From NCBI RefSeq assembly GCF_003858635.1, contig NZ_RQJO01000009.1, positions 248,001 through 312,000 on the forward strand: a stretch of DNA of 64,000 bases. Direction: 5' to 3'. The DNA comes from Larkinella rosea. Lineage in GTDB: Bacteria; Bacteroidota; Bacteroidia; Cytophagales; Spirosomataceae. Positions 1 through 64,000 of the stretch are shown piece after piece. Position 1 is the first letter of the stretch. The number at the start of each line of letters is the position of its first letter. The notes beneath the pieces were generated by a model. It did not search any database. It was not told the origin of the DNA and saw only the letters and a program-made list of their open reading frames with translations. A program made the position numbers and the translations under genes.

Positions 1-1
1 G

Positions 2-961
2 TCGGCCGACATCAATCAGGGCGTTGAACGTTCGAATCCGGAAGACCAGGGCGCGGGCGATCAGGGCATGATGTTCGGGTACGCAACCAACGAAACGGAC
101 AACTTTATGCCGTTGCCGCTCGATCTGGCCCACAAGATTTTGCAGGAAATGTCGTACATCCGGAACAACGATTCGAGCATCCTGCCGTATCTCCGCCCGG
201 ATGCCAAATCGCAGGTAACGATTGAATACAGCGATGATCACAAGCCCGTACGGATCGATACGATCGTGGTTTCGACGCAGCACGACGATTTTGGCAGCGA
301 CGAAGCGATGCTTGCCCGGATTCGCGAAGATGTGATCAATATTGTCATTCCGCGCGTGAAAGCCGCCCTGAAACCGGAATTACAAGACCTGTTTACGGAT
401 GATATTACGTATTATATCAACCCAACGGGCAAATTTGTCATTGGCGGACCGCACGGGGATACGGGTCTGACGGGCCGTAAAATCATTGTCGATACCTACG
501 GCGGAAAAGGCGCCCACGGTGGGGGGGCATTCTCCGGCAAAGATCCCTCGAAAGTAGATCGATCGGCGGCTTATGCTACCCGGCACATTGCCAAAAACCT
601 GGTAGCGGCCGGTCTTTGCGATCAGATTCTGGTTCAGGTTTCGTACGCCATTGGGGTGGCAAAACCGTGCGGATTGTACGTCAATACGTATAATTCCGCG
701 AAAGTTGACCTGACCGACGGTGAAATTGCGACCAAAATCGAAGAGCTTTTCGATATGCGTCCGTACGCCATCGAGCAACGCCTGAAACTGCGGAATCCGA
801 TTTATTCCGAAACGGCAGCTTACGGCCACATGGGTCGGAAGAATGAAGTCGTTATGAAGACATTTGGAATGAATGGCAACTCGAAAGAAGTAGAAGTTGA
901 GCTGTTTACGTGGGAAAAACTCGATTACGTCGATAAAATAAAAACCGCATTTGGATTATAA
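2..961 (+). CDS. metK: S-adenosylmethionine synthetase, 3' part (5' end outside window)
   Basis: Makes S-adenosylmethionine from methionine and ATP in the cytoplasm. The reading frame is open from base 2, before the first ATG at 68, so the gene is cut by the window edge; about 319 residues are present and roughly 100 N-terminal residues of a normal 410-420 residue MetK are missing. The family signature GAGDQG is encoded at 50-67, just before that ATG, and the glycine-rich loop [15 protein letters not shown] lies near residue 167 of the visible part, followed by the DRSAAY motif. The protein ends with a stop at 959-961, followed by a palindromic repeat and a strong terminator shared with the convergent hpf gene. 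Confidence 0.97.
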
Positions 962-962
962 C

Positions 963-1018
963 GTACCTACGGACTTTAGTCCGTGTATATAATCTTACGG
1001 ACTAAAGTCCGTGGGTAC
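963..1018. repeat. Palindromic repeat of the ACGGACT family (full copy)
   Basis: Arms at 963-984 and 997-1018 are complementary over 21 of 22 positions, with a 12-nt AT-rich loop. Each arm is itself a small palindrome, ACGGACT-TT-AGTCCGT on the left and ACGGACT-AA-AGTCCGT on the right. It sits between the metK stop and the terminator. A second large copy with a different centre is at 11071-11117, and half copies are at 1478-1490 and 9465-9478. Confidence 0.8.
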
Positions 1019-1023
1019 ATACG

Positions 1024-1055
1024 AAAAAAGCCGCCTTTTTAAGGGCGGCTTTTTT
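1024..1055. terminator. Bidirectional terminator between metK and hpf
   Basis: Perfect stem AAAAAAGCCGCC/GGCGGCTTTTTT around a short A/T loop. It has a T tract on both strands and lies between two convergent genes, so it can stop transcription from either side. Confidence 0.9.
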
Positions 1056-1072
1056 GTTGAAAAACTCAGCAA

Positions 1073-1447
1073 CTAATACTCGATGTCTTCATTTACGACA
1101 TCTGCTTCGACTAAATCCTTTGATTCATTGATCTGCTGGGCAGAAATATTTCGATGTTTATCTTTATGACGCTTCAACTTGTTTTTGAGCATATCGATCA
1201 CCACGTCGGTTGATTCTTCGAACGTAGTGCCCTGCTGGCGGACGAAAATGGAGTCGCCCGGCAAAAACAGTTTTACTTCGACGATTTTCTGTTTGACTTT
1301 ACTGGTATCACTTCCTTCTAACCTCAAATACACCTCACCACTAATAATCTGGTTGTTGAAGGTGTCTAATTTGTCAAGCTTCTTCTGAATGAAGTCCAGC
1401 AACTTTTGGTCTGCCGTAAAATGGACGCAATGAATCTGAATTCTCAT
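1073..1447 (-). CDS. hpf: Ribosome hibernation-promoting factor, HPF/RaiA family
   Basis: A 124-residue protein of the short HPF/YfiA family, which binds the decoding centre of idle 30S subunits in stationary phase. It starts MRIQIHCVHF, and the first half shows the alternating strand/helix pattern of the family, with the basic helix KNKLKRHKDKHR near residues 87-98 and an acidic C-terminal tail. An upstream in-frame GTG at 1456 would add three residues; the ATG at 1447 is preferred because it begins with the family's usual N-terminus. In many Bacteroidota hpf directly follows rpsU and xerC; here those two genes are about 10.5 kb away. Confidence 0.9.
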   Translation of the reverse strand: MRIQIHCVHFTADQKLLDFIQKKLDKLDTFNNQIISGEVYLRLEGSDTSKVKQKIVEVKLFLPGDSIFVRQQGTTFEESTDVVIDMLKNKLKRHKDKHRNISAQQINESKDLVEADVVNEDIEY

Positions 1448-1477
1448 ACGTGTCACATGGTTTTAAGTTAAACAAGG

Positions 1478-1490
1478 AACCCACGGACTA
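1478..1490. repeat. Half copy of the ACGGACT palindrome
   Basis: The 12-mer ACCCACGGACTA matches the left arm of the 11071-11117 copy exactly but has no partner arm. It lies in the hpf upstream region, 30-40 bases before the hpf start. Confidence 0.5.
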
Positions 1491-1698
1491 CCTAAGTTTG
1501 GAAAACCATTTGACAGAGTCAATAGGCTGAAAGAAATGTCCAACTTAGGATATTGTCCCAATTGATGCGAATGCTACCTTACGGCTCATAACCAACACTT
1601 ATCGTACCAATCACAAACCGGGTTGGTGTAAAAATTCTTTTTATTATCTAATTATTGAATCTGAAAAATACGGTTTTATGGCCTCTTTTTCCGGTAAT

Positions 1699-2559
1699 TC
1701 AGGAATTAACAACCTCGCCACCGTTGACGTGCATGACCTGGCCCGTAATGTAGGAAGCGTCTTCGGAAGCCAGAAAAACGTAGGCCGGAGCCACTTCTGC
1801 TGGTTGTCCGACGCGTTCCAAAGGAGTATCTTTCCCAAACTCAGCCACTTCTTTTTCTGTTTTGGTCGATACGATTAAGGGCGTCCAGATGGGGCCGGGC
1901 GCTACGGCGTTGACCCGGATACTGCGCTCCACCAGATGTTGTGATAAGGAACGGGTAAAAGCCGTCACGGCGCCTTTGGTTGAGGCATAATCGATCAATG
2001 CTTTACTGCCCCGGTACGACACGACGGACGTCGTATTGATGATGCAATCGTAAGCGCCCATGTGCGGCAATGCCCGTTTGGTAAGCCGGAAAAGGGCCAG
2101 GATATTAAGCTCGAACGTTTCGATTAACTGCTGGTCGGTAATGTCGGCAAACTCCTTTTGCTCAACGTGATTCGCTGCGTTGTTTACCAGTATATTAAGG
2201 TGTTGGTATTCACTGATTACCTGATCAATTACTTGTCTGATAAAAGACGGATTTCGAAGGTCGCCCGCGATAAGCAGACAGCGCCGTCCTTCGGTTTCAA
2301 TCAGTCTTTTGGTTTTCCGGGCGTCTTCTCCTTCGCGGGGATGATGGACGATCGCCAGATCGGCACCCTCGCGGGCAAAATGGACGGCAACCGCCCGGCC
2401 AATCCCGCTGTCACCACCGGTAATGAGAGCTATTTTATTCTCCAGCTTTCCACTGCCGACATAATCGTTCCGAATGTAAATCGGCTGGGGATGCATTTCG
2501 TATTCCAGACCCGGTTGCTCATCCTGGTGCTGGGGCGGGGTTTCAAGTTCTAAATTCAT
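1699..2559 (-). CDS. SDR family oxidoreductase (tandem copy 1)
   Basis: A 286-residue short-chain dehydrogenase with an N-terminal extension of about 40 residues, the type seen in general-stress SDRs related to YghA and GsiB. Motifs: nucleotide-binding TGGDSGIG at 47-54, NNAA at 126-129, active-site TTS near 176 and YxxxK at Y191/K195. The C-terminus carries the usual TGQVMHVNGG. It lies 18 bases downstream of a second, clearly homologous SDR gene, so the two form a tandem duplication probably in one transcript. The substrate cannot be told from sequence; an aldehyde or ketone reductase role is likely. Confidence 0.92.
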   Translation of the reverse strand: MNLELETPPQHQDEQPGLEYEMHPQPIYIRNDYVGSGKLENKIALITGGDSGIGRAVAVHFAREGADLAIVHHPREGEDARKTKRLIETEGRRCLLIAGDLRNPSFIRQVIDQVISEYQHLNILVNNAANHVEQKEFADITDQQLIETFELNILALFRLTKRALPHMGAYDCIINTTSVVSYRGSKALIDYASTKGAVTAFTRSLSQHLVERSIRVNAVAPGPIWTPLIVSTKTEKEVAEFGKDTPLERVGQPAEVAPAYVFLASEDASYITGQVMHVNGGEVVNS

Positions 2560-2577
2560 GGTTGTAAAGAAGTTGAA

Positions 2578-3432
2578 TCAGGCGTTGACAATCGTGCCGC
2601 CGTTGGGGTGGATGGTCTGACCGGTCACATAACTGGAGTCGTCGGACGCCAGATAAACATACGCCGGAGCCACTTCGCTGGGCTGTCCGGGGCGTTTCAT
2701 CGGCACATCTTTGCCGAATTGCGCCACTTCCTTCGCCGGAACCGAAGCCGGATTCAGGGGTGTCCAGATGGGGCCAGGGGCCACGCCGTTTACCCGGATT
2801 TTCTTCTCGGCCAAATTCGACGACAGCGCCCGCGTAAAACTCATGATGGCACCTTTCGTCGCGGAATATTCCGGCAAATCGGCCTTGCCCTGAAAAGCCG
2901 TGACCGAAGTGGTGTTGATGATACTATCGCCCTCATGCAGGTGTTTTACGGCCGCCCGCGTCACCCGAAAAAACGAGTAAATGTTGATTTCAAACGTATT
3001 GACCAGGTCATCGTCGGTCATCTCTTCAAACTTCTTGTGCATCAGTTGAAGTGCCGCGTTATTCACCAGAATGTTCAGTTTACCAAACCGCCGGATGGTG
3101 TCTTCCACAATCTGTTCGCAGTAAGCCGGATCGCGCAAATCGCCGGGTAAAAGCAGACATTGACGTCCTTCGGCTTTCACTAACTCACTGGTTTTCTGCG
3201 CATCACCTTCTTCCCGCGAGGTGTAGGAAATCGCTACATCAGCGCCTTCACGGGCAAAATGAACGGCAACGGCCCGGCCAATGCCGCTGTCTCCGCCCGT
3301 AATCAACGCTACTTTTTCCTTTAATTTCCCGGAGCCCACATAGGTGTACCGAATCACTTTCGGTTGCGGATCCAGCTCGCTTTCCAGTCCCGGCTGTATA
3401 TCCTGATGCTGGGGCGGAATTTTCGTTTCCAT
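2578..3432 (-). CDS. SDR family oxidoreductase (tandem copy 2)
   Basis: A 284-residue homologue of the neighbouring SDR, with the same PPQHQ-containing leader, TGGDSGIG at 45-52, NNAA near 125 and YxxxK at Y189/K193. It ends TGQTIHPNGGTIVNA. It is the upstream gene of the pair. The 230 bases before it hold a heptad-type inverted repeat and the terminator of the ebo operon, so the SDR pair should have its own promoter. Both copies look intact. Confidence 0.92.
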   Translation of the reverse strand: METKIPPQHQDIQPGLESELDPQPKVIRYTYVGSGKLKEKVALITGGDSGIGRAVAVHFAREGADVAISYTSREEGDAQKTSELVKAEGRQCLLLPGDLRDPAYCEQIVEDTIRRFGKLNILVNNAALQLMHKKFEEMTDDDLVNTFEINIYSFFRVTRAAVKHLHEGDSIINTTSVTAFQGKADLPEYSATKGAIMSFTRALSSNLAEKKIRVNGVAPGPIWTPLNPASVPAKEVAQFGKDVPMKRPGQPSEVAPAYVYLASDDSSYVTGQTIHPNGGTIVNA

Positions 3433-3465
3433 ACCGTTCCTTTTGTCGTTGAGTAAATCAGAAAG

Positions 3466-3551
3466 CTGATTAGATAAAAGAGGTTAGACAAGAGAATAAA
3501 GACCATCTAATTCGCAGAATCTAGCCTCTCACCTCTTTTATCACTTGTCTA
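3466..3551. repeat. Heptad-word inverted repeat (SDR/eboF gap)
   Basis: The left side reads as 7-mers ending in AGA: GATTAGA, TAAAAGA, GGTTAGA, CAAGAGA, ATAAAGA. The reverse complement of the right side reads AACTAGA, CAAGTGA, TAAAAGA, GGTGAGA, GGCTAGA. The longest exact pairing is GATAAAAGAGGT (3473-3484) with its complement at 3531-3542, and TAGACAAG (3485-3492) with 3544-3551. The order of words differs between arms. Confidence 0.65.
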
Positions 3552-3609
3552 GTTAATAAACCCGTTCGTTTGTTGATTGATCGGATTCTATTATTTAACG
3601 GGCCAATAA

Positions 3610-3641
3610 AAAAGCCCAACGTTCGCAAACACCGGGCTTTT
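3610..3641 (-). terminator. Terminator of the ebo operon
   Basis: Stem AAAAGCCC/GGGCTTTT (3610-3617 with 3634-3641). Read on the minus strand it is followed by a T run, and it lies 23 bases after the eboF stop codon. Confidence 0.85.
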
Positions 3642-3663
3642 CGAAGCAATAAGGTATTAATTA

Positions 3664-5055
3664 TCAGGTGGTTTTCTGCGGGATTTCGGCGGTCAGCGAT
3701 TCCCAGATTTTTTCGTAAACATCCACCGCTTTGAGCGGTTTTTGTCCCAGCCCTTTCCGCGACGATACAAAAACCGGGTGATAGGCGGTTGGTGTCCCCA
3801 CGCGGCCGTGTGATCCCTTGATCAAGGTTGCATCGAGCGGAATGACGTTCATCAGGTAACGGAAGCCCAGTTTTTTCCGGATCAGTTTGTAACCAGCTTT
3901 CAGCTTGATCATCGGATTGGCCGGATCCATAAACATTTCGACCGGATCGTAACCCGGTTTGCGGTGAATATCGACCAGTCGGGCATAATCCGGGGCTTTG
4001 GTGTCGTCGAGCCAGTAATAATAGGTAAACCAGCTTTCGGCATCGGCCATGACGACCAGATCGCCCGCCCGTTCGTGATCGATGTGGTATTTTTCCTTCC
4101 CGGCTTCGTCCAGAATCAGCTCGACGCCCGGCGTTTTCTCCAGAATCGAGCGCACCTGCGCGGCACAACTCGGATCGTTGATGTAAATGTGGGCAACCTG
4201 ATGATCGGCCACGGCAAACGCCCGCGACGCGCCCGCGTCCAGTAATTCCAGCCCCTGTTCGACCCGTACGTTGATCAGCCCGGCGTCGCGGAATAACCGG
4301 TTTAAATGAATCGGTTTGCTGACGTTCGTAATTCCGTATTCCGACAGAATGATAATTTCCGCGTTTTGCCGTTCGTAATGCTGAATCAGGTCGCGCAAAA
4401 CGGCATCGATCTCGTTCAGTTCTTTCGAAATTTTACTAAAATCAACCCCGAACTTTTGCAGGCAATAATCCAGATGCGGCAGATAAATCAACGTCAATGT
4501 CGGGTTGTGCCAGCGGTCGACGAGCAGCGACGCATCGGCTATCCAACGGGTCGATTTGATGTTGGCGTTGGGTCCCCAGAAACTGAACAGCGGAAACGTA
4601 CCGAGCGCTTCCTGAAGCCGGTCGCGGAGGTCGGAGGGGTGGCTGTAGCAGTCGGGTGCTTTGACGCCGTCGGCGTGGTATTGCGGTCGTGGTGTTACCG
4701 AAAAGTCGGCGGAGGAATACATATTGTACCACCAGAACATTTTGGAAACCGTAAAGGACGGATCGAGTTGCCGGGCGCGTTCCCAGATTTTTTCGCCACC
4801 GACCAGCTTGTTCGATTGCTTCCAGAATTTGACTTCGCATTCGGTCCGGTCATACCAGCCATTGCCGACAATCCCGGTTTCGGTCGGCCATTTCCCCGTG
4901 ACGTACGTCGATTGAACCGAAGTCGTAACCGCCGGTAACATCGGTTCGATAGAAGAAAGTTGTTTGTCAGACACCCACTGCTTCAGAAAGGGCGTATGCT
5001 CACCAATCAGCGAAGATGATAAGCCCACAACGTCGATTACTACGGTTTTTTTCAT
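3664..5055 (-). CDS. eboF: EboF: alkaline phosphatase/nucleotide pyrophosphatase superfamily protein
   Basis: A 463-residue cytoplasmic-looking protein of the type I phosphodiesterase/nucleotide pyrophosphatase fold. Likely metal ligand D8 (VIDVVGL), nucleophile region PAVTTSVQSTYVTG at 41-54, LPHLDY in the middle, and KGSHG towards the C-terminus. The usual SDHGM metal motif appears as SEYGI, so catalysis may differ from standard NPP enzymes. It is the last gene of eboB-C-D-E-F and overlaps eboE by 4 bases (ATGA), a sign of translational coupling. The ebo cluster is known from cyanobacteria, eustigmatophyte plastids and scattered bacteria; its product is undefined, though in a cyanobacterium it is needed to move a scytonemin precursor to the periplasm. 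Confidence 0.85.
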   Translation of the reverse strand: MKKTVVIDVVGLSSSLIGEHTPFLKQWVSDKQLSSIEPMLPAVTTSVQSTYVTGKWPTETGIVGNGWYDRTECEVKFWKQSNKLVGGEKIWERARQLDPSFTVSKMFWWYNMYSSADFSVTPRPQYHADGVKAPDCYSHPSDLRDRLQEALGTFPLFSFWGPNANIKSTRWIADASLLVDRWHNPTLTLIYLPHLDYCLQKFGVDFSKISKELNEIDAVLRDLIQHYERQNAEIIILSEYGITNVSKPIHLNRLFRDAGLINVRVEQGLELLDAGASRAFAVADHQVAHIYINDPSCAAQVRSILEKTPGVELILDEAGKEKYHIDHERAGDLVVMADAESWFTYYYWLDDTKAPDYARLVDIHRKPGYDPVEMFMDPANPMIKLKAGYKLIRKKLGFRYLMNVIPLDATLIKGSHGRVGTPTAYHPVFVSSRKGLGQKPLKAVDVYEKIWESLTAEIPQKTT

Positions 5056-6272
5056 TTTTTGATTTCATTCATCACCCATTCCATTTCCCGGATAATCGAA
5101 TCATTCAGGCGGTGTCGGAGATCTTCGGGCAGCACTTCCCAGGTGTAGGTTTCCACTTCCATCTGGGTTGTAAATGGGGTTTGTTTCTGTAAACGAATCA
5201 CTTCCGAAATATCATCCTGGGTCGATTGCAGCAGTCCGTAATCGGCTACAAACAGCGGAACGTGAAAGTGCGACCGCCACTCGACGTGGTTTTTGTTGAA
5301 AGCCTGTAATGCTTCGGGCAGGTCCGGAAACCGGAGCAGTTCACCCGCCGAATCCCGCGCTACCACCTGATGCAGATAGGTCGGTTCGTTGAACTGCCGG
5401 AATTGATCCAAAACCGCTTCCCGGCTGTTGCGTTCCAGCGGAAAAGTTGCCTTCAATGCCGCGCTGATCTGGATCTTGCCCACTTTCAGGTCGTTGTCGT
5501 TCAGCTTTTTCAGCACTTCCCCCGGGCGTTCGTACCCCACCGCAAAATGGCAAACGTCGTAACAAAGTTGAACGTGTTCGCGCAAAGCCGCTTCGCATTC
5601 GCCCGCCGACAAGCCGAACTCGTCGTTCAGTCGTTCAATCCCAATCGGTAACAGATACAGGTTAAACCATTCGATGAATTCGTCCGCGGTTTCCAGCAAT
5701 CCGTCGGGTTCGGGCTCGAGATCGAGGTGCAGACTGACGCCGTCCTGTTGTTTGATCCGGACCAGTTCTTCCACCACGGTCATCAGCCGCTGCGTCGTCA
5801 CTTCAAAAACCCGGTCGCGTTCCCCCGGTTTTTCCCACTGGAACCAGTGACGGTAGGAGAGAGGAGAGGTTGAAATACCGCCTTCGGTAAGTCCACCCGC
5901 AGGTAGCAGAGCCGCCAGCAACTGGAAAAGCCGGATGGTGTAATCGACGCGTTCGGGCGTTTGCCAGTCGGGCGTGTGAACCTGATCCTTCACACGGGTC
6001 CGGTGAAAACCGCCGTACGGAAAACCGTTCATCGTGAAGACGTAGCAGTCGTTTTCGGCCAGCCAGTCCTGAAACTCTTTCAGACGCTCCGGCTGGTTGA
6101 TTTCCTCACTGGCGATGTTCGACAATCGCAGTCCGATTCCAAACGGCGCATCGGGCGAAAGCCGTTGTTTAATAGTTGGAATGGCTTGTTGAAGGGCACT
6201 GAAATGCTCCGTCCAATGTTCACCGGCATGAATGTTCGTGCAGTAACCGAGGTGTCCCAGCGGGGTTTTCAT
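5052..6272 (-). CDS. eboE: EboE: TIM-barrel (xylose isomerase-like) metabolite protein
   Basis: A 406-residue protein of the sugar phosphate isomerase/epimerase TIM-barrel type found in ebo clusters. It begins LGHLGYCTNIHAGE, a start typical of EboE. Candidate metal-binding residues lie in HLDLEPEPDG and in CYDVCHFAVGYE. No signal peptide or membrane segment is visible. It overlaps the neighbours on both sides by 4 bases, so eboD, eboE and eboF are tightly coupled. The reaction is unknown; the fold suggests sugar or polyol isomerisation. Confidence 0.87.
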   Translation of the reverse strand: MKTPLGHLGYCTNIHAGEHWTEHFSALQQAIPTIKQRLSPDAPFGIGLRLSNIASEEINQPERLKEFQDWLAENDCYVFTMNGFPYGGFHRTRVKDQVHTPDWQTPERVDYTIRLFQLLAALLPAGGLTEGGISTSPLSYRHWFQWEKPGERDRVFEVTTQRLMTVVEELVRIKQQDGVSLHLDLEPEPDGLLETADEFIEWFNLYLLPIGIERLNDEFGLSAGECEAALREHVQLCYDVCHFAVGYERPGEVLKKLNDNDLKVGKIQISAALKATFPLERNSREAVLDQFRQFNEPTYLHQVVARDSAGELLRFPDLPEALQAFNKNHVEWRSHFHVPLFVADYGLLQSTQDDISEVIRLQKQTPFTTQMEVETYTWEVLPEDLRHRLNDSIIREMEWVMNEIKK

Positions 6273-7417
6273 GCGGGCTGTATTTCGTCTTCTTTTAAGA
6301 TACCAATCACTTCGCGAATCAGTTCCTGATCCATTTCGTGTACTTCCACGCCTTTCCCAATCGCTTTCAGTAACATGATGGTCAGTTGGCCGCCGAGGTG
6401 TTCGCGGAATTCATCCAGTCCTTTCAGAACGCCGTCGCCGTCCAGCGCCGGATGAAAGAGGGGAAAACCGAGCGTCCGTTCCAGGTTCAGAATGCGGTTG
6501 GCGTCGCTTTTGCTCAACCAACCCAGGCGCTGCGAGTATAGACTGTCAAGGGCAATGCCAATGGCCACCGCTTCGCCGTGACGGACTTCAAAATCAGTGA
6601 GTTGTTCGAGTTTATGGGCGCTCCAGTGCCCAAAATCCAGCGGTCGCGACGAGCCCATTTCGAACGGATCACCGCTGGCAATGTGGTCGAGGTGGAGTTC
6701 GGCGCAGCGGTGAATAAGCTGTTGCATCGTGCCCAGATCGCGGGCGGCCAGTTTTTCAGCATTAGCTTCCAGCCACTCGAAGAACGGTTCGTCCTTGATC
6801 AGAGCCACTTTGATGGCTTCGGAAATGCCCGCCCGCCAGTCGCGGTCATCGAGGGTTTTCAAAAACTCCGCGTCGTTGAAAACCGCTACGGGGGGGGCGA
6901 ATGAACCGAGGAAATTTTTCTTCCCTTTGTAATTAACGCCGTTTTTTACGCCGATTCCCGAATCATTTTGTGACAAAACCGTCGTCGGAATCCGGATGTG
7001 GCGAATGCCCCGATGGGAGACGGCGGCAACAAAACCGACCAGATCCAGCACGGAACCGCCACCGATGGCAATGACGTAGGAATGCCGGTCGATGCCGTAC
7101 CGATCCACGGCGTCGATGAGTTGATCGACCAGCGCCGGATCGTTTTTAGACCCTTCGCCCCCCGGAATAACGATCAGATCCGGAATCAGATCGACCATCG
7201 AAATACCGGCAAAATACGCTTTAATTTGGTGCAGTAAATCCGGATGACTGTTGGTAACACCTTCATCCAGAACGAATAAAAGCTTTTTGCGAAATCCTTC
7301 CGAATGCCGTTTTTTCAAAAACTCAAGCAACGTTGGATTGGTACTTTCGAACAGACGATCAGAAAAGAAAACGTCGTAGGTGAACTGAACGCTAAAGGAT
7401 TGGTGAAGGGTATTCAT
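6269..7417 (-). CDS. eboD: EboD: 3-dehydroquinate synthase-like sugar phosphate cyclase
   Basis: A 382-residue protein of the AroB/sugar phosphate cyclase superfamily. NAD-binding motifs GGEGSKN (86-92) and GGGSVLDL (119-126) are present. Zinc ligands E200 (GISEAIK), H264 (DFGHWSAH) and H280 (RHGEAVAIG) are all conserved, so it should be catalytically competent on a ketose phosphate. The DFGHWSAHKLE variant and the cluster context separate it from housekeeping AroB, making it the EboD paralogue. A possible own -10-like element lies 27 bases upstream, in the gap after eboC. Confidence 0.9.
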   Translation of the reverse strand: MNTLHQSFSVQFTYDVFFSDRLFESTNPTLLEFLKKRHSEGFRKKLLFVLDEGVTNSHPDLLHQIKAYFAGISMVDLIPDLIVIPGGEGSKNDPALVDQLIDAVDRYGIDRHSYVIAIGGGSVLDLVGFVAAVSHRGIRHIRIPTTVLSQNDSGIGVKNGVNYKGKKNFLGSFAPPVAVFNDAEFLKTLDDRDWRAGISEAIKVALIKDEPFFEWLEANAEKLAARDLGTMQQLIHRCAELHLDHIASGDPFEMGSSRPLDFGHWSAHKLEQLTDFEVRHGEAVAIGIALDSLYSQRLGWLSKSDANRILNLERTLGFPLFHPALDGDGVLKGLDEFREHLGGQLTIMLLKAIGKGVEVHEMDQELIREVIGILKEDEIQPA

Positions 7418-7443
7418 TCCCGAAATAACGATTAAATAGAATG

Positions 7444-7451
7444 CAAAGGTA
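7444..7451 (-). promoter_or_regulatory. Candidate -7 element for eboD
   Basis: TACCTTTG on the minus strand matches the Bacteroidota TAnnTTTG -7 box exactly and lies 27 bases before the eboD ATG. No TTG is present at the expected upstream distance, so this is a candidate internal promoter only. Confidence 0.4.
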
Positions 7452-7511
7452 CTTAAAAAACAAAACTGACGGTTTGTCTTTTAAAACAACGTATTAACCG
7501 GATGGGTTCGG

Positions 7512-8387
7512 TTATGTTACGGCAAATACTTTCGCCAGCAGTCGCGACAGGGGCAGCAGACAGACCACCAGCATCGCTAGTGGAAACGAAGCAAAAGCTG
7601 CCACCCAGGCTGCATTCATCACAATTAACGACAATACGCCCGATTTGACGGCCATGCCGATGTGGCGCCCGGTCGGTTCGCGGATAGCCTGCCAGAGGGG
7701 TGGAAAGATGAAATATCCGAAGAGTAACAGGAAAGGAACAGCGGTTCCGAGCTGATGTTGTTGTTGGGCAATTGCACCAATGCATCCGATGACCAGGCCG
7801 TAGAGCAAACCGGCCACCCGCAAAACCATCGGATTTCCACCGTGCACTTCGCCCCGGCTGATCATCGTGATAGCGGCAATGTAGACGATCGGAATGACGC
7901 CCAGCGACGCCCACAGCGGCACCTGGTCGGGCAGAACGCTGATGCCCATGACCAGATTCAGGCCCCGGCAAAGGCCCATGTTCACCGGACCCAGAATGGC
8001 ATTGTGTTTCCCGAACTTGTCGTACACCAGCGACGCTACGCTGATCGCAATGGCCAGCATACCCGCCGTCGGATTGACCATAAAGGCTGCGGCAATACCA
8101 ATAGCTAATAAAAAACCGCCCAGCACAGCTGCCTGCGTCAAACTCACCTGCCCGCTCGGAATGGGTCGCTCCGGCCGCTCGACGGCATCAAGTTCAGCGT
8201 CGAAAACATCGTTAAACACTACCCCACCGCCATACAATCCAACCGTCGACAGGCACAGCCAGCCCACTGGTGCCGGTGCGGCATCGGGAATGACGTAATA
8301 CCCGGCAATGGCCATTCCGGCCATGACATCGGCAACGGACGTGATGAGGTTGGCAGGGCGGGTTAGGCGGAGGAGGGGAAGGAGCAT
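7512..8387 (-). CDS. eboC: EboC: UbiA-family prenyltransferase
   Basis: A 291-residue integral membrane protein of the UbiA prenyltransferase superfamily with several hydrophobic segments. The first aspartate-rich motif is NDVFDAELDAVERPERPI, typical of the family; a second region follows at YDKFGKHN. It would attach a prenyl or similar lipid chain to an unknown acceptor in the inner membrane. The reading frame runs upstream to 8459, but that part encodes only FIVHCSL repeats, a translation of the (AATGAAC)n repeat; the ATG at 8387 (MLLPLLRLTRPANL) is the real start. Confidence 0.9.
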   Translation of the reverse strand: MLLPLLRLTRPANLITSVADVMAGMAIAGYYVIPDAAPAPVGWLCLSTVGLYGGGVVFNDVFDAELDAVERPERPIPSGQVSLTQAAVLGGFLLAIGIAAAFMVNPTAGMLAIAISVASLVYDKFGKHNAILGPVNMGLCRGLNLVMGISVLPDQVPLWASLGVIPIVYIAAITMISRGEVHGGNPMVLRVAGLLYGLVIGCIGAIAQQQHQLGTAVPFLLLFGYFIFPPLWQAIREPTGRHIGMAVKSGVLSLIVMNAAWVAAFASFPLAMLVVCLLPLSRLLAKVFAVT

Positions 8388-8390
8388 TGA

Positions 8391-8481
8391 AATGAACAAT
8401 GAACAATGAACAATGAACAATGAACAATGAACAATGAACAGAAGCGGCAGCCAATTCATTGTTCATTCTTCATTGTTCATT
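8391..8481. repeat. Heptad inverted repeat with seven AATGAAC copies (eboB/eboC gap)
   Basis: Seven perfect tandem copies of AATGAAC at 8391-8439, a GC-richer centre at 8440-8453, then a right arm at 8454-8481 that is the reverse complement of the same words with one changed unit. It is the cleanest example of the heptad hairpins and fills the gap between two co-directional operon genes. The tandem part could vary in copy number by slippage. Confidence 0.9.
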
Positions 8482-9413
8482 TATTTTATTATGGTTGATG
8501 ATTTGTCGACCCGGGGCGCTTGCCCTCCGCGGAGAATGGAACTGCCGTTGTAGCGCTGGCTCTGGTCGATGTCGATGGGTTGTTCGAAATCTTCGGGGCT
8601 GATTTGGCCGCTTTGGGCAAACGCCGTGACGGCATTCTGGAACGTGACCAGTCGGATGGTTTCGTCGGAAATACCGCTTTCTTTCATCAGGGCTGCGGTT
8701 TTGGGCAAGGCCAGCGGATCGCTGATGCCCCAGTCGGCAGCCGAATTGATCATGATTCGTTCCGGGCCGTATTGTTTGACGACCTCAACCATCCGCTCGT
8801 TGCCCATTTTGGTAAACGGGTAAATCGTAAACCCGGCCCAGAAACCCCGGTCGAGGACTTCCCGGACGGTTTCTTCGTTATTATGATCGACAATCACCAT
8901 GCCGGGTTCCAAACCGTGTTCGAGCGCAATGTCCATGCTGCGGCTGGTTCCCTGTTTTTTGTCGCGGTGGGGCGTATGAATCTGTACGGGCAAACCGGCT
9001 TCCCTGGCCAGATCCAATTGAGCCCGGTAGTATTTTTCTTCGGCGGGTGTCTGGTCGTCAAAACCGATTTCGCCGACACCGACCACTCCTTCTTTGTAAA
9101 TAAACAGTGGCAGAATTTCCATCACCTGCTCGGCGAGGGCTTCGTTGTTGGCCTCTTTAGAGTTCAGGCCGATGGTGCAATAATGCCGAATCCCGAACTG
9201 CGACGCCCGGAACCGCTCCCAGCCCACCAGACTCGCAAAGTAATCGCGGAACGAATCGACGCCCGTGCGGGGCTGCCCGAGCCAGAAAGCCGGTTCGATA
9301 ACGGCCACAACGCCAGCGTCGGCCATGGCCTGGTAATCATCCGTGGTGCGGGACGTCATGTGAACGTGCATGTCGAAAAACTTCATCCCGCGTACTGTAT
9401 CTAAGAAACTCAT
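8481..9413 (-). CDS. eboB: EboB: TatD-like metal-dependent hydrolase
   Basis: A 310-residue TIM-barrel metallohydrolase related to TatD/PHP amidohydrolases. Metal ligands visible: HVH in MKFFDMHVHM near the N-terminus, E in GVGEIGFD, H in QIHTPH, H in IVDHNNEE and D in SAADWG. The ATG at 9413 (MSFLDTVRGMKFF) is chosen over the ATG at 9437 because it lies a normal distance below a good promoter; the upstream ATG would sit inside that promoter. First gene of the eboB-F operon. Substrate unknown. Confidence 0.88.
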   Translation of the reverse strand: MSFLDTVRGMKFFDMHVHMTSRTTDDYQAMADAGVVAVIEPAFWLGQPRTGVDSFRDYFASLVGWERFRASQFGIRHYCTIGLNSKEANNEALAEQVMEILPLFIYKEGVVGVGEIGFDDQTPAEEKYYRAQLDLAREAGLPVQIHTPHRDKKQGTSRSMDIALEHGLEPGMVIVDHNNEETVREVLDRGFWAGFTIYPFTKMGNERMVEVVKQYGPERIMINSAADWGISDPLALPKTAALMKESGISDETIRLVTFQNAVTAFAQSGQISPEDFEQPIDIDQSQRYNGSSILRGGQAPRVDKSSTIIK

Positions 9414-9434
9414 GATTTTGTGGGCTTTAAAAAG

Positions 9435-9465
9435 CAAAGTTAGCTGGCCTGCAACCCAGTTGCAA
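9435..9465 (-). promoter_or_regulatory. Promoter of the eboBCDEF operon
   Basis: On the minus strand TTG (9465-9463), a 20-base spacer and TAACTTTG (9442-9435) match the Bacteroidota vegetative promoter. The -7 box ends 21 bases before the eboB ATG at 9413. Confidence 0.75.
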
Positions 9466-9478
9466 CGTACTTACGGAC
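9465..9478. repeat. Degenerate half copy of the ACGGACT palindrome
   Basis: ACGTACTTACGGAC differs from the left arm at 961-974 by one base. It touches the -33 end of the ebo promoter and has no convincing partner arm. Confidence 0.4.
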
Positions 9479-9667
9479 ATTCGCCGTGTTTTTCTATTGA
9501 AATAAGGTTTTTCAGTGGAAATCATACTCGGGAAAATAAAAACTAAACCGGTCGTTGCCCCATTAGATTTTAATTAAAAACCGAATTACGCGCCGTTTGA
9601 TTAATCAAATGCCCTGCCTTAATCGTTATTTATTTAAAAGTTGATTTCTAAATTTTATTTCGAAACG

Positions 9668-10318
9668 ATGAAAACCGTATTTCAGATTCTGCTGTGGGCG
9701 AGCATTAGTGGAGGAATTGGAAGTGGGATCAGTTCCTGCCGCCCCGATCCGCTCAACGACCTGACGCCGGAAGACAGCCAGGTTTTTATTACCAACCACG
9801 ACCGATCGGTCAATTTTGCAAACTATAAAACGTACAGCCTGCCGGATTCGGTGGTGGAAGTGGCCAATGACCGGCAAACCGTATCGATGACACCCCTCGA
9901 CCAGCGTGTGCTGGATAAACTGGCGACAACGATGACCGGTTTGGGTTATCAGCGCGTAAGCGGGAAAGACAGCTCCGATTTGGGAGTCGCCGTGATGAAA
10001 ATCAACAACAGCTACGTGGGCGTTACCTCGAATCCCTATTCATCGTACTACCTGAATTACTGGGGCTACGGTGGCCTGGGCGGTTATGGCGGTTACAGTC
10101 CCTATTACCCAAGCTATTACTCATTTTATGAGGTAAGCGACACCTACTGGCTGATCCAGTTGATTGACCTGAAGCATCCCAACACCGCCGATCAGAAACT
10201 GAATGTTGTCTGGCAAGCCCAGGTTCGCGGCAACGGTATTTTCGACGAAACGTCCGTCGATTCCATCATTACCAGCGTGTTCAATCAGTCGACGTATTTA
10301 AAAGGGAATAAAGAATAG
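9668..10318 (+). CDS. DUF4136-like lipoprotein
   Basis: A 216-residue envelope protein. The N-terminus is hydrophobic and ends in ISSC, a likely lipobox, so it should be a lipoprotein. The body matches the DUF4136 pattern: NFANYKTYSLPD near residue 50, then a region about a tightest-possible LDQRVLDKLATTM helix, and a Tyr/Gly-rich loop (YWGYGGLGGYGGY). The start at 9668 (MKTVFQILL) is preferred over an in-frame ATG 27 bases upstream. It reads outwards from the ebo operon and precedes an outer-membrane protein gene by 66 bases. Function unknown. Confidence 0.75.
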   Translation: MKTVFQILLWASISGGIGSGISSCRPDPLNDLTPEDSQVFITNHDRSVNFANYKTYSLPDSVVEVANDRQTVSMTPLDQRVLDKLATTMTGLGYQRVSGKDSSDLGVAVMKINNSYVGVTSNPYSSYYLNYWGYGGLGGYGGYSPYYPSYYSFYEVSDTYWLIQLIDLKHPNTADQKLNVVWQAQVRGNGIFDETSVDSIITSVFNQSTYLKGNKE

Positions 10319-10370
10319 AGATAAGGGCGATGAGATCATAAAATCTCTTGTCTCTTGTCTCTATTCTTTA
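10309..10370. repeat. Heptad inverted repeat (DUF4136/outer-membrane gene gap)
   Basis: Arms 10309-10325 and 10354-10370 pair over 16 of 17 bases (TAAAGAATAGAGA-AAG type) with an inner stem GAGAT/ATCTC. Read backwards the right side gives the 7-mers AGAATAG, AGACAAG, AGACAAG. The left arm contains the stop codon (10316-10318) of the upstream gene. Confidence 0.75.
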
Positions 10371-10384
10371 CTCTAACAAAGATC

Positions 10385-11065
10385 ATGAAAAAGAGAATCA
10401 TATTTAGCCTGATTGGGCTAATCTGGGCGCTGGGAGCGGCTGCTCAGTCGGATAAGGAAGAAAAGGAACAGAAAGAGCGATCCCAAAGTTTTTCCCAATC
10501 GCTTTACGAACGCTTCGTGTCGGGCCGGGGAACGGTTTTTTACGGCGTCGGAATTCCAATGGGCAGTCAGCAAGATTACATCAATAAAACGGGAAACCGC
10601 AATTTTGGGCTGGCGGTGGAAGCTATGTTTCCGGGGCGGTTTTCGGTGGGCGCACGCATTGGTCAGCAATACGTGAGTGAGCAGCTGCCGCGCCAGGTGT
10701 ATACGTTCGACGACGGCTCGGAAGTTTCGGCGGTACAAACCCGGACGTTGAACATCGTGCCGCTGATGGCCATCGGATCGATTTATCTGAATGATATCAA
10801 GTCCGTTTTCAGGCCATACCTGCAATTGGGAGCCGGTGGCGCGTACGTCAATTATGCCAAATACTACGGCACCCTGATTGATCAGAAAACTGGAGTTCGG
10901 GCAGCTTTGGCTCCGGCGGTCGGGGCTAAGTTCCAGTTTGGAAAGACCAGCAACCTGGGCGGAGAAATCCAGGCACAGTATCAGAACGTGTTTTTCAAGT
11001 ATAACGAACTGAAAAACAGCAGTAACCTGTTACTGTCCGTTGGTATATCCTACCGCTGGCTCTAA
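10385..11065 (+). CDS. Outer-membrane beta-barrel protein
   Basis: A 226-residue exported protein. The signal peptide MKKRIIFSLIGLIWALGAAAQ is followed by a charged Glu/Lys linker and then alternating strands ending in an aromatic residue (SVGISYRWL), the mark of an outer-membrane barrel of the porin/PorT type. It starts at the ATG at 10385. It is co-directional with the DUF4136-like lipoprotein gene and the two may act together at the cell surface. Specific function unknown. Confidence 0.75.
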   Translation: MKKRIIFSLIGLIWALGAAAQSDKEEKEQKERSQSFSQSLYERFVSGRGTVFYGVGIPMGSQQDYINKTGNRNFGLAVEAMFPGRFSVGARIGQQYVSEQLPRQVYTFDDGSEVSAVQTRTLNIVPLMAIGSIYLNDIKSVFRPYLQLGAGGAYVNYAKYYGTLIDQKTGVRAALAPAVGAKFQFGKTSNLGGEIQAQYQNVFFKYNELKNSSNLLLSVGISYRWL

Positions 11066-11070
11066 CGTAA

Positions 11071-11117
11071 ACGTACCCACGGACTAAATGGGAGCGCCCG
11101 CCGGTCCGTGGGTACGA
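11071..11117. repeat. Palindromic repeat of the ACGGACT family inside the eboA 3' end
   Basis: The arms CGTACCCACGGAC (11072-11084) and GTCCGTGGGTACG (11105-11117) are perfectly complementary; the centre is GC-rich, with GCGCCCGCCGG. The eboA stop codon (11086-11084 on the minus strand) and its last residues (HGPAGAPI) are encoded by this repeat. Confidence 0.8.
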
Positions 11118-11836
11118 AATAAATCCTCCAGTTCGGTTCGATTTGTCTCGGTAACGAACGGTTTGACCAGTGTCCACAATTCCGGGTGAATGGCGCGTCC
11201 GGCCGCCCGGCGCTCCTGGGCATAGTCGATGGCAATTCGGGCTAGTTTTTCGTTGGTTCTTTCCTGAAAACCGGTGATTTGCTCCACCGGTTTATCGCTG
11301 AAGAACGCTTTCATAATCAGTTGGTTCCAGGCTGGTTCGTCCAATTGCTCGGCCGGATACGGATTGTGGAGCATAATGGCTTCCTGCACGGGGCCCATGT
11401 TGCTCCGGACGGCTTCGGTAGCCTGAAACCGCCAGTGTTCCGGGTAATCGAGAACAGGGAGGGCCGAGTATAAAGCCGCCAGTTCGTTCATTTCTGCTGC
11501 CAGAAACAGATTCTCGATGGTGCTAAAATAAACCGCTGAATCATCGGAAGCGAGTTGCCTCAACCACCAGACGCGCGCCAGTCGGTCGAGCGACCAGCCA
11601 CCGACCGTGAAACCGGGCCGGAGTGCCTGAATCTCCTGATTTTTTTCGGGTGAAACGGTTATCGTCTGTTTACCGACAAAGCGCGGAAGTGCGGTAAAAA
11701 CACGGTAGAAAACCGCCTGAGCCGGATTGCTGTGGTAGGAGTCGGCCTGTTGTGTCAGGTACGTTACGGCTTTTTCGGCATTGGGCTGCTGCCGGATCAG
11801 ATCGAGTAGGGTTGCGGAAAGTGCTGATGCATTCAT
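11084..11836 (-). CDS. eboA: EboA domain protein
   Basis: A 250-residue soluble protein matching EboA: mostly helical, with the region LRPGFTVGGWSLDRLARVWWL near residues 71-91 and a conserved middle about HWRFQATEAVRSNM and LHNPYPAEQLDEPAWNQL. The biochemical role of EboA is unknown. Unlike usual ebo clusters it is separated from eboB by about 1.7 kb and by two genes on the other strand, and it lies 36 bases after xerC on the same strand, probably in that transcript. Its C-terminal tail is supplied by a repeat element and may be a replacement of the native end. Confidence 0.85.
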   Translation of the reverse strand: MNASALSATLLDLIRQQPNAEKAVTYLTQQADSYHSNPAQAVFYRVFTALPRFVGKQTITVSPEKNQEIQALRPGFTVGGWSLDRLARVWWLRQLASDDSAVYFSTIENLFLAAEMNELAALYSALPVLDYPEHWRFQATEAVRSNMGPVQEAIMLHNPYPAEQLDEPAWNQLIMKAFFSDKPVEQITGFQERTNEKLARIAIDYAQERRAAGRAIHPELWTLVKPFVTETNRTELEDLFRTHGPAGAPI

Positions 11837-11872
11837 GCCGTAAAAGTAGTAAGCAGATCGGCGACTGGCAAC

Positions 11873-12760
11873 TTACCCGGCTTTGGGATGCGCCTGATTG
11901 TATGCTTTCTTCAGTTTATCGATGGTCGTGTGCGTATAAATTTGCGTCGCAGCCAGACTGCTGTGGCCCAGCAAATCCTTAATGGCGTTCAGATCGGCGC
12001 CCCGGTTGAGCAAATGCGTCGCGTAGGTATGGCGCAAAACGTGCGGACTCTTCTTCTCCAGCGTGGTGACCAATCCCAAATACCGCTTCACAATGCGCTG
12101 AATCAGAACCGGATACGATTTGATGCCCTGGTCGCTCAGAATCAGATAAACCGGGTCGGCTTTTCCCGCAAATTCGGTTTCTTTCAGTTGCTGGTACTGC
12201 TGAATGAGCGCAAAAAGCGGGGGTGGAACCGGGATAATCCGGTGTTTATTGCGTTTGCCCAACACCGTAATGGTTTTTTCGTAGAGATTCACGTCGGCCG
12301 TTTTCAACCCTACCAGTTCCGCCAACCGGATGCCGGTGCCGTAGAGTAATTCCAGGACCAGTTTGTCCCGTAATCCCTTGAAATCATCCGGAAAATCGAC
12401 ATCGTCGAGCAGCGTTTCCATCGGTTTTTCTTCGACAAAAACCGGTATTTTTTTGCTCGTTTTGAGCGCCGATACTTTCAGCATCGGGTCGGCGGCAATG
12501 ACTTTCCGGCGCAGCATGAACCCGAAAAAACTACGGAGTGTGGCAATTTTCCGATTCACCGACGTCTTATCCAACCCGCTTTCGACCAGACTGACAATCC
12601 ACGACCGAATCATGTGAAAGGTCGCATTCTCAGGCTGTTCCAGCTCGTACTGGCTTTTCAAATAGTCCTGAAACTGGTCAATATCAATGCGATACGCCGT
12701 TAGCGTATGGTGACTCAGGCGTTTCTCGTAGCGGATGTGTTCAAGAAAAAGCGAAACCAT
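11873..12760 (-). CDS. xerC: Tyrosine recombinase XerC/XerD family
   Basis: A 295-residue site-specific tyrosine recombinase, presumably for resolving chromosome dimers at dif. N-terminal SAM-like DNA-binding domain at about 1-85, catalytic domain after 105. All catalytic residues are visible: R145 (GTGIRLAEL), H240 and R243 (PHVLRHTYATH), H266 (LLGHSS) and the nucleophile Y275 (TQIYTH). The start at 12760 (MVSLFLEHIRYEKRLS) is preferred over an upstream extension to 12829. It follows rpsU by 100 bases, the common Bacteroidota arrangement. Confidence 0.93.
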   Translation of the reverse strand: MVSLFLEHIRYEKRLSHHTLTAYRIDIDQFQDYLKSQYELEQPENATFHMIRSWIVSLVESGLDKTSVNRKIATLRSFFGFMLRRKVIAADPMLKVSALKTSKKIPVFVEEKPMETLLDDVDFPDDFKGLRDKLVLELLYGTGIRLAELVGLKTADVNLYEKTITVLGKRNKHRIIPVPPPLFALIQQYQQLKETEFAGKADPVYLILSDQGIKSYPVLIQRIVKRYLGLVTTLEKKSPHVLRHTYATHLLNRGADLNAIKDLLGHSSLAATQIYTHTTIDKLKKAYNQAHPKAG

Positions 12761-12796
12761 AGGGCGCGGGGACGAAGAATACAGGACAAGATACCA

Positions 12797-12826
12797 TAAA
12801 AAAAGCAGTAAGCGAATGCCTACTGC
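12797..12826 (-). terminator. Terminator or attenuator after rpsU
   Basis: On the minus strand, GCAGTA/TACTGC stem followed by a run of seven T. It lies 35 bases beyond the rpsU stop and before xerC, so it could reduce readthrough into xerC and eboA. Confidence 0.65.
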
Positions 12827-12860
12827 CAACCCATGCTGTTTCGGAAAATGGTCTTAAAGA

Positions 12861-13058
12861 CTATGCTTCACTGTTGCTGCCGTACATTTTTTCGCGGTAG
12901 ACGGCTTTCAGAATTTCCTGGCGACGTTTGATCGACGGTTTCTGGAAAGCAGTCCGGGAACGTAGGGCGCGCAATACGCCGGTTTTTTCAAATTTTTTCT
13001 TAAAGCGCTTGAGGGCTTTGTCAATTGACTCGTTTTCTTTGACGTTTATGATAAGCAT
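12861..13058 (-). CDS. rpsU: 30S ribosomal protein S21
   Basis: A 65-residue basic protein, MLIINVKENESIDKAL followed by the Lys/Arg-rich helix RFKKKFEK and a basic tail with RRQEILKAVYREKMYG, a full match to bS21. The frame is open upstream to 13400 but only the ATG at 13058 gives the family N-terminus, and a strong promoter lies just before it. S21 takes part in translation initiation on the 30S subunit. Confidence 0.97.
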   Translation of the reverse strand: MLIINVKENESIDKALKRFKKKFEKTGVLRALRSRTAFQKPSIKRRQEILKAVYREKMYGSNSEA

Positions 13059-13097
13059 ATCCTGCAATTCGTTAATTTTCTGATACCAAACGGATTG

Positions 13098-13128
13098 CAA
13101 AGGTATGTTTCCGGAAGGAAAAAACCAA
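13098..13128 (-). promoter_or_regulatory. Promoter of rpsU
   Basis: On the minus strand TTG (13128-13126), 20 bases and TACCTTTG (13105-13098), an exact match to the Bacteroidota promoter, about 40 bases before the rpsU start. A plus-strand TAGTTTTG at 13129-13136 abuts it and may serve the divergent ppx-like gene. Confidence 0.8.
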
Positions 13129-13205
13129 TAGTTTTGTGCGAAATGATTAACAGCCAAATCCGTGTTCCTATCCAAAACCTTATAACAGTAAACCACCAGA
13201 ATTGC

Positions 13206-14135
13206 ATGAAACAAGCCGTTATTGACCTCGGGACGAATACCTTCCATTTGATGATTACAAACGCAGGTCAGACGCTGTTTCGGGAAAGCCGCCCGGCAAA
13301 AATTGGCAAATCCGGCATCAATCAGGGCTTGATTACCGACGAAGCCACCGAGCGGGCAGTAGCGGTTTTGCGGTATTTTCGGACCATCATCGATCAGCAT
13401 CAGCTACCGGTCGAACAGGTCGTAGCCATCGGAACCAGTGCTATCCGGAACGCCGGAAATCAGTTGGCGTTTATCGAACGGATTCAGCAGGAAACCGGTA
13501 TTGTGATTCGCTCCATTTCGGGCGACGAAGAAGCCGGTTACATTTACGCCGGTGTCCGGGCCGCCGGAACGCTCGACGACCAGATGGCGTTGGTGGTCGA
13601 CATCGGCGGGGGCAGTGTTGAGTTCATTCTGTGTACGAAAAAACGGATTTACTGGAAGCAGAGTTTTGAGATTGGCGGTCAGCGGTTGCTGGAGCGGTTT
13701 ATGGAAACCGACCCGATCAGCCCTTCAGCGGTGAGTCGATTGAACCGGTTTTTTCAGGAACAATTATTGCCGCTCACCAATGCGGTTCATCAATATGCGC
13801 CGGTTGTTCTGGTGGGGTCGTCGGGCTCGTTCGACACACTGATCGATTTGCAGTTCATGCACGAAAAAGGGCAGTTACCGGACGCAAACCGGACGGCTTT
13901 CGACCTGTCGGTCAGTGAATTTTACCGCTCGTATGAACAACTCCTGACCCGAAATCACGCGGAACGGATGCAACTGCCGGGCATGATCGAACTGCGGGTC
14001 GACATGATTGTGGTGGGTGTTTGCCTGATCGATTATGTGTTACGGGCGTACGGCATTCGGCAGATTCGGGTTTCCACCTATTCGTTGAAAGAAGGGGTTT
14101 TGGCGGATTTATTTCAGCCTGAAAATGACTCATAA
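13206..14135 (+). CDS. Ppx/GppA-family phosphatase
   Basis: A 309-residue protein of the sugar kinase/Hsp70 ATPase fold that hydrolyses polyphosphate or pppGpp. Phosphate-binding loop 1 is IDLGTNTFHLMI near residues 6-17, and the second loop is VVDIGGGSVEF near 132-142; ISGDEEAGY precedes it. The start at 13206 (MKQAVIDLGT) fits the family; the longer frame from 13095 does not. It is the short, two-domain form without the HD domain, so exopolyphosphatase or guanosine pentaphosphatase activity cannot be separated. Confidence 0.9.
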   Translation: MKQAVIDLGTNTFHLMITNAGQTLFRESRPAKIGKSGINQGLITDEATERAVAVLRYFRTIIDQHQLPVEQVVAIGTSAIRNAGNQLAFIERIQQETGIVIRSISGDEEAGYIYAGVRAAGTLDDQMALVVDIGGGSVEFILCTKKRIYWKQSFEIGGQRLLERFMETDPISPSAVSRLNRFFQEQLLPLTNAVHQYAPVVLVGSSGSFDTLIDLQFMHEKGQLPDANRTAFDLSVSEFYRSYEQLLTRNHAERMQLPGMIELRVDMIVVGVCLIDYVLRAYGIRQIRVSTYSLKEGVLADLFQPENDS

Positions 14136-14225
14136 TGAGACAGAATCCGGGCGGTTTTTGTTTTCAAAATGGGGGTATATACATTTTAACGAGTTTACAT
14201 TTTACTACAATTCTTCAAATCACTA

Positions 14226-14717
14226 ATGGCAGCAGACGAAAGAGAACGATCGTATAATTGGGAAGATCCCATGCAGGGCGCACAGGCCGCTAAAACCATG
14301 TCCGGACTGGAATACCTACAAAGCATTCTGGACGGTGTTAATCCGCTTCCACCCATTTGCCAGACGCTGGATTTTGATCCGGTGGCGATGGAAGACGGGA
14401 AGGCGGTTTTTGCCGTTACGCCTTCCGAATTTCATTACAATCCGATCGGCGTTGTGCACGGCGGTTTATTAAGCACACTTTGCGATTCGGCCATGGGCTG
14501 CGCCATTCACACTAAACTGGCGGCCGGAGTGGGCTATACCACGCTGGAACTGAAAGTCAATCTGGTGCGACCGGTGACGGCTAAAACCGGTAAACTGATT
14601 TGCACCGGAACCGTCATCCACGTTGGCCGGAGCGTCGCCACCGCCGAAGCCCGCGTCGAAGATGCCCAGGGCAAACTCTACGCCCACGCGACTTCGACCT
14701 GCATGATTTTGAAATAA
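14226..14717 (+). CDS. PaaI-type hotdog-fold thioesterase
   Basis: A 163-residue hotdog protein. The motif NPIGVVHGGLLSTLCDSAMG around residues 79-98 is the PaaI/YdiI signature, with H86-G-G near the catalytic site, and the final strands carry VARVEDAQGKLYAHATSTC. The family hydrolyses acyl-CoA thioesters. It ends MILK-stop inside an inverted repeat that also holds the stop of the convergent SDR gene. Confidence 0.87.
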   Translation: MAADERERSYNWEDPMQGAQAAKTMSGLEYLQSILDGVNPLPPICQTLDFDPVAMEDGKAVFAVTPSEFHYNPIGVVHGGLLSTLCDSAMGCAIHTKLAAGVGYTTLELKVNLVRPVTAKTGKLICTGTVIHVGRSVATAEARVEDAQGKLYAHATSTCMILK

Positions 14718-14821
14718 AGGAGGAAGGGAGGATCGGAAGAAGGGAGAAACGGAAAAGAGAAATTAATCCTTTCCTTCCTCCCTTCTTCCCTTCGTCCGAT
14801 TTTCCCTTCCTCCTTTATTTC
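14711..14821. repeat. Purine/pyrimidine inverted repeat spanning both convergent stop codons
   Basis: Outer arms 14711-14729 and 14803-14821 are perfectly complementary over 19 bases (GAAATAAAGGAGGAAGGGA). The arms continue imperfectly to near the centre, as GA-rich words on the left and CT-rich on the right. The stop codons of the thioesterase (14715-14717) and the SDR (14817-14815) occupy mirror positions in the arms. Probably acts as a bidirectional terminator. Confidence 0.8.
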
Positions 14822-15567
14822 CGATAAATGGTTGTGGCTGCGGCCTGGGCGGAAGCCAGAATCGTGATGTCGGCGATGGTGACGTGGGCCGGAGCAGAAA
14901 CAGCGTAGGCTACGGCGTCGGCAATGTCGGTGGCGGTTAAGGGCGTAAAACCTTCGTAAATCTTGGCGGCCCGTGCTTCGTCGCCTTTGAAACGCACCAG
15001 CGAAAATTCGGTTTCGACGGCGCCGGGAGCGACGTTGGTTATCTTGATGCCGTGTTGGGTCAGATCCAGTCGCATGCCTTCGCTGAGAGCCTCTACGGCA
15101 GCTTTCGAGGCACAATAAACGCCACCATTCGCATAGGTTTGCTTTCCGGCAATCGAACTGATGTTGACGATGTGGCCGCGACCGTTTTTTACCATTCCCG
15201 GCGAAACCGCCCGGGTAACATAGAGTAGCCCTTTTACATTGCCGTCGATCATCGCATCCCAGTCGTCAACGTCTCCTTCGTGAATCGGCCCCATGCCGTG
15301 GGCATTTCCGGCGTTATTGACGAGTACATCGATGGTTTGCCAGTCTTCGGGTAAAGACGCAACGGCGGTTTCGACGGCGGCCCGGTCGCGAACGTCAAAG
15401 TTGAGCGTGTAGGTATCGATTTCGTTGCCGAGGGTTTGCTGTAATTCATCCAGCCGTTCCTGACGGCGTCCGCACAGAATAAGGCGATAATTGAGTTTGG
15501 CAAATGCGTTGGCAATCGCTAGACCAATGCCGGAAGTGGCGCCGGTAATGAAGGCAGTTTGGGCCAT
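14815..15567 (-). CDS. SDR family NAD(P)-dependent oxidoreductase (YdfG-like)
   Basis: A 250-residue classical SDR. TGATSGIG near residues 8-15, NNAGNAHG near 90, active-site S in ISSIAGKQTYANG and YCASK for the catalytic Tyr/Lys pair. The RRQERL stretch after the second strand (about residue 34) suggests NADP(H). The best comparison is YdfG-type 3-hydroxy acid dehydrogenases. It is convergent with the thioesterase gene. Confidence 0.88.
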   Translation of the reverse strand: MAQTAFITGATSGIGLAIANAFAKLNYRLILCGRRQERLDELQQTLGNEIDTYTLNFDVRDRAAVETAVASLPEDWQTIDVLVNNAGNAHGMGPIHEGDVDDWDAMIDGNVKGLLYVTRAVSPGMVKNGRGHIVNISSIAGKQTYANGGVYCASKAAVEALSEGMRLDLTQHGIKITNVAPGAVETEFSLVRFKGDEARAAKIYEGFTPLTATDIADAVAYAVSAPAHVTIADITILASAQAAATTIYRK

Positions 15568-15716
15568 ATTCGTATTCCTATTTTAAAAAAACGGTTTAAA
15601 ACAAAGCCAAAGATCAGGATAAATCAGAATAGAATTGGCTTTGCAGGTGTTTTAAGCGGCTATAAATAGTAATTTTTCAGCTATTCTTTTCTATCTTGGG
15701 ATTTAGACCTGACGTA

Positions 15717-16910
15717 ATGAACCCCATTCTTGCCCTGTTTCTGCTTCTTGCTATTTTCTTCCTGCCTGCCGACCGGCTAACGCGGAAAGCCCATAAAATC
15801 CACCAGCGAATACTGACGCTCGATACACACGCCGATGCCCCGATCAACATGGTAAAAGACGGATTTGATGTGGGTGAACGACACGATCGGGTGCGTGATA
15901 AATCGCAAATCGATTTTCCCCGCATGAAAGAAGGTGGCATGGACGCCATGTTTTTTGCGGTGTATATGGCACAGGGGCCGCGCACCCCGGAAGGACATGC
16001 CGAGGCCAAAGCCAAAGCGCTGAAAATCTTTCAAAGCATTAGCGATGCACTCAAAAAACACCCCGATCTGGCCGAACTGGCGACTACTCCTGACGATGCC
16101 TACCGCATTGAAAAAGCCGGGAAACGAGCGGTTTTTATCGGAATGGAAAACGGCTATCCGGTTGGCGAAGATCTGTCGCTGCTGAAAATATATTATGACC
16201 TGGGGTGCCGGTACATTACACTGTCGCACTTTGCCAACAACGCCATTTGCGACTCTGCTACCGATCCCGATGGCCCGATTCACAACGGATTGAGCTCGTT
16301 TGGGCGGCAGGTTGTGCAGGAAATGAACCGGTTAGGCATTCTGATCGATGTCTCGCACGTTTCCGACAAGTCGTTTTACGACGCGCTGGAATTGTCGAAA
16401 GCCCCCCTGATTGCGTCGCATTCCAACGCCCGCGCCCTCTGCGATTTTCCGCGAAACATGACCGACGAAATGATCAAGGCCATTGCCGCCAAAGGGGGCG
16501 TTGTGCAGGTGAATTTTGTTACCGATTACCTCCGAAAACCGTCCGATGAGCACCGTCAGGCCCTGAATTCAATTCGGATGGCGGGTGTGGGCCGGGTGGT
16601 AACCCCGGAAATGCGGGCCAGACTGGATGCGAAAGAAGATTCGATTCAGAAACGATACGCCTACGAACGGGCAAGCGTGTCGGATATTGTCAAACACATC
16701 GACTACATTGTGCGGCTGGCCGGCATCGACCACGTCGGGATTGGCAGCGATTTCGATGGGGGCGGGAGCGTCAACGGCATGGAAGATGTTAGCGAGATTG
16801 AAGCGCTGACGCTGGAACTGGTCAAAAAAGGCTATTCGGAACAGGACATTGCCAAAATCTGGGGTGGTAATTTGTTGCGGGTTTTGGGACAAGCCAAAGT
16901 GCCGCAGTAA
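15717..16910 (+). CDS. Membrane dipeptidase, M19 family
   Basis: A 397-residue renal-dipeptidase-type zinc peptidase. An N-terminal hydrophobic stretch (PILALFLLLAIFFLP) serves as signal peptide or anchor. Metal ligands are visible in LDTHADAP (HxD), IGMENGYPVG (bridging Glu), ISHVSDKSF-type DVSHVSD and ASHSNARAL, with DHVGIGSDFDGGG towards the C-terminus. Hydrolyses dipeptides, often with D-residues, in the periplasm. The start at 15717 (MNPILAL) fits the signal peptide. It ends one base before the stop of the convergent Wzi-like gene. Confidence 0.92.
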   Translation: MNPILALFLLLAIFFLPADRLTRKAHKIHQRILTLDTHADAPINMVKDGFDVGERHDRVRDKSQIDFPRMKEGGMDAMFFAVYMAQGPRTPEGHAEAKAKALKIFQSISDALKKHPDLAELATTPDDAYRIEKAGKRAVFIGMENGYPVGEDLSLLKIYYDLGCRYITLSHFANNAICDSATDPDGPIHNGLSSFGRQVVQEMNRLGILIDVSHVSDKSFYDALELSKAPLIASHSNARALCDFPRNMTDEMIKAIAAKGGVVQVNFVTDYLRKPSDEHRQALNSIRMAGVGRVVTPEMRARLDAKEDSIQKRYAYERASVSDIVKHIDYIVRLAGIDHVGIGSDFDGGGSVNGMEDVSEIEALTLELVKKGYSEQDIAKIWGGNLLRVLGQAKVPQ

Positions 16911-16911
16911 C

Positions 16912-18444
16912 TTACAACCGTCCGACCGGTTTTTTCAGCATTGCGGCATTGCGCGTTTGCCAGATGGTTTTCCGTAAACTGATAAAACCGCCCGTTGCGT
17001 TGTCATACAACTGCCCCGAATCCACCGCAACTGCAGCGGTCAGCCAACTGCCGCCCAGCCAGGAAACCGGTAACCCAAACTGGATAATCGACGACCATTG
17101 CGGCAAAGTTTTCGGGAATGGGAAATTATATGTGCCTTTATTTTCACTATAAGATACTTTAGCAATGACGTCGATCTGATTAGCCAGCGTGGCTTGTAGT
17201 CCAAAATGAGCCATTTTAACCCGGTTATTATTGATAACGTAGCCGATCCGATTTTCCGGTTTGGCATCGATTAACCGCGTCAGGAAGGGCGACCCGATCA
17301 CCCGATTTCGATAAATCCAGCCTTCCTGATATTGGGCGTGGTTAAAATTATTATCGCCACCCCATCCAAACTGTAGATTCTTCTGATCCGGATCACCACT
17401 TTGAAAAACTGTCGATAAAAATTCCACATTCAGGCCATTCAGACGGAAAAAAGCGTTTGAGGTACCGATCGTTCGCAGCCGGATTCCGTAAAGACCGTCC
17501 GGAAAATTCTGGAAGAGAAAACTGGATGCGTCTTCGTAGGAATGCTGATGATACAGCAGCACATTAAGCCACGGAAGCAGCACTTCCGTGGCTGCGTCGA
17601 TACTGCCAACGTGATTCCCGTACATGTTTTCCCAGTCGAATCGCGTAATGCGATCATTGTTCAGCCCATTGGTGCGGATGGCGAAAACGACGTTGGGCAG
17701 GTCGCTGAACCGATTGGGCATCTGGCCATTGATGGAGATGGAGTTGTCCGGCAAGTAATCGGTATGTCCGGCCCACTGGACGTTATGGTTGATGCCCGCG
17801 TAAAACCGCACCCGCGAAGATGGCTTTCCGATACGCCAGGTAACATTTTTCTGGTGCAGGTACGAACGTTTCACGTACCAGGTGTTGCCAAACCATCCGT
17901 GCGCAAAAAACGCACTAACGGCCAGCCAGCTCCGGCGGCTGAAGGGGATAAAACCGCGGGTGCCAATCTGGATTTTTGGAAGAGGCAGGGCATTGCCTGA
18001 ATAGCCATACGACCCGCTGGACAGCGTGGAATCAACCAGTCCCATTACTTCCCGGCGACGCCCCGCGACAATCTCCAGCCCTTTGTGGGTGAGTTTAACG
18101 TAAGCTTCCGGGACCAGAATCTGGTTGACGTTTCCGGCGTTGCCGACGCCTTCCGCTGCATAAGATAAAGTCCATTCCCGGTTGGGACGAATAAACGAAC
18201 GAACGGAATTTGTGTCTGTTAATAGGAGAGAGCCCTGCACCCCCAGCCGAAACGTACCGACTGGAGCTGATAGTGGAATAATTCCATATTGATTGGCTCT
18301 TAACCAGAAAGGAGTTCTATGGGTTGTTGAACCCATTACCCCGATTTCAGCATATGCTGATGCCTGATGAGGGTATAAATTTTGAGCCAGGCTGACAGAT
18401 GAATATAAAATGCAGGCAATTAACAGACGGTAATTGTTTTTCAT
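16912..18444 (-). CDS. Wzi-family outer-membrane protein
   Basis: A 510-residue exported protein with signal peptide MKNNYRLLIACILYSSVSLAQ and a body of amphipathic strands matching the capsule assembly Wzi family: THRTPFWLRANQYG near residue 41, the YAEIG strand before it, GRRREVMGLVDSTLSSGSYGYSGNALPLPKI near 127, and FSRRSWLAV. Wzi homologues are 18-strand barrels that anchor surface polysaccharide. No polysaccharide gene cluster is adjacent, so the exact role is open. Confidence 0.85.
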   Translation of the reverse strand: MKNNYRLLIACILYSSVSLAQNLYPHQASAYAEIGVMGSTTHRTPFWLRANQYGIIPLSAPVGTFRLGVQGSLLLTDTNSVRSFIRPNREWTLSYAAEGVGNAGNVNQILVPEAYVKLTHKGLEIVAGRRREVMGLVDSTLSSGSYGYSGNALPLPKIQIGTRGFIPFSRRSWLAVSAFFAHGWFGNTWYVKRSYLHQKNVTWRIGKPSSRVRFYAGINHNVQWAGHTDYLPDNSISINGQMPNRFSDLPNVVFAIRTNGLNNDRITRFDWENMYGNHVGSIDAATEVLLPWLNVLLYHQHSYEDASSFLFQNFPDGLYGIRLRTIGTSNAFFRLNGLNVEFLSTVFQSGDPDQKNLQFGWGGDNNFNHAQYQEGWIYRNRVIGSPFLTRLIDAKPENRIGYVINNNRVKMAHFGLQATLANQIDVIAKVSYSENKGTYNFPFPKTLPQWSSIIQFGLPVSWLGGSWLTAAVAVDSGQLYDNATGGFISLRKTIWQTRNAAMLKKPVGRL

Positions 18445-18528
18445 GTCACAAGAAAATACAAAATTTTTCTATTTTCAATAGTTGACAATGCCAGCAATCT
18501 TTATTTTTTCTGTAGTAATGTAAACAAA

Positions 18529-18556
18529 AAAACCGGTAGTGGTCAACTACCGGTTT
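18529..18556 (-). terminator. Terminator after the bacilliredoxin gene
   Basis: Stem AAACCGGTAGT/ACTACCGGTTT with a GGTCA loop (18530-18556); on the minus strand it is followed by a T run. It lies 23 bases past the stop and ends the suf-region transcripts. Confidence 0.85.
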
Positions 18557-18578
18557 CGAATATTTAAAATGTTAATGG

Positions 18579-19004
18579 TCAGGCTTTTTCGCAAAATTCT
18601 TCAAAAGCCATTTCCAGGTGCTGCGCGATCATCTGGGCCGAGCGGCCTTCAATGTGGTGCCGTTCGATAAAGTGAACCAGTTCGCCATCTTTGAAAATAC
18701 CGATGGCGGGTGATGATGGCGGATAAGGCAGCAGGTATTCACGCATCCGGGCCGTTGCTTCAAAGTCAACACCAGCGAAAACCGTCACCAGTTTATCCGG
18801 TTTGATACCGCTCAAATTCAGAGCTGCTTTTACACCCGGACGGGCCGCGCCAGCCGCACATCCGCAAACCGAGTTGACAACCACCAGCATGGTGCCTTCG
18901 GCATTGTCCATTACCTCATCGACTTTTTCGGCAGTATTCAGGTCCTCGAAACCGACACTAACCAGGTCGTCCTTCATCGGAGCAACTAAATGTGGAGGAT
19001 ACAT
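18579..19004 (-). CDS. Bacilliredoxin, BrxA/BrxB (YphP/YqiW) family
   Basis: A 141-residue thioredoxin-fold protein with the CGC active site in VNSVCGCAAGAARPG (near residues 44-58) and an N-terminus MYPPHLVAPM typical of the family. Bacilliredoxins remove bacillithiol from proteins or reduce disulfides. It is the last gene after sufT, 150 bases downstream, and fits a redox role beside iron-sulfur assembly. Bacteroidota with this gene often keep it beside suf. Confidence 0.9.
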   Translation of the reverse strand: MYPPHLVAPMKDDLVSVGFEDLNTAEKVDEVMDNAEGTMLVVVNSVCGCAAGAARPGVKAALNLSGIKPDKLVTVFAGVDFEATARMREYLLPYPPSSPAIGIFKDGELVHFIERHHIEGRSAQMIAQHLEMAFEEFCEKA

Positions 19005-19040
19005 TATATTGAGTTTTTAAAGTGTAAGTTAACTATTTAT

Positions 19041-19150
19041 GGACTAATGGTTTGATGGCTAAAAATGCTTAAATGGCTTTTCGTTATTTCAATGATCAGG
19101 TCACTTTATAACCACTTAATCAGGAAATCATTACAACCATTTAACCGTTC
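19041..19150. repeat. Degenerate heptad repeat (sufT/bacilliredoxin gap)
   Basis: The left half reads as 7-mers AATGGTT, TGATGGC, TAAAAAT, GCTTAAA, TGGCTTT from 19046. The reverse complement of the right half contains related words (GGTTAAA, TGGTTGT, AATGATT). Pairing is weaker than in the other hairpins; word style resembles the repeat at 48717-48880. Confidence 0.4.
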
Positions 19151-19153
19151 ATT

Positions 19154-19477
19154 TTACATAAAACCTAATTCCAGTTTCGCCACTTCCGACATCATTTCGG
19201 TCGTATAGGGTGGATCGAACGTCAGCTCGACGCTCACGTCGTTAACGCCTTCGATGGCCCGGACTTTGGCTTCGATCTCGCCCGGAATGGTTCCTGCGGA
19301 AGGGCAGGAAGGCGACGTCAGGGTCATCAGGATATAAACGTTATTGATCGGGAATATTTTTATTTCGTAGATCAACCCCAATTCGTAGACGTCCACCGGA
19401 ATTTCCGGATCATACACGCCTTTCAGGGCTTTGACTACTTCTTCTTTCAATTCTTCGTCATTCATAATTTTCTGCAT
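19154..19477 (-). CDS. sufT: SufT-like DUF59/MIP18 iron-sulfur assembly protein
   Basis: A 107-residue MIP18 (DUF59) protein with VYDPEIPVDVYELGLIY near residues 21-37 and TLTSPSCPSAG holding the conserved Cys. This family helps mature iron-sulfur proteins. Its ATG overlaps the sufE stop by one base, so it belongs to the suf operon. SufT proteins in other bacteria are larger or fused; this is the short single-domain form. Confidence 0.9.
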   Translation of the reverse strand: MQKIMNDEELKEEVVKALKGVYDPEIPVDVYELGLIYEIKIFPINNVYILMTLTSPSCPSAGTIPGEIEAKVRAIEGVNDVSVELTFDPPYTTEMMSEVAKLELGFM

Positions 19478-19926
19478 TAAATCGCTGACTGCCCGGAGGG
19501 CTGGATTTTACCACTATTGGCGGCCGAAAACTGCTTCATTTGCTGAATCATTGACGCCAGTCCGCCCGCGCGCCGTGAGGTTACCAGGTTACTCAATCCG
19601 ATCCGATCGATGAAATACAGGTCGGCGTTGGCAATGTCTTCGGCTTTTTCATTCGACAGAATTCGGATCAACAAACTCACCAGCCCTTTACTGATCTGGG
19701 CCGTGGGTTCGCTATCGGCTTCAAAATGAACCGTGTCTCCCTGCATTTCGGAGTGCAACCACACTTTTGACTGGCACCCGCGAATCAGGTTTTCATCCGT
19801 CTGGAACTGCACCGGCATAGGTGGCAGTTTCTTGCCTAAATCAATGATATACTGCGTCTTATCGAGCTGATCATCAAAGAGATCAAAATCCTCGATAATT
19901 TCATCCTGTTTCTCGTTGATGGTCAT
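19477..19926 (-). CDS. sufE: Cysteine desulfuration protein SufE
   Basis: A 149-residue SufE. The sulfur-accepting cysteine is C51 in LIRGCQSKVW, and SKGLVSLLIRILSNE follows. It takes persulfide sulfur from SufS and passes it to the SufBCD scaffold. The start at 19926 (MTINEKQDEII) fits family members; an upstream extension to 19953 is unlikely. It lies 55 bases after sufS. Confidence 0.95.
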   Translation of the reverse strand: MTINEKQDEIIEDFDLFDDQLDKTQYIIDLGKKLPPMPVQFQTDENLIRGCQSKVWLHSEMQGDTVHFEADSEPTAQISKGLVSLLIRILSNEKAEDIANADLYFIDRIGLSNLVTSRRAGGLASMIQQMKQFSAANSGKIQPSGQSAI

Positions 19927-19981
19927 AGTTATAATTTCACCAATCGGCGACAATCAGGTGTATTTCAAACGGTAATTACGG

Positions 19982-21220
19982 TTACAACATCATCTTCTTA
20001 ACCCGCAACAACCCCTGTACCAGTCGGTCGATCTCTTCTTTTGTGTTGTAAACCGCAAAGGAGGCCCGGGTGGTTCCCGTAATGTTAAACCGGCTCATCA
20101 ACGGCTGGGCACAATGGTGGCCCGTCCGAACGGCGATGCCCTGCTGGTCGAGAATGACACCCGTATCCTGGTGGTGAATGCCATCCATTACAAACGAAAC
20201 AACGCTGATTTTCTGCGCGCCCGTTCCCACAATCCGTAAACCGTCGATGCTTTTCAGTGCTTCGGTAGCGTATTCGAGCAAACCGTGTTCGTAGGCCGCT
20301 ACATTTTTTTTACCAAGTGTATCGAGGTATTCCAGGGCGGTATAAACCGCAATGACGTCGGCAATGTTGGGCGTACCGGCTTCGAATTTGTAGGGCAGAT
20401 CGTTGTAAGTGGTTTTCTCAAACGTAACTTCCTTGATCATTTCACCACCTCCGCGCCAGGGCGGCATCGCATTCAGAATATCCTTTTTGCCGTACAGCAC
20501 GCCCATGCCCGTCGGGCCGTACAGTTTATGGGCCGAGAAAACGTAAAAATCAGCATCCAGTGCCTGAACGTCGATGTCGATGTGGGAACTGGCCTGGGCG
20601 CCGTCGATCAGCACTTTGGCGCCAATGGCGTGGGCTTTTTCGATGATGGTTTCAACCGGATTAATAATCCCCATCGCGTTCGAAACGTGCACCACCGAGA
20701 CAAATTTAGTCCGTTCGGAAAGCAGGTTTTCGTATTCTTCCAGAATCAGGTCCCCGTTATCGTCGATCGGAATCACTTTCAGCACGCAGCCTTTTTCCTC
20801 ACACAACATCTGCCAGGGCACGATGTTGGAATGGTGCTCCATCGTGGTGATGATGATTTCGTCACCCTCGTTCAAAAACCGCCGTCCATAGGTTTGAGCC
20901 ACCAGGTTGATGCCATCCGTTGTGCCGTACGTAAAAATGATTTCCTCCACGTGAGCGGCATTCAGGAACTGCTGAATGGCCCGGCGCGACGCTTCGAATG
21001 CCGAGGTCGCTTTTTCAGCCAGGGTATGAATGCCCCGGTGAATGTTGGCGTTGTACCCTTCGTAATAGCGGGCGAGGGCGTTGAGAACCGGGAGCGGTTT
21101 TTGCGTGGTGGCTGCGTTGTCAAAATAAACCAGTTGCCGACCATTCACCACCTGATCAAGAATCGGAAAATCCCGGCGAATGGCAGCTATATCAAGAATT
21201 TCGTGTGTCGCAGTTTGCAT
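19982..21220 (-). CDS. sufS: Cysteine desulfurase SufS
   Basis: A 412-residue class II PLP-dependent cysteine desulfurase. PLP lysine K232 in FSAHKLYGPTG, histidine pair in TTMEHHSN, and active cysteine near residue 370 in RTGHHCAQPL. Supplies sulfur for iron-sulfur clusters. The frame is open to 21355 but that extension translates the AATAATG-type repeat (YSLFIIHYSL); the ATG at 21220 (MQTATHEILDIAAIRRDFPI) is the real start. Confidence 0.96.
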   Translation of the reverse strand: MQTATHEILDIAAIRRDFPILDQVVNGRQLVYFDNAATTQKPLPVLNALARYYEGYNANIHRGIHTLAEKATSAFEASRRAIQQFLNAAHVEEIIFTYGTTDGINLVAQTYGRRFLNEGDEIIITTMEHHSNIVPWQMLCEEKGCVLKVIPIDDNGDLILEEYENLLSERTKFVSVVHVSNAMGIINPVETIIEKAHAIGAKVLIDGAQASSHIDIDVQALDADFYVFSAHKLYGPTGMGVLYGKKDILNAMPPWRGGGEMIKEVTFEKTTYNDLPYKFEAGTPNIADVIAVYTALEYLDTLGKKNVAAYEHGLLEYATEALKSIDGLRIVGTGAQKISVVSFVMDGIHHQDTGVILDQQGIAVRTGHHCAQPLMSRFNITGTTRASFAVYNTKEEIDRLVQGLLRVKKMML

Positions 21221-21284
21221 AAAATAACGGTAATCTCTCAGGAGGTAACACGAAAGGAAAGCGAATGGTGCTATGAAGAAAAGT

Positions 21285-21402
21285 AATAATGAATAATGAA
21301 TAATGAATAGCGAATATTGAATAGCGAAGTAAAACACACTCTTCAATTTCAACATTCGTTACCGCGCGGGCGGCCCCGTCAATATTCATTATTCGCTATT
21401 TT
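21285..21402. repeat. Heptad inverted repeat with GC core (sufD/sufS gap)
   Basis: Left arm from 21285: AATAATG three times, AATAGCG, AATATTG, AATAGCG. The right arm (21380-21402) read backwards gives AATAGCG, AATAATG, AATATTG: the same 7-mers in another order. Between them, 21362-21380 read backwards is GACGGGGCCGCCCGCGCGG, which differs by one base from the core in the sufC/sufD gap. Confidence 0.85.
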
Positions 21403-21409
21403 AGCCTTA

Positions 21410-22729
21410 TTACCGGGCGAGTTTGGCCTGAATCCGGCGCTCCAACTGCTCGCGGAGGGTATCAATTTTGATCTTTTTGATCACATCCTCGGCGAAGGCA
21501 TACATCAGCAGCGACTGGGCTTCCACCTTCGGAATACCGCGCGAACGGAGGTAAAACAAGGCTTCCTCGTTCAGTTTACCGGTTGTGGTTCCGTGCGAAC
21601 ATTTCACGTCGTCGGCAAAGATTTCCAACTGCGGTTTGGTGTTCATTGTGGCGTCGTTCGAGAGCACCACGTTTTTGCACGATTGGTAGGCGTTGGTTTT
21701 CTGGGCGTCCTCGCGTACGAAAATTTTACCGTTGAAAACACCCGTTGAACGGTCTTCCAGAATCCCTTTGTAGAGTTCGTTGCTGTGCGAATTCGGTTTG
21801 CGGTGATCGACCAGCGTGTGATTGTCGATGTGCTGGCGACCGTTCGGAAAATACAAACCGTACATGTGCGCTTCGCATTCCGAACCGTCGAGGGCGATGT
21901 TCAGGTTGTTACGGATAAAACCGCCATCGAGCGTCACCGTGGCCGAATAAAAGTGGCTGCGGTCTTTCTGATGCACCTGTGTGGTACCGATGTGGTAGGC
22001 CATGTCCGACTCGTTCTGGATTTTGTAATATTCCACCCGGGCATCTTCGGCCACGACAATTTCCGTAACGACGTTCGTAAAGCTGGCCTGATCGCCTAGT
22101 GTGCGGAATGATTCGGCTATTTTTATTTCTGCGTTGGTATTGACAATGAATAGATTGCGGGGCTGTGAAGCTACATTTAAGTGCCGGGCATCGGAAACAA
22201 ACCGCAGAATGGTTGAGGCTTCTACCGTTGTATTCGCTGGTACGTTGATCACGACACCATCCTGCGCAAAAGCCGTATTCAGCGCCGTAAACGCGTTATC
22301 CTGGAAGTCGGCATATTTGGCAAAATACTGATGCAGCAGATCCGGCGTGGTTTTGACAGCTTCGGCCAGAGTCGTAATCGTCAGCTGGCTGGCGGGGCTT
22401 ACAATTTTCGATAAATGCGGCTGATACTGACCGTTGACAAAATACAGAACGTTCCCGTCTAAACGCGACGATTCAAGCTGAGCCAGGTCTTCGACGGTCA
22501 GTTCGGAAGACGCATTGAATTCGAATACTTCCTTAATTAAACTATTGACATTGGTATATTTCCACTCTTCGTGCTTGACGGTTGGAAAACCCAGTCGATC
22601 GAACTGGTTGAGGGCTTCGCGCCGGATTTGGTGCAACGCCGACTTGCTGGCGCCGTTCATCCGCTCTTCCGAGGTCCGAAAATCCGCCAGTAGCTTGGAT
22701 TTGAGATCGTTATTGGGCTGATTATTCAT
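21410..22729 (-). CDS. sufD: Fe-S cluster assembly protein SufD
   Basis: A 439-residue SufD, a beta-helix subunit of the SufBCD scaffold. HEEWKYTNV near residue 54 is the family N-terminal motif; YLFPNGRQHIDNHTLVDH-type region and the SCKNVVLSNDATMNTKPQLEIFADDVKCSHG block near 360 are highly characteristic. It sits between sufC and sufS, with heptad hairpins in both gaps. It is SufD rather than SufB, judging by length and the DxVKCSHG context. Confidence 0.95.
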   Translation of the reverse strand: MNNQPNNDLKSKLLADFRTSEERMNGASKSALHQIRREALNQFDRLGFPTVKHEEWKYTNVNSLIKEVFEFNASSELTVEDLAQLESSRLDGNVLYFVNGQYQPHLSKIVSPASQLTITTLAEAVKTTPDLLHQYFAKYADFQDNAFTALNTAFAQDGVVINVPANTTVEASTILRFVSDARHLNVASQPRNLFIVNTNAEIKIAESFRTLGDQASFTNVVTEIVVAEDARVEYYKIQNESDMAYHIGTTQVHQKDRSHFYSATVTLDGGFIRNNLNIALDGSECEAHMYGLYFPNGRQHIDNHTLVDHRKPNSHSNELYKGILEDRSTGVFNGKIFVREDAQKTNAYQSCKNVVLSNDATMNTKPQLEIFADDVKCSHGTTTGKLNEEALFYLRSRGIPKVEAQSLLMYAFAEDVIKKIKIDTLREQLERRIQAKLAR

Positions 22730-22736
22730 TTCAGTG

Positions 22737-22836
22737 AGTTAAGAATTAAGAGTTAAGACGGGGCCGCCCGTGCGGTTAAGAGTTAAAAAAGCGTGCATTA
22801 GCCAACTTATCACTCTTAATTCGTAACTCTTAACTA
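22737..22836. repeat. Heptad inverted repeat with GC core (sufC/sufD gap)
   Basis: Left arm AGTTAAG, AATTAAG, AGTTAAG, then the 19-base core GACGGGGCCGCCCGTGCGG (22757-22775), then more TTAAGAG words. The right arm read backwards gives AGTTAAG, AGTTACG, AATTAAG. The core can fold as ACGGG/CCCGT or CCGC/GCGG. Confidence 0.85.
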
Positions 22837-22841
22837 AAAAA

Positions 22842-23597
22842 TTAAACCGTTTCCACTTCTGCTTTAATCCAGTCGTAGCCTTTTTCCTCCAGTTCGAAAG
22901 CCAGTTCTTTCGGACCGGACTTCACGATACGGCCTTTATACAACACGTGAACGTAGTCGGGGACGATGTAATCGAGCAGCCGCTGGTAGTGGGTAACCAC
23001 GATGGTGGCCCGTTCCGGCGAGCGCAACTGGTTGACCCCTTCGGCCACAATCCGGAGCGCATCGATGTCCAGACCGGAATCGGTTTCGTCCAGAATCGCC
23101 AGTTTCGGTTCAAGCATGGCCATCTGGAAAACTTCATTGCGTTTCTTTTCACCACCCGAGAATCCTTCGTTCAGCGACCGGCTCAGCAACGACTGGTCGA
23201 TGTTCACCAGTTTCATCTTCTCCTTCATCAGTTTCAGAAACTGGACGGCGTCCAGCGGTTCCAGCCCCCGGTATTTCCGAATCTCGTTCATGGCGGTTTT
23301 CAGGAAGTTGGTGGTACTGACGCCCGGGATTTCAACCGGATACTGAAAAGCCAGGAAAATACCTTCGGCGGCCCGTTCTTCCGGGGCCAGATCCAGGAGG
23401 TCTTTGCCTTCAAAAAGCACGCTGCCGTCGGTCACGTCGTAATCTTCGCGACCCGCCAGCACCGATGCAAGGGTACTTTTTCCGGAACCATTTGGCCCCA
23501 TAATCGCGTGTATCTCACCGGCTTTGACTTCCAGATTGATACCTTTCAATATTTCTTTACTGCCAATAGACGCTTGTAGATTGCTAATAGTTAGCAT
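22842..23597 (-). CDS. sufC: Fe-S cluster assembly ATPase SufC
   Basis: A 251-residue ABC-type ATPase. Walker A GPNGSGKST at 34-42, signature FSGGEKKR and Walker B LAILDETDSGLD, all typical of SufC. It powers the SufBCD scaffold. It is the first gene of this operon; no sufB lies upstream in the window, the next gene being on the other strand. Confidence 0.96.
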   Translation of the reverse strand: MLTISNLQASIGSKEILKGINLEVKAGEIHAIMGPNGSGKSTLASVLAGREDYDVTDGSVLFEGKDLLDLAPEERAAEGIFLAFQYPVEIPGVSTTNFLKTAMNEIRKYRGLEPLDAVQFLKLMKEKMKLVNIDQSLLSRSLNEGFSGGEKKRNEVFQMAMLEPKLAILDETDSGLDIDALRIVAEGVNQLRSPERATIVVTHYQRLLDYIVPDYVHVLYKGRIVKSGPKELAFELEEKGYDWIKAEVETV

Positions 23598-23629
23598 AAC
23601 AGAAGATTGATTACTACTTAATTAAACCG

Positions 23630-23637
23630 CAAAGGTA
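23630..23637 (-). promoter_or_regulatory. Candidate -7 element of the suf operon
   Basis: TACCTTTG on the minus strand, 33 bases before the sufC ATG. The -33 position carries TGT instead of TTG at 19 bases spacing. Confidence 0.5.
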
Positions 23638-23799
23638 ATGAGATGCAACGATAGCTACACGATCGGGTAACAATTTAGACCCGTTAAAAGTTGACGTTCA
23701 CGGCATTTCCTTGGCCTGAGATCACCGACTTTTTTTTTCAGTACCCAAAACCTTACCTTGCAATCGGAAGAAGTGTTCCCTTTTTTGGCAAGTAATACT

Positions 23800-25263
23800 A
23801 TGCAAAATGGCAATCATCAGGTACGTTCGCAGGAAATCAGAGTGACTTCGGAAGTGGGTTCGTTGAAGCGTCTGCTGATTCACAGTCCGGATCGTGGCCT
23901 GGGCAAAGTGATCCCTTCCAAAGCGCAGGACTGGCTTTTTGAAGACATCGTGCATCTGGAAACGATGCGCAAGGATGAATATGATTACTACGTAAAACTG
24001 CTATTGTATTTTCTCGATCCGAATAAAATTCGCGGGAAACTCGCCCGGATCAATGCCGATCCGGAACGGAATTTTTTCAAACCGGATCATCCGGATTATT
24101 TTCGTTCCGATTCCGTTGTTGATATTCAGTACCTGCTGACCGAAATTCTGGAAGATGAAGTCATTCGGACCCGCCTGATATCGGGTATTTGCGCCGTTGA
24201 ACGCTGTCGGTTTCACATTCAGAACCAGTTATATACGTATGATGCGTTCGAGTTAGCTAAAATTCTGATCTCCGGTTCGCTGCCCGATCGCACGATGTTG
24301 TTTGCACCAATGCCAAATTTTATTTTTACGCGTGACATTGGCATAGTTATTAATAACCATATCCTACTCAACAAACCCGCTAAACTGGCCCGCACCCGCG
24401 AAGCTTTTCTGGCGCAGTATATTTTTTTCTACCACCCATTATTTAGTGGGTACCGGGATAAAATCATTGAAATTCCGGACAATGAACACCATTTTTTGTT
24501 ACCTGATAACGAGGTAAGTAACGACTATTCGCGTTCGACCCTGGAAGGGGGGGATGTCATGATGGTGGCCAAAAACCACCTCTTGATTGGCTGCAGCGAA
24601 CGAACCACGCTCTATGCCGCCCAACAGGTGATTCGAATCATGTTTGACCGGAACGTGGTTGATAAAGTAACCATCATTAAAATCCCTAAGAAACGGGACT
24701 ACATGCACATCGACACCATTTTTACGCAGGTCAAGCGGAATACCTGGGTGTTGCTGGGGTCGCTGGGTCGGGTGGGAGATGAGGCCAAAAAGCGGGATTT
24801 GCTGCATTTTCTGGCACCGAAAGACGTCCCGGACGAACTGCGGATTATTCAGTTTACCAAAGGTTCGGAGCATAAACCCGTCGAATTCGAAAACCTGGAA
24901 GATTTGCTGACGTCCATCAGCCGGGACGATCTGGGATGTTCGGAACCGGTGAAATTTATTTATTCCGGGAACAACGAATTTCCCTTCGGAGCCCGTGAAC
25001 AATGGACGGATTCGTGTAATCTGCTGGCATTGAAAGACGGGGTTGTGATCGGCTATGACCGCAATGATAAAACCCTGGAAGCCTTTCGCCAGGCCGGATT
25101 TGAAACCATACAGGCGGCCGATCTGCTGGACCGGTTTGAGCGCGGAGAAGCCGATCCGGAAACCCTCGAAAATACGTTTATCATGCTGCCATCGGCAGAA
25201 TTGTCGCGGGCGCGGGGCGGTTCCCACTGCATGAGTTTACCTTTATTACGTGCCGAATTATAA
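23800..25263 (+). CDS. Arginine deiminase-family amidinohydrolase
   Basis: A 487-residue member of the guanidino-group-modifying (pentein) superfamily. Motifs match arginine deiminase: FTRDIG near 180, STLEGGDVM near 255, the His in YMHIDTIFTQV and the nucleophile C477 in RGGSHCMSLPL. It is some 70-80 residues longer than typical ArcA, so the exact substrate is uncertain. The start at 23800 (MQNGNHQVR) is chosen over a TTG at 23758. It is followed 17 bases later by ctlX, suggesting a joint role in arginine/citrulline breakdown. Confidence 0.85.
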   Translation: MQNGNHQVRSQEIRVTSEVGSLKRLLIHSPDRGLGKVIPSKAQDWLFEDIVHLETMRKDEYDYYVKLLLYFLDPNKIRGKLARINADPERNFFKPDHPDYFRSDSVVDIQYLLTEILEDEVIRTRLISGICAVERCRFHIQNQLYTYDAFELAKILISGSLPDRTMLFAPMPNFIFTRDIGIVINNHILLNKPAKLARTREAFLAQYIFFYHPLFSGYRDKIIEIPDNEHHFLLPDNEVSNDYSRSTLEGGDVMMVAKNHLLIGCSERTTLYAAQQVIRIMFDRNVVDKVTIIKIPKKRDYMHIDTIFTQVKRNTWVLLGSLGRVGDEAKKRDLLHFLAPKDVPDELRIIQFTKGSEHKPVEFENLEDLLTSISRDDLGCSEPVKFIYSGNNEFPFGAREQWTDSCNLLALKDGVVIGYDRNDKTLEAFRQAGFETIQAADLLDRFERGEADPETLENTFIMLPSAELSRARGGSHCMSLPLLRAEL

Positions 25264-25280
25264 CCCTAACTCCTATCCGT

Positions 25281-26210
25281 ATGCAAGCCCAGGCCACCTC
25301 AAACATCCTCATGATCAGACCTGTACGGTTTGGTTTCAATGAACAGACTGCCGGAAGTAACTCGTTTCAGGATCGGACGATGGCGACTAAAAACCGGGAT
25401 GAGGTTCAGCAGAATGCCCTGCGTGAATTTGATGAAATGGCTCACCAGTTGACGGCCGCCGGAGTCAATGTCATTATCTACGATGACTTGCCGGAATTGT
25501 ATACGCCCGATTCTATTTTTCCCAACAATTGGGTATCCTTTCATTACAGCGGTACGGTTGTTGTTTATCCGATGGAAGCACCCAACCGGAGGCTCGAACG
25601 GCGAATGGACATCATCGACGATCTGGGCAAGAATTTTCACATTGCCCGGATTATCGATCTGACGCATTTTGAGAAGGAAAGTAAATACCTCGAAGGCACC
25701 GGCAGTATGGTGTTAGACCGGATGAAACGGATTGCCTACGCCTGTTTGTCGCCCCGAACGGATGTTGATGTACTCAAGGAGTTCAGCAAACAGACCGGCT
25801 ATCGGGTAATCACCTTTTCGGCGACCGATGCGGCAGGCATACCGGTTTATCATACCAACGTGGTGATGTGCATTGGCGACGTTTTTGCTATTGTGTGTTT
25901 GGCGGCCATTGCTGATCCCGACGAACGGTTGATGGTCAGGCAGTCGCTGGTCAATAGCGGGAAGCATGTCATTGATATTACGATGGATCAGATGGCGCAT
26001 TTTGCCGGGAACATGCTGCTGGTGATGACCCGGAAAAGTCAGAAGTTACTGGTTATGTCGACGCAGGCTTTTCATTCATTGACGGTTCGGCAGCGCGACG
26101 AATTGGACGATTTCGCTACGCTGTTTCATTTTGACTTAGAAACCATTGAAAGCAATGGTGGTGGTTCGGCCCGCTGTATGATTGCCGAACTCCACCTGCC
26201 ATCCAGATAA
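25281..26210 (+). CDS. ctlX: CtlX-type citrulline/arginine-related hydrolase
   Basis: A 309-residue pentein-fold protein of the CtlX family, named for citrulline use in Francisella. It has the family motifs IRPVRFGFNEQTAGSN-type N-terminus, PDSIFPNNWVSFH near residue 75, YLEGTGSMVLDR near 138, YHTNVVMCIGD and the nucleophile C299 in GGSARCMIAELH. Operonic with the arginine-deiminase-like gene. No other arginine pathway gene is nearby. Confidence 0.87.
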   Translation: MQAQATSNILMIRPVRFGFNEQTAGSNSFQDRTMATKNRDEVQQNALREFDEMAHQLTAAGVNVIIYDDLPELYTPDSIFPNNWVSFHYSGTVVVYPMEAPNRRLERRMDIIDDLGKNFHIARIIDLTHFEKESKYLEGTGSMVLDRMKRIAYACLSPRTDVDVLKEFSKQTGYRVITFSATDAAGIPVYHTNVVMCIGDVFAIVCLAAIADPDERLMVRQSLVNSGKHVIDITMDQMAHFAGNMLLVMTRKSQKLLVMSTQAFHSLTVRQRDELDDFATLFHFDLETIESNGGGSARCMIAELHLPSR

Positions 26211-26547
26211 TGAACATTTGTTGATAAGAAAGTGTGGAAAGGCCATCTGAAAGGAGGTTTTAGCGCGTTTGACCCGGTATGTAAGTTCGGTGGGTGGTTT
26301 TGCTGTTAAATTGTATTTATTGCATATAATCTTGTGCTTAAATACCGTTTAATAACTTAATTGTATCAGCAAGTATCATTGGTTTTTGAATTCTGGCAAA
26401 ACTATAGTCATTTGTGTTAACAAATTAATACTAATGGGATTGTATTTTTTTTAATCAATTGCTTTGACAAACTAATTTCAATTAAGTTCGTTATATTTAC
26501 ATATCGGTAACATAGTAGAGTGTGCTAATTTTAAAACCCTAGCAATC
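26211..26547 (+). other. Intergenic region upstream of the MarR gene
   Basis: About 340 bases, AT-rich, without a convincing ORF. No strong terminator after ctlX was found. TTTGAC at 26463-26468 and TATATTTA at 26490-26497 could be promoter boxes for the MarR gene, but the spacing is longer than normal. A short TTAC/GTAA inverted motif follows. Confidence 0.4.
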
Positions 26548-26991
26548 ATGATCGCAGAAAAAAAACGGATTTCAAAGTACAGCAATTGCCTTAATTTCAC
26601 GGCAAATGCACTAGCGAGAGTAATGACTAATATTTCCGACGACGAATTTGGTCGGTTGGGACTGACGGCTTCCCATGCATTTGTGTTGAAGGAGGCCATC
26701 GAAAACCCCGGTATTCAGCCTAAAGAATTGAGTGGCGAGCTGCATTTAACTCCATCAACCATCACCCGTTTGATCGAAAAACTCGAATTGAAAAAACTGG
26801 TAGAGCGGAAGATCGAAGGAAAACATACGCTGGTTTACGCTACTGAGAAAGGGATTGTCATGTTACCGGATATCAAAAAAGCATGGGATAATCTGATGCG
26901 TCGCTATGCGGATATCCTGGGCGATGAAAGTTCCCGTAAGATGACGGATTTGCTTTATGGCGCTGTAAAAGCGCTGGGGAAGGATTCCTGA
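26548..26991 (+). CDS. MarR family transcriptional regulator
   Basis: A 147-residue winged-helix regulator. The helix-turn-helix lies around residues 53-75 (IQPKELSGELHLTPSTITRLIEKLE) and the wing around KIEGKHTLVYAT. MarR proteins repress genes until a small phenolic or oxidant binds. Upstream of an SDR and a gluconolactonase-like gene that it might control. Confidence 0.9.
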   Translation: MIAEKKRISKYSNCLNFTANALARVMTNISDDEFGRLGLTASHAFVLKEAIENPGIQPKELSGELHLTPSTITRLIEKLELKKLVERKIEGKHTLVYATEKGIVMLPDIKKAWDNLMRRYADILGDESSRKMTDLLYGAVKALGKDS

Positions 26992-27163
26992 TCGCTTTGT
27001 TTTGGAAAATAGCGTATTGATTGTGCAATCATGATTAGGTTGCGAACACCAAACAGACCGTTTTTTTGAACAATTTTGATGGTTGGATTGTAGACTTGAT
27101 AGGATAAATTCCCGGGCCTTGGCTCCGGGTGAAGTTCAGGTCTACAGTTCAATCATTGAAGTT

Positions 27164-27883
27164 ATGAACACCAATCACGAAAAAGTTGCGCTAGTGACCG
27201 GTGCTAACCGGGGACTTGGAAAAGAAATTTCCCTGGAACTTTGTAAAAAGGGGTATGCGGTTTTCATGGCGTCCCGGGATATCGAAAAGGGGCGAGCGGC
27301 TGTTCACGAACTGTGTGAACAGGGCTACGAAGCCATTTTCCTTCACATGAATGTGACCGATCCGGTCAGCATCAAAAACGCCTACGGAACTTTCTCCCAA
27401 AAAGCCAGTCATCTGGATGTACTGGTCAACAATGCGGCCATTCTGGAAGATTCTGACCGGCATGTGTCTATCTGCAAACTCAATATCGAATCGCTGGAGC
27501 GGGCCCTCAAAACCAATCTGATCGGCCCTATTATGGTGATTCAGGATTTTCTGCCTTATTTGGAAAAAAGCAAAACCGGTGGCCGGATCATCAACCTAAC
27601 GAGCGATCTGGGTTCGCTGGCGCATATGCAGGACAGTTATCCGGCCTATAGTCTTTCAAAAACCGCCCTGAACGCCATGACCCGGCAATTTGCAGCTGCG
27701 GTGGCGGGCAAAAATATTGCCGTCAATTGCGTCAATCCGGGCTGGGTAGAAACCGACATGGGCGGTTCCGGTGCCAACCGCTCCCTCGAAAAAGGCGCGG
27801 AAACGACGATTTGGCTGGCAACCGAAGCTTCACCTCACGAAACGGGTAAATTCTGGAAAGACAAGCGGGAAGTGCCGTGGTAA
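27164..27883 (+). CDS. SDR family oxidoreductase (carbonyl reductase-like)
   Basis: A 239-residue SDR related to eukaryotic-type carbonyl reductases. TGANRGLGKEIS near residue 12, NNAA near 90, active Ser in NLTSDLGSL, and YPAYSLSK containing the catalytic Tyr and Lys. VNCVNPGWVETDMGG is the usual carbonyl reductase end motif. The start at 27164 (MNTNHEKVALVTGA) is preferred over an open frame from 27083. Confidence 0.88.
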   Translation: MNTNHEKVALVTGANRGLGKEISLELCKKGYAVFMASRDIEKGRAAVHELCEQGYEAIFLHMNVTDPVSIKNAYGTFSQKASHLDVLVNNAAILEDSDRHVSICKLNIESLERALKTNLIGPIMVIQDFLPYLEKSKTGGRIINLTSDLGSLAHMQDSYPAYSLSKTALNAMTRQFAAAVAGKNIAVNCVNPGWVETDMGGSGANRSLEKGAETTIWLATEASPHETGKFWKDKREVPW

Positions 27884-27930
27884 ACGGAATTCGCTATATT
27901 TGCCTATTCCTGAACCTCAAAACTACTCCT

Positions 27931-28854
27931 ATGATTTTTAGTAGAAAAGCCGGACTCTTTTTTACGGTATTGATTCTGTGTGCCCCCAAAAGCTTCAGTT
28001 ACGGGCTACACTCGGGCCGAGCAGATTCCGTGAAAGTGACGGCTGTCGGAGCGACCCCGAAGCAGATTTCCAACCAGTTTAAGTTTACCGAAGGGCCGGC
28101 CGTCAATAAAAAAGGGGATATTTATTTCACCGATCAACCCAACGACAAAATCTGGAAATACGATACCGACGGAAATCTGACGCTTTTCATGGACAAAACC
28201 GGTCGGTCGAACGGGCTTTATTTTGATAAGAAAGGTAATATGATCTCCTGCGCCGACGAAAAAGACGAATTATGGTCGATCAGCCCGAAAAAGAAAGTCA
28301 CGGTTTTAATGACCGATTTCGAAGGCAAGCGCTACAATGGACCCAACGATTTGTGGATTGACGCGAAAGGCGGCATCTATTTCACCGATCCGTATTATCA
28401 GCGGGATTACTGGGAGCGTAAAAAGCCGGATCTCGAAGGACAGAAAGTGTATTATCTGCCCAAAGGGAAAAAAGAGGCCGTGGTGGTGGATGGAGATCTA
28501 AAACAGCCAAACGGTATCGTGGGAACGCCCAATGGCAAATTCCTGTATGTAGCCGATATTCGGGATAATAAAACGTATAAGTACCAAATCAATGAAGATG
28601 GGTCGTTAACGAACCGCCAGCTTTTTGTTTCGCAAGGTTCTGATGGCATGACACTGGATAATCAGGGAAATGTTTATCTAAGCGGCCGGGGCGTTACGGT
28701 TTACAGCCCGACGGGTGAAAAGCTCCAGGTCATCCCGGTTCCGTCGCGCTGGGTCGGTAACATCTGTTTTGGCGGAAAAAAACGCAGCACGCTGTTCATA
28801 ACGGCCTCCGAGTCGGTTTACACGATTGAAATGCAGGTAAAAGGGGTTGAGTAA
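27931..28854 (+). CDS. SMP-30/gluconolactonase-like protein, exported
   Basis: A 307-residue six-bladed propeller protein of the SMP-30/gluconolactonase/LRE family. An N-terminal signal peptide (GLFFTVLILCAPKSFS) sends it out. Metal-site motifs: FTEGPAVNKKGDIYFTDQ (Glu), NGPNDLWIDAKGGIYFTDPYY (Asn) and GSDGMTLDNQGNVYL (Asp). Probably hydrolyses a lactone in the periplasm. The start at 27931 (MIFSRKAG) fits the signal peptide. Confidence 0.9.
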   Translation: MIFSRKAGLFFTVLILCAPKSFSYGLHSGRADSVKVTAVGATPKQISNQFKFTEGPAVNKKGDIYFTDQPNDKIWKYDTDGNLTLFMDKTGRSNGLYFDKKGNMISCADEKDELWSISPKKKVTVLMTDFEGKRYNGPNDLWIDAKGGIYFTDPYYQRDYWERKKPDLEGQKVYYLPKGKKEAVVVDGDLKQPNGIVGTPNGKFLYVADIRDNKTYKYQINEDGSLTNRQLFVSQGSDGMTLDNQGNVYLSGRGVTVYSPTGEKLQVIPVPSRWVGNICFGGKKRSTLFITASESVYTIEMQVKGVE

Positions 28855-28873
28855 GGCTCCGGATTTTCCGTAA

Positions 28874-28919
28874 ACAAACAAAAAAACCGTTCCGATGCCG
28901 GAACGGTTTTTTTGTTTGT
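28874..28919. terminator. Strong bidirectional terminator
   Basis: A perfect 20-base stem ACAAACAAAAAAACCGTTCC (28874-28893) with its complement 28900-28919 and a six-base loop. It has A and T runs on both flanks and separates two convergent genes. Confidence 0.95.
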
Positions 28920-28932
28920 GAAGAACAGCAGA

Positions 28933-29442
28933 TTACGCCAGCACCCGAATCCGAACCGGTTGGGCCACGACTTGCGAGCCATCATCCAGTGTTACGAGAA
29001 ACATAAAAGCAATTTCCCGGAAGTTTGGTAAAGCCACCGGCGTAATGGCAACGGCTGGACGTTTGGTTGCAAAGTCCTTCAGTGTAGTCGTAAAATCGAC
29101 CGTTGTGCCACTACCGGCGATCGGAGCTGCAATGTAGTTCGTTGAAACCGTGTTCAGCGTAGCCACGTTGATGCTGGTCGCACCAGCCGCCACCCGCGTA
29201 ATCTCTTTGATCGTCCGGCCACTGGACGCAGGGATCGAGATCGAGATCTTGATGTTACCACCCGCTGCGGTCGAAACTTCATAGTAAGGATCAAAACCGT
29301 AGGTTGTAGCACCCGTATAGGTCACCGGTACAGCAGGGCGATTGTCCCGAACCAGATCGCTATAGACGCCGTCGTCTTTGCAGGAAACTCCGGCCAGAGC
29401 AACTACGGCGAGTAAAAGAAGTTGAAACGCTATTTTTTTCAT
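28933..29442 (-). CDS. Lipoprotein in a SusCD operon
   Basis: A 169-residue lipoprotein, signal MKKIAFQLLLLAVVALAGVSC with the lipobox Cys at 21. The rest is Ser/Thr/Ala-rich beta-strand sequence without a recognised domain. It follows susD by 28 bases and is the last gene of the SusCD operon, in the place of SusE/SusF-type surface glycan- or ligand-binding proteins. The start at 29442 replaces a longer frame. Confidence 0.8.
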   Translation of the reverse strand: MKKIAFQLLLLAVVALAGVSCKDDGVYSDLVRDNRPAVPVTYTGATTYGFDPYYEVSTAAGGNIKISISIPASSGRTIKEITRVAAGATSINVATLNTVSTNYIAAPIAGSGTTVDFTTTLKDFATKRPAVAITPVALPNFREIAFMFLVTLDDGSQVVAQPVRIRVLA

Positions 29443-29470
29443 GAGTATAGTTTCGTTAACGAATGACCGA

Positions 29471-30952
29471 TTAATCAACATCCCACCACAGTTTTGCATT
29501 GGATTGCGGGCCCGGGTTGGGGAAATTCGGATTCCGCTCAATTTCCTGCGTGATGTAAGCCGCGCGCACCGGACGCGTACCGTCGATACCAACGGCGTTT
29601 TGCGAAGCGGTCAGCCTGGGATAACCCGTCCGACGCCAGTCGTTCCAGGATTCCAGACCGTTGCCCGTCCAGGCAATCCATTTCTGGGTAATGATCTGCT
29701 CGAGCTTTTGTTCGTTCGTGCCGGTCAGCGTGGCAATGTTTGGATTTGCCGTCAGGTAAGCCGCGATGGCTGCATCCGTAATACCGGCCAGTTTCATCGA
29801 AGCCGTGATGCCTTCGGTATACAGCGCCTGAGGATCACCCGCCGTGCCCAGCGTTAAGGCCGATTCGGCCAGAATGAAAGCCCGCTGGAAGTTGGTAATC
29901 AACCGGACTGGACCTTCGCCCTGCGCGCCCGTTACGTAAGCACCATACCGCGACCAGGTAGTGGTCGGCGTTGGCAAGGTTCCGGCAAAACCGTTATCGA
30001 TGGAAACATAGTCCGTCGACGGTTTGGTGTAGAAAACCGCCAGACGCGGATCGGTTTTGGTGGCATCAGTGGCGCTGGGGCGGAGTACGTTCAGGAAACG
30101 CGTGCTCAGAATCAGTTCGTTGCTGAACGATCCAAAAACCGCCAGGTTCCAGATGGCGCTGGTACTACCGACGCTGCTACCAAATTTAACGTTCAGATCC
30201 TGTGCGTTGCTGGTGATATACAGATTTTTGGCCAACACTTCGGTGATAATGGTTTTCGCCAGCGCGGGTTCTTTTTTGCTGATTGTGTTGGCCATTTTCA
30301 GCATCAGGGTGTAACCGGCCCGTTTCCAGTTGTCGATCGTTCCGCCGTATACGATGTCATCAGCGGCCGGTTTGGACGTACTGGGAGCTTCCAGATCAGC
30401 CAGCCCTTCGCGAACCAGATCAAACAGGCTCTGAATACCGGAAGCCTGGTTACCTTTGTAGATGTCCTCCTGCTTATCCAGACGCGGTTGAATAAACGCT
30501 TCACCCTGCAATGCCTGTGAGTAGGGAACATCGCCCCAGATATCCGTCACCATACTGAAGGTATACGCCTTCATGATTTTGGCAATCCCCGTATAGGCTT
30601 TTGAATTTGTTTTATCAGCAGCCTCAATCAGTTTCTGATAACCTACCAGCGCACCCCCGTAGATATCGAAACGCCATTGGTTTCCAAAATCAGCCCCGTT
30701 CGTATTAAACCGGTCGTAGTTCGTTGGGCTACCACCCGCACCTGACAGGTAATTCATCACCACCGATCCAAACCGGTTTAGCTCGCCGTTATTGGCAAAC
30801 GCGGAACCGGCCAGTGCTGAAGGCAGCAAAACGGGCGGGGTTACTTCCGTCGGGTTATTCGGCGTCACATTGACGTCGAGGTAGTTACTACAGGCACCCA
30901 TGGAAAGCAGGAAGGGCACCAACAGAAATTTTTTATAGCTTGAAATCTTCAT
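29471..30952 (-). CDS. SusD/RagB-family nutrient-binding lipoprotein
   Basis: A 493-residue SusD-type outer-membrane lipoprotein. The signal peptide ends MGAC (lipobox) followed by SNYLDVNVTPNNPTEV, the usual start of this subgroup, and the body is helical with TPR-like repeats; WTGNGLESWNDWRRTGYPRL is the typical C-terminal motif. Serves as the lid of the SusC transporter encoded just upstream. The ligand is unknown: no degradative enzyme lies inside this operon. Confidence 0.95.
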   Translation of the reverse strand: MKISSYKKFLLVPFLLSMGACSNYLDVNVTPNNPTEVTPPVLLPSALAGSAFANNGELNRFGSVVMNYLSGAGGSPTNYDRFNTNGADFGNQWRFDIYGGALVGYQKLIEAADKTNSKAYTGIAKIMKAYTFSMVTDIWGDVPYSQALQGEAFIQPRLDKQEDIYKGNQASGIQSLFDLVREGLADLEAPSTSKPAADDIVYGGTIDNWKRAGYTLMLKMANTISKKEPALAKTIITEVLAKNLYITSNAQDLNVKFGSSVGSTSAIWNLAVFGSFSNELILSTRFLNVLRPSATDATKTDPRLAVFYTKPSTDYVSIDNGFAGTLPTPTTTWSRYGAYVTGAQGEGPVRLITNFQRAFILAESALTLGTAGDPQALYTEGITASMKLAGITDAAIAAYLTANPNIATLTGTNEQKLEQIITQKWIAWTGNGLESWNDWRRTGYPRLTASQNAVGIDGTRPVRAAYITQEIERNPNFPNPGPQSNAKLWWDVD

Positions 30953-30975
30953 TGTCGAAAAAATGATGAAGGTGA

Positions 30976-33900
30976 TTAAAACGTAAACCGCAGGTTAACA
31001 CCGTAATTCCGCGTGTTGGGAATACCGTTCAAATCAAGTCCCTGAATGTTACCGGCACCTTGCGTGTTGGTTTCGGGATCAGCCATGTAGTTGGGCGCAT
31101 AGAACCACAGGTTACGACCGCTAACCCCAATGGAAACCGCACCGAAGGGCGTTTTGCCAATCAGGCTGGCGGGCAGGCTGTAATTCAGGGCCAGTTCGCG
31201 CAGGCGGTAAACCGTTGCGTCGAAAACCGCAGCCTCGGAAGCCAGACCACCCAGATTCGCCCAGTAGTTTTGGGCGCTCAACTGAATGTTGTTCGGGTTA
31301 TAGGTTTTCGAACCATCAGCGTTGGTTACTTCGATCACACCCGGCAGAATACGGGGCTGATCCCGGTCAATTCCGGTTACGGCTAAGTGGCCCTGACCGC
31401 GTAAATCGACGGCGCCAAATGAGTACAACTGGCCTCCCTGGCGGGTGTCAAACAGAACCGAAAGTGCCAGACCTTTGTAGCTAAACGTGTTGGTCAAACC
31501 CGCCGTCCAGTTCGGGTTCGGGTTGGAAATCACCTGTCCGGCAATACCTGGTACGAACAAACCGGTGTTCGGGTTGATCAGGTATTGGCCCTGCGGGCTG
31601 CGGGCATTGGCTGTGCCGACAATGACACCGTATGGCTGACCCACCACGATCGACGGGTTGATCCCGACGAATGCGCCCCCTGTGATCGGCGATTGCGTTA
31701 CACCCGGAGCGATTTCTTCCACTTTGTTCCGAATCCGGGTAAAGTTCAGCACCAGATCCCATTTGAAACCATTCTGCAAACGAACTGGCGTCGTGTTCAG
31801 CACTAATTCGATCCCTTTGTTGCTCAAGGCACCAACGTTGGTGGTGCGGGTATCGTAACCGGTTGAATTAGAGACCGATACGTTGAAGATCTGGTTGGTA
31901 CTGCGCGTGTCGAAGTAAGCCAGATCAAGGCTTGCCCGGTTGCGGAACAGCCCCAGATTCAGGCCGAATTCATACGAACGGACAAACTCGGGCGTCAGGT
32001 TGTTGTTACCAATCCGCGTACTGGGGCTAAAGCCCGGCAAATTGGCGCCACCCACGGAAATTGGGAACGTGATGCTGGCGGAATTGTTCCCATAACTGGA
32101 AGCGACAAAAACCGAGTTCAGCAGATACGGGTCGGCATCCCGGCCTACCCGGGCTACGCTCGCGCGAACTTTGGCATACGACAGCACGTTCGAGTTGAGC
32201 TTGAAGGCATCGGTCGGAACAAAGCTGACGGAAGCCGCCGGATAGAAGTAAGTGTTGTTCGCTTTCGGCAGCGTCGATGATTGGTCAACCCGGCCCGACA
32301 ATTCCACGAATAAGTAATTTTGGTAACCCAGCGATAACTGACCGTAGTAACCAACCAGTCGGCGCTTCGTGTTGTTCTCCTGACTGGCTGTAAAAACTGA
32401 CCCGTTGCTGACGTTGTAGAAGCCCGGAATGGTCAATTGCTGTGCCGACAGGGTGGTGTTCTGGTCTCTCCGCTGGTTAATGTTATTACCCAGCAATATG
32501 TTGGCGTTCAGTCCTTCCAGAAACAGGTTATCTTTGTGGGCATTGATCAACAGGTCGCCGTTCAACTCTGAGCGGAAGAACATGTCTTCGATAATCTGAC
32601 CAGCGGGACCGCGGGCCGATCCGATCGCGAAGCTCATTTTCCGACGGTCGGTGTAGGTATCAGCCGTTACGCGGTACGATACGTTCAGCCATTTTGCGAA
32701 GTCGTAACCTACCTGGAAATTTCCGAAAACCCGGTCAACCTGACTTTTCATCGTCTCGTTGTAAGCACTCCACAAAGGATGGTTTTGCGTAGTCGAGTAA
32801 TAAATACTTTTACCCTGCGCATCCTGATACGGCGTTCCGTTCAGGTCATAACTCCGGGGAATCCGGGTGATTTGACCAAACGCGCTACCACCGTTACCAA
32901 CCGGCGTTCCGTTCTGGGCGGTTTTTACATAAGTAACCGTACTGCTCAATTTGAGGCCGTTTTGCAGTTTGGATTCACCACCCACCTGCACATTGGTTCG
33001 GTCGAATTTACTGTTCGGGACGATCCCTTTTTGCAGCGTATTTCCAACCGCCAGAATGTAGTTACGTCGTTCGTCGCCCGAAGCGATGTTGAACGAGTTT
33101 TGCCACACACTACCTTGATCGTAGAAATTCTTGACGTTGTCCGGATAGGCCTGGTAAGGAACCGTATTTCCCTGAAGCGTCGTCACCTGGGTCAGGCTAC
33201 CGCCGAATTTGGGGCCCCAGGAGTTACCGGATGTATTGATGAAGTTATTCTGGGTACCTTGTCCGTAGTCGTTTTGCAGCGGAGGTAATCCGTAAACGTT
33301 TTGAACATTAAAAGAAGAATTAACGGTTACTTCGGTTTTCCCTTTCATATTCCGACCGGTTTTTGTCGTAATGACAATCGCACCGGCGGATGCGCGGGAA
33401 CCGTAGAGAACCGAAGCGGCCGGTCCTTTCAGCACGTTGATGGACTCGATGCTTTCCGGGTTGATGTCGGCCAGTCGGTTCGAAGCCTGTGCGCTGAACA
33501 GCGAGTTGTCCGTGGAAGGATTCCGGTTGACGTCGTTGTTGAAAATAACACCGTCGACCACGATCAACGGCTGGTTACTTCCGTTAAACGACGTAATCCC
33601 GCGGATGTTGATGTTAGTCGAAGCACCCGGCGCACCGCTGGAAGGCGTAATATTCACCCCGGCCAGTTTCCCTTGCAGCGCGTTCAGGACATTGGGTTCC
33701 GAGCGCTGGGCCAGCACATCTCCCCGAACATCCTGGGTCGAATACCCCAATGAACGCCGGTCGCGTTCGATCCCCTGGGCAGTGACAACGACTTCCGACA
33801 ACTGGCTTGCGTCAGATTTTAGTTGTACATTGATCGTCGATTGATTGCCGACCACAATTTCCTGGGTCGCGGTTCCGATGAAGCTAAAAACCAACCGGGC

Positions 33901-34107
33901 GTTGGCTGGAACGTTTGGCAGACTGTAATTTCCGTCTGAATCCGTGGTGGTACCGCGGCTGGTACCTTTCAATTGGATGCTCACACCCGGGAGAGTGGAG
34001 CCGTCGTCGGATGAAGTGACTTTACCGGTCACCGTCCGATCCTGGGCTAATGCGGGCAGGGCAAAAAGCACGCACAATAGCCAGAATCCGGCTAAACGTT
34101 TTCTCAT
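30976..34107 (-). CDS. SusC/RagA-family TonB-linked outer-membrane transporter
   Basis: A 1043-residue transporter. Signal peptide to about residue 21, CarboxypepD_reg-like domain at about 22-110 (TVTGKVTSSDDGSTLPGVSI), plug domain with SLGYSTQDV and NIRGITSFNGSNQPLIVVDG near 115-235, then the 22-strand barrel ending NYGVNLRFTF. It imports a ligand in a TonB-dependent way with SusD. No ECF sigma/anti-sigma pair is next to it. Confidence 0.97.
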   Translation of the reverse strand: MRKRLAGFWLLCVLFALPALAQDRTVTGKVTSSDDGSTLPGVSIQLKGTSRGTTTDSDGNYSLPNVPANARLVFSFIGTATQEIVVGNQSTINVQLKSDASQLSEVVVTAQGIERDRRSLGYSTQDVRGDVLAQRSEPNVLNALQGKLAGVNITPSSGAPGASTNINIRGITSFNGSNQPLIVVDGVIFNNDVNRNPSTDNSLFSAQASNRLADINPESIESINVLKGPAASVLYGSRASAGAIVITTKTGRNMKGKTEVTVNSSFNVQNVYGLPPLQNDYGQGTQNNFINTSGNSWGPKFGGSLTQVTTLQGNTVPYQAYPDNVKNFYDQGSVWQNSFNIASGDERRNYILAVGNTLQKGIVPNSKFDRTNVQVGGESKLQNGLKLSSTVTYVKTAQNGTPVGNGGSAFGQITRIPRSYDLNGTPYQDAQGKSIYYSTTQNHPLWSAYNETMKSQVDRVFGNFQVGYDFAKWLNVSYRVTADTYTDRRKMSFAIGSARGPAGQIIEDMFFRSELNGDLLINAHKDNLFLEGLNANILLGNNINQRRDQNTTLSAQQLTIPGFYNVSNGSVFTASQENNTKRRLVGYYGQLSLGYQNYLFVELSGRVDQSSTLPKANNTYFYPAASVSFVPTDAFKLNSNVLSYAKVRASVARVGRDADPYLLNSVFVASSYGNNSASITFPISVGGANLPGFSPSTRIGNNNLTPEFVRSYEFGLNLGLFRNRASLDLAYFDTRSTNQIFNVSVSNSTGYDTRTTNVGALSNKGIELVLNTTPVRLQNGFKWDLVLNFTRIRNKVEEIAPGVTQSPITGGAFVGINPSIVVGQPYGVIVGTANARSPQGQYLINPNTGLFVPGIAGQVISNPNPNWTAGLTNTFSYKGLALSVLFDTRQGGQLYSFGAVDLRGQGHLAVTGIDRDQPRILPGVIEVTNADGSKTYNPNNIQLSAQNYWANLGGLASEAAVFDATVYRLRELALNYSLPASLIGKTPFGAVSIGVSGRNLWFYAPNYMADPETNTQGAGNIQGLDLNGIPNTRNYGVNLRFTF

Positions 34108-34594
34108 AGATAGGTTTTTAATAGATGAACGTAAAAAAATGGATGCAAAACTACTTTTATATCCGCAATAAATAAACCAAAAAACTAGTTTGGTGACATT
34201 TTTTTTAGAAGTACTTATAAAAATGTCTTATTAAGGTTGATAGATATATGATCAAGTTAATAAAAAATAAAATAAAACCTTTGTCTACGCTGAAATAAAT
34301 GCGCCAGATTTTCATTTCAAGCCGCGTGGCTTAGGAGAATTTGCATGCGAGGATCAGGATAACTAGTAGACTGTCTGACGATTAGTCGATTTTGGTGTTC
34401 TCGCGGGGAAAACCAGGGGCGGAATGATTGTTGTATTTTTCCATTTTACATTAAATTTATTATGCGCGCTGCTAAACCCTTTTATTGGCATATAACATTG
34501 CCTTTTTTTGTTAAAATTTGCCGTAATTAGGAAACAAAACGATACTGTTGTCTCGATGAAGTTAATCATTTGTACTTACAAAATACGTTTAAAA
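34108..34594. other. Divergent promoter region between susC and the M20 peptidase gene
   Basis: About 490 AT-rich bases with no convincing ORF. TAGTTTTG on the minus strand at 34153-34146 fits a -7 box 39 bases before the susC start, although no TTG has ideal spacing. No riboswitch or ECF-type motif was recognised. Confidence 0.35.
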
Positions 34595-35926
34595 ATGAGC
34601 AATAAGACGGTTTACGCACTTTTTTGCACCCTTTTGCCTTTTGCTTTGCAGGCACAGTCACCTCTAAAAAGTCAGATTACTAAAACCGCTGACGGCCTGG
34701 AGAAAAAAGTGGTTGCGTGGCGACGCGAGATTCACCAGAATCCGGAATTGGGTAACCGTGAATTTCAAACCTCCGCCAAAGTGGCCGCTCACCTGCATTC
34801 GCTGGGAATCGAAGTAAAAACCAATGTGGCTAAAACCGGCGTAGTCGGCATTTTGAAGGGCGGGAAACCGGGTCCGGTTGTGGCTCTACGGGCTGACATG
34901 GACGGTTTGCCGGTGACCGAACGGGGCAATCTGGCGTTTAAATCCACGGTAACCACGGAATTTAACGGACAGAAAACCGGGGTCATGCACGCTTGTGGCC
35001 ATGATTCACACGTCGCTATCATGATGGGCGTTGCCGAGGTGCTGGCCAGCGTCAAAAACGATCTGAAAGGAACCGTTAAGTTTATTTTCCAACCGGCGGA
35101 AGAAGGTCCACCGGCGGGTGAAGAAGGTGGAGCGCAACTGATGGTGAAAGAGGGCGTACTGGAAAATCCCAAAGTCGATGCCATTTTTGGGCTGCATATC
35201 AATTCACAAACCGAAGTGGGCACGATTAAATACCGGCCGGGTGCGACGATGGCCGCCGTCGATTTTTTCAGTGTGAAAGTCAAAGGCAAACAGACGCACG
35301 GAGCAGCGCCCTGGTCGGGCGTCGATCCGATCGTGACGAGCTCGCAGATTGTAATGGGATTGCAGACGATCGTGAGCCGGAATCTGCCGATTACGGAATT
35401 TCCGGCGGTCGTAACGGTGGGCGCGGTACACGGCGGAATCCGGCAGAACATCATTCCGGAAGAAGTCAATATGATCGGCACCATCCGCTCATTCACGCCC
35501 GAAATGCAGCAAACCATTCACCGTCGGATCAACGAAGTGGCCACGAATATTTCGGAAAGTGCCGGAGCCAAGGCCGATGTCAAAATTGATGTAATGTATC
35601 CGGTAACCTACAACGATCCGGCGCTAACCGATCAGATGGTGCCGACGCTTGAAGCCGTGGCCGGAAAAGACCACGTCCACATCCGGCCGTTGGACACCGG
35701 TGCCGAAGATTTTTCCTTTTTCCAGCAAAAAATACCCGGTTTTTTCTTTTTTCTGGGTGGCATGCCGAAGGGGACCAAACTGGAAGATGCCGCCCCGCAC
35801 CATACGCCGGATTTCCACATCGACGAAAGCGGTTTTGGATTGGGCGTTAAAGCCCTCTGCCATTTGACTGTGGACTATATGGAACAGTGGAAGGGCGCGG
35901 GAACGGCCAGTGTGAAAAAGAAATGA
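34595..35926 (+). CDS. M20-family amidohydrolase, exported
   Basis: A 443-residue metal-dependent amidohydrolase of the M20D (hippuricase/IAA-amino-acid hydrolase) group. Signal peptide MSNKTVYALFCTLLPFALQAQ. Metal ligands: HACGHDSHVA (C and H), PAEEGPPAGEEGG (Glu pair), FGLHI and the C-terminal PHHTPDFHIDE. VVALRADMDGLPV holds the conserved Asp. Likely cleaves N-acyl or N-aryl amino acids in the periplasm. Start at 34595 fits the signal peptide. Confidence 0.9.
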   Translation: MSNKTVYALFCTLLPFALQAQSPLKSQITKTADGLEKKVVAWRREIHQNPELGNREFQTSAKVAAHLHSLGIEVKTNVAKTGVVGILKGGKPGPVVALRADMDGLPVTERGNLAFKSTVTTEFNGQKTGVMHACGHDSHVAIMMGVAEVLASVKNDLKGTVKFIFQPAEEGPPAGEEGGAQLMVKEGVLENPKVDAIFGLHINSQTEVGTIKYRPGATMAAVDFFSVKVKGKQTHGAAPWSGVDPIVTSSQIVMGLQTIVSRNLPITEFPAVVTVGAVHGGIRQNIIPEEVNMIGTIRSFTPEMQQTIHRRINEVATNISESAGAKADVKIDVMYPVTYNDPALTDQMVPTLEAVAGKDHVHIRPLDTGAEDFSFFQQKIPGFFFFLGGMPKGTKLEDAAPHHTPDFHIDESGFGLGVKALCHLTVDYMEQWKGAGTASVKKK

Positions 35927-35942
35927 AGGTGCTATTGACCAT

Positions 35943-35978
35943 TGTATGGAGGATTGGTTTTACTTAATCCTCCATACA
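35943..35978. terminator. Bidirectional terminator (M20/M48 genes)
   Basis: Perfect 13-base stem TGTATGGAGGATT at 35943-35955 with its complement at 35966-35978, ten-base loop, between convergent genes. Confidence 0.8.
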
Positions 35979-36036
35979 GGACTGATTGGCTAGGTGGATC
36001 AGCCGCCGAACCATCGGACCGGCGTAAACCGGAAAC

Positions 36037-36819
36037 CTATTTTCCCTTATACTTCGCAATTGCTTCCTTAATCCGTTCGATGCGGTTATCGGGATCAGGG
36101 TGGCTGCTCATGAACTCGGATGGGCGATTGGGACCACCGGCGGCTTTCAGGATTTCCATCACCTCGATCATCGCTTCGGGTTTGTAACCGCTCTCGATCA
36201 TCCAGCGTACACCCAGTTGATCGGATTCAATTTCGTCATCGCGACCGTATTTCAGACCGATCAGGTTGGCAACATAAGCCGCAATGGCGGAACTGCGGCC
36301 CGGCGAATTGGGGTCTTCCGTAGCAACCGCAGCGGCTCCGGCCAATCCCTGCGTTAGCTGCTGCTGGGCAATTTGCTCGGCCGAGTGTCTGCCGACCACG
36401 TGCGTAATTTCGTGGCCCAAAACGCCCGCCAGCTGATCTTCGCTCTTCAGTTTGTCGAGCAAAGCCGCTGTTATAAAAATCTGTCCGCCCGGCACGGCAA
36501 ACGCATTGACGATTTTATCGTCGGCCAGGACGTGAAAATCAAATTTGTACGGACTGGTTTTGACGCTGGTCGCATTGACAATTTTCTCGCCGACGCGCTT
36601 CACCGATTGCTGCACTTTTTCGTCCGGGTAAAGCCCGCCAAACTCCCGGGCCATTTGGGGGACACTTTCCAGCCCGAGTTGAACCTCCTGCTCGGGCGTC
36701 ATGCTAATGTGCTGTTTTTCACCCGTTACCGGGTTTTCCTGGGTGTTTGTAAAATAGGTAAACAAGGCCACCAGGGCCATTACCAAACCAATAACAACTC
36801 TTGTCGCCCGCGAACGCAT
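36037..36819 (-). CDS. M48 family metalloprotease
   Basis: A 260-residue zinc protease with one N-terminal membrane segment (VVIGLVMALVALFTYFT). Zinc motif HEITH at 136-140 and the third ligand in DEIESDQLG; the end ENRIERI-type region (SSHPDPDNRIERI) matches BepA/LoiP-like proteins. Probably a periplasmic protease for envelope quality control, anchored in the inner membrane. Confidence 0.92.
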   Translation of the reverse strand: MRSRATRVVIGLVMALVALFTYFTNTQENPVTGEKQHISMTPEQEVQLGLESVPQMAREFGGLYPDEKVQQSVKRVGEKIVNATSVKTSPYKFDFHVLADDKIVNAFAVPGGQIFITAALLDKLKSEDQLAGVLGHEITHVVGRHSAEQIAQQQLTQGLAGAAAVATEDPNSPGRSSAIAAYVANLIGLKYGRDDEIESDQLGVRWMIESGYKPEAMIEVMEILKAAGGPNRPSEFMSSHPDPDNRIERIKEAIAKYKGK

Positions 36820-36942
36820 GATGGGAAAGGATATGGAAGTTCTATTTAGTCGTATAGTTAACCAAAAAGGAACAGAATGTTCCCGCGTATATTTCGAATG
36901 TGTAAAAAAAAAGCAAAAAAACGACTTTCTCCGGCGCTGATT

Positions 36943-38124
36943 TTAAGCCATTTGCCGGTTTTTCAAGACCATTCTTCTCAACTTGCCCTGAATCGGCATT
37001 TCAAAAAACCGGTGCGACAGAAAGCTCAGTGCAATTAACACGGCGAAGAAAACCAGTAATAAAACCGGAGATTCAAAAACGGCATGGGTGTAACCTAATT
37101 TGGTGGCCAGCAAAACCGTCGCCAATTGAAGCGGGAAATGCAGTAGGTAAGACGAGTAACTGATGTCGCCGATAAAAGCAATCCGTTTCCCCAGCGAACC
37201 TTTTCTAACTTCCCAGACCACCAGCGCCAGGATCGTTACGGGAAACAAGAAAACACTGATAAAAAGAGGAATAAACCGATCAACTAAAAAAACATATTTC
37301 TGGGCAATAGCCAACTGATTTAAAAAACCAGAAAAGAGGGGTTTTGAAAAAGAATAGTGAACTTCCAGAACTACAAGAGTCCAGACTAAAACAGTTGCAG
37401 TCAGGAGAAAAACAGCCATTTTATCGGAAATCATTTTTGAATAGAAAGTGGAAAATAATCGATACGTTATTCCACCGATAAAAAATGAAAAAACGCCCTG
37501 TGCCAGTTGATAGCCCCGAAAATAGAAGATTACATAACTGGCGATTATGAGAAGAATCAGGAAAAGCAGTTTGTCTTTTTTGTACCAGCTAATAGTGAAG
37601 AAAATGATGTATAGCAGGATTTCTATCGAAACCGACCAGATTGGCCCATTAAACGAAAAACCCTTTTCAAAACCCCAGTTTGAAGCAAAAAATAGCTGTA
37701 GAATAAAATGATAGGAATCATTGAATGGGTATATGAAGTAACACCCCACTGATGATCGATACACGGTTTGAAGAAATAATACCAGAAGAAGAGTTGAAAA
37801 ATGGAGCGGATATAATCGGGAAAATCGAAGGAGTGCAAACTCGTTCAATGAAATTTTATGCTTACTAATTCGATCGGCGTATAACCAGAAAAATATAAAT
37901 CCGGAGAGCGTAAAAAATAGCTCGACGGCTTTTTGACCTTGTTCGTAGAAAAACTGTAAAAAAAAGAAAAATGGTTGATTTTCGGCCACAAAACCGGTAT
38001 GCGAGGTACACTGATAAAAGCCATGACGCCAATGAAATAAAACAACGGATAATGACGCCAATCCCCTTAAAATGTCTAAAGAATAAAAACGCCTGGGAAG
38101 CAAACCGTTCTTCGTTTTTGTCAT
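36943..38124 (-). CDS. Acyltransferase 3 family membrane protein
   Basis: A 393-residue integral membrane O-acyltransferase (OatA/OafA transmembrane type) with about ten hydrophobic segments. RRFYSLDILRGLASLSVVLFH is the family N-terminal motif with the key His, and SFEIL-type VSIEILLY follows. It transfers acyl, often acetyl, groups to surface glycans or peptidoglycan. The gene is visibly more AT-rich than its neighbours, which could mean transfer from elsewhere. The ATG at 38124 is preferred to one at 38199. Confidence 0.88.
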   Translation of the reverse strand: MTKTKNGLLPRRFYSLDILRGLASLSVVLFHWRHGFYQCTSHTGFVAENQPFFFFLQFFYEQGQKAVELFFTLSGFIFFWLYADRISKHKISLNEFALLRFSRLYPLHFSTLLLVLFLQTVYRSSVGCYFIYPFNDSYHFILQLFFASNWGFEKGFSFNGPIWSVSIEILLYIIFFTISWYKKDKLLFLILLIIASYVIFYFRGYQLAQGVFSFFIGGITYRLFSTFYSKMISDKMAVFLLTATVLVWTLVVLEVHYSFSKPLFSGFLNQLAIAQKYVFLVDRFIPLFISVFLFPVTILALVVWEVRKGSLGKRIAFIGDISYSSYLLHFPLQLATVLLATKLGYTHAVFESPVLLLVFFAVLIALSFLSHRFFEMPIQGKLRRMVLKNRQMA

Positions 38125-38342
38125 CCTGCCCTTCAGGTCACACCTGTTAACCTTACCCATCCGAGTGAGATAGGTTAGGGTGATGATGTAACTGAACAAT
38201 TGATTTTAGTAGGTAATTAATGACAAATCTAACACCCAACGGGTGTCTAGAGTGAAATACTTATTTACTGGCTACTGATGATTCTATTCTGAAGAGCGGG
38301 AAAGTTGAGCGCTAATCGGGCGCAGGGAAATTGAATATACGC

Positions 38343-39239
38343 TTATTTTGAAACTTCGACCCGCCAGTCCGGGCCGCTATTGACTTTATACTTTTCGGAG
38401 AAATTTCCCATGTTGATCGCTACCGAAAAATCCATCAGGCTGTTAAAATAAGCCACATTTTCGCCTTCTTTCGACTCACCGAAGGTGTTTACCAGCACCA
38501 TTCGTCCGTCGAATACTTTTTCGTCTTTGTTATAAAACCGCACCTGCAGGTTTTCGCCGGTTTTTATGCCCAGTTTGGCAAACCAATCTTTGGAAATGTT
38601 GGTCCAGACGTTGCCGTATTGCACATCCAGCACCGGAATCATTCCCTTCAATACACCATTTTCAAACGTTGGTTTCTGGTACGGAATTTTCACAACGGCA
38701 GGTGGCAACGGCTTCCCTACCTGCGCATAGGTAATCACTTTGGCCGCCAGACGAGCCCCCGTATAGGCGTACACGTCGCGTCCGTGGAAGGTGTATGACT
38801 CGTTTGAATTTCGACGGCGGTTGATGGCTTCATCGATTTCCCGTACTTCCTGAATACCCAGTTTTTCGGAAATGAGCGTGAGCGTTCCGTTGTCGGGAGT
38901 TACAAAATAATGCCCGGATTTGGTGAGTAAAACCACTGATTTCCGATCTGTTCCGACGCCCGGATCACAAACTGAAACGAAAACCGTTCCTTTGGGATAA
39001 TACGGAGCCGTTTGCAACAGCCGATACGATGCCTCCCAAATATTAAAAGCTGGAATCTCGTGGGTCAAATCAACGATTTTAAGCTGGGGAGAAACGCCAA
39101 GCGATACGCCTTTCATGGCCGAAACCGCCCCGTCTTTTACACCAAAATCCGATTGAAAAACCAATATGCCGTTTTGAGCAACCAGCACAGAGGACACTAA
39201 CCAGCAGTGGATAAAAAACAGGGCGGTTTTGCGGTTCAT
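38343..39239 (-). CDS. S-adenosyl-L-methionine hydroxide adenosyltransferase (DUF62), exported
   Basis: A 298-residue DUF62 protein. The family motifs are present: FQSDFGVKDGAVSAMKG, LTHEIPAFNIWEA, VCDPGVGTDRKSVV, TPDNGTLT and SYTFHGRDVYAYTGARLA. Characterised members hydrolyse SAM to adenosine and methionine, or are related to SAM halogenases. Unusually for a SAM enzyme there is a clear signal peptide (MNRKTALFFIHCWLVSSVLVAQ), so it should act in the periplasm. It follows an esterase gene on the same strand. Confidence 0.9.
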   Translation of the reverse strand: MNRKTALFFIHCWLVSSVLVAQNGILVFQSDFGVKDGAVSAMKGVSLGVSPQLKIVDLTHEIPAFNIWEASYRLLQTAPYYPKGTVFVSVCDPGVGTDRKSVVLLTKSGHYFVTPDNGTLTLISEKLGIQEVREIDEAINRRRNSNESYTFHGRDVYAYTGARLAAKVITYAQVGKPLPPAVVKIPYQKPTFENGVLKGMIPVLDVQYGNVWTNISKDWFAKLGIKTGENLQVRFYNKDEKVFDGRMVLVNTFGESKEGENVAYFNSLMDFSVAINMGNFSEKYKVNSGPDWRVEVSK

Positions 39240-39254
39240 GGCGTTACGGTTTTC

Positions 39255-39332
39255 CGTTTTCGGTATCCGGTTTTCAGTGCTGACGCGTTCTCTTGCATGC
39301 GTCAGCCAACCGAAAACCGGATACCGAAAACG
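39255..39332. repeat. Heptad inverted repeat (esterase/DUF62 gap)
   Basis: Perfect 21-base outer arms at 39255-39275 and 39312-39332 (CGTTTTCGGTATCCGGTTTTC), and an inner stem GCTGACGC/GCGTCAGC at 39279-39286 and 39299-39306. Read as 7-mers from 39247: CGGTTTT, CCGTTTT, CGGTATC, CGGTTTT. Same word type and same inner core as the metX/metY repeat at 45037-45116. Confidence 0.9.
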
Positions 39333-39334
39333 AT

Positions 39335-40633
39335 TTACTTGCTCGTTCCTTTCAATTGCTGAACAATCCAGTTTGTCATCAACTCGGTTTGTTCGGGATA
39401 AGTCCAGTGACCGGTGTCTTCGTAAAGTTTGAGCTGTTTCGGGGCCGAAATAACATTGTAGGACGCATACATCGAGGTTGGCGGGCAGGTCTCGTCGTTA
39501 AAACCCCATGAATAATAACCGGGTACTTTGATCAGTCGGGCGAAATTGACCACGTCATAATACGATACGGTTTTGATTTTTGCGGGCGTATTGTTGTAGG
39601 CCAGCGACTTTCCGGTGAACAAATGCGGCCATCCGCCCGCCCGGCCTTTCAGGTACCCCGTGACGTCGGACAGCGCCGGATAATACGCCCCGAGCCACTT
39701 CACGCGGGCGTCCAAACCAGCGGTGGTGATGGACAACGCGCCCCCCTGACTACCGCCCGTTACGGCCAGATTGCTTCCGTCGTACTGCGGCAAACTCACC
39801 AGAAAATCGTTGGCCCGAACGCAGCCGAGGTAAACCCGTTTGTAGTAATACCGGTCGCGGTCGTCGAGGTTAATATTGAAATAACCGGTTAAGGCTCCGG
39901 CACTTAAATTGGTATAAACCACGGGGTCCATATTGACCGGAATGCCATGAATACCGATTTCCAGCGTAATGATGCCTTTTTCGGCATCGGACAGGTTCCC
40001 GGCATAAGGCCGAATTCCGGCTCCCGGCACCCGCAGCAAAGCCGGGTATTTGCCTTCTTTTTTGGGGATACACAGAATACCGTATACCCGCGAGTTGGCG
40101 TAATTCTGGATATTGACGTGATACACGTTCACGTTTTCGGTACAGCGCTCGGGCATCAGCGTCATGCGGGCGTCGAGCGGAATGCGGCTGAGTTCGGCTT
40201 TGGCACTGTCCCAGAACATCTTAAAATCCGCAGGATTATCGACGGTTGGGGGTATTTGCAGCGGATTGAACCCCGCCGTTGCCAGGTTCCGATACGTTTT
40301 GCCGTTGATTTCGGCCGTCGCAACACAGCGCAAAAAACCGGGTGTTTTCATCGTGCCGCCGTCAACGGTGGTCGTCCCGTTGGCGAGAGTTACGGTTTCC
40401 TGTTTGGTTGGATCCATTTTTTCCGGCCCGATTTCGTACTTGATTTTGGCCCCTTTGATTGGGTTTCCGTACTGCAACACCGAAATGGTGAATTTTACCG
40501 GTTCGCCGGGGCGGTATTGCCAATCGGTATGATCGGGAGCCACAACGATTTTAATGGGTCGTTCGGCGGGTTGAGCGAACGCGCAAATTGTCACCAGCAG
40601 GTACAGACCAACCAGCAAAGCGTATTTTTTCAT
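39335..40633 (-). CDS. Acetyl xylan esterase-like hydrolase (AXE1 family), exported
   Basis: A 432-residue secreted alpha/beta hydrolase. Signal peptide MKKYALLVGLYLLVTICAFA, an N-terminal beta domain of about 100 residues (WQYRPGEPVKFTISVLQYG), then the AXE1 catalytic domain with the nucleophile in VTGGSQGGALS, catalytic Asp in WGFNDETCPP and the terminal His in EDTGHWTYPEQ. Removes acetyl groups from polysaccharides such as xylan. Lies downstream of a hexosaminidase gene, beyond a terminator. Confidence 0.9.
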   Translation of the reverse strand: MKKYALLVGLYLLVTICAFAQPAERPIKIVVAPDHTDWQYRPGEPVKFTISVLQYGNPIKGAKIKYEIGPEKMDPTKQETVTLANGTTTVDGGTMKTPGFLRCVATAEINGKTYRNLATAGFNPLQIPPTVDNPADFKMFWDSAKAELSRIPLDARMTLMPERCTENVNVYHVNIQNYANSRVYGILCIPKKEGKYPALLRVPGAGIRPYAGNLSDAEKGIITLEIGIHGIPVNMDPVVYTNLSAGALTGYFNINLDDRDRYYYKRVYLGCVRANDFLVSLPQYDGSNLAVTGGSQGGALSITTAGLDARVKWLGAYYPALSDVTGYLKGRAGGWPHLFTGKSLAYNNTPAKIKTVSYYDVVNFARLIKVPGYYSWGFNDETCPPTSMYASYNVISAPKQLKLYEDTGHWTYPEQTELMTNWIVQQLKGTSK

Positions 40634-40792
40634 AAAGGTTCAGGCATTGAAATGTTAAGATTTTATATTGGTAAGTAAAAAACACGCCTTTTCTACCTGT
40701 TAGAAGGCATTTGCTTTCAATCTTGGATCAGAGCGCCGGTTTGTTTTTAGCCCAGGTTTCATAAACCTGATCAATTTATGAATCATATTAAC

Positions 40793-40826
40793 CAACAAGG
40801 CCCGGATTTGCGTCCGGGCCTTGTTG
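40793..40826 (-). terminator. Hairpin after the GH20 gene
   Basis: A 14-base stem CAACAAGGCCCGGA (40793-40806) with its complement 40813-40826 and a six-base loop. It lies 29 bases beyond the GH20 stop. There is no long T run on the minus strand, so termination may be incomplete. Confidence 0.7.
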
Positions 40827-40854
40827 ATGAATTCCAGTTTTACAGGCCCCAGCT

Positions 40855-42519
40855 CTACAGCTTCCCAACGGAACCGTCCGGTTTGGAGTACATGAAATCC
40901 GTATTGATTGGCGCTCCGTAGTAATTGATTTTCAGCGCATCCAGGCGTTTTTTATGGACGTCCAGCCGCCGTTTGAAATCGTCGATGTTTTTGCGGTCTT
41001 TGGGCGTCCAGCCGGTTTCAGCCATCGCGATTGCGCGGGGAAAGAGCATGTATTCCACGTGTTCCGGCGTTTTGACATATTCCGTCCAGAGGTTGGCCTG
41101 AACGCCAATGATGTGTTTCTGTTGCTCGGCTGTCAGGCTGTCGGGGGCCGGATCATACGAATACGTTTTTTCCAGCGGCAACAAACCGCCAATGGACAGC
41201 GGCTGCGGGGTGGTTTTGGGGTCCGCCTGGTAATAATCCAGGTAGAAATAGGTAGTCGGTGTCATGATGGCATCGTGGCCTTGCCGGGCCGCAGCAATAC
41301 CGCCGTCGACCCCACGCCAGCTCATCACCGTAGCGTTGGGCGACAAACCGCCTTCCAGGATTTCGTCCCAGCCGATCATTTTGCGGCCTTTTGCTGTAAT
41401 AAATTTGTCGATTCGCCCGATGAAATAACTCTGCAATTCGTGTTCATCTTTCAGACCCAGTTTTTTAATCAGATCCTGGCAAAACCGGCTGGCAATCCAC
41501 TGGGTTTTCGGACATTCGTCACCGCCGATGTGGATGTATTGGCTCGGGAACAAATCAATTACTTCGGTCAGTACTTCCTGCAAAAATTGAAAAGTTTCTT
41601 CGCGTGGAAAAAGTACATCTTCGTGGACGCCCCATGTACCCGTAACCGGCACAATCTTGTCCGCGCTGCTGCCCAGTTCCGGATAAGCCGACAGAATCGC
41701 CATCGCATGACCCGGCATCTCGATTTCCGGAATGACGGTAATAAACCGGTCCTGCGCGTATTTGATCACTTCCCGGATTTGATCCTGCGTATAAAAACCG
41801 CCATAAGGCGTTTTGTCGTACTTGTTATTCCGGTATTGCCCCAACATGGTTTCTTTCCGGGTGGAGCCGATTTCGGTCAGTTTGGGGTGTTTCTTGATTT
41901 CAATTCGCCAGCCCTGATCGTCGGTCAGGTGCCAGTGAAATGTATTGATCTTGTGGAGTGCAATCTCATCAATGACTTTTTTCACTGCGGGAACCGGGTA
42001 AAAATGGCGGCTCACGTCCAGCATAACGCCCCGATAGCCATACCGCGGCTGGTCTTCGATGGAACAACACGGCACCGACCAATCGACACCCGACGCCACC
42101 GATGCTCCAAACACCTCGGAGGGCATCAATTGCAGCAACGACTGCACCGCGTAGAAAAAACCGTTCGGCTGTTGGGCCGTCAGCGTAATGCGCCTGGGCG
42201 TTACGTTCAGAAGATAACCTTCCTGGCCTAATTTGGGACTTTGTGCCGACGCAAAAACAATGGAACCACTTTTGCCGGTTTTGATTTGGGCCTTTCGCCC
42301 CGTTGCTTTACCCAGTTGCGCAGCCAGCATTTCGGCCACCCGGCGAACGTCGGCGTTATTGCTTTCGACGCTAATGACAAGATTGGCCGGTACTTTAAAA
42401 TCCCCTTTCTGTTCGTCCAGACGAACGGGCTGAGGAACCAGCGCATATCGGGAGGGTTGTGCTTCGGAGAACTGAATTGTCAGACAAAGAAGCGCAATAC
42501 ATAGAACCAGATTTTTCAT
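40855..42519 (-). CDS. Beta-N-acetylhexosaminidase, GH20 family
   Basis: A 554-residue secreted glycoside hydrolase. Signal peptide MKNLVLCIALLCLTIQFSEA, GH20 N-terminal domain to about 150, then the TIM barrel with RGVMLDVSRHFYPV, HWHLTDDQGWRIE and the catalytic Asp-Glu pair in HIGGDECPKTQW. Cleaves terminal N-acetylglucosamine/galactosamine. Paired with a ROK regulator 16 bases upstream on the same strand, suggesting control by amino-sugar signals. Start at 42519, not 42627. Confidence 0.95.
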   Translation of the reverse strand: MKNLVLCIALLCLTIQFSEAQPSRYALVPQPVRLDEQKGDFKVPANLVISVESNNADVRRVAEMLAAQLGKATGRKAQIKTGKSGSIVFASAQSPKLGQEGYLLNVTPRRITLTAQQPNGFFYAVQSLLQLMPSEVFGASVASGVDWSVPCCSIEDQPRYGYRGVMLDVSRHFYPVPAVKKVIDEIALHKINTFHWHLTDDQGWRIEIKKHPKLTEIGSTRKETMLGQYRNNKYDKTPYGGFYTQDQIREVIKYAQDRFITVIPEIEMPGHAMAILSAYPELGSSADKIVPVTGTWGVHEDVLFPREETFQFLQEVLTEVIDLFPSQYIHIGGDECPKTQWIASRFCQDLIKKLGLKDEHELQSYFIGRIDKFITAKGRKMIGWDEILEGGLSPNATVMSWRGVDGGIAAARQGHDAIMTPTTYFYLDYYQADPKTTPQPLSIGGLLPLEKTYSYDPAPDSLTAEQQKHIIGVQANLWTEYVKTPEHVEYMLFPRAIAMAETGWTPKDRKNIDDFKRRLDVHKKRLDALKINYYGAPINTDFMYSKPDGSVGKL

Positions 42520-42535
42520 TCGGGAATCAGATTTG

Positions 42536-43747
42536 TTAAGGAATTTCTTCGTGATCCAGCAAGCACTGAACCACATAGGCCTGGGTGCCGCAGAGTTTAG
42601 CCATTTCGCCCAGGCGCGAAACCGCAATGACGAGTTTTGTTCGAAAATCGGCCAAACAATATTTGTCGATGGCCTGTTCGATGGGCCGGGTAATTAGCCG
42701 TTCGGCTTTGCCCACAACGCCATTAACGATGATGAGTTCGGGATTGAATAAATGAACGGCGATGGAAAGACCCTTGCCCAGTTCGTTGCCTAATTCGGTC
42801 AGCAGATCAATAGCCAGTTCATCGCCCGCTCTGGCTTTGTCAATCACCAGTTCGACATCGATGTCCTCAAAATTTTCTTCGGCGAGTTTTGAAACCCGAC
42901 CTTCGCGCAACCCGGCTTTTACCCGACGAATCAGCGACGAAGCGGAGGTCAGCGTATCCAGACAGCCCACTTTTCCGCAGGTGCACAATTCACCGTCGGC
43001 CTGTAGCTGAATGTGGCCCAACTCACCGGCAAAACCGGCTAACCCCTGCAAAATTTCGCCGTTATTGATGACGCCTAATCCCACACCCCAGTCAATGTTG
43101 ATGGATAAAACATGGTTTTTGCCTTTCGCGAGTCCGAAGCGGTGTTCACCCAAAATAGTGGCTTTGGTATCGTTGAGAAGGTAAACCGGTGCGTCGAAGC
43201 TCTCCGCCAGCAACTGCCGCAGCGACTGTTCGGGGCGGTTTAATTTTTTGTAGGTATAGTTGATTCCGGTGCGCGGGTCGACCAAACCGGGCAAAGCGCA
43301 ACCGACGCCAATGATCTTCAGCTGTTTTTCCTGAATGCGCTGCGCCACTTCTTCCAGTGGACCTTGTAGCGCTTCCAGAAAAGCAACGGAATCTTCTAAT
43401 CGCAGATTGACATCCAGGCGGTCGAGCACCCGATTGGTCAGATCAAAAACCACCAATTTGATGTCGTGAACACTGATGTCAATAACGACAATAGCCTGAT
43501 TACCAGGCCGAAGTCCAAATAACGCTGGTTTGCGACCGTACTGCGCAACACCGGTCCCGATCTCCTGGACCCAGCTCTCGGATGCTAATTCGTCGATCAA
43601 CATCGTGACTGATGGCACGCTGGCGTGCAATGCTTTCGCCAACTGAGCCAGCGTTCGGGAGCCCAAGCGGTACATTTCTTTTAAGATACCGCGCTTTAAA
43701 CGACTTTTTTTCTTATCAACAATCGATATAGTATAATTTGCCTCCAT
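42536..43747 (-). CDS. ROK family transcriptional regulator (NagC/XylR type)
   Basis: A 403-residue ROK protein. Winged helix domain at about 10-80 (LAQLAKALHASVPSVTMLIDEL), then the actin-like kinase fold with GVGCALPGLVDPRTG and the zinc motif CTCGKVGCLD (three Cys) plus the upstream GHIQL His. The usual catalytic Asp of sugar-kinase ROK members seems to be in LLNDTKATILGE. Probably represses the GH20 gene until an amino sugar or derivative binds. Confidence 0.92.
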   Translation of the reverse strand: MEANYTISIVDKKKSRLKRGILKEMYRLGSRTLAQLAKALHASVPSVTMLIDELASESWVQEIGTGVAQYGRKPALFGLRPGNQAIVVIDISVHDIKLVVFDLTNRVLDRLDVNLRLEDSVAFLEALQGPLEEVAQRIQEKQLKIIGVGCALPGLVDPRTGINYTYKKLNRPEQSLRQLLAESFDAPVYLLNDTKATILGEHRFGLAKGKNHVLSINIDWGVGLGVINNGEILQGLAGFAGELGHIQLQADGELCTCGKVGCLDTLTSASSLIRRVKAGLREGRVSKLAEENFEDIDVELVIDKARAGDELAIDLLTELGNELGKGLSIAVHLFNPELIIVNGVVGKAERLITRPIEQAIDKYCLADFRTKLVIAVSRLGEMAKLCGTQAYVVQCLLDHEEIP

Positions 43748-43860
43748 ACAAAATCAATGCTCACCGAAGAGCTCCATGAGATGAAAAACGATGAAATATA
43801 AGGAGGATATTTTTAAAATAATTTATTAATAGTGCGATTTAATTAAATTATTTACAAAAT

Positions 43861-43874
43861 AACAAATTTTTGTT
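43861..43874. promoter_or_regulatory. Candidate ROK operator
   Basis: AACAAATTTTTGTT is a perfect palindrome apart from its central TT, in the AT-rich leader 114 bases before the ROK gene. It could be an autoregulatory site; there is no independent support. Confidence 0.3.
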
Positions 43875-43961
43875 GTTTACCATCCTTACAAACACATTCG
43901 AATTTCTACAAAAGCGGAAGAAACAACGGTTTTTACTTATCCGGCAAATCAATTGATTTAA

Positions 43962-45008
43962 TTAGTCAACCGCGACGCTGACCAACGATTTCCGCTCGTC
44001 CATCCAGTTGCGAATGATTTGGGATAGTGGTTTGGTTTCGATCAAAAAACCATCGTGGCCATAAAGTGAATCGATTTCTTCGTAGCGGGCATCGGGAATG
44101 TGCCGGGCCAGAATTTTCTGTTCGATGGGAGGGAACAGGATATCGGATTTGATGCCAACCGATAAAGTCCTGGAAATCACCTGCTCAAGAGCCAGGGTGA
44201 TGCTCCCCCGGTTTCGCCCGACGTTGTGCGAATCCATTACTTTCGATAACGTCCAATACGTGAAGGCATTGAACCGGCTGGCTAGTTTCTCGCCCTGGTA
44301 TTGCTGGTAACTGGAAGCCTTGTAGTGATCGATTTGCTCGTTATTGTCCAACGCCTGCGTAAAACCGTAGGTGTCATAGTTCCGGTACGACAACATCGCA
44401 ACCGCCCGGGCGGCTTTCATTCCGGCTTGTCCGGCATCGGCACGGCGCTCAATCCAGGTTGGATCGGCACTGATCGCCATGCGCTGGGCTTCGTTGAACG
44501 CAATTCCCCAGGGCGACATCACGGCGTTGGTAGCGATCAGAATCAGATTCTGGATTACATCGGGTTGCTGAATAGCCCATTCCAGTGCCTGTTGACCACC
44601 CAGTGAACCGCCAATGCAGGTTTCAATTTTTTCGATGCCCAATTCCAGCCGCAGCAAATCCAGTGCTTTGGCAATGTCATGAATCGTGATGAGCGGAAAT
44701 TCGTGGTAGAAGGGGCGACCGGTTTGGGGATTGACCGCCAGCGGTCCGGTGGAGCCGTAGCAGGAACCCAATACATTGGCACAAATAATAAACTGGCGCG
44801 CCGGGTCGTAGAATTTACCCGGCCCAATCATACCGTCCCACCAGTCACCGGCATCGGCACTACCCGTCAGGGCATGACAAACCCAGACCACATTTGAACG
44901 GTCGGCGTTCAGTGTTCCGCGGGTTGTATAGGCTAGCCGGAAGCCCGGTAAGTCAGCGCCACACTCTAAAGAAAAGGTGTATTTGTAATCAAAAAATCGG
45001 GTTTCCAA
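43962..45008 (-). CDS. metX: Homoserine O-acetyltransferase
   Basis: A 348-residue alpha/beta hydrolase of the MetX family, making O-acetylhomoserine (or O-succinylhomoserine) for methionine synthesis. ALTGSADAGDWWDGMIGPGK near residues 47-66 (up to PARQFIICANVLGSCYGSTGP) is the family block, the nucleophile lies in IGGSLGGQQALEW, catalytic Asp in SDILFPP and His in YGHDGFL. Directly after metY, separated by a heptad hairpin; both genes would be under the upstream SAM riboswitch. Confidence 0.95.
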   Translation of the reverse strand: METRFFDYKYTFSLECGADLPGFRLAYTTRGTLNADRSNVVWVCHALTGSADAGDWWDGMIGPGKFYDPARQFIICANVLGSCYGSTGPLAVNPQTGRPFYHEFPLITIHDIAKALDLLRLELGIEKIETCIGGSLGGQQALEWAIQQPDVIQNLILIATNAVMSPWGIAFNEAQRMAISADPTWIERRADAGQAGMKAARAVAMLSYRNYDTYGFTQALDNNEQIDHYKASSYQQYQGEKLASRFNAFTYWTLSKVMDSHNVGRNRGSITLALEQVISRTLSVGIKSDILFPPIEQKILARHIPDARYEEIDSLYGHDGFLIETKPLSQIIRNWMDERKSLVSVAVD

Positions 45009-45036
45009 TCGAAAAAGAATTGTCTGTTTACAGTGA

Positions 45037-45116
45037 CGGTTTTCAGTATACGGTTTTCGGTTGCTGATGCATTAGCCTTCGTGCGTCAGCAACCGAAAAC
45101 CGTATACTGAAAACTG
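45037..45116. repeat. Heptad inverted repeat (metX/metY gap)
   Basis: The arms 45037-45071 and 45082-45116 are complementary at 33 of 35 positions, loop TTAGCCTTCG. Words: CGGTTTT, CAGTATA, CGGTTTT, CGGTTGC, TGATGCA. The inner part (GCTGATGC/GCGTCAGC) matches the core at 39279-39306. Confidence 0.92.
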
Positions 45117-45134
45117 AAAATCGTGCACTAAATA

Positions 45135-46454
<1,320 letters not shown>

Positions 46455-46677
46455 TTATGAGTGTAAAACAGAAGGATTTGATTTTTGCAAAACGGACGCG
46501 CCATTGAGCCAACCGCCAAAACGGATCCATTTTCGGGTGATTGGCTTGCCGTTGGATATAACTTAAGCAGTCAATCTGTAGCCGATAGCCTCTCCCGGAT
46601 GTCGGTATACTGGAAGTGTGTGAGATTAGTTGCCCGCCGGGGGCATACACCATCGGATGTTGATCATGAGCTTGTTC

Positions 46678-46795
46678 GATTTATATCTCCTATCGGTTTT
46701 GCCGGAGCAAACCGTAGGCGGGATGTAGCACCTTGCCGCACGGCAGGTTGCCAGAGGTTCACCGAGCCCGGTCTCTTGCCTCTTCTTTATAAATC
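46678..46795 (-). promoter_or_regulatory. SAM-I (S-box) riboswitch upstream of metY
   Basis: Minus-strand RNA matches the S-box: P1 closing stem GATTTATA (46795-46788) with TATAAATC (46685-46678), AAGAG then GAGACCGGG, GGTGAACC-type turn, CTGGCAACC, a GC hairpin TGCCGTGCGGCA, then AAGGTGCTACATCC. These are the main conserved SAM-I blocks in order. Possible expression platform: CCGATAG within the aptamer 3' side (46696-46690) can pair with CTATCGG (46588-46582) downstream, and a TGCCC/GGGCA hairpin lies at 46645-46631. High SAM should shut metY and metX. Confidence 0.9.
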
Positions 46796-46865
46796 AAGCG
46801 CAACAGGAAATCCGCTGCAACGATTCGGAAGTACTCGAACCGGTCTGGAAACTTGATTTGAGCCG

Positions 46866-46896
46866 CAAGTATAGCGAAGGAAGTCCGTTGCTGCAA
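46866..46896 (-). promoter_or_regulatory. Promoter of the metY-metX operon
   Basis: On the minus strand TTG (46896-46894), a spacer of 20 bases and TATACTTG (46873-46866), one base off TAnnTTTG. It lies about 70 bases upstream of the riboswitch P1 stem. Confidence 0.6.
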
Positions 46897-46972
46897 ATTT
46901 TTTCGGTCGAAACAGCCACCATACCGCCGAATAGCCAAAATGGATTACCGAATGGGTTTGGTTAAACATACG

Positions 46973-47018
46973 AAAGCCTCCCGTTTACCAGTCCAGGGAC
47001 TTTAAAACGGGAGGCTTT
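46973..47018 (-). terminator. Hairpin after the Gfo/Idh gene
   Basis: Perfect 14-base stem AAAGCCTCCCGTTT (46973-46986) with AAACGGGAGGCTTT (47005-47018), and a nested AGTCC/GGACT in the loop. It lies 130 bases beyond the Gfo/Idh stop. The gap 47019-47147 holds no ORF or other clear signal. Confidence 0.75.
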
Positions 47019-47147
47019 GAGCGCGTTACGATAAGTTCAGCGTTTCAAGTTTATCATTTGCGGCATAACCCACTGATAATAAATCGGGTTAGTGCTCATT
47101 TTTCGAAACTATCAACACTAAACTGTAAACGGGGTAACTATTTTTGC

Positions 47148-48623
47148 TTACATCGAGAGCTTCCAGCCATCACGGTATTGCCGCGAAACAAACTGGTTGG
47201 CATCGTCGAAGTTCGTAATTTTCATATTCTTACCATCCCACATCAGGCGTTGACGACCGGGATAGGTAAAGCCTTTTCCGTCGGCTTTCGGCGTCCGGAG
47301 CATGTAGCTGCGAATGGCCAGGTTACCCATCAGAACCGATTCGGTCAGCGGACCGGAGAAGTCGAACGAAGACGTTAACCCTTTGTGTTCCTTGCTGTTA
47401 AAGCCGGCTTTGCAGGCTTCCGTCCACAGAATCTGGTGGCCATTTTCGGGCCAGGGTTTGCCATCGGTCGGTTTTGGTTTCGCCGGAGCTACTATTTTCT
47501 GACCATCTTTGGTATACAGAATCGGGTCATCACCGTACATCCCGCAGGCAATCAGCCCTTTATCACCGATCATGAACATGCCGTTTTCGCCACCTTCGGG
47601 GTAGGCTTCGCCCGCGGGCAGCATATCTGGCCGGAACGGACGAATACCGCCGTCGGACCAGACCAGTTTCACTTCGGATTTATTCTTGGCCGATGCCGGG
47701 AATTTCAGTTCCACGTGCGATGCGGGCGGACAACCTTCGGGGTTGTATTCCGGCGTCCAGTCTTTCAGAAACACCGAGCTGATGCTGGTTTCCACTTCCG
47801 TTGGATAGCCCAATCCCAACACACGGAACGGAATATCCATGATGTGGCAACCGATATCGCCGAGGGCGCCAGCACCAAAGTTCCACCAGCCGCGCCATTT
47901 GAACGGGTGGTAAGCTGGCGTATAGCCCACTTTCTGAGCAGGTCCCAGCCACAGATCCCAATCCAGGTCGGCAGAAGGTTCGGAGAAATTAGTCGGCACT
48001 GGAATGCCTTGCGGCCATACCGGGCGGTTGGTCCAGATCTGAATGGTACTTACTTTGCCCAGCAAGCCTTTGTCGAACCACTCCACCATCGTTTTTTGCT
48101 GCGGATTCGATGAACCCTGGTTTCCCATCTGGGTTACCACTTTGTATTTTCGGGCTGCTTCAGTCAGCATCCGGGCTTCGTGGATGTTGTGTGTCAGCGG
48201 TTTTTGTACGTAAACGTGTTTGCCCCGCGACATAGCCGCCATTGCCACTACGGCGTGGGTGTGGTCGGCGGTCGAAACCGTGACGGCGTCAATGGTTTTT
48301 CCTTCTTTTTCCAGCATTTCACGGAAATCCTTGTAGCGTTTTGCGTTCGGATGTTTCGTGAAGTTCTCTTTCACTCGGGGAAGACCCCAGTCCACGTCGC
48401 AAAGTGCGACAATGTTATTGGCTCCGTTGTTGTACGAATTGTTCGTATCGCTAAACCCTTTTCCGCCGAAACCGACTCCGGCAATGTTCAGTTTGTCACT
48501 CGGAGCAATAAATCCTCTCCCCAATACATGACGGGGTACGATGAAGAAGCCACCAGCAGCCAGTGCCCCGGCCTGAATAAATTTGCGACGCGATGTTTGC
48601 GACGGTTTGTCAGAAGATTGCAT
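47148..48623 (-). CDS. Gfo/Idh/MocA family oxidoreductase, Tat-exported
   Basis: A 491-residue NAD(P)-dependent oxidoreductase. Its N-terminus SRRKFIQAGALAAGGFFIVP is a twin-arginine signal, so it is folded with cofactor before export. Rossmann fold motif GVGFGGKG near residue 50, DHTHAVVAMAAM and VQKPLTHN (the EKP-type lysine) near 117-140. Family members with this leader in Bacteroidota act on sugars or glycosides in the periplasm. Substrate unknown. Confidence 0.9.
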   Translation of the reverse strand: MQSSDKPSQTSRRKFIQAGALAAGGFFIVPRHVLGRGFIAPSDKLNIAGVGFGGKGFSDTNNSYNNGANNIVALCDVDWGLPRVKENFTKHPNAKRYKDFREMLEKEGKTIDAVTVSTADHTHAVVAMAAMSRGKHVYVQKPLTHNIHEARMLTEAARKYKVVTQMGNQGSSNPQQKTMVEWFDKGLLGKVSTIQIWTNRPVWPQGIPVPTNFSEPSADLDWDLWLGPAQKVGYTPAYHPFKWRGWWNFGAGALGDIGCHIMDIPFRVLGLGYPTEVETSISSVFLKDWTPEYNPEGCPPASHVELKFPASAKNKSEVKLVWSDGGIRPFRPDMLPAGEAYPEGGENGMFMIGDKGLIACGMYGDDPILYTKDGQKIVAPAKPKPTDGKPWPENGHQILWTEACKAGFNSKEHKGLTSSFDFSGPLTESVLMGNLAIRSYMLRTPKADGKGFTYPGRQRLMWDGKNMKITNFDDANQFVSRQYRDGWKLSM

Positions 48624-48716
48624 AAATCAGTTAAGGACTATGGATTAATCAGTACAAATAAAGTCCAAATTAGGAAAGATTTACCAATAACGGACGAAAA
48701 ATGGTTCTATTGCCTG

Positions 48717-48880
48717 AAAATGGTTGGACGGCTGAAGGATGAGTGAATGGTTCTTAGGGTTAATCTGGCTGAAGGCTGGTTAAGGATGATTAGACAGTTA
48801 ATGGCTTGAATGGTTGAAAGATACTAAAAATTCCAACAGCCATCCAACCATTTTTTACCCGTTAAAACCATTCAATCCTC
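48717..48880. repeat. Imperfect inverted repeat with TGGTTG words (Gfo/dciA-like gap)
   Basis: AAAATGGTTGGACGGCTG (48717-48734) pairs with 48837-48854 at 17 of 18 bases. Words such as GGATGAGTGAATGGTT on the left and GGATTGAATGGTT on the right (reversed) reappear in different order, and GGCTGAAGG and TGAATGGTT repeat directly within the left half. The 7-base rhythm is less regular than in the other cases. It fills most of the 340-base divergent gap. Confidence 0.6.
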
Positions 48881-48914
48881 TCTTTTTAGAAACTAAAATT
48901 TTTCCGTTGTTGGC

Positions 48915-48946
48915 TTGCCATTCGTTCCGGGCGATCGTTACCTTTG
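48915..48946 (+). promoter_or_regulatory. Promoter of the DciA-like gene
   Basis: TTG at 48915-48917, 21-base spacer and TACCTTTG at 48939-48946, 20 bases before the ATG at 48966. Confidence 0.75.
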
Positions 48947-48965
48947 TAGTAAGACACCGTTTCGT

Positions 48966-49292
48966 ATGGCACAATATTATCGTTTTGACAAAGAAAATGC
49001 TTCCCGTCGCGCCGGGACGGTTGCACTAAAAGATGCCATCGGGCAGATGTTGAAATCCTATCAACTGCAAACCCGCTTCAACGAAACCTACCTCGAAGCT
49101 TTTTGGGAGAAAATGATGGGCAAAGCGATTGCTTCCCGGACCAACCGGCTTTACGTCAAAGACCGTAAGCTACACATCGAAATCAGTTCTGCCCCGCTCC
49201 GCAGCGAACTGGTGATTGCCAAACAGAAAATGATTCAGCTGATCAACCGCGAAATGGGGGCTGATGTGCTGGAAGACGTCATTTTTATCTGA
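48966..49292 (+). CDS. DUF721 (DciA-like) protein
   Basis: A 108-residue protein of the DUF721 family, with WEKMMGKAIASRTNRLYVKDRKLHIEISSAPLRSELVIAKQKMIQLIN, the family core. DciA members help load the replicative helicase DnaB. The start at 48966 (MAQYYRFDKEN) lies behind a good promoter. Its last 58 bases overlap the 3' end of the opposite-strand GT87 gene. Confidence 0.85.
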   Translation: MAQYYRFDKENASRRAGTVALKDAIGQMLKSYQLQTRFNETYLEAFWEKMMGKAIASRTNRLYVKDRKLHIEISSAPLRSELVIAKQKMIQLINREMGADVLEDVIFI

Positions 49293-50422
49293 TCCGGAGC
49301 CGCTTGTGTCCATAATTGCCACTGTAAACGGGCCCAGACCAGCACGCAGCCAACGGCTTTGATGCGGTACGGCACAAAAAACTCGTTCCGTATAAACCGG
49401 GGAAAGATGTCCGTCGGCGACAGCGAGGTAAACACAATTACCGTCACTAATAAGGCCCAATCAAAACGAGTTGGCGATTCGAGCGTCAGCCACCAGATTG
49501 CCACGCCCACTACCGCCAGCACGTAGGTCGGTGATTCGGCCATTTTGTTGAAAATAATGATGAACAGCAGGAAATAGGCAATCATCCGGTGCTGAAACAA
49601 GCGGTTTTTCCAAAGGGTGAATCGCAGAAAAGGCAGGAGAAAAAGCACGATTCCGACGGCTTCCACCATCCGCAGATTGGCATCGGTTTTGGCCATGCCG
49701 AACCAAACCTCCAGAATGCCCATCACGGAAACCAGTCGGCCTAAGGTACTGACCATTACCACATTGAACCATTCAACGTATTCGTTTTTTAAGCTGCTCA
49801 ACGGAATGATCGTTGCCGGAGCCAGCGCAAACAAAACCGTCCAGACGGTCATGGCCAGCAAAAACTGCGGTTTTTTGGGATAAAAAACGAAAAACAAGGC
49901 GGCCGTAATACCGTAAAACTTCACAAAACCGCATAATACAAAGAAAAAAGCCGCCTGCCAGACCCGCTCATTCCGCAGGTGGTACAAACCAAGCAACATC
50001 GCCCCGATGATCAGGTTGTTGCTTTGCATGTTCTGGGCCGTAACGAGCGCTTCCGGAAAAATGATCAGCAATGCAACCCAGCGTTTTCGGGCGGCATCTT
50101 CTTCATCTTCCAGAAAATACCAGATTCCCACCGCCAATACCACCGAATTGATCAGGTTCCAGAAGAAAACCCCGAGACCGATCGGCATGTAATAGAAAGG
50201 CCCCATCAGCCAGGCAAACGTCGGGCTGTATTTGTAGTTGTCGTTGTAGAGATCGGGATGTAAACCGTAAATACTCTTGTCGAGCAGCAGGTTATGAAAC
50301 GGTTTGGAAAACATCAGGTAGTTATTGATGCTCCCCATCATGTATTTCTGAAAGGCCGCCCCGGTCAGGATGAAGATAAACAACCCCAGCAGTCGGGGCA
50401 GCGTCAGCCAACGCAAACTCAT
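49235..50422 (-). CDS. GT87-type (DUF2029) membrane glycosyltransferase
   Basis: A 395-residue polytopic membrane protein with around ten hydrophobic segments, matching the GT-C family GT87/DUF2029: an early loop with a Asp/Tyr-rich part (YGLHPDLYNDNYKYSPTFAWLMGPFYYMP) typical of polyprenyl-phosphate-sugar-using enzymes. Start at 50422 overlaps the deacetylase stop by 4 bases. Third gene of GT2-deacetylase-GT87, so it may add the modified sugar to a periplasmic acceptor. Its C-terminus overlaps the DUF721 gene. Confidence 0.83.
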   Translation of the reverse strand: MSLRWLTLPRLLGLFIFILTGAAFQKYMMGSINNYLMFSKPFHNLLLDKSIYGLHPDLYNDNYKYSPTFAWLMGPFYYMPIGLGVFFWNLINSVVLAVGIWYFLEDEEDAARKRWVALLIIFPEALVTAQNMQSNNLIIGAMLLGLYHLRNERVWQAAFFFVLCGFVKFYGITAALFFVFYPKKPQFLLAMTVWTVLFALAPATIIPLSSLKNEYVEWFNVVMVSTLGRLVSVMGILEVWFGMAKTDANLRMVEAVGIVLFLLPFLRFTLWKNRLFQHRMIAYFLLFIIIFNKMAESPTYVLAVVGVAIWWLTLESPTRFDWALLVTVIVFTSLSPTDIFPRFIRNEFFVPYRIKAVGCVLVWARLQWQLWTQAAPDQIKMTSSSTSAPISRLIS

Positions 50423-51216
50423 ACGTTTGAAGGAAGAAAAATGGTTTCCGAAAATTCCCGCATCGTCCGGAATTCGCCTTGCGGAGCCAGGTAGCGCAAC
50501 AATAGTTCGACGCGGTCGAGCAACCGCTGGTGGGAATACCGCCGGACATAGGCCGGAATTTTGGTGTAATCCGACAAATCCGTAAACTCCCAGGGATGAA
50601 CGTAGAGATTCAGGAAACCGTCGGTTCGAAGGGTGTTCATGCACAGCCGCTTGTAAATCTCAAACGGGAAATTTTTCAGACTCAGCCAGAACAGCGGCAA
50701 CCGCAATCGGGGCGTTACCGACGCCGGAATGTGCAGGATATTCCCGCTCTGAAACGGTTTGCGCGGCTCCCGAAGGTGGTTATAACGCCCCGGCAGAAAC
50801 GTCGGATGCAGGGATGAATTGTAGCGGTATCCCGCCAGAAACAAATCCGTTTCATCCACCGCGGCCATCCGCGCCCGGCGAAAGCCGACCACCTCCTGGC
50901 CCGTTATCGATTCCAGCGTCCGGCGCGATTTCAGTAAATCGGCGGGTTCAAATGTCGTGTGATAAAAACCGTGCGACGCGATTTCGTGCGTTTTAGCCAG
51001 ATTTCTAACCAAATCCGCTTCGTGAAAAGCATAATTGGCGGTCGTAAACAGCGTTGCCCGGACGTTCAGCGTAGCCAGCCGATCGGTCAGCAACCGCAAG
51101 CCCCGCGTCGAAACAACCAACTGTTCGTCGAGCGACAAATTGTGCCCATACTCCAGCGCCGTGTCGAATTCCTCGACATCGACGGTGAACATAATCTGAC
51201 GGTTTACCGATTCCAT
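50419..51216 (-). CDS. Polysaccharide deacetylase family protein
   Basis: A 265-residue NodB-fold deacetylase without signal peptide. Catalytic/metal motif TVDVEEFD (D13, E15, E16) in place of TFDDG, HxxxH at H82/H86 in IASHGFYHTTFE, and a C-terminal YVHPWEFTD block. This is the XDA/PIG-L-like type that deacetylates lipid-linked or surface sugars. Overlaps GT2 by 13 bases and GT87 by 4 bases, a tightly coupled operon. Confidence 0.88.
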   Translation of the reverse strand: MESVNRQIMFTVDVEEFDTALEYGHNLSLDEQLVVSTRGLRLLTDRLATLNVRATLFTTANYAFHEADLVRNLAKTHEIASHGFYHTTFEPADLLKSRRTLESITGQEVVGFRRARMAAVDETDLFLAGYRYNSSLHPTFLPGRYNHLREPRKPFQSGNILHIPASVTPRLRLPLFWLSLKNFPFEIYKRLCMNTLRTDGFLNLYVHPWEFTDLSDYTKIPAYVRRYSHQRLLDRVELLLRYLAPQGEFRTMREFSETIFLPSNV

Positions 51217-52193
51217 GCTTCCGTTTCCACACTGACGACTTTGTCCACCAGGTTCGATTCGTAGATCAGGTAGGTGGGCCGATGCTTCACTTCCTGGAAA
51301 GCCTTTCCGAGGTAAATGCCAATGATGCCCATCATGATAAACTGAATGCCGCCGATCAGCACAATGAGGAGCACGATCGAGGTCCAGCCGGAAACCGTAT
51401 TGGCCGTGAAATATTTTTCGTAGAGCACTTCGGCGCCGAATAACAGTGCAAACAGAAACATCCCGAAGCCCAGCACAACCGACAGATAGAGCGGTTTGGT
51501 GGTAAAGGACGTGATGCCCATCGTGGCCAGATTGAACATCTTGCGGAATGAATACTTGCTTTTTCCGGCATACCGCTGGGCGGGCTGGTATTCGACCCGG
51601 CTTTGCCGAAAGCCCATCCAGGAAATCATTCCCCGCAGAAACAAATCCGTTTCCTTGTATTGTTTCAGGCTATCGACCACCTTGCGGTCGAGCAACCGAA
51701 AATCGGCCGCCCCTTCCTCCAGATTTACGTCGGAAACCATTCGGATAAACTTGTAAAACCAGCGGGACGTTTTTCGTTTCATCAACGGTAGCGTTGGATC
51801 GGCTTTCCGGATGGCACAAACCACATCGTAGCCTTCTTCCCACTGCGTAATGAGCGTCGGAATCAGTTCGGGAGGGTGTTGTAAATCAGCATCGAGGCAG
51901 ATGACACAATCGCCGGTGGCATGATCAAAACCGGCTCGCAGGGCGGCCTGGTGGCCAAAATTGCGGGAAAACGACAGATAACGAACGGAATGATACAGGC
52001 TGCTCAATTGCTGCAAAACATAGAGCGTATCATCCTTGCTGCCATCGTCGATGATCAAAATTTCAAACTCCTGATAGGGCGCCAGCACATTTTCCAATCG
52101 ACTTACCAGGACGGGCAAGTTCTCCTCTTCATTGTGCGCCGGAACTACAATACTGATTTTACCAGTACGTTGGTTCAATAATACATTCGGCAT
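51204..52193 (-). CDS. GT2 polyprenyl-phosphate glycosyltransferase (ArnC/GtrB-like)
   Basis: A 329-residue family 2 glycosyltransferase: IVVPAHNEEENLPVLVSRLE near the N-terminus, DDGSKDDT, the catalytic DADLQHPPELI, then two C-terminal membrane segments (LSVVLGFGMFLFALLF and SIVLLIVLIGGIQFIMMG) typical of DPM/ArnC/GtrB enzymes that attach sugars to undecaprenyl phosphate. First gene of a three-gene operon with a deacetylase and a GT-C enzyme. Confidence 0.92.
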   Translation of the reverse strand: MPNVLLNQRTGKISIVVPAHNEEENLPVLVSRLENVLAPYQEFEILIIDDGSKDDTLYVLQQLSSLYHSVRYLSFSRNFGHQAALRAGFDHATGDCVICLDADLQHPPELIPTLITQWEEGYDVVCAIRKADPTLPLMKRKTSRWFYKFIRMVSDVNLEEGAADFRLLDRKVVDSLKQYKETDLFLRGMISWMGFRQSRVEYQPAQRYAGKSKYSFRKMFNLATMGITSFTTKPLYLSVVLGFGMFLFALLFGAEVLYEKYFTANTVSGWTSIVLLIVLIGGIQFIMMGIIGIYLGKAFQEVKHRPTYLIYESNLVDKVVSVETEAWNR

Positions 52194-52231
52194 TTTATCT
52201 TTGTGTACGAGATGGTAGGTAGTTTACTCTT

Positions 52232-52264
52232 TTGAGTAACAGTAAACAATAATAAGTATTTTTG
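52232..52264 (+). promoter_or_regulatory. Candidate promoter upstream of the S66 peptidase gene
   Basis: TTG (52232-52234), 22 bases, TATTTTTG (52257-52264). It would give a leader of about 220 bases, which contains several short hairpins (for example TGCCG/CGGCA within TCGTCG/CGACGA at 52405-52440) and a small ORF. Confidence 0.45.
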
Positions 52265-52411
52265 CAGCCAGTTCAAGTAGGTAGTTCCCATTACTTCAAA
52301 AAATGGTCTTTAAGTCCTGCAATATCAATTAGTTATCGGAAATTAATTTTTCATTAGAATTGCGGTCAAAGGGCTAACCTACTGGTTATCTTGTTTATAC
52401 AACAGTCGTCG

Positions 52412-52498
52412 ATGCCGCTGGTCGGCATTGGCCGCGACGATTCAGCCCGGTTTGAAACCGGAGCGGATTCATTCCTTAAAAACCTGAAAATATTTTGA
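52412..52498 (+). CDS. Possible short upstream ORF (28 aa)
   Basis: ATG at 52412 opens a 28-residue frame ending NLKIF-stop; the TGA at 52496-52498 overlaps the TTG start of the S66 gene at 52495. The overlap would allow coupled translation. No homology is recognised, so it may be chance. Confidence 0.25.
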   Translation: MPLVGIGRDDSARFETGADSFLKNLKIF

Positions 52499-53397
52499 TA
52501 CAGCCTCCTTTTTTACAACCCGGTCAGCGTGTGGGCGTAATGGCTATGGCCAGCCGTCTGGAGTATGAGTCGCTCGAGCCGGCCTTCCGGATTCTTCGCG
52601 AAGAGTGGCAGCTGGAGGTGGTCGAAGGCGAATCGCTTCGGAGTAGTTATTTTCAATTTGCGGGCGATGACGATTTGCGCCGGCGCGATCTGCAAGGCCT
52701 GCTCGACGACCCGACCATCCACGCCATTTTTTCGGCGCGCGGAGGCTATGGCAGCTACCGGATTCTCGACCAGCTTGATTTTACGCAATTCCTGAAACAC
52801 CCGAAGTGGATTATCGGCTTTAGTGACATTACGGTTTTGCATTGCCATCTTCACCGGCTCGGCGTTCAAAGCTTACACGCCATCATGCCCCGGTTGTTTG
52901 GAAATGACGGCGTAGCCGACTCCATCGAAACGCTGCGCCAATGCCTTTTTGGGGAAGCTGTTACTCCTTACACCAGCCCGATCAACTCCCTCAACCGGGC
53001 CGGAGTTGCTGACGGTCAATTGATTGGTGGAAATCTGGCGCTGCTTTTGCACTCCTTAGGAACGCCTTCGGACATCGATCTGACCGGTAAACTTTTTTTC
53101 ATTGAAGACATCGATGAGACGCTTTTTTCACTGGATCGCATGATGATTCAGCTCCGGCGCTCCGGACGGCTGGCGGGTTTGGCCGGAATGATCGTGGGAC
53201 AGTTTACGGACATGCGTATCAACGAATCGTCTCCCTTCGGAAAAACCGCCAATGAGATCATTGCCGAGCATCTTCAGGGCTATGCGTTTCCAGTTTGTTT
53301 CGATTTCCCGGTCGGCCATGTTCCCCGCAACCTGGCCATGCCACTCGGGCGAATGGCCCGGCTTGAAGTCAACGAAGGAGCGGTTTTGAAATTTTGA
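52495..53397 (+). CDS. S66 family LD-carboxypeptidase
   Basis: A 300-residue serine peptidase of the LdcA family, which removes the terminal D-alanine from murein tetrapeptides during recycling. Nucleophile S110 in IIGFSDITVLH, Glu in FIEDIDE and H275 in GHVPRNLAMPLG form the triad. It has no signal peptide, in line with cytosolic recycling. The start appears to be TTG at 52495 (MIQPPFLQPGQRVGV), as no ATG lies nearby in frame and the next would cut the conserved N-terminus. Confidence 0.92.
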   Translation: MIQPPFLQPGQRVGVMAMASRLEYESLEPAFRILREEWQLEVVEGESLRSSYFQFAGDDDLRRRDLQGLLDDPTIHAIFSARGGYGSYRILDQLDFTQFLKHPKWIIGFSDITVLHCHLHRLGVQSLHAIMPRLFGNDGVADSIETLRQCLFGEAVTPYTSPINSLNRAGVADGQLIGGNLALLLHSLGTPSDIDLTGKLFFIEDIDETLFSLDRMMIQLRRSGRLAGLAGMIVGQFTDMRINESSPFGKTANEIIAEHLQGYAFPVCFDFPVGHVPRNLAMPLGRMARLEVNEGAVLKF

Positions 53398-53498
53398 GGA
53401 AGAGATAACGGATTTGACATTTCGAAGGTTTTGGGGAAAAACCGTTTCGCTCCGGTGACCCACCGAAACGTCGGCCCGGCGAAAACCGTAAACCGAAT

Positions 53499-54329
53499 TC
53501 ACAACTCCTTTCCGCAATGGGGGCAATGCGGCTTATGAACGGCTTTCTGGGAGCGGATATGTTCAGCGAAACCGGAGGCTAAAATACCGGTCGGGAGGGC
53601 GAACAGGCCGATGCCCAGCACCGCCGTAATCCCCGCGAGCATTTTTCCCATCGTTGTCATCGGATGGATGTCGCCGTAGCCGACCGTCGCCATTGCGTTG
53701 ATGCCCCACCACAACGTGGCCGGAATACTCGAAAATTTATCGGGCTGGGCCGCGTGTTCGAGGTAATACATGACACTCGAAATGATGACGAGCATGAACA
53801 TCAGAAACGAAACGCTCAGCACGAGCTCTTCCTTTTTGTCTTCCACCACACTCTGAATGACCTGAAACGCGCGGGAGTAGCGGGTGATCCGGAACAGCCG
53901 GAAAATCCGGAAAATCCGCAGAATCCGAATCAGGGCCAGATCGGTGTGGAAAAGCGTGACATAAAACGGCAGAATGGCCAGCAAGTGAATGATGGCGGTG
54001 GTCGACAGCATGTAGCGTAATCGCCCGAAAACCGGGTGGCGGTATTTCTCGTTTTCGACGCAAATCCAGATGCGGACGAAGTATTCGATCGTAAAAAAAA
54101 TGACCGAGAATACTTCAAAATCAACAAAAAAATGGTCGTAGTGCAGCTTGAGCGACGGCACAGTGTTCAGAATAATCGCCAGCGCATTGAGCGTAATGAC
54201 ACTGATCAGAATGAGGTTGAACACCAGACTGAGCCCTCTTTTTTTACCCGTCGTAGTCTCCAGAATCTTGTACAGGTTTCGGCGCAGCGAGTTGGCAGGG
54301 TGATGGTCGACGCGAATGGGGGGTTGCAT
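53499..54329 (-). CDS. Voltage-gated potassium channel-type ion transporter
   Basis: A 276-residue six-helix channel subunit. S1 near 36-54, the S4 voltage sensor IRILRIFRIFRLFRITR at about 134-150 with regularly spaced Arg, the pore loop with the K+ filter TVGYGD at 215-220, and S6 around 233-255. The C-terminus ends HCPHCGKEL, a small zinc-ribbon-like CxxC motif that is unusual as a channel tail. The 101-base gap to the S66 gene contains only weak GGTTTT/CGAAAC-type inverted words. Confidence 0.92.
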   Translation of the reverse strand: MQPPIRVDHHPANSLRRNLYKILETTTGKKRGLSLVFNLILISVITLNALAIILNTVPSLKLHYDHFFVDFEVFSVIFFTIEYFVRIWICVENEKYRHPVFGRLRYMLSTTAIIHLLAILPFYVTLFHTDLALIRILRIFRIFRLFRITRYSRAFQVIQSVVEDKKEELVLSVSFLMFMLVIISSVMYYLEHAAQPDKFSSIPATLWWGINAMATVGYGDIHPMTTMGKMLAGITAVLGIGLFALPTGILASGFAEHIRSQKAVHKPHCPHCGKEL

Positions 54330-54380
54330 AAGGCTAAAAAGAATGGAATAGATCGGAGGGTTCAGTTCAAATAAGTTGGA

Positions 54381-56018
54381 TTACCGCTGAAAAAGTTTTT
54401 CACCACCAACCCACGTTTGCGCCACTTGTACTTCGCGGAGCTGCGGGGCCGGAATCGTCATAATGTCCTGTTGCAGAACGACAAAATCGGCTTGTTTACC
54501 CGTTTCGATGCTACCGCGGAGGTGATCTTCAAAATTAGCAAAAGCCGCCCAGCGCGTCATGGCTTTCAGGGCAGCCGCCCGATCGACGGCATTTTCCATC
54601 TGAAAACCACCCGCAGGGTAGCCTTTCGCGTCGACCCGGGCCACGGCGGCATGAAAACCGTAGAGTGGATTGGGGGATTCGACCGGAAAATCACTACCGA
54701 AAGCAATCAAACCGTTCTGTTTCATCAAATCGTTGAACGCATAGGCACCCTTGACGCGGTTTTTTCCGAGACGATCACCCGCCCAATACATGTCCGACGT
54801 TGCGTGCGTGGGCTGCACCGACGGAATGACCGAATACCGGTTGAATTTCCAGAAATCATCCGGCGAAACCACCTGCGCGTGTTCGATCCGCCAGCGACGG
54901 GGATTCGGTTTCTTCAGCATTTTGCCGTATAAATCCAGAATCAGGTGATTGGCCGAATCGCCAATGCAGTGCGTATTTGCCTGAAATTTACTTTTTTCCA
55001 GTAAGGTCAATACCCGTTCGAGTTCGCCGGGATTGAGCAATAAAAAACCGGAAGTTTCGGGCCGGTCGCTATACGGTTTTCGAAGGCAGGCTCCGCGCGA
55101 ACCCAGGGCTCCATCAGCATACAGTTTGAACGCGCGAACCGTCAGCCGGTCGGTTTGAAAAGGGCCACGTTTCAGGTAATACTCCAGATTGGGTTCGCCG
55201 AGGCTGATCATCACATAATCACGGATTTTTAGCTTGTTCCCTTTCTGCAATCTTTCGATTAGTTCGATATCTTCCCGGTTTAACCCGGCGTCCGAAACCG
55301 TTGTCAAACCCAAGGATAGACACACTTGCTGAGCCGCCAGCAGCATCCGTTCCTTGTCTGAGGCATCGGGCTGCGGAATCACGCGTCGGATCAATCCCAT
55401 CGCGTTATCGACCAGCACGCCCGTTGGTTCGCCGTTTGCCATCACCACTTCGCCACCCGGAATTTTTGCCCCCTTGCCAATGGCCGCGAGTTTAATGGCT
55501 TTGGAATTGATCAGCAGGGCGTGGCCATCGACACGGGTGATGCAAACCGGGACGTTGGGAAATGCTGCGTCCAGCTTTTCTTTGGTCGGAAACTGTTTGT
55601 CGGGCCAGTCGTTCTGGTCCCAACCCCGGCCAAGCAGCCAGGAATTGGTCGGGTGTTTTTCGTAAAACGCTTTCAATCGCTGCACTATCTCCTCGAATGA
55701 ATTAGTCCCGACCAGATCGGCCTGATCCAGTACCTGCCCCAGCCCCAGAAAGTGGGCGTGCGGATCGTAAAAACCGGGGTAAACCGGCTGGCCTTTCAAA
55801 TCGACGACGCTATCCGCCCGATAAGTTGCCAGAATCGTTTCGGATGTCCCGACGGCGACAAATTTCCCTTCTTTCACCGCAAAAGCCTGTGCGTTCGTAA
55901 ACAGGGAATCGGCGGTGTAGATAACCGCGTTGTGGACAATCAAATCCGCACTCTTTTTAGACGAACAGGCTGTTAAAAATGCAATTAAAAGGCAGGCAAC
56001 CAGGCAGCGGTTTGGCAT
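54381..56018 (-). CDS. Amidohydrolase, YtcJ-like lipoprotein
   Basis: A 545-residue metal-dependent amidohydrolase. Lipoprotein signal ending LTACSS, then the composite domain (HNAVIYTADSLF), HAHFLGLG for the HxH metal motif near 85, the later RIEHAQVV and FGSDFPVESPNPLYGF. YtcJ-type proteins act on amides or N-acyl compounds. Start at 56018 (MPNRCLVACLL) replaces an open frame to 56129. Confidence 0.9.
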   Translation of the reverse strand: MPNRCLVACLLIAFLTACSSKKSADLIVHNAVIYTADSLFTNAQAFAVKEGKFVAVGTSETILATYRADSVVDLKGQPVYPGFYDPHAHFLGLGQVLDQADLVGTNSFEEIVQRLKAFYEKHPTNSWLLGRGWDQNDWPDKQFPTKEKLDAAFPNVPVCITRVDGHALLINSKAIKLAAIGKGAKIPGGEVVMANGEPTGVLVDNAMGLIRRVIPQPDASDKERMLLAAQQVCLSLGLTTVSDAGLNREDIELIERLQKGNKLKIRDYVMISLGEPNLEYYLKRGPFQTDRLTVRAFKLYADGALGSRGACLRKPYSDRPETSGFLLLNPGELERVLTLLEKSKFQANTHCIGDSANHLILDLYGKMLKKPNPRRWRIEHAQVVSPDDFWKFNRYSVIPSVQPTHATSDMYWAGDRLGKNRVKGAYAFNDLMKQNGLIAFGSDFPVESPNPLYGFHAAVARVDAKGYPAGGFQMENAVDRAAALKAMTRWAAFANFEDHLRGSIETGKQADFVVLQQDIMTIPAPQLREVQVAQTWVGGEKLFQR

Positions 56019-56113
56019 AGCGCATTGAAAGAAAGATCGTTTCGGAAAGATTAGATTAAGAATAAATCCGACCAAATCTAATTCCGGAATAGATAGAATG
56101 ACAGAATATAGTT

Positions 56114-56121
56114 TAATTTTG
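56114..56121 (+). promoter_or_regulatory. Candidate -7 element of tolC
   Basis: TAATTTTG fits TAnnTTTG, 30 bases before the TolC-family start. No TTG at the proper spacing. Confidence 0.35.
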
Positions 56122-56150
56122 AAGGTCAATTACCTAAAAATAATACCAGA

Positions 56151-57524
56151 ATGCGCTTCTTTCTTAGCTTAACCTTCTTCATTTCGTTTATTACCGCCTG
56201 GTCCCAGCCCGTACAACCGCTTTCTCCGCGTACCCGACGTACTTCCGTGATCACTCAGCAGGGCGAAACGCTGAATTTGCAGGAAGCGATTTCAGCCGCT
56301 CTTGAAAAGAGTTACCAGATTCGCATCTTCAAGTCGCAGGAGCAAATCGCCCGGACGGATTTCAGAACCGCCAAGTATAGCTTTTTCCCGAACGCAACGG
56401 CTAACTTCACCAACAACAGCAACTTACAAAATTTACGGCAGGAATTTCTGGACGGGCTGCGTCCTCCGCAAAATCTGTACGGCATTACCAACCGCAATAC
56501 GCAGGCTGGGGTAGCTTTAAACTGGCTGGTATTCAACGGGTTTGGGAATTTTATTGCCTACGATCGCCTGGGCGAAGTCGTGAAAATTACCGAAGCCAAT
56601 ACCCGCGCCAATGTGGAAGCCACGGTGGCGAGTGTCGCGACGGCCTATTACGATGTGATCCGGCAGTTGCAGCAACTCGTATCGCTCCGGCAGGCACTCG
56701 ATATTTCCCGTGACCGACTTGAACTGGCCCGCGCCAACTACGAAGTCGGCACCCGTTCGCGGGTCGATTACCTGAGCGCGCAGGTGGATTACAACGCCGA
56801 CAGTTCGGCCCTCGTGGCGCAGCAGCAGAATGTGCGTAATTCCAAAGTTTTCCTGAACACGCTCATTGTCCGGGATCCGGCTACGGAGTTTGCGGTTCGG
56901 GATACGATCATTGTCCGGACGGATATTTCGCTCGACCAGCTTCGGCAATCGCTGACGAACAATAACCCTTTGCTGATTGCTGCGGCTCTGAACCGGCGGG
57001 TTGCCAACCTCAATGTGAAACTGGCGCAGTCGCAGCGGCTACCGACGGTCAACCTGGTTGGCGGGTATAACTTTCAGGCCATCAATAACCAGGGCGGTTT
57101 TGGGGTGGGAAGCGCCCGCAACGACGCACTCCAGTACGGTTTTCAGGCCAGCGTTCCGATTTTTACCGGTTTCAATCAGCGCCGGTTGATCTCCAACGCC
57201 CAAACCAACGCGTTAGTAACAGAATATCAGGAATCCGATCAGCGGCTGCAACTCCAGCAAGCCCTCGAACAGACGTATTCGCAATACCGTAACAGCCTGA
57301 TTCTGGTCAACCTGGAAGTGGAAAGCTACCGAATTGCGAACGAAAACGTCGAGATTGCTTTCGAACGCTACCGGGTCGGCAACTCCACGGCGGTCGAATT
57401 TCGGGATGTGCAGCGCAACGCCGTCGCGGCTGAAACCCGCCTGATCAACGCCGAATACAACACCAAAATCGCCGAAATCGAACTTCTCCGTCTCAGCAGC
57501 CAGATTCTGCAGCAAAACAAATAG
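56151..57524 (+). CDS. TolC family outer-membrane efflux protein
   Basis: A 457-residue exported protein, signal peptide MRFFLSLTFFISFITAWS, and two repeated OEP halves of long alpha-helices with coiled-coil character (LNLQEAISAALEKSYQIRI near 43, LELARANYEVGTRSRVDYLSAQ near 190, FERYRVGNSTAVEFRDVQ near 404). Acts as the outer-membrane duct of an efflux or secretion system. No membrane fusion or inner-membrane partner is encoded next to it. Confidence 0.93.
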   Translation: MRFFLSLTFFISFITAWSQPVQPLSPRTRRTSVITQQGETLNLQEAISAALEKSYQIRIFKSQEQIARTDFRTAKYSFFPNATANFTNNSNLQNLRQEFLDGLRPPQNLYGITNRNTQAGVALNWLVFNGFGNFIAYDRLGEVVKITEANTRANVEATVASVATAYYDVIRQLQQLVSLRQALDISRDRLELARANYEVGTRSRVDYLSAQVDYNADSSALVAQQQNVRNSKVFLNTLIVRDPATEFAVRDTIIVRTDISLDQLRQSLTNNNPLLIAAALNRRVANLNVKLAQSQRLPTVNLVGGYNFQAINNQGGFGVGSARNDALQYGFQASVPIFTGFNQRRLISNAQTNALVTEYQESDQRLQLQQALEQTYSQYRNSLILVNLEVESYRIANENVEIAFERYRVGNSTAVEFRDVQRNAVAAETRLINAEYNTKIAEIELLRLSSQILQQNK

Positions 57525-57636
57525 AATTAAAAATGAACAATGAAAAATGAAAAGTAACCAGAAAGAACGGGCGGACGATAACAATCTAAGCCTGACCGGG
57601 TTTTAACTTTTAAATTTTCATTATTCATTTTTAATT
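57525..57636. repeat. Heptad inverted repeat (tolC/YdaT-like gap)
   Basis: Left arm 57525-57546 and right arm 57615-57636 pair at 21 of 22 bases. Words: ATTAAAA, ATGAACA, ATGAAAA, ATGAAAA on the left; ATTAAAA, ATGAATA, ATGAAAA, TTTAAAA, GTTAAAA on the right, read backwards. The arm starts on the base after the tolC stop and the right arm ends 3 bases before the next ATG. The centre includes ACGGGCGG, part of the suf-type core. Confidence 0.85.
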
Positions 57637-57639
57637 GTC

Positions 57640-57852
57640 ATGCCCTGGACGAAGAAGGATTATCCGGTGTCGTTGAAGAACTTTATGGCACCGGTGCGGA
57701 ACAAGGCGATTTCGATTGCCAATGCGTTATTGAAAGAAGGAATGCCGGAGGAGCGGGCGATACCGATTGCCACCTCCCGGGCCGAAGAATGGGCGGCCAG
57801 CCGACATCTGAAAATCCGGAAAGATAACGCACCTGAACGTTCGAAATCTTAA
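57640..57852 (+). CDS. Small conserved protein, YdaT-like
   Basis: A 70-residue basic protein, MPWTKKDYPVSLKNF at the start and RNKAISIANALLKEG, EERAIPIATSRAEEWA in the middle. This pattern occurs in small conserved proteins like Bacillus YdaT; the assignment is from memory of the pattern and the function is unknown. Precedes the DUF421 gene by 3 bases. Confidence 0.7.
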   Translation: MPWTKKDYPVSLKNFMAPVRNKAISIANALLKEGMPEERAIPIATSRAEEWAASRHLKIRKDNAPERSKS

Positions 57853-57855
57853 TCG

Positions 57856-58551
57856 ATGAATAAAGAGGAGCCATTTCAGGCTTTTGACTGGCACCGCATC
57901 GCCATGCACGACTTTCCGTTGAGCTACCTCGCCGAGGTGGCTTTGCGGACGGTTATCATGTTTCTGATTCTGCTCATTGCCCTGAAAATATCGGGCAAGC
58001 GGGAGGTCAAACAACTATCGGTTTTTGAACTGGTGCTGGTCATCGGGCTGGGTTCGGCCGCCGGCGATCCCATGTTCTACCACGATGTGCCGTTGCTGGC
58101 TGCCGCCGTGGTTTTTGTGGTGATGATGAGCTGCTACAAGTTTTTCACCCGACTCAGCGACAAGAGTAAACCGGTTCGGGAGTTTCTGGAAGGAAAACCG
58201 GTCTACGTCATTGAAAACGGCTGCATTCTGGTTCAGAACTTCGACGACGAAGACCTTGGCCTGGATGAGTTATTTGCCGAACTCCGGATGGCGGGTGTCG
58301 AACACCTGGGGCAGGTCCGGACTGCGATTCTGGAACACAACGGCGAAGTCAGTATTTTTCAATACAAAGACGACGAGGTAAAACCTGGCTTACCGATCCT
58401 TCCCCACAAATTGGATGAAACCTTCAACACCATCGCCGAAGCCGGGCGTTACGCCTGCTGCCGGTGTGGGCAGGTGGTCAAATACGGCAAAGACCCCATT
58501 GCAAACTGTCATCGGTGCGAACACCAACGCTGGGTGAAAGCGGAGGGTTAA
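57856..58551 (+). CDS. DUF421 membrane protein (YetF/YcaP family)
   Basis: A 231-residue protein with three N-terminal membrane helices (RTVIMFLILLIALKI, VFELVLVIGLGSAAGDP, LLAAAVVFVVMMSCY) and the DUF421 cytoplasmic domain (YVIENGCILVQNFDDEDLGLDELFAELRMAGVE). The end, CCRCGQVVKYGKDPIANCHRCEHQRW, has two CxxC motifs and may bind zinc, an addition to the core family. Function unknown; YetF homologues relate to envelope stress or sporulation in Bacillus. Confidence 0.88.
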   Translation: MNKEEPFQAFDWHRIAMHDFPLSYLAEVALRTVIMFLILLIALKISGKREVKQLSVFELVLVIGLGSAAGDPMFYHDVPLLAAAVVFVVMMSCYKFFTRLSDKSKPVREFLEGKPVYVIENGCILVQNFDDEDLGLDELFAELRMAGVEHLGQVRTAILEHNGEVSIFQYKDDEVKPGLPILPHKLDETFNTIAEAGRYACCRCGQVVKYGKDPIANCHRCEHQRWVKAEG

Positions 58552-58637
58552 ATCAGGCACTTACGGAATATAATCGGGGGGGCTACCGCTGGTATTTCGT
58601 GCTGAAAGTGTATTTTTAGCCTTTCCTGTGATGAATC

Positions 58638-59057
58638 ATGGCGAAGAACAAAAAAACCCAGACCGAAAATAGTGTGACCGGTTTTCTAAGCTCGATTTCC
58701 GACGAAACCAGGCAAAATGATTCGTTTCGTTTAGCCGAGCTGATGCAAAATCTGACCGGTTTTGAACCCCGGATGTGGGGTGCCAGTATCGTCGGTTTTG
58801 GCAGCTACCACTACAAATACGACAGCGGCCACGAAGGCGACGCGCCTCTGATCGGTTTTTCGCCCCGGAAAGACGCCATTTCGTTATACCTCGCCCTCAA
58901 CGCCGAACAGCGCGACGAACTCCTGCCCAAATTCGGCAAACACAAAACCGGTAAGGGGTGTATTTACATCAAAAAACTCAGTGATGTGAACGCCGACGTT
59001 TTCAAGGACATGATTCAGGCTTCCGTCGAGAATATGAAAAACCGGTATCCGGCGTAA
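58638..59057 (+). CDS. DUF1801 domain protein
   Basis: A 139-residue soluble protein of the DUF1801/YdhG-like fold. RQNDSFRLAELMQNLTGFEPRMWGASIVGFGSYHYKYDSGHEGDAPLIGFSPRKDAISLYL carries the family signature (MWG...GFGSYHYKY). Function unknown. It lies 87 bases after the DUF421 gene and could be in the same transcript. Confidence 0.88.
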   Translation: MAKNKKTQTENSVTGFLSSISDETRQNDSFRLAELMQNLTGFEPRMWGASIVGFGSYHYKYDSGHEGDAPLIGFSPRKDAISLYLALNAEQRDELLPKFGKHKTGKGCIYIKKLSDVNADVFKDMIQASVENMKNRYPA

Positions 59058-59152
59058 AGCCGGGTTTTGCCGTCATCTTATCGTCAAAAACCGTAAAATT
59101 TCCTGCCGGTCTATTGCCACAGTTGAATCGAATCGTTACCTGATGTATAAAT

Positions 59153-59923
59153 ATGACTGAACGTATCATCGGAATCATGGGGGCCATGACCGAAGAAATT
59201 AGTGGCGTGGTTGATCTGCTGTCGGAGCGGGAAGAAATGACCGCAGGCATGCGAACCTATTACTCCGGAAGGCTCAACGGAATTAAAACCGTGGTTGTGT
59301 TTTCGAGATGGGGCAAGGTGGCCGCAGCCACTACCGTATCGAACCTGATTCTGGAATTTAAAATCACTGAATTGATTTTTACCGGAGTGGCTGGCGCCCT
59401 CAATCCGGATTTACGAATTGGAGATATTGTGATCGCAAAACGCCTTGTTCAACATGATATGGATGCCCGTCCCATCATGAAACAGTTTGAAATACCGCTG
59501 TTGGGCATAACGTTTTTTGAGTGCCAAAGGGAACAAGTAACGATTGCTTCGAATGCCGCCACTGAGTTATTGGGAAACAAACACCTTCATACGGTTTTTG
59601 ATCAAAAAGAATTAGAAGAGTTTGGAATCGAAAATCCAAAACGAGTCATTGGCGATGTGGGCAGTGGGGATAAATTCTTTTCAAGCAGTCAGGACAAGCA
59701 TGACTTACTGGCTAAACTGCCCACCATCCTGTGCGTGGAGATGGAAGGCGCAGCGGTTGCTCAGGTCTGCTACGAATACGGCCTTCCGGTGACGGTTATC
59801 CGTACCATCTCAGACGTAGCTGATGAGAAATCACCCATTGATTTCGTATCGTTTATTAAAAAAATATCAAGTACATATTCCGTTGAAATCATCAAAAATA
59901 TCTTTCGGCAATACGCACTGTAA
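59153..59923 (+). CDS. mtnN: 5'-methylthioadenosine/S-adenosylhomocysteine nucleosidase
   Basis: A 256-residue nucleoside phosphorylase-fold enzyme. GIMGAMTEEI near residues 7-16 (catalytic Glu), the FTGVAGALNPDLRIGD block, VEMEGAAVAQVCYEYG and RTISDVAD with the catalytic Asp. It removes adenine from MTA and SAH, by-products of SAM use. About 25 residues longer than E. coli MtnN through an insertion before GDVGSGDKF. Starts at the ATG at 59153. Confidence 0.9.
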   Translation: MTERIIGIMGAMTEEISGVVDLLSEREEMTAGMRTYYSGRLNGIKTVVVFSRWGKVAAATTVSNLILEFKITELIFTGVAGALNPDLRIGDIVIAKRLVQHDMDARPIMKQFEIPLLGITFFECQREQVTIASNAATELLGNKHLHTVFDQKELEEFGIENPKRVIGDVGSGDKFFSSSQDKHDLLAKLPTILCVEMEGAAVAQVCYEYGLPVTVIRTISDVADEKSPIDFVSFIKKISSTYSVEIIKNIFRQYAL

Positions 59924-60053
59924 TTTCTCTTTTCGGTGAAACAAATGCACCAATTGGGCGTAATAAAACGGGTGGATTATCCTTCAAAAACCGCAGTCAA
60001 ACCTTGATTCTCGCGCGTATATTTCCAACGCCTTTGACGATTGACTTTATGCT

Positions 60054-60317
60054 ATGAATGTTGAACGGAATTATATCGCTGAGATTAAAAGCATTTTAGC
60101 GGCTGCCCGAACAAAAACTTACACGGCAATCAACAGTGCGATGGTGAGGTATTATTCTGTGCACTGAAAAAAGCGAAACCGTAGTAAAATATTCCGTCAT
60201 GAACGACACGCCACAACTTTTGCCAGCAAATACATGCCTTTTCTCCCTACGGAGCAGGAGTTAATCGCCGAGATTGAACGGGAAAAGCTAAAACTGAGAT
60301 TTTTAAATGATCAGTAA
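60054..60317 (+). pseudogene. Remnant of a YhcG (DUF1016) nuclease-like gene
   Basis: One frame contains the N-terminal family pattern (IAEIKSILAAARTKTYTAINSAMVRYY) up to a TGA at 60165-60167, then continues in the same frame to a C-terminal family-like end (KYMPFLPTEQELIAEIERE) with stop at 60315-60317. The full proteins have about 330-380 residues, so several hundred internal codons are missing. YhcG proteins are PD-(D/E)XK-type nucleases linked to restriction or mobile-element regions. It looks like a decayed gene with an internal deletion. Confidence 0.6.
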
Positions 60318-60341
60318 GAATGAAGGTCGATAATGAACCTG

Positions 60342-61403
60342 TCACTTCTTCACCTTATCCTTCAAAAAACGCAGCAGCAATTTCTCAATGGGGTCTAAAC
60401 CGTATTTTGACGTTTGCCGAAACTGGTTTTTGCGTTTCAGGTACGGGGTCAAATCCTGGCATTCGTAGGCTTCCAGAATTTGCGGATGAACGTAGTATTT
60501 CCGGCTGACGGTGCGCGTGTTTCCTAGCCGATGCGCTACTTGCTCCAATACCGTGTTGATGTTTTTCTTCGCTTCTTTTTCCGTCGAACAAGGTTCCAGT
60601 TCGGCCAGTAACCGCAGGGCATTGACGGTTCCGGCCCAGGTGCGGAGGTCTTTGGCCGAAAACTCTTCACCGGTGCATTCCCGCAGGTATTCATTGACCA
60701 TCCCGGAGTCGATGCTGCGGTGTTCACCGGTTTCATCGTAGTATTGAAACAACTCCTTGCCCGGAATATCCCGACAGGCTTTGACCAGCCGCGCCAGCCG
60801 CCGATCCTGCACCTTTATGTCGTGGTAAATGCCTTTTTTGCCCTTGAATCGAAACTGGATGCCGGTGGTTCCGACGTTCACGTGTTTGTCTTTGAGGGTG
60901 GTCAAACCGTAATGTCCGTATTCTTTTTCGTAGGACGCGTTACCGATCCGGATCAAGGTTTGTTCCATGACGCTGAGCGCAATGGCAATCACTTTTTCTT
61001 TGGTCAGCTCCCGGTTTTTCAGATCCTGTTCGATGCGGGTGCGGAGTTCGGCCAGCTGTTCTCCGAAGGCAATCATCCGAAAAAACTTGGTTTCGCTGCG
61101 AATGGCGTTCCAGTTTGCGTGGTAGCGGTATTGCTTCCGGCCTTTCGTGTCGATACCGGTGGCCTGGAGGTGGCCGTTGGGTTTGGCACAAATCCAGACG
61201 TGTTCCCAGGCGGGTGGCAAGGCCATTTTTCGAATCCGCGCGAGCGTTTCCTCATCGTCAATTTTGTGGCCCAGGGTGTCTTTATACGTGAAATGGTCGC
61301 CCGCACGATGGCGCGAAAAACCGGGTGTTGCGTCGCTAACGTAGACTAATTTGACGGCCTTGGCCGCTTTGGCAGGATCATGGATAAGTTCTGCGAGATT
61401 CAT
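60342..61403 (-). CDS. DNA topoisomerase IB
   Basis: A 353-residue type IB topoisomerase of the bacterial/poxvirus-like short form. Arg in FRFKGKKGIYHDIK-type block, DLRTWAGTVNAL in the C-terminal domain, and the nucleophilic Tyr in TVSRKYYVHPQILEAY. Relaxes supercoils by cutting and rejoining one strand. Bacterial TopIB genes are scattered and probably spread by transfer. It ends 25 bases from the YhcG-type remnant. Confidence 0.93.
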   Translation of the reverse strand: MNLAELIHDPAKAAKAVKLVYVSDATPGFSRHRAGDHFTYKDTLGHKIDDEETLARIRKMALPPAWEHVWICAKPNGHLQATGIDTKGRKQYRYHANWNAIRSETKFFRMIAFGEQLAELRTRIEQDLKNRELTKEKVIAIALSVMEQTLIRIGNASYEKEYGHYGLTTLKDKHVNVGTTGIQFRFKGKKGIYHDIKVQDRRLARLVKACRDIPGKELFQYYDETGEHRSIDSGMVNEYLRECTGEEFSAKDLRTWAGTVNALRLLAELEPCSTEKEAKKNINTVLEQVAHRLGNTRTVSRKYYVHPQILEAYECQDLTPYLKRKNQFRQTSKYGLDPIEKLLLRFLKDKVKK

Positions 61404-61535
61404 CGGATACGGTTAAAATCTCAGCATAAACTCGCCGTAGCAGCAAATGGTTAAGCTGACCCGGCGATAATTTGGTAAAAGATATATGAACAAACGCCAA
61501 TTGATCGTTTATCGGACGCACAAGATCTGATTTCG

Positions 61536-62183
61536 ATGAAAAAGTGCTTCGGTTTCTTTTTTATGCTGGGATTGTTGTCGACCCATTTGCGGGCTCAGAT
61601 GCAGGTTGGCGTACGGGCGGGCGTTCATTGGTCCCGGATTCAAAACCGGTCGATGGGTGCGGATCATTCATTCATACCCGGTTTTTCGGTCGCCTTTCCA
61701 ATTCGGATTCCCGTTACAGATCGGTGGAGTCTGCGAGTCGAACCGTCGATCATTCAGAAAGGTTGGCGGTCGAAAGCGGATTATACCGTTCCTTTGGGCC
61801 AACCCGCCGGTACCGGCGATCTGGTGCTGCGGTACGAAGAAGCTGAAGTGCCGCTGTTGTTTTCTTACCGGATAAATCAAACCAATCGATTGGCTTATTA
61901 CGTGTTAGCTGGTCCCGGTTTTTCGTATGCACTCGGCGGACGATTCAAAATTACAGATAAAAATACACTGATTTTGAGTGATAAACTGACGTTTGAAAAC
62001 CGGATTCAACCTGGAGGCTGGATCGGTGGAGGGGTAGAAATTCCGTGGGGCACCTTAACCACTTTTCTGGATGCCCGGTATCAATTCGGGCGATATCCAG
62101 CAACGTTACGATCGGCTGATGCAGCGGAGATTATCCACGGTTTTTCACTGTCCGTCGGCTGCTGGCTGCCATCCAAAAAATAA
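61536..62183 (+). CDS. Outer-membrane beta-barrel protein (PorT-like)
   Basis: A 215-residue exported barrel. Signal peptide MKKCFGFFFMLGLLSTHLRA, then strands such as MQVGVRAGVHWSRI, SFIPGFSVAFPIRI and RWSLRVEPSIIQKGW, ending GFSLSVGCWLP. The pattern fits outer-membrane beta-barrel proteins of the PorT/OmpA-like group. Convergent with the SulP gene. Function unknown. Confidence 0.8.
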   Translation: MKKCFGFFFMLGLLSTHLRAQMQVGVRAGVHWSRIQNRSMGADHSFIPGFSVAFPIRIPVTDRWSLRVEPSIIQKGWRSKADYTVPLGQPAGTGDLVLRYEEAEVPLLFSYRINQTNRLAYYVLAGPGFSYALGGRFKITDKNTLILSDKLTFENRIQPGGWIGGGVEIPWGTLTTFLDARYQFGRYPATLRSADAAEIIHGFSLSVGCWLPSKK

Positions 62184-62212
62184 GTCTGACCGGATTCGCC
62201 AGTCAGACTTAT
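62180..62212. terminator. Bidirectional terminator
   Basis: An 11-base perfect stem ATAAGTCTGAC/GTCAGACTTAT between convergent genes, overlapping the stop codon of the outer-membrane gene. Confidence 0.8.
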
Positions 62213-62235
62213 TGACTTCTATGACACAAAGTTTA

Positions 62236-63882
62236 CTACCTGATTTTCTCAATTTCGCGCAGATGCCGGCTGCGCATGGCACTGATGGATTCCGGAATGG
62301 GGGGACGGTCTTCAACGGGCTCGCGCAGAAAAATGAGCTGAATGTTACGCTGGAAAGCCGTCTCCTTGAAATTATCGATGGTGTTCATCACATCACTGTC
62401 AATGTATGACGAATTGGTGCAGTCAATTTCGACCACCGCGTTGTTCGGAATACTGGTCAGTAATTTTACCATGCTGGCTTTACTCAGAAACGACACGTAA
62501 TCACCCATACTGATCCGGATTCGTTCGTTTCCGCCCTCCTGAAACGTCTGGATGCGGTGTGCGTTCCGGTAGTTTTCGCGCAGAATAAAGAACAGCGCCA
62601 CCAGCATTCCCACGGCAATACCGGTCAGCAAATCCGTCAGCAGAATGGCGGCAACTGTGGCGATAAACGGAATAAATTTGGCGATTCCTTCGTTCAGCAG
62701 CTGCTTGAAAATACGCGCATGAGCCAGTTTATACCCCGTAATGAGCAGGATAGAGGCCAGGGCCGCCCAGGGAATCCGGTTCAAAACCGTCGGCAGCGCA
62801 ATGGCCGAAACCAGCAGCAGTAGGCCGTGAATGAGCGCGGCCCGTTTGGTGCGGGCACCCGCATTGATGCTCACCGAACTCCGGACAATGACGGACGTCA
62901 GCGGAATGCCACCAATCAAACCGCTGACAATATTGCCAATGCCTTGCGCCTTTAACTCGGTGTTGGTGGGCGTTTTGCGTTTCTGAGGGTCCAGTTGGTC
63001 GGTTGCTTCGATGGCCAAAAGGGCTTCCAGGCTGGCAACGAGCGCAATGGAAAGAGCCGAAATGTAAACCTGGGGATTGTGCCACTGGCTAAAATCCGGC
63101 ATGGTAAACAAGCCGAAAAAACCGCTCAGGCTATCGGCCACCGGCAACTGAACCAGGTGATTCCCTTTCAAAATCGAGGACGGTGCAAGGAGTCCCACCA
63201 GTTCATTGATCGAAATGCCCAGCACGACGACCACCAGAGCTGCCGGCATGTTTTGCAGCCACTTGATTCGTTTTAGGAAAGGACGCTCCCACAGCAGTAA
63301 AATACCCAGCGACACGGCCGCAATCAGGATCGCAACCCCGTTGAGCTGGCCGATCGCCATCTTAAATTGACTGACAATGTTGAAACCTTCCGGCTGAAAC
63401 AGCGAAATTTCTTCCGCCGAATCGGCATCGTAGCCGACCAGGTGCGGTATCTGTTTGATAATCAAAATTAACCCAATCCCCGCCAGCATCCCTTTAATCA
63501 CGGACGACGGGAAAAAATTACTGATGATCCCCGCCCGCAGGTAACCGAGCCCAATCTGAATCAGGCCGGCTAAACAGGTAGCAAGTAGGAAAGCCGGAAA
63601 CGAGCCGAGGGATTCGATGGCGGCCAGAACAACCACGATCAAACCGGCTTCCGGCCCGGAAATACTGACTGCCGACCGACTGAACAAACCCACCACGAGC
63701 CCACCGGCCAGTCCGGCAATAATGCCCGAAAAGAGGGGCGCGCCAGACGCCAGTGCAATGCCCAGACAGAGCGGCACGGCGACCAGAAAGGAAACAAAGC
63801 CCCCTCGAATGTCGCCTACCAGCGTGCTGGAATCACGTTTTTGGGGGCTTTTTTGGGTTGTTTTTATCGGATTCATTTGCAT
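62236..63882 (-). CDS. SulP family inorganic anion transporter
   Basis: A 548-residue SulP/SLC26 transporter: about 10-12 membrane helices (GGFVSFLVAVPLCLGIALASGAPLFSGI first) and a C-terminal STAS domain from about 445 with VVEIDCTNSSYIDSDVMNTIDNFKE. It imports sulfate, bicarbonate or similar anions. A second Met two codons downstream (63876) could also be the start. The closest subtype is not clear from sequence alone; sulfate would fit the sulfur genes nearby but that is inference. Confidence 0.93.
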   Translation of the reverse strand: MQMNPIKTTQKSPQKRDSSTLVGDIRGGFVSFLVAVPLCLGIALASGAPLFSGIIAGLAGGLVVGLFSRSAVSISGPEAGLIVVVLAAIESLGSFPAFLLATCLAGLIQIGLGYLRAGIISNFFPSSVIKGMLAGIGLILIIKQIPHLVGYDADSAEEISLFQPEGFNIVSQFKMAIGQLNGVAILIAAVSLGILLLWERPFLKRIKWLQNMPAALVVVVLGISINELVGLLAPSSILKGNHLVQLPVADSLSGFFGLFTMPDFSQWHNPQVYISALSIALVASLEALLAIEATDQLDPQKRKTPTNTELKAQGIGNIVSGLIGGIPLTSVIVRSSVSINAGARTKRAALIHGLLLLVSAIALPTVLNRIPWAALASILLITGYKLAHARIFKQLLNEGIAKFIPFIATVAAILLTDLLTGIAVGMLVALFFILRENYRNAHRIQTFQEGGNERIRISMGDYVSFLSKASMVKLLTSIPNNAVVEIDCTNSSYIDSDVMNTIDNFKETAFQRNIQLIFLREPVEDRPPIPESISAMRSRHLREIEKIR

Positions 63883-63963
63883 GTTGTCTCAATAGGTTGG
63901 TATGGAAAAAGCCGCTATGGCAAAAGCCGTTGCGTGTTGTATTCGTTTAGGACAGGAGTAGAA

Positions 63964-63991
63964 AAACCGGAAAGGCTGCGCTAACCGGTTT
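63964..63991. terminator. Possible hairpin at the window edge
   Basis: AAACCGG/CCGGTTT stem with a 14-base loop, upstream of the SulP gene. It may terminate a gene beyond the window edge. Confidence 0.35.
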
Positions 63992-64000
63992 AATCATTAC

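Follow-up and report, generated by a model that had tools for sequence, protein, structure and literature searches.

A conserved GT2, deacetylase and GT87 gene trio in Bacteroidota, proposed to place a charged amino sugar on the cell surface

INTRODUCTION

Three overlapping genes in Larkinella rosea encode a family GT2 glycosyltransferase, a CE4-type deacetylase and a GT-C membrane transferase, and the question that they raise is whether they serve one pathway and, if so, which sugar it would deliver and to what. The ArnC-ArnD-ArnT pathway, which modifies lipid A with 4-amino-4-deoxy-L-arabinose (Ara4N), likewise combines a GT2 acting on undecaprenyl phosphate, a CE4-fold deacylase and a GT-C transferase, and in FlmF2-NaxD-FlmK of Francisella and LgmABC of Bordetella an amino sugar is placed onto LPS after deacetylation. 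Reports on such systems describe galactosamine (GalN) on lipid A together with ArnC/ArnT-type genes, and lgmA-C as required for glucosamine (GlcN) (PMC8149597, PMC4993483). Among the papers listed in our searches of open-licence PubMed Central literature, none dealt with this trio. We report here on a stretch of 64,000 nt (the window) from L. rosea assembly GCF_003858635.1, contig NZ_RQJO01000009.1, positions 248,001 to 312,000 of the forward strand, and on related loci in its family and in the Bacteroidota at large.

RESULTS

Three overlapping genes form a conserved unit

The original prediction had placed a GT2, a deacetylase and a GT-C gene in a row with overlaps of 4 to 13 bases, and the minus-strand reading frames do overlap by 13 and 4 (Table 1). 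The GT87 length given there is counted from the ATG of the ATGA overlap, the listed reading frame being longer and starting at an upstream GTG. In Larkinella and in many other family loci the neighbors of the trio include DciA, an LD-carboxypeptidase (Peptidase_S66) and Cys/Met-metabolism genes; one neighbor, for which Pfam gives just an alpha/beta hydrolase, is presumably MetX.

Table 1. Features of the trio, with positions in the window
Feature	Position	Strand	Details
GT2 with C-terminal membrane helices, GtrB/PgfS/ArnC-like	51204..52193	-	329 aa; PF00535; proposed polyprenyl-phosphate HexNAc synthase
CE4-type polysaccharide deacetylase, without signal peptide	50419..51216	-	265 aa; PF01522 + DUF3473; proposed cytosolic N-deacetylase of lipid-linked sugar
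GT87 (GT-C) membrane transferase, Asn34 for catalytic Asp, invariant Asp61	49235..50422	-	395 aa; PF09594
GT2/deacetylase reading-frame overlap, 13 bases	51204..51216	-	ORF coordinates
Deacetylase stop/GT87 start overlap, 4 bases, ATGA	50419..50422	-	ORF coordinates

Our survey demonstrated that the GT2, the CE4-type deacetylase and the GT-C transferase are one conserved unit. The deacetylase was found in 72 of the sampled family genomes, of which 71 have a GT2 close to it and 62 a GT87. All three genes occur together in 23 of 26 genomes from other Bacteroidota families, these being a phylum sample (12/12 keep the trio) and 14 further genomes (11/14). Since it is kept across both the family and the phylum samples, this adjacency is not chance. 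Nine family genomes have the GT2-deacetylase pair with no GT87 nearby, and the same GT87 clade was found elsewhere in five of the six that were searched; within Larkinella, four of the nine genomes sampled have both the deacetylase and the GT87 clade, and the other five have neither. The trio is present in 72 of 150 family genomes, and is thus not essential in the family. Our alignments (A1 to A3) exclude L033 and L034, which are the same genomes as L066 and L065. From A2 we also excluded L036, which is distant, and the deacetylase of L058, for which ORF calling gave no reading frame; A3 excludes the short GT2s. At one locus (L038) a potassium channel and a sodium/proton exchanger are neighbors; both were disregarded, being absent from most loci compared.

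A GtrB-like GT2 and a signal-less deacetylase

The GT2 matches PF00535 (E 1.4e-37, Pfam), and its residues 9-311, which cover the catalytic domain and the C-terminal membrane helices, align to GtrB sll0501, its best solved relative (E 1.1e-73), with ArnC at E 1.3e-48; it is therefore ArnC/GtrB-like, as predicted. Asp50, Asp101 and Asp103 are invariant among 21 homologues. By equivalog models it is neither ArnC (NF007986: 184 bits, cut-off 529) nor PgfS (NF047588: 289 bits, cut-off 500). PgfS is in any case a weak guide to the sugar, because GlcNAc in its pathway, detected by lectin, is a proposed final step (PMC5856776). We propose polyprenyl phosphate as the acceptor of the GT2. Two GT2 types, the GtrB-like one with membrane helices and a short one, occupy the same slot next to one family of deacetylases, consistent with both being polyprenyl-phosphate sugar synthases. 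The best named matches of the short type, all far below their cut-offs, are AglJ, dolichyl-phosphate hexose transferase and PpgS for L044, and PgaC/IcaA, ArnC and PgfS for L055.

The deacetylase matches PF01522 (25.8 bits against a cut-off of 23.1, Pfam), which makes it a CE4/NodB-type protein, and PF11959, DUF3473 (29.9 bits against 29.6, Pfam). Asp13, Glu15, Glu16, His82, His86, Arg113 and His207, including an HxxxH motif and acid residues, are invariant in 34/34 sequences, and one residue of the usual motif that we take to be CE4 motif 4 varies among homologues (N, D, H, S). It is not of the XrtA-system type (TIGR03006, 65 bits against an equivalog cut-off of 276.2), and its profile matches include no ArnD-named family, of which the library may hold none. 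Its structure model (pLDDT 93.5) is nearer in fold to HP0310 (Z 23.4) than to ArnD (8t0j; Z 20.5, rmsd 2.4 over 202). The first strand of the model already begins at residue 7, which leaves no room for a signal peptide and bears out the prediction of a signal-less enzyme. Such an enzyme would deacetylate a lipid-linked sugar, and it is from its presence that we infer a free amine on the surface. A Bacteroides deacetylase (PMC11713874) that we considered as a counterpart is fused to a CBM and is a different enzyme.

The membrane transferase is a GT87 protein, not an ArnT

The third gene encodes a GT-C type membrane transferase, as had been expected: it matches PF09594 and no other Pfam family (49.2 bits against a gathering cut-off of 25), and its model (pLDDT 89) has the fold of PimE (Z 26.8, rmsd 3.7 over 349) as its nearest solved fold, with ArnT at Z 13.6. 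We take PimE to be a GT87 member. Neither the trio GT87 alone nor a profile of it gave a sequence match among solved structures, and a profile built from 12 other GT87s of the phylum matched PimE at E 7.9e-26, so that the link to PimE runs via the fold and via those other GT87s.

The resemblance to ArnC-ArnD-ArnT that the original prediction drew thus stands as to the conserved unit of GT2, CE4-type deacetylase and GT-C transferase, and is not supported as to ArnC membership and ArnT type. A literal Arn pathway leading to 4-amino-4-deoxy-L-arabinose lipid A, which would match the trio in its three enzyme classes, in the logic of their order and in an ArnD-like deacetylase model, is very improbable given a GT2 that misses the ArnC cut-off and a transferase that belongs to GT87 and not to the ArnT family (GT83). 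Conservation of the trio speaks for a pathway of ArnC-ArnD-ArnT-like logic in which a polyprenyl-phosphate sugar is made and deacetylated, and the same two reasons set it apart from an Arn pathway.

The catalytic Asp of GT-C enzymes is Asn throughout the trio GT87 clade

PimE uses polyprenyl-phosphate mannose as donor, its Q163 and K195 are essential for use of the polyprenyl-phosphate donor, and its D58N mutation abolishes activity (PMC12041525); PimE shares this catalytic Asp with the related GT-C enzymes that PMC12041525 and PMC7801869 name. Examination of the trio GT87s demonstrated that Q163 and K195 are kept as Q133 and K168 in 31/31, and that the place of D58, at the tip of the first periplasmic helix, is taken by Asn34, again in 31/31. 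Asn is found in 49/49 members of the clade that cover this loop (52 aligned), and Asp in 25/25 other GT87s, within a control of 30 GT87 loci that also included five clade members. Invariant acids elsewhere are Asp61, Glu296 and Asp338, with Glu296 at the position of PimE W319, where the alignment is less certain. The trio GT87 has a PimE-like fold with the donor-phosphate residues and without the catalytic Asp; the Asp-to-Asn replacement is new here, the original prediction having made no mention of it.

One explanation is that the Asn-type GT87 is no transferase, and instead binds the polyprenyl-phosphate sugar as a flippase or carrier partner while another enzyme carries out the transfer. 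The change that inactivates PimE, the invariant donor-phosphate residues and the unrecognized flippase gene in most clusters would all fit, but the clade retains the whole GT-C fold and three invariant acids, and one locus (L146) has a linked GtrA and yet still a GT87; we regard this explanation as quite improbable. It is possible, though we offer this tentatively, that a Bacteroidota GT-C clade without the shared catalytic Asp delivers amino sugars from the linked deacetylase, either with a base moved within the same loop (Asp61) or onto a phosphate, carboxylate or similar acceptor, for which no base is required.

Does the donor carry an amino sugar? In 6 of 20 genomes (those with a clade score above 250 bits) the GT87 clade occurs without a deacetylase match, so deacetylation of its donor may not be required. 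This, the mannose donor of PimE (PMC12041525), and the short GT2 L044, which matches hexose transferases as well as PpgS, if weakly, would suit a plain hexose donor (mannose or glucose), with the deacetylase acting on some other cytosolic intermediate or removing an O-acetyl group. We consider this unlikely, since the deacetylase and a GT2 are close in all but one of the 72 family loci and since two GT2 types occur around one deacetylase family.

Flippase genes, LPS-type neighbors and the acceptor

L146 has a GtrA flippase gene next to the trio, and L251 has one next to a deacetylase-GT2 pair. Linked GtrA was recognized in just 2 of the 26 non-family genomes, by a search of limited sensitivity that a divergent GtrA may escape: small hydrophobic ORFs were inspected in part of the loci (with Pfam for L146 only), one query was run against 84 loci, giving L146 only, and three GtrA queries were run against 14 later loci, giving L251.

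Genes of LPS-core type (GT9, a Kdo/WaaP-type kinase and GT4) surround the trio in L142 and L146, which belong to two other families. They point to the LPS core as the acceptor, and we found no support for the lipid A that had been suggested. For Capnocytophaga canimorsus, also a member of the Bacteroidota, PMC3342949 cites unpublished results of a GalN in the LPS core, and GalN was found in capsule and O-antigen fractions of this species (PMC5156936), which makes such composition data a weaker sign of core decoration. The acceptor might instead be a Bacteroidota protein O-glycan or another glycolipid, with the donor steps unchanged. By Pfam, no LPS genes adjoin the trio within the Larkinella window, and PMC12871550 describes Bacteroidota O-glycans as rarely bearing amino groups and their transferases as unknown. 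Set against the LPS-type neighbors in the two other families, this acceptor is a minority possibility.

DISCUSSION

We regard it as reasonably probable that the trio is a Bacteroidota envelope-modification pathway that puts a positively charged amino sugar on the surface, most likely on the LPS core. Using a UDP-sugar, the GT2 would load undecaprenyl phosphate with an N-acetylated hexosamine (GlcNAc or GalNAc is probable) at the cytosolic face, where the deacetylase would remove the acetyl group from the lipid-linked sugar. A flippase, perhaps of the GtrA type and unlinked in the Larkinella genome, would flip the lipid, and the GT87 would pass the amino sugar to the outer-face acceptor. The chemical steps, the sugar, the sides of action and the acceptor are those that we infer from the genes.

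Some observations speak against this pathway model: the GT87 has no counterpart of its family's catalytic base, whose change inactivates PimE (D58N; PMC12041525), and its clade also occurs without the deacetylase. Furthermore, the Larkinella-type neighbors are not LPS genes, a linked GtrA was rarely recognized, and the deacetylase has a variable motif 4 residue.

The proposed order of deacetylation and then delivery of an amino sugar to the surface is that of FlmF2-NaxD-FlmK and LgmABC, whose transferase is of the ArnT type and whose acceptor is lipid A, whereas the trio has a GT87. In mycobacterial and corynebacterial arabinogalactan, the PpgS-Rv3779 galactosamine pathway likewise runs, in parallel with the steps proposed here, from polyprenyl-phosphate GalNAc through deacetylation to an outer acceptor, with a deacetylase and a flippase that PMC9671496 calls unidentified; the trio operon does include a deacetylase, and its logic may guide the search for the mycobacterial one. 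More broadly, the trio is a conserved gene set that would place charged amino sugars on the Bacteroidota surface, and it holds a GT-C family with an accepted catalytic residue replaced throughout, so that its mechanism is testable by single mutations. Another three-gene operon of a glycosyltransferase, a deacetylase and a membrane protein, the Pseudomonas GpgSDF, makes a cationic amino sugar lipid, GlcN-phosphatidylglycerol (PMC12713373), but there the transferase is of the GT4 type and acts on phosphatidylglycerol, the deacetylase is a COG3233 protein and the membrane protein is of the YbhN type.

Conservation of the three-gene unit

The GT2-deacetylase-GT87 trio of the window genome, a Larkinella (Spirosomataceae, Bacteroidota), is real, conserved and modular; its logic is known, its GT87 is atypical, and its chemistry, in which a lipid-linked sugar would be deacetylated, flipped and moved by the GT87 to an outer acceptor, is putative. 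Reading-frame positions in the window bore out the three genes and the overlaps between them that the original prediction had described. The window deacetylase is 94%, 87% and 85% identical to those of the nearest named loci, in L. terrae, L. knui and L. humicola, respectively. In many family loci the trio is flanked by genes for DciA and an LD-carboxypeptidase.

Positions of the trio and the adjoining frame in the window
Feature	Position	Orientation	Remark
GT2 gene	51204-52193	minus	
Deacetylase gene	50419-51216	minus	
GT87 gene	49235-50422	minus	
GT87 start	50422	minus	ATG of the ATGA overlap
DciA reading frame	48915-49292	opposite to GT87	PF05258
3' end of GT87 shared with DciA frame	49235-49292	opposite strands	58 bases

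The deacetylase is present in 72 of 150 family genomes, counting the window's. Reading these 72 loci (71 plus the window), and taking "near" as approximately 3.6 kb from midpoint to midpoint, we find that 71 have a GT2 near the deacetylase and 62 a GT87, most commonly in the order GT2-deacetylase-GT87 or GT87-GT2-deacetylase. Ten of the 72 have no GT87 nearby, two of them (in genomes G009 and G010) at contig ends. Nine of these genomes pair the deacetylase with a membrane-type GT2, and of the six searched, five encode elsewhere a member of the GT87 clade, i.e., relatives of the trio GT87 with Asn at the place of catalytic Asp58 in PimE; no clade member was found in G009, the sixth, nor in G010, the tenth genome without a near GT87.

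Strong deacetylase matches (>300 bits) occur in 14 of 296 phylum genomes, 13 with the GT87 clade within approximately 2 kb. At a threshold of E 1e-60, a class search of 395 genomes identified the deacetylase in 26, of which 22 are outside the family and 14 of those new. Among the outside-family genomes gathered, all three genes occur together in 23 of 26 (12/12, plus 11/14 of the newer set, including locus L244, whose deacetylase is encoded on the opposite strand); the exceptions are L247 and L248, at contig ends, and L251, which reads deacetylase-GT2-GtrA without a GT87. Within Larkinella, 4 of 9 sampled genomes have both the deacetylase and the GT87 clade and the other five have neither; in each of those five the best GT2 match is 38-39% identical, so is probably a paralogue. 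Counting against a strict unit, 6 of the 20 phylum genomes with the GT87 clade above 250 bits lack any deacetylase match.

GT2 and deacetylase

The window GT2 matches PF00535; across its catalytic domain and membrane helices, the solved protein that it matches best is GtrB sll0501 (E 1.1e-73), with ArnC weaker (E 1.3e-48). In NCBIfam, PgfS (289 bits; cut-off 500) outranks ArnC (184; cut-off 529), and since both scores are below cut-off, this GT2 falls in neither named group. Across the loci compared, two kinds of GT2 occupy the slot, either GtrB-like with membrane helices or a short type; the named families closest to the latter (AglJ, dolichyl-phosphate hexose transferase and PpgS in L044; PgaC/IcaA in L055) all score far under cut-off.

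The deacetylase clears PF01522 and DUF3473 (Pfam) by a narrow margin. In a model built from a 34-row alignment (pLDDT 93.5), the predicted fold resembles those of HP0310 (Z 23.4, rmsd 2.8 over 227), 3rxz (Z 23.0) and ArnD (Z 20.5, rmsd 2.4 over 202). Asp13, Glu15, Glu16, His82, His86, Arg113 and His207 are invariant in all 34 deacetylases, with one position of the usual motif 4 variable.

An atypical GT87

The window GT87 scores above the PF09594 threshold. Among the predicted fold matches of its model (31 rows; pLDDT 89), PimE ranks first (Z 26.8, rmsd 3.7 over 349); next come the GPI transamidase U subunit and GPI mannosyltransferase I, and ArnT scores Z 13.6. Searching the PDB with a profile built from 12 other GT87s of the phylum recovers PimE (E 7.9e-26), whose chain carries D58, Y62, Y92, Q163 and K195 under the numbering of PMC12041525, and aligning a trio profile to the same 12 places Asn34 on their catalytic-place Asp. 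In the joint alignment, position 34 is Asn in 31/31 trio proteins versus Asp in 12/12 others, while position 61 is Asp in 31/31 versus an acid in 0/12; Lys168 is present in every protein of both sets, and Gln133 in 31/31 versus 10/12. Position 296 is Glu in 31/31 versus Trp in 5/12, where the alignment is less certain than elsewhere. A wider control of 30 further loci (25 non-clade, 5 clade) gave Asp at 34 in 25/25 non-clade proteins, the alignment of L181 being doubtful there, Asp at 61 in 2/25, and Asn34 with Asp61 in all five clade members. The first loop is covered in 49 of 52 clade members, and all 49 have Asn-Asn and a later Asp.

PMC12041525 reports that D58A and D58N abolish PimE activity, as do K195A, Y92A and Q163A. 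Together with these effects, the trio residue pattern looks like retained donor binding with an altered catalytic base.

Asp338 is absent from 2 of 52 clade members. L141 carries two divergent Asn-type GT87 genes (4236-5417 and 5633-6832) beside a single GT2 and deacetylase, the second without this otherwise near-invariant residue. In L149 and L155, an Asn-type GT87 with no deacetylase nearby lies a few genes from a presumably MetX-like gene.

The GT87 slot also varies. Deacetylases of L038, L039, L040 and L069 are 66-69% identical to the window's but their GT87s only 28-29%, versus 63-66% and 58-65% in L041, L067 and L043. Judged from sequence, such switching fits a constant donor with a changing acceptor.

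Relation to known pathways

The trio shares its logic with ArnCDT and with the pathways that decorate lipid A with GalN or GlcN. On two tested features it falls outside the Arn pathway itself. The PpgS-Rv3779 pathway, as described in PMC9671496, has the same logic, its deacetylase and flippase being stated there as unidentified. GalN is reported on the LPS core of C. canimorsus in PMC3342949 (as unpublished results) and would be the kind of product expected from the trio.

Genomic neighborhood

Neighbor families were scanned in selected loci. In L142 the trio adjoins a Kdo/WaaP-type kinase gene (9554-10306, immediately upstream), which could supply a phosphate acceptor; GT9, GT4, GT2, capsule-synthesis and NeuB genes are close, as are Mqo and tetrahydrodipicolinate succinyltransferase genes. 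In L146 an overlapping GtrA gene follows the trio; GT9, four GT4-type genes and another GT2 are neighbors, a Kdo/WaaP match falls below threshold (20.5 bits; cut-off 21.3), and TPR and TonB-receptor genes are also present. In one family, five genomes have a GT4-type gene immediately after the deacetylase, and many Spirosomataceae loci have non-glycan neighbors. Both GtrA loci of the window genome lie away from the trio. In 14 of the 72 family loci a methyltransferase is encoded close to the GT87 (e.g., L038:9896-10594) and could modify the transferred sugar. In one distant phylum family, GT87 genes form tandem arrays of seven (G201, contig C1:368291-376701; G259, C9:186954-195372) or about five (G255, C1:458857-464699).
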